Shown here: positions 1 to 21,073 of the stretch, in pieces
How positions within the stretch are numbered: position 1 is the stretch's first letter
Layout of the letters: each line of letters starts with the position of its first letter
DNA from: a virus
Length of the DNA: 21,073 nucleotides
Reading direction: 5' to 3' (one strand)
Virus record (IMG/VR): IMGVR_UViG_3300036864_000123
Location: 1 to 21,073 of that record
The notes under the pieces: generated by a model
What the model was told of the DNA's origin: nothing
What the model saw: the letters and a program-made list of their open reading frames with translations, nothing else
The model's database searches: none
Translations under genes and position numbers: made by a program

Positions 1-279
1 GCCACCCAGCCGTTGACGACGTGGCCGGTCAGCGAGGTCGAGGGCGGCGCGTTCACCCTGTACGGCCGTTACGACCCCGTGGACTCGAAACTTCCCGTGC
101 TGGTCGCGACGACCCCGTCGGGTACCCGTGGTGCCACCGTGTACTGGGCCATCCAGGGGGTCGACCAGACTCCGCAGTACGTCGGCCCGGGGCAGGTGCA
201 GACGTTCCTGACCGGCGCCGAGTCCGTCGAGGATGTCACGTCGGTCGGGTTCTCCCCCGACCCGACGCCCGAGGTGTGA
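1..279 (+). CDS. 3' end of a phage protein of unknown function (5' partial)
   Basis: The reading frame is open from the first base of the window and ends in TGA, so the true start lies upstream. The visible 92 residues are hydrophilic and beta-prone, with no membrane segment and no motif I recognise. The next gene starts 3 nt downstream, so the two are almost certainly in one operon. Its place just before virion-type genes, and upstream of the head-closure and tail genes, suggests a structural or head-associated role, but this rests on context only. A TTG at position 13 could start a short ORF, but nothing favours it over read-through from upstream. Confidence 0.6.
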   Translation, partial: ATQPLTTWPVSEVEGGAFTLYGRYDPVDSKLPVLVATTPSGTRGATVYWAIQGVDQTPQYVGPGQVQTFLTGAESVEDVTSVGFSPDPTPEV

Positions 280-282
280 CCG

Positions 283-1023
283 GTGGCGCTGCCGACGATC
301 GTCGGTGTCGGTGCTGCCGCCTCAGGCATCGGCGATGTCACCGCCCCCTATCCGGTGGGATACACCGCAGTCGCGGATGACTGCGCGTTCACCTTCCTGG
401 AGAGGGAGAGCACCGACACGGTGACGGCTCCCACGAACTGGGCGATCGCCGCGCAGGCTAACGTCTCCACTGGCACCCCGACGAAGTTGACCTGCATCTG
501 GCGGCGCCTGACTGCCGCGGAAGCCGCGCCTGCGATCGCCGACAACGCGGGGAACCACATCGTCGCCCAGATGATCGTCGTCCGGGGGCTCGCAACGGCG
601 GGGAACCCGTGGGACGTCGCGGCCGGGAACACCGAGCTGGCCGCCGACACGACCGTGTCCATCCCGGGCGGCACCACCACCGACGCGGATCGGCTCATCC
701 TGGCCGCGTTCTCCACCGGCCAGGACATCGCGTCCACCGCCGGGGCCACCGGCTGGGCCGACGCCACCCTGGCCAACGTCACCGAACGGATGGACAACTG
801 GGTCAGCACCGGGCTCGGTGGCGGGTTCGGCATGGCCACCGGGGAGAAGGCGGTCGCCGGGACGGTGGGGCCGATGACCGCCACCCTGAGCCTGACCGCG
901 AACTTCAAAGGATTGATCTACATCGCCTTGAGGCCGCAGCCGCAGGTGGCGGGAGACAAGTGGCGCGGGCTGCCGCACGGCACACGGCGGTCGGCCGCCG
1001 TTCAATCCGCCGCGACCTGGTAA
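283..1023 (+). CDS. Putative virion beta-sandwich protein, 246 aa
   Basis: Starts with GTG three bases after the upstream stop. The product is rich in Ala, Thr, Gly and Val, and has alternating hydrophobic strands with no signal peptide or membrane helix. Its ending, 'IYIALRPQ', and several spaced features (a 'VVRG...NPWDVA' stretch, a 'LILAAFSTG' strand) resemble the N-terminal 240 residues of the 590-aa protein encoded 500 bp downstream, which has 'WSGVDPTTPIDVA', 'LLLSGTTG' and 'YTIALRPA' in the same order. I infer a shared jelly-roll-like domain. Such proteins in actinophages are usually called minor structural or tail proteins. Position before the connector genes favours a head-surface or fibre role. 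Exact function is unknown. Confidence 0.65.
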   Translation: MALPTIVGVGAAASGIGDVTAPYPVGYTAVADDCAFTFLERESTDTVTAPTNWAIAAQANVSTGTPTKLTCIWRRLTAAEAAPAIADNAGNHIVAQMIVVRGLATAGNPWDVAAGNTELAADTTVSIPGGTTTDADRLILAAFSTGQDIASTAGATGWADATLANVTERMDNWVSTGLGGGFGMATGEKAVAGTVGPMTATLSLTANFKGLIYIALRPQPQVAGDKWRGLPHGTRRSAAVQSAATW

Positions 1024-1035
1024 GGAGCGTTCCTG

Positions 1036-1500
1036 ATGGCCAAGGCTGGCTACAGTACCTCGACGGGCGCAGCCGTAGCACTCGCCGCAGCGACCGCCAA
1101 GGTAGTCCTCAATGTGATCGCCCCAGCACAGTTCGGGGTGGACCTGAAGAAGTTCCGGGTGGCGTTCGACGGAGTCACCGCGTCGGCGGTGCCGGTACTC
1201 GTCGAGCTCATGTATTCGACGCAGGCAGGAGCCGGGGCGGGCAGCACTGGCGGCACCATCAATCAGATCTACGGCAGGACGATCACAGCCGGATTCACAT
1301 CCGCCTACGGCTACACCACCGACCCGACGGCCCTGACGTTGATCGACTCATTTCTGCTCGACCCGAACAAGGGCCTGGTCATCTACGACTTCCCCCTCGG
1401 CGACACCCCGGACACCGCCGTGTCCAACGCCCTATGCCTGCGGTGCACCGCACCTGCGATTGTCAACGTGCGCGCCACCATGATCTTCGAGCGCACCTGA
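1036..1500 (+). CDS. Putative phage structural protein, 154 aa
   Basis: ATG preceded by AAGGAG 8 nt upstream. The protein is compact and beta-rich with no signal peptide or membrane segment. The middle carries a Gly/Ala run (residues about 65-75), and the end reads 'VRATMIFERT', typical of a strand finishing a beta barrel. I do not recognise a named family. It sits between two paralogous beta-sandwich proteins in an uninterrupted plus-strand series, so a virion decoration or fibre-associated role is the simplest reading. It could also be a capsid-stabilising trimer-type protein. That is inference from size, composition and place. Confidence 0.6.
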   Translation: MAKAGYSTSTGAAVALAAATAKVVLNVIAPAQFGVDLKKFRVAFDGVTASAVPVLVELMYSTQAGAGAGSTGGTINQIYGRTITAGFTSAYGYTTDPTALTLIDSFLLDPNKGLVIYDFPLGDTPDTAVSNALCLRCTAPAIVNVRATMIFERT

Positions 1501-1527
1501 CCGTCACCTAGCTAGGGAGGCGGTCCG

Positions 1528-3300
1528 GTGGCGCGGCTCGGACGCAGGCAACCCAACCGGCCCATCGCCTACTCGCCGTCGACGTCGACGAAGTACCCGC
1601 CCGGGTCTTACCAGACGATCACCGGCCGGACCGCAACCGTTGCGGAGACCGCGTCGGGCACGTCGATCACCGGGACACTGCCGACAGACCGTCAGACCGG
1701 CGACTACGTCGTCGCGCACTTCTCCATGAGCTGCACGGTCGCGCAATTCACCGGCCCGGGCGGCTCCTGGGTACAGATCGTCGCGCCGACGGTCAACAGC
1801 ACCAGCGAGATCGTCGCCGTGTACGGCATGTTCACCCCCGGCTCGGCGCCAGTCGGCACCAGCTCGGCCGCGGCGGGTCGGCATACGTGCCTCATGCAGG
1901 CCTGGTCGGGGGTGGATCCGACCACCCCGATCGACGTGGCGGCGGTCCTGACGTCGGGGACGCTGCCGCTGGCGCTGACCGGTGTGGCGACGGTGACGGC
2001 AGGCGCGCTGCTGCTATCCGGCACCACAGGTGACTTCAATAGCACGTTTACGTGGACGTTCCCGGCGTCGATGACGCCGGTGGCGAATCAGGGGCTCAAC
2101 GCTGGCCGGGCTGCGGCGCTGGCGCAGGAGACCATCGCCGTCGCGGGTGCGACCGGCACCCGGACCTGGACGGCGTCGACGCTGCAGGCGTGCGTCGGCT
2201 ACACCATCGCGCTGCGCCCCGCTCCGGCCGGCGGGCCCAGCACTATCAACGGCACGGCGACCCTGGCGGGTGCGGGCGCCGTCACGGCGACGGCGACGCA
2301 GGGCGCGGGCGCCACCCCGACGGGTGCGGGCGCTCTCACCGCGACCGCGACGCAGAATGCCGGTGCGTCTCTCGCCGGCGCCGGATCGCTTGCGGCTACC
2401 GGGCAGGTCATCGTCCCGGGTTCGGCGACGCTCACCGGTGCGGGGACGCTCACCGCGGCCGCGGCCGGTGCGGTGCAGGGCACCGCCACCCTCGCGGGTG
2501 CGGGCGTTCTCACCGCCGTCGTGACGCAGATCGTCACCGCCACACCTACCGGTGCGGGCGCCGTCTCGGCGACTGTCCGGCAGGGTGCGAGCGCGAGCCC
2601 GACCGGTGCCGGTGCGCTGACGGCGTCGGTGGTGCAGCAGGCCACAGCTACCCTGGCGGGCGCCGGGACGCTGACCGCGAACGCGGGCGGATCCGCCACC
2701 GGAACCGCATCCCCGACGGGTGCGGGTGTGCTCACGGCGACCGCCGTGCAGGTCGTCACCGCCGCGATCAACGGCGCTGGCGCTGTCACGGCGAACGCCG
2801 TCCAGCAGGCGAGCGCGTCACCGGCAGGCGCCGGGACGCTCACCGCTGCGGTCGTCCAGCGCGTCACCGCCACCCTGACCGGTGCGGGTGCGCTCACCGC
2901 GAGTGCGCAGGGCACCACCGCCGGCACGGCGACCCTGGCGGGCGCGGGCGCCGTCTCGGCCACGGCCACCGTCACCCTCCGCGCGGGCGCCGCACTGACC
3001 GGTGCGGGCACCGTCTCGGCAGCCGGCGCGATCGCCGGCACCGCGAGCCTGACCGGCGCGGGCGCGCTCAGCGCCAACGTCCGGCAGCAGGCCACCGCCG
3101 TCATCACCGGCGCCGGAACGGTGGTTGCCACCGCCGGGTTCACCCTGACCGCAACCGCCGTCATCACCGGCGCGGGCACGGTCGTGGCGACCGGCCGCAC
3201 CAAGTGGACGTTCCGCCCCAACACGGGCACGGAAACGCGTCCCGACTCCGGCCGCACCACGCGACCGGTCGGCACCCCGGCAGTCACCTACCGCCCCTGA
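1528..3300 (+). CDS. Repeat-containing virion fibre/decoration-type protein, 590 aa
   Basis: GTG start with GGAGG 7 nt upstream. Residues 1-240 form a predicted beta-sandwich resembling the 246-aa protein encoded two genes upstream. Residues about 242-556 are roughly 17 tandem repeats of 17-21 residues built on 'xATATLxGAGxLTATxxQ', with 'GAG' almost invariant. The last 34 residues are Arg/Thr/Pro-rich. There is no signal peptide or membrane helix. The repeat composition (Ala, Thr, Gly, Val only) suggests a stacked beta structure or extended fibre. In tailed phages such proteins are fibres, head fibres or surface decorations that touch cells or glycans. The gene lies upstream of the head-closure gene, where tail fibres are not usual, so a head-attached fibre is possible. 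Long ORFs in the other frames across the repeats are shadows. Confidence 0.75.
   Translation: MARLGRRQPNRPIAYSPSTSTKYPPGSYQTITGRTATVAETASGTSITGTLPTDRQTGDYVVAHFSMSCTVAQFTGPGGSWVQIVAPTVNSTSEIVAVYGMFTPGSAPVGTSSAAAGRHTCLMQAWSGVDPTTPIDVAAVLTSGTLPLALTGVATVTAGALLLSGTTGDFNSTFTWTFPASMTPVANQGLNAGRAAALAQETIAVAGATGTRTWTASTLQACVGYTIALRPAPAGGPSTINGTATLAGAGAVTATATQGAGATPTGAGALTATATQNAGASLAGAGSLAATGQVIVPGSATLTGAGTLTAAAAGAVQGTATLAGAGVLTAVVTQIVTATPTGAGAVSATVRQGASASPTGAGALTASVVQQATATLAGAGTLTANAGGSATGTASPTGAGVLTATAVQVVTAAINGAGAVTANAVQQASASPAGAGTLTAAVVQRVTATLTGAGALTASAQGTTAGTATLAGAGAVSATATVTLRAGAALTGAGTVSAAGAIAGTASLTGAGALSANVRQQATAVITGAGTVVATAGFTLTATAVITGAGTVVATGRTKWTFRPNTGTETRPDSGRTTRPVGTPAVTYRP
2251..3195 (+). 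repeat. Tandem 'GAG' peptide repeats (about 17 units of 51-63 bp)
   Basis: In-frame tandem repeats inside the 590-aa protein. Units end in variants of GTG/CTC-ACC-GCG-type codons after a conserved Gly-Ala-Gly core. Most units are 17-18 residues; every third to fifth unit is lengthened by 2-4 residues (for example before 'GTATLAGAG'). DNA similarity between units is high but not perfect, with many silent third-base changes. This suggests old duplications plus selection on the peptide rather than very recent expansion. Copy number could vary by slippage or recombination. Confidence 0.85.
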
Positions 3301-3311
3301 ATGGAGAACTC

Positions 3312-3461
3312 GTGAGCGACGAACCCACGCCCACGCCGGACGTCGACGAGGCGCCCGGCTGGCTGGTACTCGACCCCGACGGCAACGTCGTCGACTCCGG
3401 CCCGATCGTCGACCTCACGGCCGTGGCCGACACCGGCGAACCAGAGCAGGAGCAGCAGTAA
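3312..3461 (+). CDS. Small acidic protein, 49 aa, unknown function
   Basis: GTG start preceded by GGAG about 5 nt upstream. The stop TAA overlaps the next gene's ATG (TAATG), which implies coupled translation. The product begins 'VSDEPTPTPDVDEAPGWLVL' and is strongly acidic, with a central strand 'LVLDPDGNVVDSGP' and a Glu/Gln-rich tail. There are no cysteines, membrane helix or recognised domain. Small acidic proteins of this sort are common between virion genes in actinophages and may be chaperone-like or linker peptides; that is speculation. The reading frame is continuous with a long out-of-frame ORF over the upstream repeats, but only this terminal part has protein-like composition. Confidence 0.6.
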   Translation: MSDEPTPTPDVDEAPGWLVLDPDGNVVDSGPIVDLTAVADTGEPEQEQQ

Positions 3462-3892
3462 TGGCCGCAATAGCTGACACGATGGTTTCCAAGATCCTCA
3501 ACCAGACCACCCCGACCGGCGCCGCCGGCATCCCCGGCTCGTTCGGCACGGCCCTGTCCGCCTCGGCGATGAAGGTCCGCCTGAACTCGGGCACCTCGTC
3601 CGCTTCGGCTGCCGGTACGGAGCTGACGGGCACCGGTTACACGGCGGGCGGGACCGCCCTCGGCACAGCGTCCACCGCATCGTCGGCCGGCTCCGCGGTG
3701 ACCCTGCCCGCCGGGTCGGCGCTGTCCTGGACGAACACCTCGGGCGGCTCGTGGTCGATTCAATCGATGGACCTGACCGACAACGCCGGCGTCCGCTGCT
3801 GGTTTGGGAACTTCACCGGAGCGCCGATCTCCGTGGCCAACGGCAACACGTTCCAGATTGCTGTCGCGGGCGTGTCGATCTCGCTGACCTGA
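3461..3892 (+). CDS. Putative phage structural protein, 143 aa
   Basis: ATG overlaps the previous stop codon. The protein starts with a short amphipathic segment ('DTMVSKILNQ') and then becomes a Ser/Thr/Ala/Gly-rich beta domain. It contains the 'TELTGTGYTAGGTAL' type motif seen in small tailed-phage fibre or decoration proteins, and ends 'FQIAVAGVSISLT'. No signal peptide or membrane helix. I assign a virion surface or fibre role from that motif style and the neighbourhood, between the repeat protein and the secreted GH16 enzyme. The family name cannot be given with certainty. Confidence 0.65.
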   Translation: MAAIADTMVSKILNQTTPTGAAGIPGSFGTALSASAMKVRLNSGTSSASAAGTELTGTGYTAGGTALGTASTASSAGSAVTLPAGSALSWTNTSGGSWSIQSMDLTDNAGVRCWFGNFTGAPISVANGNTFQIAVAGVSISLT

Positions 3893-3910
3893 GAGGTAGG
3901 GATCTGTCCC

Positions 3911-5398
3911 ATGGTCCGCAGACTGCTTGCGGTGTTGTTGACGGCGACGCTCGCCGTACTCGGCTTCGCAGCCCCGGCGTACGCGGACACCGTCCAGTCG
4001 TCCTGCCTGAACACGTCATACGTGGACGGCAGCACCACCAACACCAAGAAGACCAACTACGGCTCGTACGTCGACCTCAACATGGCGGGCACGGTCAAGA
4101 TCGCCTACCTGGAGTGCGTCGTGTCCGGCATCCCCGCCGGCGCCACCGTCACCGGCGCCACCCTCGACGTGTTCTCCCGGTCCGTCAACGGCAACCACAC
4201 CGTCCGCGCGCACACCGTCGCCACCGCCTGGACGGAGAATACGCTGACCTGGAACAATCGGCCCATCCCCGACACGGCGATCCTGTCGCAGGCCAACGGC
4301 AACCTGGTCGCCGGCTCGGGTGAATGGGTGAACCTCGCCGCGCCCAACGTGACCGGCAACGGAACCTACCGGTACGCGCTCGACGTCGACGTGACCGGCA
4401 CCCAGGCGTACGCATCCGACGACTACACCACCGATATCACCCGCCGCCCGCGGGTGACCGTCACCTACACCCCGGGCGTGGTCGCCCCGGTCGCGTCGTT
4501 CACCGCCACCCCGACCGGCGGGACGGCGCCGCTGGCGGTGCAGTTCACGGACACCTCGACGAACACGCCCACCGGGTGGGCGTGGACGTTCGGGGACGGC
4601 GGCACCTCGACGGAGCAGAACCCGTCGCACACGTATGCCGCCGCCGGCACCTACACGGTGACGTTGACCGCGAGCAACGCGGGCGGGTCGGACGCTAGCG
4701 ACCCGCAGACCATCACTGTCACGGAGCCGCCGACCGGGCCGGTGCCGACCGTCCCGCCGGGCACCGTCGTACCGACGACCCTGGCGTTCCAGGACGAGTT
4801 CGACGGCACCGCCGTGGACACCTCCAAGTGGACGGTCACCGACGGGTGGTCGGTCAACAACGTGACGACCCGGGCGGCGAACGTCACCGAGTCGGGCGGC
4901 CTGCTGCACATCCAGCTCGCCGACGAGAACGGCACCACCACGGGCGGGCACATGTTCACCGACTACGGCGCCGGCCGCTACCAGCTGCCGGTGGGCGGGT
5001 TCACCGAGGCGCGGGTGTACTTCCCGGGTGACCCCAACTGGGAGGCCGTCAACTGGCCGGCATGGTGGTCGTCCGGCCCGAACTGGCCGGCCGCCGGTGA
5101 GCTGGACATCGCGGAGGAGTCCGGCGGCGTCCTGACGATCAACTACCATTCGCCGACCGTCAACACCGGCATCAACCCGCCCGGCACGTACGGCGACGCG
5201 TTCCACGTCTTCGGCGCGTACCGTAAGGCCACCTCGGTGGACTTCTACTGGGACGGCGTCCTCGTCTGGACCGTCGCGACCGCCGACAACGGGCAGGGCC
5301 AGGTGCTGATCCTCAACGTCGGCAAGCGCAGCTCCGTCGCGCCTACTCTCGGCTCTGCTGGGGCGATGCTCGTGGACTGGGTACGGGCCTGGCAGTAG
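3911..5398 (+). CDS. Secreted DNRLRE-PKD-GH16 glycoside hydrolase, 495 aa
   Basis: ATG with an AGGTAGGG Shine-Dalgarno-like stretch upstream. Residues 1-25 are a classical Sec signal peptide (VRR, hydrophobic core, Ala-Tyr-Ala cleavage site before Asp26). Residues about 27-188 resemble a DNRLRE cell-surface beta domain (including 'TAWTENTLTWNNRP' and the ending 'RRPRVTVTYT'). Residues about 190-272 are a PKD domain with 'WTFGDG' at 225-230. Residues about 291-495 are a GH16 domain starting 'LAFQDEFDGT', with the catalytic motif E397-L-D399-I-A-E402 of the E-x-D-x-x-E type (nucleophile and acid/base glutamates). GH16 enzymes cleave beta-1,3/1,4-glucans, agars or related polysaccharides; the substrate cannot be read from the sequence. 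It is odd to find an exported enzyme within virion genes. It may be secreted by the host to clear glucan or extracellular matrix. Confidence 0.88.
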   Translation: MVRRLLAVLLTATLAVLGFAAPAYADTVQSSCLNTSYVDGSTTNTKKTNYGSYVDLNMAGTVKIAYLECVVSGIPAGATVTGATLDVFSRSVNGNHTVRAHTVATAWTENTLTWNNRPIPDTAILSQANGNLVAGSGEWVNLAAPNVTGNGTYRYALDVDVTGTQAYASDDYTTDITRRPRVTVTYTPGVVAPVASFTATPTGGTAPLAVQFTDTSTNTPTGWAWTFGDGGTSTEQNPSHTYAAAGTYTVTLTASNAGGSDASDPQTITVTEPPTGPVPTVPPGTVVPTTLAFQDEFDGTAVDTSKWTVTDGWSVNNVTTRAANVTESGGLLHIQLADENGTTTGGHMFTDYGAGRYQLPVGGFTEARVYFPGDPNWEAVNWPAWWSSGPNWPAAGELDIAEESGGVLTINYHSPTVNTGINPPGTYGDAFHVFGAYRKATSVDFYWDGVLVWTVATADNGQGQVLILNVGKRSSVAPTLGSAGAMLVDWVRAWQ

Positions 5399-5444
5399 CC
5401 GTATGGCTACGAGATCAGGCTTCGGATAACGGACGGGAGGCGCG

Positions 5445-5834
5445 ATGTCGATCGAGACCGCCCTCGCCCGCGGCCGGGCAGCAGCTGAAGCTCTACAGGT
5501 CGACGCCTGCGTGATCAAGCGCAGGACCGGCGAGACCACCAGCGGCGGCGTCATCACCCCGACCTGGTCGACGCTCTACACCGGGAAATGCCGGATCCAG
5601 ACGCGGCAGCTGGAGGGTCAGGGCCGCGACGTCGGCGAGGCGTATGTGGTGTTGGAACGCCGCGAGATCCAGCTGCCGATCACCGCGACCGGTCTTCAGG
5701 AAGGCGACCAAGCAACGATCACCGCGTCGGCGCTGGATCCGGACCTGGTGGGTCGGGTGTACACGATTCGCACGGTGACGTCGAAGACGCACCTGACCAG
5801 CCGCCGCGCCGAGATCATCGAGGTGACGTCGTAA
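5445..5834 (+). CDS. Head closure / head-tail connector protein (DUF6093-like), 129 aa
   Basis: ATG with GGGAGG 4 nt upstream. The product begins with a helix (residues 1-18), then a beta barrel with 'DACVIKRRTGETTSGGVITPTW' type layout, a 'YTGKCRIQTR' strand and an ending 'RVYTIRTVTSKTHLTSRRAEI'. This pattern matches the small actinophage connector proteins of the DUF6093 type, which close the portal after DNA packaging and take part in head-tail joining. Length is typical. The TAA stop overlaps the next ATG, and the next two genes are the usual gp10-like and tail-terminator proteins, so synteny supports the call. Confidence 0.78.
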   Translation: MSIETALARGRAAAEALQVDACVIKRRTGETTSGGVITPTWSTLYTGKCRIQTRQLEGQGRDVGEAYVVLERREIQLPITATGLQEGDQATITASALDPDLVGRVYTIRTVTSKTHLTSRRAEIIEVTS

Positions 5835-6223
5835 TGCTGCGGTTCGAAACGTTCGGCTTCGATGAGCTCCAGACGGACCTGCGCAACGCTGGCGTGAAGA
5901 TCCGGCCCGAGGCCGCGAAGGTCACCGGCCGTGCGTGCCTGAACATCAAGAAGGACGTGCAGCGGCGGTGGAAGGGGATGCCGCACCTGCGGCGCCTGCC
6001 CTACGCGGTCAACTACGACGTGCACATGTTCGGCGGCCTTGTCGTCGGCGAGGTCGGCGCGGACCACGCCCGGGCCCAGGGCAAGCTCGCCTGGGTGGCC
6101 GAGTACGGCACTCCGACGTCGGCACCGCACCCCGGATTCCGGCCGGCCGGGGACAAGGAGATCCCGAGTTGGCAGCACTTCCTGGACAAGGCCGCCGCTG
6201 ACGTGCTCGGCGACAAGCCGTGA
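5834..6223 (+). CDS. HK97 gp10-like head-tail joining protein, 129 aa
   Basis: ATG at the TAATG overlap is chosen over upstream in-frame codons, because it couples translation to the connector gene and gives the usual length. The product has an N-terminal helix, 'ARACLNIKKDV' type helical region, and a C-terminal 'WVAEYGTPTSAPHPGFRPA' segment followed by a helix. The 'YGT...APHPxFRPA' signature is characteristic of the HK97 gp10 family of neck/tail-completion proteins. These act at the head-tail interface during assembly. Its stop overlaps the GTG of the next gene. Confidence 0.82.
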   Translation: MLRFETFGFDELQTDLRNAGVKIRPEAAKVTGRACLNIKKDVQRRWKGMPHLRRLPYAVNYDVHMFGGLVVGEVGADHARAQGKLAWVAEYGTPTSAPHPGFRPAGDKEIPSWQHFLDKAAADVLGDKP

Positions 6224-6624
6224 TCGACGAACACGCGGCCGCGGTGCTGGCGTTGCTGAATGCGGCGATCACGACACCGCGGAAGGTGTTCGACGGGAAG
6301 GTCGACGCGAACACCGATCCGAGCGTCAACCCGTACATCCTCGTCTACTTCGACTCGAACGACCCGGAGTTCGACAAAGAGGCCAACGCGTGGCGGTTCG
6401 AGTTGACCGCCACGTGCCACTGCGTGGGCGGTAATGCGCAGGCGGCTCGGCAGATGGCGGACCTGGCGCGGACTGCGCTGACGGCGGTGCGGCCGACGGT
6501 CACAGGCCGGTCGTGTTTCCCGATCACGCGGGAGCCGGGCACGCCGCCGCAGCGCGACGAATCCACCGGCGTGCTGGTCATGGACCAGATCGACCAGTAC
6601 GTGTTGCGCAGCCTGCCCGGCTGA
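6220..6624 (+). CDS. Tail terminator protein, 134 aa
   Basis: GTG start overlaps the previous TGA (GTGA). The order connector, gp10-like, then a roughly 135-aa protein before the tail tube gene is the standard position of the tail terminator (lambda gpU / minor capsid-type). The sequence has an N-terminal helix, 'NPYILVYFDS' strand, a 'WRFELTATCHCVGGNAQAARQMADLARTAL' style strand-helix core and a 'MDQIDQYVLRS' terminal strand, matching the alpha/beta fold of that family. The terminator caps the tail tube at its final length and binds the head connector. Function is inferred from fold pattern and synteny. Confidence 0.75.
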   Translation: MIDEHAAAVLALLNAAITTPRKVFDGKVDANTDPSVNPYILVYFDSNDPEFDKEANAWRFELTATCHCVGGNAQAARQMADLARTALTAVRPTVTGRSCFPITREPGTPPQRDESTGVLVMDQIDQYVLRSLPG

Positions 6625-6653
6625 TTCTCACCACAACCGAAAGGACGCGCCGC

Positions 6654-6989
6654 ATGACGCTCCAGGTATCCCAGGCGGTCATCCCGGCTGGCACTACGCC
6701 GTCGGCGCTGACGCCGGCAGCGTCCGACACGATTGCCGCGGGCAGCTTCGGCCCGAATGGTCTCTATGCCCGGGTCATCACGACCGGCACCGCCACAACC
6801 GTCAGTGTTCAGGACCCGAACATCACCGTCCAGGGCAATCCGGCGACGGTCACTGGAGTCGTCTGCCCGTCCACCGGCGTACGCATGATCTTCATCCCGG
6901 TCTATGCGATCAACCAATCCACCGGCGTCGCAACCGTCTTGTTCTCGGGCGCGCTGACCGGCGTCACCTACGAGTTGTACAGGGCCTAG
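6654..6989 (+). CDS. Small beta-rich virion-associated protein, 111 aa
   Basis: ATG with AAAGGA about 8 nt upstream. An in-frame upstream extension exists but covers the terminator gene and is not coding-like. The product is Thr/Val/Gly-rich and all-beta by eye, with no charged clusters, membrane helix or signal peptide. A strand pair 'RVITTGTATTVSVQDPN' and the ending 'GALTGVTYELYRA' suggest a compact barrel. It sits between the tail terminator and the tail tube gene. In related actinophages this place often holds unnamed small structural proteins. Decoration of head or tail tube is possible. Confidence 0.6.
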   Translation: MTLQVSQAVIPAGTTPSALTPAASDTIAAGSFGPNGLYARVITTGTATTVSVQDPNITVQGNPATVTGVVCPSTGVRMIFIPVYAINQSTGVATVLFSGALTGVTYELYRA

Positions 6990-7003
6990 GAGGGGCTGCC
7001 CGC

Positions 7004-7336
7004 ATGACTGAAGCCAAGAAGTACTGGCTGACCGACGGCCAGGGTGACTTTGCTGTCGTGGCTAGCGCCGAGGAACGCGACCGCTGGTTGCCGCTCGGCT
7101 GGTCAGTCACCGACGAGCCCACCGACGGCTGGGTGCACATCTGGCGCGACGGCATCGAGCAGCCCGGCCGGGTGCCGGTCACCGCGCTGGCCGACCTTTG
7201 GGGCCCGCGCGGATGGGTCGCCGGCCCGCCGCCGGAAGGCACGCACCCGTTCGCCCCGCAGCCCTCCGCCAAAGCGCCGGCGGAGTCCAAGACCGAGTCG
7301 AAGCCCGCCGCCGGCGGCAGCGCGAAGGAGAAGTAG
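7004..7336 (+). CDS. Small phage protein with Pro/Ala/Lys-rich tail, 110 aa
   Basis: ATG with GGAGGGG about 7 nt upstream. Residues 1-80 form a small Trp-rich folded region ('YWLTDGQGDFAVV', 'WVHIWRDG', 'WGPRGWV'). The rest is low-complexity Pro/Ala/Ser/Lys ('ESKTESKPAAGGSAKEK'). The folded part reads like a short domain that checks or binds a partner; I do not recognise the family. It lies directly before the major tail protein (3 nt gap after its stop), so a tail-assembly accessory role is likely, for instance a tail tube partner or chaperone. Confidence 0.6.
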   Translation: MTEAKKYWLTDGQGDFAVVASAEERDRWLPLGWSVTDEPTDGWVHIWRDGIEQPGRVPVTALADLWGPRGWVAGPPPEGTHPFAPQPSAKAPAESKTESKPAAGGSAKEK

Positions 7337-7339
7337 ACG

Positions 7340-7825
7340 ATGGCCGACATCATCGGCGACGGCAAGGAACGATGGGACATCGTCACCTCCATCGCGAACA
7401 TCGCGGCGCCCACCGCGGCGGAGCTCAACGCCGGCGTGCGTATCTCGCAGTGGATGACCAAGGACGGCGCCACGGGGTTCGTCGCGGACACCGCGGACGC
7501 GCCGACCAGCTCGAAGGAGAGTACGTTCCAGACGGCGGTCAACGGCATGATCAGCCTGAGCAACCCGCGGTTCCGGCTCAAGCGGCAGACGCCGCTCGGC
7601 TCGGACGCGGCGTTCAATGCGATGCCGACCGACGGCACCGGATTCGCTGTCCGGCGTAACTCCAAGACGGCGACCAGCGCGCACGCCACAGGTGACCTGG
7701 TCGACGTCTTCCCGGTGCAGTTCTCGCAGAAGGCCAAGGTCGACCAGGCCGATAACATGCCGGAGCTGTACGAGGTCCCGGTGAAGATCACCGCTCAGCC
7801 GAAGTGGGACGTCGCCGTCGTCTGA
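7340..7825 (+). CDS. Major tail (tube) protein, 161 aa
   Basis: ATG with AAGGAG 9 nt upstream. The sequence has the N-terminal helix 'TSIANIAAPTAAELNAG' commonly found in actinophage tail tube subunits, followed by 'ISQWMTKDGATGF' and mixed beta strands with a final 'YEVPVKITAQPKWDVAVV'. The tail tube protein polymerises as stacked hexamer rings around the tape measure. Support also comes from position: it is directly followed by an intrinsic terminator, which is usual after the highly expressed tube gene, and then by the frameshifting chaperone and tape measure genes. Confidence 0.82.
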   Translation: MADIIGDGKERWDIVTSIANIAAPTAAELNAGVRISQWMTKDGATGFVADTADAPTSSKESTFQTAVNGMISLSNPRFRLKRQTPLGSDAAFNAMPTDGTGFAVRRNSKTATSAHATGDLVDVFPVQFSQKAKVDQADNMPELYEVPVKITAQPKWDVAVV

Positions 7826-7844
7826 TCCGCAACCAATCTCAAGC

Positions 7845-7866
7845 AACCGCCTATGGGCGGTTTTTT
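7845..7866 (+). terminator. Intrinsic terminator after major tail gene
   Basis: Seven-bp stem AACCGCC / GGCGGTT with a TATG loop, ending in a run of T residues, 20 nt after the tail tube stop codon. It is the only convincing stem-plus-T-run terminator in the late gene run. It would lower transcription of the chaperone and tape measure genes relative to the tube gene, matching the stoichiometry needed. Confidence 0.85.
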
Positions 7867-7867
7867 C

Positions 7868-7910
7868 GTGCGCGGGCCCGGTTCTCCCTCCCGAGACCGG
7901 GCCCGCGCAC
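7868..7910 (+). promoter_or_regulatory. Perfect 15-bp hairpin between tail tube and chaperone genes
   Basis: GTGCGCGGGCCCGGT at 7868-7882 pairs perfectly with 7896-7910 around a 13-nt pyrimidine-rich loop. It starts 2 nt after the terminator T-run and lies 6 nt before the Shine-Dalgarno of the next reading frame. There is no T-run after it, so it is not a classical terminator. It may protect the downstream RNA 5' end, act as an RNase III-type processing site, or affect translation of the leader ORF. Roles are inferred. Confidence 0.75.
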
Positions 7911-7932
7911 CCCTCGGGAGGAACGGAAGGCC

Positions 7933-8007
7933 ATGAGAGAGATCAAGGTCCGACTGATCGCTGCCGTTGCGCCGTGGACTCGCTGCCTGAAGGCGATCAG
8001 CGAGTGA
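7933..8007 (+). CDS. 24-aa leader ORF before tail chaperone
   Basis: ATG preceded by GGAGG (7917-7921) and GAAGG (7926-7930), encoding MREIKVRLIAAVAPWTRCLK plus AISE. Its TGA overlaps the chaperone ATG (TGATG). The chaperone start has only a weak AAGG 13 nt upstream, so its translation probably depends on ribosomes finishing this ORF. No function is known for the peptide. It could be a translational leader only, or a remnant of an older chaperone N-terminus. An alternative GTG at 7974 would give the chaperone 11 extra residues and make this ORF irrelevant. Confidence 0.55.
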   Translation: MREIKVRLIAAVAPWTRCLKAISE

Positions 8008-8615
8008 TGGGCGACGGCACGAAGAGGCACTTCGCCGAGTTGCTGAAGTCCGCCAAACTGCCGGAGCGCAGCGTTCCCGTCTGCCTGCGCGGCGACCTAC
8101 GCGCCGAATACGAAGAGATGCAGCGGCAACTAAAGCAGGCGCGGCAGCAGAACGCGCACAGCAAGGAAGACGGCGACACCAGCCAACTGACTGAGCGCAT
8201 CGAAGCCATCCAGGCCGAGATGCAGGACAGCACCTACCCGTTCATCCTTCGTGCCCTGCCGAAGCCCAAGTGGCGCCGGCTCGTCAACGAGCACCAGCCC
8301 CGCAAGGGCGAGAACGACCAGGTCATCGAGTCCGACAGCATGGGCTTCAACGTTGACACGTTCTACCCGGCGGCGATCCGGGCGTGCACCGTCGACCCAG
8401 TACTGGACGAGGACGAGTGGCGGGAACTGCTCGGCGACACCGACGGTGAACGGGAGCGGCGCGAGGCTGAGGGCCTGCCGGTCGAGGAAGGCAAGCTGAC
8501 CGACCGGCAGTTCAGCGAACTGGGGCTCGCCGCATTCCTGCTGAACGCGGGAGAGATCAGCGTCCCTTTCTCGCCCGCCGGATTGGTCGAGAGTCCGGAT
8601 TCCGACAGCGAGTAG
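8007..8615 (+). CDS. Tail assembly chaperone, short form (gpG-like), 202 aa
   Basis: Starts at the TGATG overlap with the leader ORF. The protein is highly charged and mostly helical. It has 'EYEEMQRQLKQARQQN' and 'TERIEAIQAEMQ' coiled-coil stretches (residues 30-75), then 'FILRALPKPKWRRLVNEH', a segment typical of actinophage tail chaperones, and an acidic C-terminus. The gene lies between the tail tube and tape measure genes, the standard place for lambda G/T-type chaperones that keep the tape measure soluble during tail assembly. A slippery heptamer 45 nt before the stop yields a longer form. An in-frame GTG at 7974 is a possible alternative start. Confidence 0.82.
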   Translation: MGDGTKRHFAELLKSAKLPERSVPVCLRGDLRAEYEEMQRQLKQARQQNAHSKEDGDTSQLTERIEAIQAEMQDSTYPFILRALPKPKWRRLVNEHQPRKGENDQVIESDSMGFNVDTFYPAAIRACTVDPVLDEDEWRELLGDTDGERERREAEGLPVEEGKLTDRQFSELGLAAFLLNAGEISVPFSPAGLVESPDSDSE

Positions 8616-8980
8616 AGACCGCGGACCGGCTCGGCATCCCGGGTTCGCAGCTCGATGGCCGCGAGCCGATCACGGTCACCGAGCACGAGTACGACCGTGG
8701 GCGGCTGGTCCGGTCGGTCACGACGACGGAGCCGCGGTGGACGGAGCAGGATCGGGCTGAGGCGTTGGCGCTGGCCGTGTACCGCCAGTCGCTGTGCCCG
8801 GGTGGCTGCGGCCAGCCGGTCGCTGAGTCCACGGCCCACTGGGAGGTGGGCCCCGCCTATGAGGCGAAGTCGACGACCTGCCGGGCGTGCTCGGAACTGC
8901 ATGAGGCGCAGCGCGGCAAGGCGGAACGCACCTCGGACCCATCGGCGGTCCTCTGGCACCTGGTCAAGACGCAGGGTTGA
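8007..8980 (+). CDS. Tail assembly chaperone, frameshifted long form (gpGT-like), about 324 aa
   Basis: Made by -1 frameshifting at CCCTTTC: codons to 8570, then 8570-8980. The junction reads ...ISVPF-LARRIG... The extension of 136 residues has 'ETADRLGIPGSQLDGREP', 'HEYDRGRLVRSVTTTEPRWT' and 'EQDRAEALALAVYRQSLCP', a pattern well known in the second frame of actinophage tail chaperones. It ends with a likely zinc-binding region, C-P-G-G-C-G followed about 30 residues later by C-R-A-C. There is no good independent start with a Shine-Dalgarno in this frame before that conserved block, which supports frameshifting. The long form links tape measure and tail tube subunits during assembly. Confidence 0.82.
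8564..8570 (+). promoter_or_regulatory. -1 ribosomal frameshift site CCCTTTC
   Basis: The heptamer reads C_CCT_TTC in the chaperone frame, a perfect X_XXY_YYZ slippery site. Slipping by -1 keeps Pro-Phe pairing (CCC, TTT) and continues in the frame that is open to 8980. The downstream frame has clear protein character (see the fusion product), which would be lost without a shift. Position near the end of the upstream gene is the same as in known tail chaperones. Confidence 0.85.
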
Positions 8981-8981
8981 G

Positions 8982-9242
8982 CTAGTAAGTGAAGCTGTGG
9001 ATCAGGGCGAGGGCCAGGGCGAGGGCGGCGAGGACCAGTCCGGCGACTGCTATGCCGCCGCCAGCACGTCCGCGCTTGATGTCGGTACGGGCAACGATGC
9101 CGCAGATCAGGGCGACGAGGCCGAGGAAACCCATGCCGGTAATAACGGCGTAGGGCAGGGCGAGGATCCCGAGCACCAGCGATGCGACGGCCCAGCCGCT
9201 GGTCTTGGGCGTGGTGATCCGATCCGTGGTCTGCGGGGTCAT
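8982..9242 (-). CDS. DUF4190-like two-helix membrane protein, 86 aa
   Basis: Encoded opposite to the late operon, between the tail chaperone and tape measure genes. After a polar N-terminus (residues 1-15) come 'SGWAVASLVLGILAL' and two membrane helices (about 17-36 and 62-82). The loop between reads 'GFLGLVALICGIVARTDIKR' followed by G-R-A-G-G-G-I-A-V-A-G-L, the layout of DUF4190 proteins common in actinobacteria. No Shine-Dalgarno is seen before the ATG; a TTGCGG-17 nt-CACACT element ends 6 nt upstream, suggesting a leaderless transcript of its own. Orientation, place and family fit a 'moron' expressed in the lysogen. Its membrane role is unknown; superinfection exclusion is one possibility. 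Confidence 0.8.
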   Translation of the reverse strand: MTPQTTDRITTPKTSGWAVASLVLGILALPYAVITGMGFLGLVALICGIVARTDIKRGRAGGGIAVAGLVLAALALALALIHSFTY

Positions 9243-9248
9243 GCCCGA

Positions 9249-9277
9249 AGTGTGAACAATCTGCAGCGTCGCCGCAA
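9249..9277 (-). promoter_or_regulatory. Candidate leaderless promoter of the DUF4190-like gene
   Basis: On the minus strand, TTGCGG (9277-9272) and CACACT (9254-9249) are separated by 17 nt, and the ATG begins 6 nt after the -10 hexamer. The -35 matches sigma-70-type consensus at TTG; the -10 matches only partly (A at 2, T at 6). The spacing to the ATG fits initiation at or next to the A of ATG. Confidence 0.4.
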
Positions 9278-9317
9278 CGCTGTGTCCCGCATTTGTCTGA
9301 ACGGACAGGGGTGAGCG

Positions 9318-12300
9318 GTGCGCACGGTCGGAATCCGCCTCACCGCGGATGTGTCGCAGTACATGACCAGCCTCAAGCGGGCGGGGCTCGCCACGTCGGA
9401 CCTCACCGGCCAGTTGGACAAGGCGGCCAAGGCCGGCAAACTCGACAAGGTCGCCGACCAGGCGCTGAAGTTCGGCATCGTCGGTGCCGCCGCGTTTGGC
9501 TACGTCGTGAAGTCCGCCGCCGACTTCGACAAGCAGATGTCCGCGGTCTCGGCGGCCACCCACGCCAGCGCCGGGGACATGAACCGGTTGCGCGAGGCCG
9601 CGCTTCAGGCCGGTAAGGACACCCAGTTCTCGGCGACCCAGGCCGCCGACGGCGTCACGCAACTCGCTAAGGCGGGTGTATCCGCTACCGACATTCTCGG
9701 CGGCGGGTTGAAGGGCGCGCTCAGCCTCGCCGCGGCCGGGCAACTGGACGTGGGCGAGGCGGCCGAGACCGCTGCGACGGCGATGACCCAGTTCGGGTTG
9801 AAGGGCTCGCAGATCCCGCACGTCGCGGACCTGCTCGCTGCGGCCGCCGGTAAGGCGCAGGGTTCCGTGCACGACATGGGCTTCGCGTTGAAGCAGTCAG
9901 GTCTGGTGGCGTCGCAGTTCGGCCTGTCCGTCGAGGACACCACCGGCACGCTGGCCGCGTTCGCGAGCGCGGGCCTGATCGGCAGCGATGCGGGCACGTC
10001 GTTCAAGACGATGCTGCTAAGCCTGGCGAACCCGGCCGAGAAGACGCAGAAGCTGATGGCCAAGCTGGGCATCAGCGCCTACGACGCGCAGGGCCAGTTC
10101 GTCGGCATTACCAACCTCGCCGGGCAGCTGCAGACCAAACTGGGCGGCCTGACGCAGGCGCAGCGCGACGCCGCGCTGGCGCAAATCTTCGGCACCGACG
10201 CGATCCGCGCCGCGAACGTGCTGTACAAGAACGGCGCCGCCGGCATCCAGGGTTGGATCAACAAGACCAACGACGCCGGTTACGCCGCGGAGACCGCGGC
10301 GAAGCTGACCGACAACCTGGCCGGTGACATCGAACGGCTCAAGGGCTCACTCGAGACCCTGGCCATCGAGTCCGGGTCCGGCGCGAACAGTGGGATACGG
10401 GTGCTCACCAAGGGCCTGAACGGCCTGGTGGATCAGTTCGGCCAAATGCCCGCAGCCGTCGGCTCGACCGCAACGGTGCTGGTTGGTGTCGGCGGCGCGG
10501 CAGCGCTCGGCTTGGCTGGATTCGTCAAACTTCGCCGCGGCGTTGCTTCGGCGACGGCGGAACTGAATGCGATGGGTCCAGTCGGCGAGAAGGCTGCGGT
10601 TGGTGTCGGCAAGGCGGCGTCGGCGGCCGGCAAGGCGGCTCTCGCGTTCGCCGCGCTCCAAGTGGTTGGCGCCGTCGCCAGTTCCTTCCGGACCGATCTC
10701 AACCCGCAGATCGATGCCGCCACCAAGGGTCTGGAGGCGTGGAACGGGCAGGCCACCCTCGCCGGGGAGTCCGCGCGCCTGTTCGGCACCAACAGCGAGG
10801 ATCTTGACCGGGCGTTGAACGGGCTGGCGAGCCACGGCTTCAGCCACGCTACGGACGCGGTCACGGACTGGGTCCTCGGCGTCGTCGGCATAGCCAGTCC
10901 GCTGGATGACGCCAAAGAGAAGGTCGCCGCGTTCGACGCGGTGCTGACCGCGTTGGTGCAGGGCGGCCACGCGGCCACTGCCCTGGCCTTCCTGCAGGCC
11001 CGCGCCAAGGACACCGGTGTATCGATCGATGATCTGAAGAAGCTACTGCCGGGGTATGCCGGCGCGCTCGAGGTCGCCGGGGTCGCTGCAAACAATGCCG
11101 CCGGTAGCACCAAAGGTCTGACGATCTCGACGGAAGACGCCAAGAAGGCCGCCGACGACGCGGCCGAGGCGTTCAAGACCTTGTTTGGCGTGTTCATGTC
11201 CGCCGACCAGGCCGAGATCAAGTTCCAGCAGGCGTTGGTGAACACCAACAAGGAGCTGCGGGAAGGCAAGCGCACCCTTGACATCCACAAGCAGGCCGGC
11301 CGGGATAACCGGAATGCGGTGCTGGACGAGATCGATGCGATCAACGACCTGCGCACGGCGACGATCAACCAGGGCGGCAGCGTCGAAGGCGCCGACAAGA
11401 AGTACCGCGCCAACTTGGAGACCTTGCGGAAGCATCTGATCTCGCTCGGGTACGACAAGAAGGCCGTCAACGACCTGATCACCAAGTACAAGAACATCCC
11501 TGGCAAGGTCGACACGAAGGTCGGCACGCCTGGCTTGAAGGCGTCCGACACGGGTGTCAAGAACTACGACAAGAAGCTCGACCAGTTGGCCCGCGAGATC
11601 ATCACACATGTCAACGTCATCGGTGTGTCCGGTGCCAACGCCGAGCTCGAGACGCTGCTGATCAAGCAGCAGGCACTCAAGCACGGAACATCCATCGGCT
11701 ACGAGCGGATGAAGTTCCGGCAGGGCAAATACGCCGAGGGCGGCTGGACCGGCCCCGGCCCGAAGTACCAGCCGGCCGGCGTCGTGCATGCCGACGAATT
11801 CGTCATCCAGAAGGAGTCCCGGCAGAAGATCGAAAGCCGTCACCCCGGCGCGCTGGACCAGATGAACCGCACCGGACGGCTGCCCGGCTACGCACGTGGC
11901 GGCCTGGTCCTGAACGTGCCGTTCCCGGTGACTGCGGCGATGACGAAGATCCCGTCACTGGCCGATGTGCTGGGAGCGGTCGGCGGGGCCGGCGGCATGG
12001 GCTACAAGTGGATGGAGGCGGTCGTCCACGCCGCGTTCCCCGGCATGCGGATCCTGTCCGACCTGCGCCCGGGCGCCCGGACCCTGTCCGGGAACGTGTC
12101 GTATCACGCGCTCGGCCGTGCGGTGGATTTCCCGCCGTCGCTGGCGCTCGCCGAGTGGATCAACCTGCACTACAAGGCCCGCACCAAAGAGCTGATCACC
12201 CCGTGGAACTCGCTGAACATCCACAACGGCCAGCGGCACACCTACACCGGCGCGGTTTGGAACCAGCACAACTTCGCGGGCGGCAACGCCCACGACCACT

Positions 12301-12563
12301 GGGCCATGTCCCGCGGCGGCATGCTCAACGAGCCGGTGTGGGGCATCGGCGCATCCGGTCGCACCTACTCACTCGCCGAGAACGGTCCTGAGGCGGTCGT
12401 CCCGACCCGCTACATCACCGGCAGCGGCACTGGTAGCGGTGCCGGCGGTGGCAGTAGCCGGACCTACCAGATCACCGTCTACCCGACGCCGCTCGCCCAT
12501 CCCAGGGACATTGGCCGCGAAATCAAGTGGGCCATCCAGCAGTACGAGGCGGCTAACGGCTGA
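9318..12563 (+). CDS. Tape measure protein with C-terminal M15-like peptidase domain, 1081 aa
   Basis: GTG start after an AGGGG-like stretch. Residues about 60-280 match TP901-type tape measure proteins ('AADFDKQMSAVSAATHAS', 'TQFSATQAADGVTQLAKAG', 'GTSFKTMLLSLANP'). Hydrophobic segments lie near 383-402 and 433-455, followed by long charged helices (about 620-760). The region near 830-870 carries 'GVVHADEFVIQKES' and Gly-Tyr-Ala-Arg-Gly-Gly motifs usual before tape measure tails. Residues about 905-1000 look like a zinc D,D-peptidase (M15 / ARB_07466-like): S-Y-H930-A-L-G-R-A-V-D937 and H992-D-H994-W. The protein sets tail length and is delivered into the cell envelope; the peptidase could open cell wall during DNA entry. 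At about 0.15 nm per residue the length implies a tail of very roughly 150 nm. Confidence 0.92.
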   Translation: MRTVGIRLTADVSQYMTSLKRAGLATSDLTGQLDKAAKAGKLDKVADQALKFGIVGAAAFGYVVKSAADFDKQMSAVSAATHASAGDMNRLREAALQAGKDTQFSATQAADGVTQLAKAGVSATDILGGGLKGALSLAAAGQLDVGEAAETAATAMTQFGLKGSQIPHVADLLAAAAGKAQGSVHDMGFALKQSGLVASQFGLSVEDTTGTLAAFASAGLIGSDAGTSFKTMLLSLANPAEKTQKLMAKLGISAYDAQGQFVGITNLAGQLQTKLGGLTQAQRDAALAQIFGTDAIRAANVLYKNGAAGIQGWINKTNDAGYAAETAAKLTDNLAGDIERLKGSLETLAIESGSGANSGIRVLTKGLNGLVDQFGQMPAAVGSTATVLVGVGGAAALGLAGFVKLRRGVASATAELNAMGPVGEKAAVGVGKAASAAGKAALAFAALQVVGAVASSFRTDLNPQIDAATKGLEAWNGQATLAGESARLFGTNSEDLDRALNGLASHGFSHATDAVTDWVLGVVGIASPLDDAKEKVAAFDAVLTALVQGGHAATALAFLQARAKDTGVSIDDLKKLLPGYAGALEVAGVAANNAAGSTKGLTISTEDAKKAADDAAEAFKTLFGVFMSADQAEIKFQQALVNTNKELREGKRTLDIHKQAGRDNRNAVLDEIDAINDLRTATINQGGSVEGADKKYRANLETLRKHLISLGYDKKAVNDLITKYKNIPGKVDTKVGTPGLKASDTGVKNYDKKLDQLAREIITHVNVIGVSGANAELETLLIKQQALKHGTSIGYERMKFRQGKYAEGGWTGPGPKYQPAGVVHADEFVIQKESRQKIESRHPGALDQMNRTGRLPGYARGGLVLNVPFPVTAAMTKIPSLADVLGAVGGAGGMGYKWMEAVVHAAFPGMRILSDLRPGARTLSGNVSYHALGRAVDFPPSLALAEWINLHYKARTKELITPWNSLNIHNGQRHTYTGAVWNQHNFAGGNAHDHWAMSRGGMLNEPVWGIGASGRTYSLAENGPEAVVPTRYITGSGTGSGAGGGSSRTYQITVYPTPLAHPRDIGREIKWAIQQYEAANG

Positions 12564-13846
12564 TGGCCTCGCCGTCGATCCCCGACTTCCGCCTCGAGGC
12601 CGGCCTGTCCGGCGCCCTGGTCGACCCGGCGGTGTGGCAGATCGGCTCGCCGACTTCGGGGCAGGTCGGGGTCGCCGCGATCGGCGCGGACAACATCTGG
12701 GTGGACATCACCTACGCCGTGCGGAACTGGTCGCTGCAGACCGGCATGACGCGGGTGTCGAACCCGGGCCCGATCCGCTACGACGCGGGCACGCTGACGG
12801 CCGAGCTGAACAACGGTGACGGCGCGTTCGACCCGACGAACCTCTCCGGCCCGTTCGTGGTGGCCGGTGAGTCGCAGCTGACGCCGATGGTGCGGATCCG
12901 GGCGTCGGCGATCTGGGCGGGCGTGCGTTACCCGCTGTGGTACGGGTTCGCGGACCGGTGGGTACCCGACGACATCCAGAACACCTGGTCGGTGACCACC
13001 TTAACCGCGACCGACGCGTTCAAGGTTCTGAACAGCGACCGTGCGGCAGTGACGCCGGTCGGCGTCGGCGAGGCCGCCGGAGCGCGGGTGAGCCGGGTAC
13101 TCAACTCGCTGAACTGGCCGACTGACCTGCGGTCGATCTCGACCGGGGACAGCACCCTGCAGGCGACGGACCTGTCCGGCGCAGGCTTGGCCGAGCTGCA
13201 ATCGGTGACCGACTCCGAGCAGGGCGAGTTCTTCATGGACCCGTCGGGCATGGCGACGTTCCGGAACCGGCACGCGATCCTGGCCGGCCGGTCCGCGGTG
13301 TCGCAGGCGACGTTCGGGGACGGCGGCGGCACCGAGATCCCGTACGCGGCGGCACCGGTGGACACCAACGACGACACGATGACGAATCAGGTCACCGCCA
13401 CCCGCATCGGCGGCACCGCGCAGACCGCGACGGACGCGACCAGCATTACCCGCTACCTCGCCAAGACGTACTCGCCCCCCGGTGACCTGCTGCTGCAAAC
13501 CGACTCGGACGTCCTGCAGTGGGTGCAGGCGGTGCTGTACCAGAACTCCACACCGGAGCTGCGGTTCCAGTCCATCGCGTTCAACGTGGCCCGGCCCGAC
13601 ATCGCGGACACGGTGTGGCCGATCCTGCTCGGGTCGAAGCTGGCGGACCGGGTCACGGTGATCCGGCGACCGCCAGGGGGCGGGGACCCGAACCAACGGG
13701 ATGTATTCATCCGCGGCATCGGCATGTCGGGTGACGGCGCCGACTGGAAGGTCGGCTACACGTTGCAGGCGGCCGACCGCTACAGCTTCTTCACGATCGG
13801 CGACCCGATCCTCGGCCGCATTGGCCTGAATTCAATCGCCTTCTAG
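12563..13846 (+). CDS. Minor tail protein (tail tip), 427 aa
   Basis: The ATG overlaps the tape measure stop (TGATG). The first gene after the tape measure in siphophages normally encodes the distal tail or tip protein. The sequence starts 'MASPSIPDFRLEAGLSGALV', then has 'RNWSLQTGMTRVSNPGPI' and 'AGTLTAELNNGDGAFDPTN', which are typical of actinophage minor tail proteins. A central 'DSEQGEFFMDPSGMATFRNR' stretch is also typical of tail hub or tip domains. There is no signal peptide or membrane helix. It probably forms the tip to which receptor-binding proteins attach. The exact split between distal tail and hub functions cannot be told from the sequence. Confidence 0.82.
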   Translation: MASPSIPDFRLEAGLSGALVDPAVWQIGSPTSGQVGVAAIGADNIWVDITYAVRNWSLQTGMTRVSNPGPIRYDAGTLTAELNNGDGAFDPTNLSGPFVVAGESQLTPMVRIRASAIWAGVRYPLWYGFADRWVPDDIQNTWSVTTLTATDAFKVLNSDRAAVTPVGVGEAAGARVSRVLNSLNWPTDLRSISTGDSTLQATDLSGAGLAELQSVTDSEQGEFFMDPSGMATFRNRHAILAGRSAVSQATFGDGGGTEIPYAAAPVDTNDDTMTNQVTATRIGGTAQTATDATSITRYLAKTYSPPGDLLLQTDSDVLQWVQAVLYQNSTPELRFQSIAFNVARPDIADTVWPILLGSKLADRVTVIRRPPGGGDPNQRDVFIRGIGMSGDGADWKVGYTLQAADRYSFFTIGDPILGRIGLNSIAF

Positions 13847-13862
13847 CACGGGAGAGTTCTTC

Positions 13863-14369
13863 ATGGCGGCACCGGTCTATGTCACGGGGAACGTGCCCTC
13901 GGCTGCTGAGGTCAACTCGTGGTTCGTCAACGTCCTGTTCGCGATCAAGACGTCCGACACGGGCCGCAATACCACGACCACGCCGACCGATGACCCCCAC
14001 CTGACGATTCCTGTCGCCGCGAACGCCACCTACCACATCCACGTGGTCCTCTTCCACAACTCGCAACCGGCCGGCGACCTCAAGTACACGTTCGTGGGGC
14101 CGGCCTCGTCGGTGTTCAGCTACGCCGGCGCCACGGTCACGCTGAACGGCTCCCTGGCCATCGACGACAACGAGTTCTACTCGGACATGGGCGACCTCCA
14201 GAGTTCGGGCGGCATCGCCGGGGTCTGGGTCCCGGTCACCATCCAGGGGATGCTGATCACCGCGGGCACGGCGGGCAACTTCAAGCTCCAATGGGCGCAG
14301 TGGACGTCCAACGCCGGCAACTCCACGCTGAAAACCAATTCGTTCATCAGCGCGCGGCGGGTGGCCTGA
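13863..14369 (+). CDS. Minor tail / tip-associated beta protein, 168 aa
   Basis: ATG with GGGAGAG about 6 nt upstream. The protein opens with 'VTGNVPSAAEVNSWFVNVLF', a short helix-like anchor also seen in small tail-tip proteins that dock on the hub. It continues as a beta-rich domain ('YHIHVVLFHNSQPAGDLKYTF', 'VWVPVTIQGMLI', 'FKLQWAQWTSNAGNSTL') resembling a trimeric jelly roll. Such proteins often bind receptors in actinophages. It could equally be a structural spacer. The stop overlaps the next ATG. Confidence 0.68.
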   Translation: MAAPVYVTGNVPSAAEVNSWFVNVLFAIKTSDTGRNTTTTPTDDPHLTIPVAANATYHIHVVLFHNSQPAGDLKYTFVGPASSVFSYAGATVTLNGSLAIDDNEFYSDMGDLQSSGGIAGVWVPVTIQGMLITAGTAGNFKLQWAQWTSNAGNSTLKTNSFISARRVA

Positions 14370-14716
14370 TGCCGCTCACGCTCGGCGACGTGGTGCGCCT
14401 GGAGTTGGTGGCCACGGTCACCGCAGCCGACGCGACCACCATCACGCTCACATCGTTCGGCGGCAACGCGGTGGTGTTCCCGAAGGCGATCAACAACGAC
14501 CCCGGGTTCACCTACCAGGTGATGCCGGTGACCGAGCCCGCCTACATCGCCGGGGAGCTGTACCGGGACGCCGCCGGGAACGTCTACCAGCGGGTGGCGA
14601 CGGACCAGCCCGGGGACCGGTGGCGGGTGCTGGTGCATCCGACGCGCCCGCCGGGCCAGTACGTGGGCGAGCTGCTGCCCGTGCGCCCGCTCGCGCACCT
14701 CATCCCCTCACCGTGA
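14369..14716 (+). CDS. Small tail-module protein, 115 aa, unknown function
   Basis: ATG at the TGATG overlap is chosen over upstream in-frame codons inside the preceding gene. The product has two apparent beta units: 'VVRLELVATVTAADATTITL' and a later 'YIAGELYRDAAGNVYQRVA' followed by 'RWRVLVHP'. The end is Pro/Leu-rich. There are no cysteines, membrane helix or known motif. It is the last gene before the endolysin and is probably a minor tail or tip component. Confidence in the ORF is good from GC3 and coupling, but not in function. Confidence 0.65.
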   Translation: MPLTLGDVVRLELVATVTAADATTITLTSFGGNAVVFPKAINNDPGFTYQVMPVTEPAYIAGELYRDAAGNVYQRVATDQPGDRWRVLVHPTRPPGQYVGELLPVRPLAHLIPSP

Positions 14717-14731
14717 AGGGTTAAGCCGCCT

Positions 14732-15760
14732 ATGACACAGTCCCCCGAGTATCCGGACCTGCGCTGGATGCCGCCCGCCAGCTGGACGAACGCGAACCGG
14801 ACGAGCGTGCAGCTGATCGTCATCCACACCACCGAGGGCAGCGAAGGCCCGAGCTCGGCGGAGGACGGCGCCGCGTACGACCAGCGCCGCACCGACGGCA
14901 CTAGCACGCACTTCTTCCACGACTCCGACTCGACCGTCCAGTGTGTGCGCACCGAGGACATCGCGCACGCCGCCCGGCATGAAGGGAACCTGCGCGGCAT
15001 CCAGCACGAGCTGTGCGGCAGCGCCTACCAGGGCAGCGTCGGCTGGGCCGATTCGGTCAGTCAGGGCACGCTGCGGCAGGCGGCCCGGCAGTGCGCCCGG
15101 GACGCGAAGAAGTGGGGCATCCCGGTGCGGAAGCTCACCGTCGCCCAGGTCGCCGACGGGGTGAAGGGCTTCTGCGGGCATGTCGAGATCACCTACGCGT
15201 TCCCGCAGGACAACGGCACGCATACTGATCCCGGTCCGACGTTTCCGTGGGCCGACTTCCTGGACATGGTCCAGACTGAACTGGAGGTAGGCGGCATGGC
15301 AGAAGTCGATCTGACCGATGCGGCGGTACAGAAGATCGCCAGCAAGATCAGTGCGGACCTGAACAACACGACATCGGGCATCGCCCTGGGCACTGTCGCC
15401 CGTAGCCGCGCCGCCGTGCAGGACTTCTTCGCGGACGCGTTCCACGCCGCGAAGAAGAACCCCGATAGCAGCCTGGGTGACAGCGTCTACCAAGCGGCCA
15501 GCACGGGTGAGCAGCAGGTGATGCGCTACGCCAGGGACATCGTGCAAGGAACTGTCGGCGGACCGGTCAGCCAGGCCGACCTCGTCGCGGCCGTCACCGC
15601 GGCGAAGGATGAGACCCTGGCGGCTGTCGCGAATGTCGACGAGGAAGTGTGGGCGAAGGTGCCCGACCCGAACATCACGGTCGCGGAGAAGGCCGACCTG
15701 CTGCGGGCCGTGCTCGGCGACGACGCGGCTGCGGTCGGTGCGCTGCTCGCCGCGGGCTGA
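14732..15760 (+). CDS. Endolysin, N-acetylmuramoyl-L-alanine amidase (Amidase_2), 342 aa
   Basis: ATG preceded by GAAGGG. Residues about 20-185 form an Amidase_2/PGRP-type domain: 'LIVIHTTEG' with H32, 'STHFFHDSDSTVQCV', 'GFCGHVEIT' with H150, and 'THTDPGPTFPW' with H164 and D166. By comparison with T7 lysozyme, H32, H150 and D166 are the expected zinc ligands. It cuts the bond between muramic acid and the stem peptide to free progeny phage. Residues about 195-340 are a helical, charged C-terminal part ('VDLTDAAVQKIASKI', 'EKADLLRAVLGDD') that is probably for dimerisation or wall targeting; I see no LysM or SH3 domain. There is no signal peptide, so release needs a holin. Confidence 0.92.
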   Translation: MTQSPEYPDLRWMPPASWTNANRTSVQLIVIHTTEGSEGPSSAEDGAAYDQRRTDGTSTHFFHDSDSTVQCVRTEDIAHAARHEGNLRGIQHELCGSAYQGSVGWADSVSQGTLRQAARQCARDAKKWGIPVRKLTVAQVADGVKGFCGHVEITYAFPQDNGTHTDPGPTFPWADFLDMVQTELEVGGMAEVDLTDAAVQKIASKISADLNNTTSGIALGTVARSRAAVQDFFADAFHAAKKNPDSSLGDSVYQAASTGEQQVMRYARDIVQGTVGGPVSQADLVAAVTAAKDETLAAVANVDEEVWAKVPDPNITVAEKADLLRAVLGDDAAAVGALLAAG

Positions 15761-15790
15761 CCTGTCGGCGCGAAGGAGTAGGCGGCGTGA

Positions 15791-15985
15791 ATGACACTGT
15801 TCCAGCTGAAGGCCATCGTCATGCTGATCGTGACAGCAGTGTGGGTGGTCTACGTCCTCGCCGCCGTCCTGCGAGGCAAGGATGTGGGCCTGGAGTGGAT
15901 AGGCCTGCCCGGCGCGATCTTCTTCGCCATGTTCGGACAGATCAGGAGAAGGAACGGTAATGGCGGCAACGGATCGGCCCCGTAA
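15791..15985 (+). CDS. Small two-helix holin-like protein, 64 aa
   Basis: ATG start with AAGGAG 12 nt upstream. Two membrane helices (about residues 8-27 and 35-51) with a short charged turn and a basic, Gly/Asn-rich tail fit a class II holin. It lies directly after the endolysin gene. Its third-codon positions are GC-rich. A competing frame from GTG 15786 has better spacing to AAGGAG, but encodes an Arg/His-rich peptide without structure and is rejected. The end overlaps the next gene by 26 nt. Confidence 0.75.
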   Translation: MTLFQLKAIVMLIVTAVWVVYVLAAVLRGKDVGLEWIGLPGAIFFAMFGQIRRRNGNGGNGSAP

Positions 15986-16523
15986 CCCCGGCGAGCCGGG
16001 TCATCCCGGCAAGCCCGGCGGCCACGGCGAAGCCACCGGCCGCGGCGGTGAGGGCGGTTCCGGCGGTGCTGGCGGCCGCGGCGGCGGTGACAGCGGCGAA
16101 CCCGGTGGGCGCGGCGGTGAGGGCGGCCCGGGTGGCGCGGGCAGAAGCTACGACGGCGATGACAGGGTCAGCCGGTGGCTCGACTGGACGGTGCGGATCG
16201 TCGCGGTCGTGAGCCTGCTGCTGACCGGGGTGATAGCCGGGAAGGTGTTCAGGGCGTCGCAGTGCCAGGGCCGGTTCAACGAGCGGGCGACGGCCATCGC
16301 CCCGGCGCTTAACCAGGAACGGGAGACTCAACGGGCGACCAACCAGGCGGAATCCCAACTGTGGCTGGCGGTCAGGCCTGGTGATCAGTCGCCTGAGCAG
16401 CGCAAGAGGCTGCAGGCGTTGTTCACGGCCTATCAGGCGACGCTGACCGCGCGGAACGAAGCGCAGGTGGAAGCCGACCAGGCGCGTGCCGCTCATCCCA
16501 TGCCGACGTGCAGCCCACAATGA
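15960..16523 (+). CDS. Collagen-like Gly-X-Y membrane protein in the lysis region, 187 aa
   Basis: ATG inside the end of the holin gene. Residues 11-63 are about 17 Gly-X-Y triplets (GEP, GHP, GKP, GGH...) broken at two single residues, then a charged linker. One membrane helix follows at about 77-96, then a C-terminal helical part (about 105-178) rich in Gln, Glu, Ala and Arg that looks like a coiled coil. Orientation is probably with the Gly-rich part inside the cell or the coil outside, but the positive-inside rule gives no clear answer. Its place after endolysin and holin suggests a lysis accessory (holin partner or spanin-like). Collagen-like triplets in a phage membrane protein are unusual. 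Low-complexity Gly-rich DNA could also be a recombination product. Confidence 0.7.
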   Translation: MAATDRPRNPGEPGHPGKPGGHGEATGRGGEGGSGGAGGRGGGDSGEPGGRGGEGGPGGAGRSYDGDDRVSRWLDWTVRIVAVVSLLLTGVIAGKVFRASQCQGRFNERATAIAPALNQERETQRATNQAESQLWLAVRPGDQSPEQRKRLQALFTAYQATLTARNEAQVEADQARAAHPMPTCSPQ

Positions 16524-16819
16524 TGAACGCGACTCGGGCGATGGGCCGAACATGCTGGTGTCACCATCACCGCGAGCAGGTGCCACTTGAGGTTCATCAC
16601 GTTTTTCCCGTGGGTGCCGGTGGTCCGAACGTGGCCGCGAACCGGGTCACGATCTGCGCCAACGCCCACAGCTCAGTTCATGATCTTTTGCTGAAGATGC
16701 TGAAGGCGGACACCGTCAGGGTGCCGTGGCTGGTGCGGCGCCTGTACGGCCGGAAGGTCCGGCGGCTCGCGGTGGCCGGCTTCCAGGCCATCAAGACCAA
16801 GACCGTCGTCACGCCGTGA
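16520..16819 (+). CDS. Small HNH endonuclease-like protein, 99 aa
   Basis: The ATG overlaps the previous stop (ATGA); an in-frame GTG 12 nt upstream is possible. The core matches an HNH motif: V-H26-H27-V-F-P, G-A-G-G-P-N, N41, then C46-x3-H50-x3-H54. A CWC pair at residues 12-14 may contribute to a zinc site. HNH proteins nick or cut DNA. In many siphophages a small HNH protein works with terminase at cos sites; here it stands after lysis genes, which could mean the packaging region of a circular map is close. The C-terminal half is basic and probably binds DNA. It lacks partner domains. Confidence 0.75.
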   Translation: MMNATRAMGRTCWCHHHREQVPLEVHHVFPVGAGGPNVAANRVTICANAHSSVHDLLLKMLKADTVRVPWLVRRLYGRKVRRLAVAGFQAIKTKTVVTP

Positions 16820-16883
16820 AACTTGAATCCGGCCGGCCGGCTTTCAGGTCCAGGGCCGGTTACGTGAATGGATCGGAAGGGAC

Positions 16884-17075
16884 ATGACCAAACTCGAGCA
16901 AGAACTGCTCGACGCACTGGCCGACTGCGTGATCAAGGCGACCGAGTATGGCGATCAGGACGGCGGTTTCGTCGCGGCCTACATCATGCCCACCGGGCCG
17001 ATCCACCGCGCCATCCCGCTACTGGAACGCCACGGCATCACCGTTCGTCCCGGATTCGATGGTCGGACCAGATGA
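16884..17075 (+). CDS. Small protein, 63 aa, unknown function
   Basis: ATG with GAAGGG about 4 nt upstream, after a 64-nt gap containing a GC palindrome CCGGCCGGCCGG. The peptide has a helical N-terminus 'TKLEQELLDALADCVIKATE', then 'GGFVAAYIMPTGPIHRAIPL' and a short end. It is soluble, with a single cysteine and no recognised motif. The stop overlaps the ATG of the next membrane gene (ATGA), implying coupled expression. It may be a regulatory partner of the downstream membrane protein, but this is guesswork. Confidence 0.55.
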   Translation: MTKLEQELLDALADCVIKATEYGDQDGGFVAAYIMPTGPIHRAIPLLERHGITVRPGFDGRTR

Positions 17076-17650
17076 CCAGGAAGACCGTCCTGTCGATCGC
17101 GTTTCTGTCGATCACCGGCGTCGCCGTCGGCATGGAGGTCTGGTTCGCGGTCGACCATGACTCGGCTACCGTCCCTTGGACTAACCTGCTGGCCACCTAC
17201 GTCCCGGCACCGATCACGTTCGCGGCTATCGCTCTATTGCTGTCCTGGCTTCCCGGGCACATGATCGAGGCCTACGCCCGGAGGGGAAAACACATGGTCA
17301 CGACCACTACCATCCCCGCGACGCCCGACCCGGGCGCGGCGAAGGAACCGCTGATCACGCCGACTATCGTTGTGGCCGCATTCGCGGCTCTCGCTGACAT
17401 GCTCGTGGCGTACGGGGTTCCGATGACCGAGAAGCAGATGATCACCACCCTGGCCTTCATCAGCGTGGTGTCAGCCATAGCCCTGACGCTGTGGTCACGC
17501 CGCAAAGCATTCGCCCCGGCCACGGTGCGGGCGATGGTGGTGGAGGCGGCCGCGTCGGGTCAGGTGAAGACGGAGGCTACGGTGGTGCCCGCCGAGTCGC
17601 AGGGCCTGTCCGAGCCGAGGAATCCCGGCACAGGCGAGCGGCTCGCGTGA
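17072..17650 (+). CDS. Four-helix membrane protein, holin-like C-terminal half, 192 aa
   Basis: ATG at the overlap with the upstream stop; the frame is also open upstream, but that part is out of context. Membrane helices lie at about residues 5-25, 40-60, 97-115 and 123-141. The second half, starting at M75, resembles actinophage holins: a polar N-terminus, two helices with a short 'MTEKQM' turn, then 'WSRRK'. M75 (ATG 17294) has GGAGGGG 7 nt upstream, a near-ideal internal start, so a 118-residue product is likely as well. The gene may be a fusion of two small membrane genes, or a dual-start holin/antiholin. The tail is Glu/Pro-rich. Confidence 0.68.
   Translation: MTRKTVLSIAFLSITGVAVGMEVWFAVDHDSATVPWTNLLATYVPAPITFAAIALLLSWLPGHMIEAYARRGKHMVTTTTIPATPDPGAAKEPLITPTIVVAAFAALADMLVAYGVPMTEKQMITTLAFISVVSAIALTLWSRRKAFAPATVRAMVVEAAASGQVKTEATVVPAESQGLSEPRNPGTGERLA
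17280..17296 (+). promoter_or_regulatory. Strong internal Shine-Dalgarno and ATG in membrane gene
   Basis: GGAGGGG (17280-17286) lies 7 nt before the in-frame ATG at 17294, stronger than the signal at the annotated start. It would give a product with only the last two membrane helices. Confidence 0.6.
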
Positions 17651-17651
17651 G

Positions 17652-17975
17652 CTAGTCGGGATACCTGGCGTTCACCTCGTCGATAGCGCTGCTCAGGCTG
17701 TCCCGCAGCAGAGCCGCGTTCGCACGATCAAGAAGGAGGCATACGTCAAAGGCGGCGTCGCTGTCGGCGGCCGGGAAGACCGCAAGCCGGATCCGGTCGT
17801 TCCAGGGTGTTGCCGTCGCGACATCGATAGTCAGATTGGCGTCGCCCGTCGCCTTGTATTCGTCGGTGCTCTCGGCGTGCAGGTCGGCGGCCAGCACATC
17901 TGGCCCTCGCCAGTCCATAGGATCAACGCTGGCGGGCGGCTCCTGTTCAAGATGCACGCTGCTCCAGATACTCAT
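17652..17975 (-). CDS. 'MSIWSS' family protein, 107 aa, unknown function
   Basis: ATG at the conserved MSIWSS opening; the longer frame upstream has poor composition. The product is acidic and soluble. It shares blocks with the plus-strand gene ending at 18979: MSIWSS, a 'GDANLTIDVAT' segment, 'W-N-D-R-I-R-L', and a final 'NAALLRDSLSSAI' helix. The two are clearly paralogous. Proteins of this kind occur in actinobacterial mobile elements as far as I recall, without known function. There is no Shine-Dalgarno; TACAGT ends 6 nt before the ATG, fitting a leaderless transcript. It converges on the membrane gene that ends at 17650 with only 1 nt between. Confidence 0.72.
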   Translation of the reverse strand: MSIWSSVHLEQEPPASVDPMDWRGPDVLAADLHAESTDEYKATGDANLTIDVATATPWNDRIRLAVFPAADSDAAFDVCLLLDRANAALLRDSLSSAIDEVNARYPD

Positions 17976-17981
17976 GCCGAC

Positions 17982-17987
17982 ACTGTA
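17982..17987 (-). promoter_or_regulatory. -10-like hexamer TACAGT, leaderless start
   Basis: TACAGT on the minus strand, 6 nt before the ATG. It matches TANNNT. No convincing -35 is seen 16-19 nt upstream. Confidence 0.4.
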
Positions 17988-18026
17988 GCGGCGCGTGACT
18001 CCCGGCGAGTTGAACCGGACGCGGCC

Positions 18027-18058
18027 CGCACGGCTCCGGTAAGCTCGCGCACGGCTCC
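18027..18058. repeat. Two 11-bp direct repeats CGCACGGCTCC, 21 bp apart
   Basis: Exact copies at 18027-18037 and 18048-18058, a spacing of two helical turns. They lie between the MSIWSS-type gene and the terminator-like hairpin, and near an excisionase-like gene. Related GCGCACGGC occurs at about 18178. They could be binding sites for the HTH protein or the integrase, by inference. Confidence 0.6.
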
Positions 18059-18074
18059 CAGAGCTAGGCATAGA

Positions 18075-18102
18075 GCGGCCCCTGACTTCGGTCAGGGGCC
18101 GC
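18075..18102. terminator. 12-bp hairpin with TTCG tetraloop
   Basis: Stem GCGGCCCCTGAC / GTCAGGGGCCGC with a TTCG loop, flanked by a T-rich TTCTTT on the plus-strand side. It is typical of actinobacterial terminators with poor U-tracts. It could stop minus-strand transcripts from the HTH gene before they enter the MSIWSS gene, or act on the plus strand. Confidence 0.65.
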
Positions 18103-18119
18103 TTCTTTGCGTCTAGGTT

Positions 18120-18174
18120 GCTGGGCGGCGGCCCGGATTCGAACCGGAAACCCATGCCGTTCTCGCCGCCCAGC
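18120..18174 (-). other. tRNA T-arm/acceptor-like minihelix
   Basis: An 11-bp inverted repeat (GCTGGGCGGCG at 18120-18130, complement at 18164-18174) encloses a T-arm-like element. On the minus strand this reads CCGG-TTCGAAT-CCGG, the T-loop consensus. A full tRNA is not there: no D-arm or anticodon arm fits, and the span is only 55 nt. It may be a remnant of a tRNA 3' end (an att-like core) or a terminator for the HTH gene, which ends 27 nt away. Confidence 0.5.
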
Positions 18175-18201
18175 TGCGCGCGCACGGCGACGAGACGCAC
18201 G

Positions 18202-18405
18202 CTACTCCTTGTCCGGCTCGGCGATCTCCGGCCGGTGCTCTCTGATCCACTGCTCGACGTCGGTGGAGCGCCACACCCGGCCGATGCTCAGTACCCGCCA
18301 CGGGTCCGGGAAGTCCTTGCGGCCGATGATGATGTAGGCACGCTGGCGGGACACGTCGAGGCGTTTCCGGATCTCTTCCGGTCCCATCGGCTCCAACTCG
18401 GCCAT
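18202..18405 (-). CDS. AlpA/excisionase-like helix-turn-helix protein, 67 aa
   Basis: ATG 18405 is preferred over an in-frame TTG at 18414, which would lie inside the -10-like TATCTT. The protein has the winged HTH pattern of AlpA/Xis proteins: 'EEIRKRLDVSRQRAYIII', then 'DFPDPWRVLSIGRVWRSTDV' and 'EQWIREHRPE'. These small DNA-binding proteins act as recombination directionality factors with tyrosine integrases or as regulators. An integrase is encoded 2.3 kb away on the same strand, so a role in excision is reasonable but not proven. It lacks a Shine-Dalgarno. Confidence 0.8.
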   Translation of the reverse strand: MAELEPMGPEEIRKRLDVSRQRAYIIIGRKDFPDPWRVLSIGRVWRSTDVEQWIREHRPEIAEPDKE

Positions 18406-18412
18406 ACCCAAC

Positions 18413-18418
18413 AAGATA
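18413..18418 (-). promoter_or_regulatory. -10-like hexamer TATCTT, leaderless start of HTH gene
   Basis: TATCTT on the minus strand ends 7 nt before the ATG. There is no Shine-Dalgarno between, and no clear -35. Confidence 0.42.
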
Positions 18419-18571
18419 GACAGTGTGTGATCTTGGCGTGGTGGAAACCCTACGACAGGTCTAGAACGTCAGGTTGTCACGGCGTAACGTCGCGTGTTGG
18501 AGGCGGCGGGTGACTGGCCGCGAGCTTGACCCCGTCGCCTCCCCCAACCGACTCGCGGCGGAAGGCACCCG

Positions 18572-18979
18572 ATGCACCTGTTCCCCTGGACCCGGCGACG
18601 AGCCCGACGGCAGGCGATCGCCGAGGCCCAGGCCCGGGAGCGCGCCGACTACGACCGGGCGGTCCGGCGCATCACCAGGCAGGATGATGTTGGAATGAGT
18701 ATCTGGAGCAGCATTGGCATCGGCCGAGACGAGATCCGAGCCATCAACGCGGATGCGCTGCACGCAGACGAAGGCGCCGGAACCGGCGACGAAGACCTCA
18801 CCATCGATGTCGCGACCACCTGGCACGACAAGATCCGGCTCATCATCTCCAACGACGACGACAGCGTCTACGTCCGCACCATGCTCAGCATCGAGAACGC
18901 TGAGCAGCTGCGCGATTACCTCGGCAAGGCCCTTGAGACCGCCCGACGGGAACGCGAAAGCGCAGCACGCGAGCCGTGA
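18572..18979 (+). CDS. 'MSIWSS' family protein with basic N-terminal extension, 135 aa
   Basis: ATG 18572 has GGAAGG 7 nt upstream. The family core starts at M42 (ATG 18695), which lacks a Shine-Dalgarno. Residues 1-40 are Arg-rich and helical ('TRRRARRQAIAEAQARERAD'), so an added DNA- or RNA-binding helix is possible. The core shares MSIWSS, 'DEDLTIDVAT', 'WHDKIRL' and 'NAEQLRDYLGKAL' with the minus-strand paralogue at 17652-17975. Function is unknown. The TGA overlaps the GTG of the next gene. Two products (135 and 94 residues) may exist. Confidence 0.68.
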   Translation: MHLFPWTRRRARRQAIAEAQARERADYDRAVRRITRQDDVGMSIWSSIGIGRDEIRAINADALHADEGAGTGDEDLTIDVATTWHDKIRLIISNDDDSVYVRTMLSIENAEQLRDYLGKALETARRERESAAREP

Positions 18980-19266
18980 ACGCGCACCTGCCGCTGCGCC
19001 CGTCGTGGGACTGCGCCGCCTGCGGCCAGCCGTGGCCGTGCCAGCCGGCGCGGGAGCGGATGGCCGCGGAGGCGGACACGTCGTTGCGGATCGCGGCCTG
19101 GTCGTGGCTTGAGGAGGCCATGCGGGACATGCCGGACGCGCCCGCGGGTGAGCTGTGGCAGCGGTTCATCGGCTGGACGCGGAACGACGAGCACTCAGCG
19201 AAGGATGAAGTGGCCGGTCAGGTATCCCAGGATGAAGGAGATGGGAGCGTTCACGGCGAGCGCTAG
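18976..19266 (+). CDS. Cys-containing small protein, 96 aa
   Basis: GTG overlaps the upstream TGA. The N-terminus 'RPSWDCAACGQPWPCQPARE' has C13-x2-C16-x5-C22, a probable zinc knuckle. It is followed by a helix 'RIAAWSWLEEAMRDMPDAP' and 'LWQRFIGWTR'. This layout occurs in many small actinobacterial proteins next to regulators and mobile elements; I cannot give a function. After about residue 72 the sequence is polar and overlaps a minus-strand ORF (19195-19323), so the true end or the minus ORF may be in doubt. Confidence 0.68.
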   Translation: MNAHLPLRPSWDCAACGQPWPCQPARERMAAEADTSLRIAAWSWLEEAMRDMPDAPAGELWQRFIGWTRNDEHSAKDEVAGQVSQDEGDGSVHGER

Positions 19267-19323
19267 CGGCAGGTGATGCAGGAAGCGACGCCAGAATGGT
19301 GTCCGATCGGGGGCCTGAGCCAT
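19195..19323 (-). CDS. 42-aa single-helix membrane peptide
   Basis: Starts 3 nt after the stop of the 203-aa membrane protein on the same strand. A perfect AAGGAGG lies 11 nt before the ATG, inside the end of the upstream gene. The peptide is MAQAPDRTPF followed by a basic patch 'WRRFLHH' and a hydrophobic segment 'LPLALAVNAPISFILGYLTG', ending FILR. That is one membrane helix with basic residues before it. It is too short for most gene finders. It overlaps the 3' end of a plus-strand gene by 72 nt. It could be a small toxin, an exclusion peptide or a subunit of the 203-aa protein. Confidence 0.55.
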   Translation of the reverse strand: MAQAPDRTPFWRRFLHHLPLALAVNAPISFILGYLTGHFILR

Positions 19324-19326
19324 TGG

Positions 19327-19938
19327 CTATATCCCCTCCTTCTCCACGCTGATGACCTTCACGGTCACCTTGGTCTTGGAGCTCCTGGTCGACAGGTTCT
19401 CCTCGTTGATGTCGTACTTGCCGTCGGTGATCTCGAAGCTGCCGATGATCGGGCCGGCCTCGTCCCCGGTGATCTGGTAGGTGACCTGCCAAGTCTCATC
19501 GGGATTCGGCTCCGGCACGCCCGGCTTGCGTTTCGCCCGGACCTCGACGGTGAGGTTGCATCCGGCAGATCCGAAGCACTGCTTCTCGGTGGTCTTCAGG
19601 GTCAGCGTCATGTCGGCTGCGGTGATGGCCCGGCCGGTCGTGGGCGGCTCGGTTGTCGGCTCGGCGGCGGGTGTCTCGTCGAGTTGCCGCTGCTGGTCTT
19701 CGGCGTTGCTCCCGGTCGGTGTGGACGTGCGCGGGGTTCCGCTCTGCGCGCCGAGGGCGATCCCGATGATCGTGGCGATCAGGATGAACAGGCCGATGGC
19801 AGCGAAGAGGATCGGCCACAGCCGCCGCTTCTTTGCGGATGCGGGCGGTGATTGTTCACTCTGCGGCATCGGCGGCCAGTGGGTCGGGGGCTGGGGTGGT
19901 CCGGGCACGTTGGGCGTCCGGGGGTCGTGGTAGGTCAT
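19327..19938 (-). CDS. Membrane-anchored extracellular protein, 203 aa
   Basis: ATG with AGGAAGG 7 nt upstream. The N-terminus is Pro-rich and cytoplasmic (residues 1-35), then 'KKRR' and one membrane helix (41-63). An extracellular Thr/Pro-rich stalk (68-104) follows, and a beta domain (105-203) containing C121-F-G-S-A-G-C127, probably disulfide-bonded, and ending in strands 'TKVTVKVISVEK'. This resembles surface lipoprotein-like Ig or DUF4352-type domains in actinobacteria, but I cannot name the family. It is encoded opposite to late genes near the integrase, so lysogen expression and a surface role (receptor masking, exclusion) are likely ideas. Confidence 0.75.
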   Translation of the reverse strand: MTYHDPRTPNVPGPPQPPTHWPPMPQSEQSPPASAKKRRLWPILFAAIGLFILIATIIGIALGAQSGTPRTSTPTGSNAEDQQRQLDETPAAEPTTEPPTTGRAITAADMTLTLKTTEKQCFGSAGCNLTVEVRAKRKPGVPEPNPDETWQVTYQITGDEAGPIIGSFEITDGKYDINEENLSTRSSKTKVTVKVISVEKEGI

Positions 19939-20000
19939 GGTCGTGCCTTCCTGTGTGGGTGGGGGTCGGACGCTCGCCCGCAGTGTGAGCGAGCAGTGGT

Positions 20001-20054
20001 GATCTAGCAACTGTGTGTCGTTGATCTGGCACGGTCGGGTGATACGGATCTGGC
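20001..20054 (+). repeat. Three GATCT(A/G)GC direct repeats
   Basis: Copies at 20001-20008, 20023-20030 and 20047-20054. The first two agree at 9 of 10 bases over TGATCT(A/G)GCA. Spacings are 22 and 24 bp, about two helical turns, so bound proteins would sit on one DNA face. Confidence 0.6.
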
Positions 20055-20076
20055 GATCAGGTGAATGAACTAAACC

Positions 20077-20094
20077 GTTGGCTTCAAAGCCAAC
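20077..20094. promoter_or_regulatory. Small inverted repeat GTTGGCT-TCAA-AGCCAAC
   Basis: Seven perfect base pairs with a 4-nt spacer in an AT-richer stretch, between the two repeat arrays. It may be an operator or a short RNA hairpin. There is no T-run. Confidence 0.55.
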
Positions 20095-20101
20095 ACTCTT
20101 A

Positions 20102-20134
20102 ACAGCGGGTTCACAGGCCCGTTACAGGCGGGTT
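20102..20134 (+). repeat. Three 11-bp-phased ACAG repeats
   Basis: ACAGCGGGTT, ACAGGCCCGTT and ACAGGCGGGTT begin at 20102, 20113 and 20124, an exact 11-bp period. They fit side-by-side binding sites for a small DNA-binding protein such as a Xis-type HTH or repressor. Confidence 0.55.
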
Positions 20135-20186
20135 AACTCGACGGTCTCGCGGCCACTTCTGATCACCCACCAAGAAGGGGACCCAC

Positions 20187-20495
20187 ATGACCAGGGCCAT
20201 CGTCTTCGTGCCACCCGTCGCCCACATGTTCATGTACGCCGACCAGTGCTACGAGCACGCCGCCGCGAGGCACTACGACGTTGAAAGCTTCGTCATGGGC
20301 AACTGGCGCCAGGCAGCCGAGATCCTCCAGGCCGGCCTCGCCGACGTCCTGCTGTACGCCCGGGACGAACACCTCGACCCGCACCGCAAGCCCCGCATCG
20401 AACGGGCCACACCGGACCTGCCGACGCTGCAGCCGGACGTGCAGGAGGTGTCCAGGTCGATGCTGCGACGCCGCCGCCCCAACCAGATCGGCTAG
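20187..20495 (+). CDS. Small phage protein, 102 aa, unknown function
   Basis: ATG with AAGGGG about 6 nt upstream. The product has alternating strand-helix segments: 'TRAIVFVPPVAHMFMYADQC', 'HYDVESFVMGNWRQAAEILQ', 'GLADVLLYARDEHLDP', then a basic tail 'RSMLRRRRPNQIG'. The 'ADVLLYARDEHLDP...PRIE' segment recalls the small resolvase-fold proteins found in actinobacterial mobile elements, but no catalytic serine is evident, so I would not call it a recombinase. It stands opposite the integrase and shares its CTAG stop with the minus-strand gene. Regulation of lysogeny is possible. Confidence 0.62.
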   Translation: MTRAIVFVPPVAHMFMYADQCYEHAAARHYDVESFVMGNWRQAAEILQAGLADVLLYARDEHLDPHRKPRIERATPDLPTLQPDVQEVSRSMLRRRRPNQIG

Positions 20496-20647
20496 TCCGG
20501 CGGGTCGCCCTCGCCGCCGAGACGGCGCCACAGCCATCGCTCGAACCGCGGCTTCGCCATGGTGAATATCCAGTGGAGCAGAAGCGACCACAGTGTCACG
20601 GCGGCGACGGCCGCCAGGATCACCAGCACAATTGCTAGATAGTCCAT
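20492..20647 (-). CDS. 51-aa single-helix membrane protein downstream of integrase
   Basis: ATG with GGGAGG 8 nt upstream on the minus strand, 36 nt after the integrase stop. The peptide begins MDYLAIVLVILAAVAAVTLW and continues SLLLHWIFTM, one long membrane helix (about residues 3-28). A basic amphipathic part 'AKPRFERWLWRRLGG' and an acidic end follow. It is clearly protein-like but too short for usual ORF cut-offs. Co-transcription with the integrase suggests expression in the lysogen or on entry. The function is unknown. Confidence 0.62.
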   Translation of the reverse strand: MDYLAIVLVILAAVAAVTLWSLLLHWIFTMAKPRFERWLWRRLGGEGDPPD

Positions 20648-20683
20648 GTTCACAGCCTCCCTCACGCCGCCGCTCTACTGACA

Positions 20684-21073
20684 TCACGCCACCGCCGGCA
20701 GACCGGCCACCGCGGTGCGCTTACGCGTCGTCCTGGTCGCCACGTACCGCTGCGTCGTGGCGACCGACGCGTGACCCAGCAGCTCCTGCACCACCCGCAT
20801 GTCCTCGCCGGACGCCTCGTACGCGGCGGTCCCGAACCAACGCCGCAGCTTGTGCATGCTCAACTCCGGCTGCCCCAGCACCTTCTGCAACTGCCAGTTC
20901 CCCTGATGCGAAACCTGCTGCCGGGTCAGCCCGCCGGCGACCAGATTGACCGGACGACCGCGGACGTCATGGACAGGCTCAAACACCGGAGGCAACTGCA
21001 CCGACTGCCAGATCAACGGATGCGTGGGCACAATCCGGGACTTGCCGCCCTTGCCCAATATCCACAACTCGTC
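20684..21073 (-). CDS. int: Tyrosine integrase, C-terminal catalytic part (5' partial)
   Basis: The frame is open to the right edge, so the N-terminal arm-binding and core-binding parts and the first catalytic Arg lie outside. Visible are the beta-hairpin Lys in 'GKGGKSRIVPTHP', box II in 'MHKLRRWFGTAAYEA' (H-x-x-R), 'VVQELLGHASVATTQRYVA' with the GH and the nucleophile Tyr, and a basic tail 'TRTTRKRTAVAGL'. This is the phage integrase family that joins phage and host att sites. The transcript runs toward the small membrane gene. The attachment site is not identified; candidates are discussed in the findings. Confidence 0.93.
   Translation of the reverse strand, partial: DELWILGKGGKSRIVPTHPLIWQSVQLPPVFEPVHDVRGRPVNLVAGGLTRQQVSHQGNWQLQKVLGQPELSMHKLRRWFGTAAYEASGEDMRVVQELLGHASVATTQRYVATRTTRKRTAVAGLPAVA

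Follow-up and report, generated by a model that had tools for sequence, protein, structure and literature searches.

A conserved Gly-X-Y tail on a putative lysis membrane protein encoded beside a phage endolysin

Introduction

How several small membrane proteins coordinate lysis in phages of thick-walled, high-GC bacteria is an open question. In the mycobacteriophages Girr and NormanBulbieJr, lysis was reported to be controlled by a pair of proteins encoded after the lysins, LysF1a with two transmembrane (TM) segments and LysF1b with one, and deletion of the latter caused severe lysis defects, small plaques and altered timing; in the part of that report drawn on here, both partners of such a pair matter, and the mechanism is not given (PMC13056207). 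The same part describes LysZ of the Corynebacterium glutamicum phages CL31 and Cog as a 177-residue protein with one TM segment and a proposed N-in/C-out orientation, said to act on lipid-anchored glycans. One-TM lysis proteins of Gordonia phages were described as N-out/C-in in the portion of PMC9671378 used here, and the word 'collagen' occurs nowhere in the main text of that paper. No title on a collagen-like or glycine-rich lysis membrane protein was found in the open-licence PMC literature. Among glycine-rich folds, polyproline-II bundles are known from a protein consisting of 46% glycine and from T-even phages, whose spikes carry them at the tip (PMC8409303, in the part considered here).

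Here we analyse an IMG/VR virus fragment (IMGVR_UViG_3300036864_000123; 21,073 bases, GC 68%), the whole of which is referred to below as the window. One of its genes encodes a 187-residue membrane protein with an N-terminal run of Gly-X-Y triplets. Three related phages carry this protein, and two of them are nearly identical in the gene. The tail is genuine, under selection and unusual, and the membrane protein that bears it is probably a lysis protein; this would be a case of a collagen-period repeat outside phage fibres.

Results

Gene neighbourhood and host

The endolysin of the window matched 578 phage records, whose hosts, judged by organism name, were nearly all actinobacterial (Mycobacterium 277, Propionibacterium 188, Cutibacterium 45, Gordonia 28, Rhodococcus 24, and others); on these grounds we infer an actinobacterial host. 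A phage integrase fragment (20684-21073, minus strand; 6.1e-11), cut by the contig end, suggests a temperate phage. Elsewhere in the window, a 590-residue protein with many repeats centred on Gly-Ala-Gly is encoded at 1528-3300 (plus strand); it has no significant Pfam match (best FANCAA, 0.15). The genes around the membrane protein are as follows.

14732-15760, plus strand: endolysin, N-acetylmuramoyl-L-alanine amidase (Pfam Amidase_2, 5.5e-15; PHROG endolysin phrog_12609, 2.7e-32)
15791-15985, plus strand: upstream partner of 64 residues with two hydrophobic segments and a 13-residue tail, RRRNGNGGNGSAP; 81% identical in contig L003
15960-16523, plus strand: the gene under study, an open reading frame for a 187-residue single-pass membrane protein with an N-terminal Gly-X-Y tail (one TM segment, 17 triplets)
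16523-16819, plus strand: HNH endonuclease gene (Pfam HNH, 2.2e-05)
17075-17650, plus strand: further membrane protein, a weak candidate for a holin (PHROG holin phrog_9752, E = 0.035)

A preliminary description of this DNA had assigned the gene at 15960-16523 to a lysis region, and this placement is borne out, as the Amidase_2 endolysin lies directly before the 2-TM gene which overlaps it. The overlap, of 26 nt (23 in L003), is present in all three members. The arrangement is thus of the LysF1a/LysF1b type, with a 2-TM gene followed by an overlapping 1-TM gene beside an endolysin. The counterpart of the 17075-17650 protein in a second related contig, L002, has four hydrophobic segments.

The 64-residue 2-TM gene was found in L002 and L003, the same two contigs that carry the 187-residue protein, and nowhere else searched. 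In L003 the gene before the pair (4937-5803) differs from the window endolysin, and its product had no match in Pfam, PHROG or the phage records; its last approximately 45 residues are alike by eye, and this sequence suggests an endolysin with a swapped catalytic part. Since the pair is kept in L003 despite the different upstream gene, the 2-TM and 1-TM genes seem to move as a unit. Directly after the triplet-bearing gene, and before an HNH-like reading frame, L003 carries a caspase-domain gene (6497-7423; Peptidase_C14, 2.2e-23).

The Gly-X-Y tail

The coordinates and reading frame given for 15960-16523 in the preliminary description proved exact, as did its count of about 17 triplets with two single-residue breaks: we counted 17 (5 + 5 + 7), interrupted at Thr26 and Gly42. 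The tail reads GEP GHP GKP GGH GEA / T / GRG GEG GSG GAG GRG / G / GDS GEP GGR GGE GGP GGA GRS. Its parts lie as follows.

15990-16148, plus strand: Gly-X-Y tail, residues 11-63 (triplet count; pLDDT below 50; no Pfam family at E<=10)
16035-16037, plus strand: first single-residue break, Thr26
16083-16085, plus strand: second single-residue break, Gly42

When the 53 residues were shuffled 20,000 times with their composition preserved and two breaks were allowed, no shuffle reached 17 triplets (mean 7.4, maximum 16). When no break was allowed, the longest run was 7, an ordinary value matched by 2,939 of the 20,000 shuffles. The tail is not an artefact of the choice of start codon, because within the first 110 codons the frame offers no other start than GTGs that lie at the TM segment or in it, at codon 78 or beyond in the window and L002 and at codon 77 in L003. 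A long antisense reading frame across the tail was considered and rejected; the frames open in both the window and L003 keep just 32 of 53 and 31 of 52 residues, where the sense frame keeps 50 of 53.

The term 'collagen-like', used in the preliminary description, is true of the period and not of the family. Glycine stands at every third residue through the 17 triplets and two breaks; however, glycine also occupies 10 of the 34 X and Y positions, proline occurs five times, always at Y and never at X, and the Pfam Collagen profile (PF01391) is silent. No Pfam family matched the tails of the window and L003 proteins at E<=10, whereas the annotated collagen-like protein of phage PHL141N00, taken as positive control, reached 4.5e-23 with that profile. 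Such a glycine-heavy make-up lacking proline at X is expected to give a weak triple helix. The closest solved structure by sequence was a collagen peptide (2klw_B), a weak match with E = 5.9. The tail looks like collagen only in a loose sense, and filing it as collagen was rejected on the Pfam result.

Membrane helix, C-terminal part and topology

In keeping with the one membrane helix and coiled coil proposed earlier, hydropathy gave one TM segment, and an AlphaFold2 model gave a long helix and a second helix after it. Such a build, with one TM segment and a long helical putative ectodomain, is close to that of 1-TM lysis factors already described. The model was built from three sequences, with 10-residue block means of 81-96 over residues 71-180, and it placed nearly all of residues 1-62 below a pLDDT of 50, so that the tail is predicted to be disordered. 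The features beyond the tail are these.

16152-16370, plus strand: long helix, residues 65-137, comprising the TM segment and the first arm of the putative ectodomain (AlphaFold2, block means 81-95 from residue 71)
16185-16253, plus strand: transmembrane helix, approximately residues 76-98 (hydropathy, best 19-mer at residue 78, mean 2.03; inside the predicted helix 65-137)
16263-16265, plus strand: Cys102, just past the TM segment, conserved in all three members
16392-16493, plus strand: second helix, residues 145-178, the other arm of the putative ectodomain, which would return along the first (AlphaFold2, block means 86-96)
16509-16511, plus strand: Cys184, near the C-terminus, conserved in all three members

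In an antiparallel hairpin of these two helices, Cys102 could meet Cys184, which lies six residues after the second helix; this pairing is deduced from the lengths of the modelled helices. The 75-residue N-terminal part contains 9 basic and 11 acidic residues, and export of a charged tail of this kind in the absence of a signal is unlikely. We favour an N-in/C-out topology because a disulfide fits an outside location and because the long charged N-tail is unlikely to be exported unaided; the Gly-X-Y tail would then probably be cytoplasmic. On the other hand, the charges flanking the TM segment (3+/4- on the N side, 3+/1- on the C side) are ambiguous and alone would slightly favour C-in.

Relatives and selection on the tail

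Two relatives of the 187-residue protein were found, both in IMG/VR contigs: L002, 97% identical, and L003 (IMGVR_UViG_3300042825_000004), 81% identical. The Gly-X-Y triplets are present in both. Homologues lacking triplets at the same place, which the preliminary description had named as grounds for giving up its proposal, did not turn up; of 18 other contigs that encode a related endolysin, however, 7 have at the corresponding position a protein free of triplets, and the tail is therefore not needed for such cassettes in general.

Within the protein, conservation is highest in the tail. Between the window and L003, 3 of 53 residues changed in the tail and 28 of 112 in residues 76-187. At the codon level, residues 11-63 show 18 synonymous and 3 non-synonymous differences (dN 0.041, dS 0.592), and residues 76-187 show 21 and 28 (dN 0.169, dS 0.431). 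The tail differs from the rest of the protein (Fisher p = 0.0013) as well as from the neutral expectation (binomial p of about 1e-6 to 1e-7, for a non-synonymous fraction of 0.67-0.71), and 19 of its 23 base differences fall in the third codon position. The triplet tail is thus kept as protein by purifying selection, a result which is in effect that of one comparison, window against L003, since L002 is nearly identical to the window and there are three members in all.

Wider searches returned no convincing relative of the 187-residue protein among 50,697 phage records, and none among 83 stretches returned from genome contigs. In 396 actinobacterial genomes there were six matches in five genomes, by eye all due to chance; the best of them was to what we take to be a secreted CAP-like protein (L087). 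When the TM segment and C-terminal part were compared with the 50,697 phage records by tblastn, the one match was to a human-faecal Bacteriophage sp. (E = 8), and no mycobacteriophage appeared. Foldseek searches against BFVD and the PDB gave nothing at E<=0.001, generic helical matches alone being returned.

Two further leads were dropped. The families phrog_3073 (0.056) and phrog_5930 (0.026) were not significant for the window protein and absent for L003; phrog_3073 was found in none of 296 genomes, an uninformative figure as the control was silent too. Brevibacterium phage Cantare, which came up at rank 24, was set aside because the first 30,000 of its 90,743 bases did not decide the matter.

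Gene pairs of the same build in other contigs

A related endolysin was present in 19 viral contigs, one of which is the L002 contig; the 18 others were scanned for the pair. Seven of them (L072, L076, L077, L078, L080, L082 and L084) carry a 2-TM gene followed by a 1-TM gene at a spacing of -4 to +11 nt, with two conserved cysteines in the C-terminal part. The other 11 showed a different arrangement, or no pair on the plus strand within approximately 2.2 kb. Three of the 2-TM proteins, used as queries, yielded 12 contigs, each with the pair; as three contigs are common to both sets, the distinct pair-bearing contigs number 16, and the pairs of L096 and L097 are identical.

In the seven 1-TM counterparts measured, 9-20 residues precede the TM segment. 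In all 16 contigs the C-terminal tail of the 2-TM protein is, by eye, rich in Pro, Ser, Gly or Arg. Both kinds of cassette thus bear a low-complexity segment at the gene joint, on different partners. The L072 counterpart is modelled with helices at residues 4-65 and 71-86; its cysteines are residues 53, 89 and, within the TM segment, 19. In L102 and L103 the 1-TM counterpart, starting at 3261, has just 78 residues; the stretch from the TM segment to the first ectodomain cysteine is shortened, and both cysteines are kept, 36 residues apart.

Comparison of profiles with hhalign gave, for the window group against the counterparts, a probability of 7.7, in the TM segment only, for the 1-TM proteins (six counterparts aligned) and of 0.2 for the 2-TM proteins (seven aligned). 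The likeness of the counterparts to the window pair is one of position and build. Those counterpart 1-TM and 2-TM proteins that were tried had no relatives in the phage records.

One of these contigs, L077 (IMGVR_UViG_3300046792_000331), encodes at 7001-7942 an amidase endolysin with a peptidoglycan-binding-like domain which ends in a collagen-like (KGDPGP) repeat. It counts 12 triplets with two breaks allowed, and this tail alone matches Pfam Collagen at 3.6e-05, below the curated cut-off. The L077 endolysin might be oligomeric.

Discussion

On balance, we regard the 187-residue protein as the 1-TM partner, encoded second, in a holin-like pair of lysis proteins. It would have its helical C-terminal part outside the cell and its Gly-X-Y tail inside. 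The small 2-TM protein and the 1-TM protein would be made as a translationally coupled pair. The tail would stay in the cytoplasm, one helix would cross the membrane, and the approximately 90 residues beyond it would turn back on themselves in a helical hairpin, with a disulfide between Cys102 and Cys184 to close it. Together with its 2-TM partner, the protein may then make bursting of the host timely or complete, its target being either the membrane or nearby envelope material on the outer side. The tail itself would most likely be an extended glycine-rich segment, either polyproline-II-like or disordered, setting the spacing or the self-association of the complex under the membrane.

This lysis-pair interpretation is supported by the endolysin directly upstream and by the gene overlap in all three members. 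The lengths of the two modelled helices would put both cysteines at matching ends, and 16 further contigs have a pair of the same build, among which L072 is predicted to fold likewise. By analogy, the defects caused by LysF1b deletion (PMC13056207, in the part used here) would also be consistent with it. Against it stand the lack of a homologue of known function, the non-significant PHROG matches, the three members and three model sequences on which selection and structure rest, the flanking charges, the profile comparison, in which the pair and its counterparts stay unconnected, and, insofar as the analogy holds, the N-out/C-in orientation predicted for LysF1b in the same part of PMC13056207. 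In view of that orientation the protein was not filed as LysF1b.

One alternative, which we consider somewhat unlikely, is a spanin-like or LysZ-like envelope factor whose target, once the endolysin has acted, would be the outer layers of the actinobacterial envelope. The size and proposed N-in/C-out topology are near those of LysZ as described in the part of PMC13056207 used here, and the modelled two-helix ectodomain would suit such a role; a sequence link to spanins was, however, not found, the Rz-like spanin profile (phrog_312) being reached at E = 0.87 by the L003 protein alone and by the window protein not at all, and filing as a spanin was rejected for that reason. It is improbable that the protein has no part in lysis and is a membrane protein for another task (e.g. 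superinfection exclusion) or a virion component encoded near the tail and lysis genes; it has no functional homologue, and phage collagen-like proteins can adjoin lysis genes without a lysis role, as the one just before the endolysin of the Cutibacterium acnes phage PHL141N00, but the TM segment, the position after the endolysin and the constant overlap with the 2-TM gene argue otherwise.

A separate problem is the state of the tail, which is most likely extended or disordered; a stable collagen triple helix is possible and less likely. The tail may act simply as a flexible spacer of low complexity, for which the precise sequence is of little importance. Such a spacer, which we hold possible though doubtful, would agree with the low model confidence and with the unlike, Pro/Ser/Gly-rich tail found on the other partner in the 16 counterpart cassettes, but the conservation of the tail relative to the rest of the protein exceeds what a mere spacer needs.

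Less likely again is a glycine-rich polyproline-II (polyglycine II) bundle of the type seen in snow flea antifreeze protein, Obg and the T-even phage tip adhesin, whether its strands come from one chain or from several. The tail is 53% glycine (28 of 53 residues), has many GG-X steps, and a break closes each of its first two 15-residue blocks; the bundles of glycine-rich proteins and T-even spikes (PMC8409303, in the part considered) provide a precedent. Nevertheless, the sequence would suffice for just three strands or so (15 + 15 + 21 residues), the model confidence is low, and there is no solved relative by sequence.

We think it rather improbable that the tails build a true collagen triple helix, which would make the protein a membrane-anchored trimer, such as the trimeric holin partner suggested in the preliminary description. 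The number of triplets with just two single-residue breaks lies far above that of the shuffles, tethering in the membrane would favour assembly, and typical collagen-like repeats do visit such cassettes, as at the end of the L077 endolysin. The silence of Pfam Collagen at E<=10 next to the strong response of the control, together with the glycines at X and Y and the absence of proline from X, argues against it. The pLDDT below 50 also counts against a trimer, but this monomer model is unable to show one and cannot decide between a collagen trimer and a polyproline-II bundle.

A more general scheme may be put forward as a conjecture, one that we would not expect to hold. Actinophage lysis pairs would need a cytoplasmic low-complexity tail at the gene joint, and either partner could supply it: in most phages considered here the 2-TM protein, by a Pro/Ser/Gly-rich C-tail, and in this lineage the 1-TM protein, by its Gly-X-Y N-tail. 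That N-tail would have turned into a repeat whose copies associate beneath the membrane, in a collagen-like or polyglycine-II manner, and this association would control the clustering and triggering of lysis. The conserved Gly-X-Y tail is a discrete, deletable part, and self-association under the membrane is a testable prediction.

The window pair may finally be compared with the systems already described, among which LysF1a/LysF1b, LysZ and the type III holin T of phage T4 are taken from the part of PMC13056207 used here. The LysF1 pair is alike in having a 2-TM and then a 1-TM protein after the lysin genes, overlapping genes and an extended helix on the 1-TM partner. LysF1b differs in its 124 residues, predicted N-out/C-in orientation and highly charged cytoplasmic helix, whereas the window protein has features of its own in the 63-residue glycine-rich N-terminal tail, the two conserved cysteines and the predicted two-helix C-terminal part. 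LysZ, likened by description, shares the single TM segment and a similar size, and its proposed N-in/C-out topology is the one favoured here; a glycine-rich tail is not mentioned in that part of its description. Holin T, also likened by description, has one TM segment, an N-in/C-out orientation and its bulk outside; it differs in being a 218-residue protein with a globular periplasmic domain. Phage collagen-like proteins (PHL141N00_19, PF01391) have glycine at every third residue too, but PHL141N00_19 counts 43 triplets with two breaks allowed and matches Pfam, in contrast to the 17 glycine-heavy triplets of the window tail, which do not. The 16 IMG/VR cassettes resemble the window in gene order, close or overlapping genes, one TM segment and two conserved cysteines, with a long helix and a second helix predicted in L072, and they differ in the short N-tail of the 1-TM protein (9-20 residues in the seven measured) and in the low-complexity tail borne by the 2-TM partner.

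Follow-up and report, generated by a model that had tools for sequence, protein, structure and literature searches.

The locus studied here raises the question of whether a short non-coding segment rich in repeats, with the lysis genes of a phage to one side and its integrase gene to the other, serves gene expression, immunity or integration. The DNA analysed (called here the window) comes from IMG/VR as a virus record; its 21,073 bases carry tail genes, an amidase endolysin gene (14732-15760), small genes and, at the right edge, the C-terminal portion of a tyrosine integrase gene (20684-21073, minus strand) whose upstream end is outside the window. The segment at 19939-20186 is intergenic and parts two divergent genes: a leftward gene encoding a membrane-anchored protein of 203 aa (19327-19938, minus strand), with a transmembrane segment at about residues 42-61 and a beta-rich exported domain, and a rightward gene encoding a protein of 102 aa with an alpha/beta model (20187-20495, plus strand). 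A ribosome site is found at each gene start, GGAAGG before the leftward ATG and AAGAAGGGGA before the rightward ATG. The preliminary description, drawn from the letters of the window, had pointed to a repressor operator or to an attachment site with arm-type elements. Our analysis suggests instead that the segment is probably the divergent promoter/operator of a temperate actinobacterial phage, driving the membrane-anchored exported protein leftward and the 102-aa protein rightward. It thus corrects the attachment-site reading and marks a probable control point of prophage-type cargo in an uncultured actinobacterial phage group.

Repeats of the divergent segment and their conservation

The segment was compared with that of four IMG/VR relatives (L002-L005), found via the 102-aa protein (88-94% protein identity). 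The preliminary description had reported two repeat arrays with an inverted repeat between them, and the layout is as claimed, all elements lying in one non-coding, divergent 248-bp segment. Three copies of GATCT(A/G)GC, spaced by 22 and 24 bp, are found on the plus strand: GATCTAGC at 20001-20008 and GATCTGGC at 20023-20030 and again at 20047-20054. The first two are kept in all five phages, and the third is lost in L005, which reads GAACTGAC. Three of the four copies of this motif in the window (21 kb, both strands) are inside the segment. The ACAG units recur at an exact 11-bp period (20102, 20113 and 20124) and, read in register, are part of a longer 11-bp direct repeat at 20099-20142 (plus strand) with four units, TTAACAGCGGG, TTCACAGGCCC, GTTACAGGCGG and GTTAACTCGAC, the fourth being a half-unit, GTTAAC at 20132, that had been missed. 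Both arrays had been called helically phased, a term that suits the ACAG array but not the GATCT copies, whose spacing (22 and 24 bp) matches two helical turns only approximately.

The inverted repeat between the arrays, GTTGGCT-TCAA-AGCCAAC at 20077-20094, forms a hairpin of -6.6 kcal/mol as DNA (z -4.1) that, in the window, resembles a minus-strand terminator; a conserved terminator was rejected, as the T-rich tail is present in the window only. A second inverted repeat, GCTCGC..GCGAGC at 19970-19994 (minus strand), had escaped the first reading and is a predicted RNA hairpin of the leftward leader (z -3.2 for this leader of 97 nt). Two further candidates were discarded, namely a T-arm-like reading of GCGGGTTCACAGGCCCG, whose stem is broken in the relatives, and an upstream TTG start of the leftward ORF at 20010, whose frame is not kept in L003.

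The intergenic region could be aligned across its whole length in all four relatives, and some parts are more conserved than others. Among the five phages, 72 of the 76 columns are invariant at 19958-20033, 17 of 27 at 20034-20060, 8 of 26 at 20071-20096, where the hairpin lies, 41 of 46 in the 11-bp array (20097-20142) and all 23 at 20143-20165. The first block, which holds GATCT copies 1 and 2, probably serves the leftward gene as 5' leader and/or promoter, read on the minus strand; since the five phages are close relatives, its near invariance tells little on which bases matter. The 44-bp array has four variable columns, all of them in spacers (p ~0.013 by simple column counting), and its TTnACAG-type cores do not vary among the five phages. 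The hairpin sequence itself is not kept, its position in the relatives being taken by a smaller inverted repeat, GCCTT..AAGGC. In every phage record, each array is present as a single copy. In L002 (4835-5806), a leftward gene of 66 codons, encoding a protein of 66 aa upstream of a Lipoprotein_Ltp gene, is inserted within the conserved control region just after GATCT copy 2 and sets copy 3 apart.

That the segment is a regulatory region is thus well supported, as it is conserved, divergent, non-coding and present in one copy per phage, with repeat cores spared from substitution. Searched as a DNA pattern in IMG/VR, the GATCT block returned the same four phages and chance matches only. A loose TTnACAG pattern gave 65 stretches in the same collection and, among the GC-rich ones that were read, extended similarity was seen in the known relatives only.

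A probable two-way promoter and its exchanged leftward product

A two-way promoter, ordinary in kind, is the most likely function of the segment, with the promoter and the binding to it both putative. A possible rightward promoter, TTCACA-17-TTAACT at 20110-20138 (plus strand), overlaps the 11-bp repeat; it was recognised by eye as a weak consensus match, and a strict sigma-70 scan of the segment found no site. The 11-bp repeat would be part of this rightward promoter and/or a head-to-tail site of a small winged-helix HTH protein, and GATCT copies 1 and 2 would be part of the leftward leader or promoter. The product of the gene at 18202-18414 (minus strand; PHROG class excisionase and transcriptional regulator) is the best candidate binder of the array that we could infer: homologues occur in all four relatives, and the helix SxQRAYxIIGR is kept across the five phages. 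Lambda Xis and BldC are small winged-helix HTH proteins with head-to-tail DNA sites. The phages studied here resemble these systems by their direct repeats with a one-turn period and in that every phage encodes a small HTH protein of the excisionase/regulator class; they differ by the motif sequence, and binding to the array is putative.

Both flanking genes may be expressed in the lysogen. The lysogen of mycobacteriophage Sbash expresses the genes at the corresponding place from operons that run leftward and rightward (PMC6426596), and in cluster N phages a central membrane protein is expressed and defends (PMC9262239). The likeness extends to the genome place, the central lysogeny-expressed region of those phages being prophage cargo between the lysis genes and int/rep (PMC6426596, PMC9262239), to the mixture of small leftward and rightward operons with variable cargo and membrane proteins, and to the repressor and integrase on the right. 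By contrast, the whole region compared here has no DNA match among GenBank phages except in int, and its expression in the lysogen is proposed by analogy. The 102-aa protein gave no Pfam, PHROG or PADLOC match, its fold search returned unspecific matches and it was absent from the plasmids searched.

The opening codons of the leftward gene are similar in all five phages (MTY.DPRTPN.. or close). Behind them, the proteins of the window, L003 and L004 continue with a transmembrane segment and then a beta-rich domain bearing CFGSxGCN, that of L002 has two Lipoprotein_Ltp repeats (PF07553, E 1.4e-31) and that of L005 another, third domain, so that three different exported domains follow a common control region and gene start. 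The model of the window protein, of low confidence, comprises a helix at 42-61 and six strands; the fold search made with it gave unspecific matches. Ltp proteins, a family of lipoproteins on the host surface, have been linked to superinfection exclusion (PMC3952083). L002 resembles the system of TP-J34 Ltp, from a Streptococcus thermophilus phage (PF07553, PMC3952083), by its two Ltp repeats and carries them under the control region shared by the five phages, whereas the window protein has another exported domain with no Pfam match above the cut-off, Ltp being found in L002 only of the five. By analogy, the window protein may be phage-excluding, and the leftward product would then be of the superinfection-exclusion type. 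If the leftward genes do encode exclusion proteins, the near-constant control region (about 80 bases) would provide a handle for finding more of them in metagenomes. A fuller version of the promoter reading, in which a conserved two-way promoter cassette is bound by the small excisionase-like HTH protein on the head-to-tail 11-bp repeat and surface-exclusion proteins are swapped by recombination at the shared gene start, is conceivable and rather unlikely to hold in all its parts.

Promoter hexamers, chance and the immunity repressor

The 11-bp repeat might also reflect overlapping promoter hexamers only (TTAACA/TTCACA with TTACAG/TTAACT), the periodicity serving no regulator. We regard this as a real, if less probable, possibility; it is compatible with the divergent-promoter reading, so that the confidences given to the two are not exclusive. 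The pair TTCACA-17-TTAACT lies about 50 bp before the start codon of the 102-aa gene, itself provided with a good ribosome site, and the variable columns of the array fall in the 17-bp spacer and upstream, none of them in the hexamers. Against it, the -10 hexamer is weak, the strict scan finds no promoter and four units in register exceed what a promoter needs.

That the repeats arose by chance, in a region conserved through recent common descent only, appears unlikely. Triples of similar 8-mers within 60 bp occurred in 12% of the dinucleotide shuffles, and 58% of 248-bp windows of the real sequence contained one; the GATCT triplet, whose third copy is not kept, is therefore weak when taken alone. 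In the same direction, when lags of 10-12 are allowed, 40% of 248-bp windows reach the self-match score of the segment. On the other hand, at lag 11 no stretch of the window has a higher self-match than 20092-20111, one 4-mer present three times at exactly 11 bp was obtained in none of 400 shuffles (1.75% for a period of 10-12), and the 21 kb contain two such exact triples. Moreover, the array cores were spared while their spacers changed, and the neighbouring stretch at 20071-20096 diverged in the same phages.

The proposal of a repressor operator, in which the arrays would be bound by the phage immunity repressor, fared poorly and is quite improbable. It is normal for a repressor to have sites at a distance from its own gene, the repressor of BPs binding to five dispersed intergenic regions (PMC4557955). 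Nevertheless, the repressors of L002-L005 (PHROG repressors at 8615-9109 in L003 and 8116-8568 in L002) differ in their N-terminal HTH part and the repressor/early-gene intervals differ from one another, while the arrays are the same. Neither motif occurs in these intervals in L002-L005, the window's own repressor and interval being outside the contig; given the dispersed sites of BPs, this absence is evidence rather than proof. The words shared by the intervals and the segment were not above control in three of the four relatives (L002, L003 and L005), and the match in L004 overlaps a coding-sequence start. Furthermore, there is one array per phage record, and the motifs are not found elsewhere in the phages.

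The attachment-site reading and the integrases

It is very improbable that the segment is the phage attachment site, with the repeats as arm-type sites of the integrase and the hairpin near the core, since the relatives' integrases are arm-less, the repeats do not adjoin int and no tRNA-like core is present. This reading drew on the integrase gene within 0.6 kb of the segment, on the presence of a small excisionase-like HTH gene and on the resemblance of the short 11-bp repeats to the paired arm sites that phage L5 has. The arm domain was assessed by proxy in the relatives, the N-terminus of the window integrase lying beyond the contig end. Their full-length integrases, of 269 aa, have as PDB matches Xer recombinases and 'Gp33' (5vfz), which we take to be the Brujita integrase; they align to these with no N-terminal extension, so that an arm-binding domain would find no room at that end. 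Among the closest known systems are the integration-dependent immunity of BPs (cluster G) and the arm-less integrase of the Brujita type; our phages differ by further ORFs between repressor and int, and no tRNA-like core was found in the repressor gene here. Arm-less simple integrases need the core only and act without arm sites (PMC9262239; PMC8138268).

The position of the segment also disagrees with an attachment site, as it is parted from int by the 102-aa gene and a variable stretch, with further ORFs in some phages. The hairpin stretch, which would be the possible core, is the least conserved part of the segment. Within 19900-20700 there is no tRNA-like sequence; a non-tRNA core is possible, as scans of genome contigs, made with alignments of the 102-aa protein and of the integrase, turned up neither a relative nor an integrated copy, and hence no host genome. 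A sequence like a tRNA 3' end sits elsewhere in the window, at 18121-18171.

The latter belongs to a stretch at 18070-18171 (minus strand) in which a T-arm- and acceptor-like sequence, TTTCCGGTTCGAATCCGGGCCGCCGCCCA, is followed by a strong terminator hairpin. It lies just downstream of the excisionase-like HTH gene, is absent from L002-L005 and is possibly an attP core or a tRNA relic. Between the 102-aa gene and int, the stretch at 20487-20671, which contains a membrane-type ORF of 57 aa, is missing from both L003 and L005, while L004 has a longer version of it; this marks a small mosaic boundary. Finally, in another phage record, L031, a sequence resembling a tRNA-Thr(TGT) in its 3' half (8197-8262) is fused to 43 codons of an integrase like that of the relatives and adjoins a different, full tyrosine integrase (8293-9303); this is likely the attP of L031 and an integrase swap.
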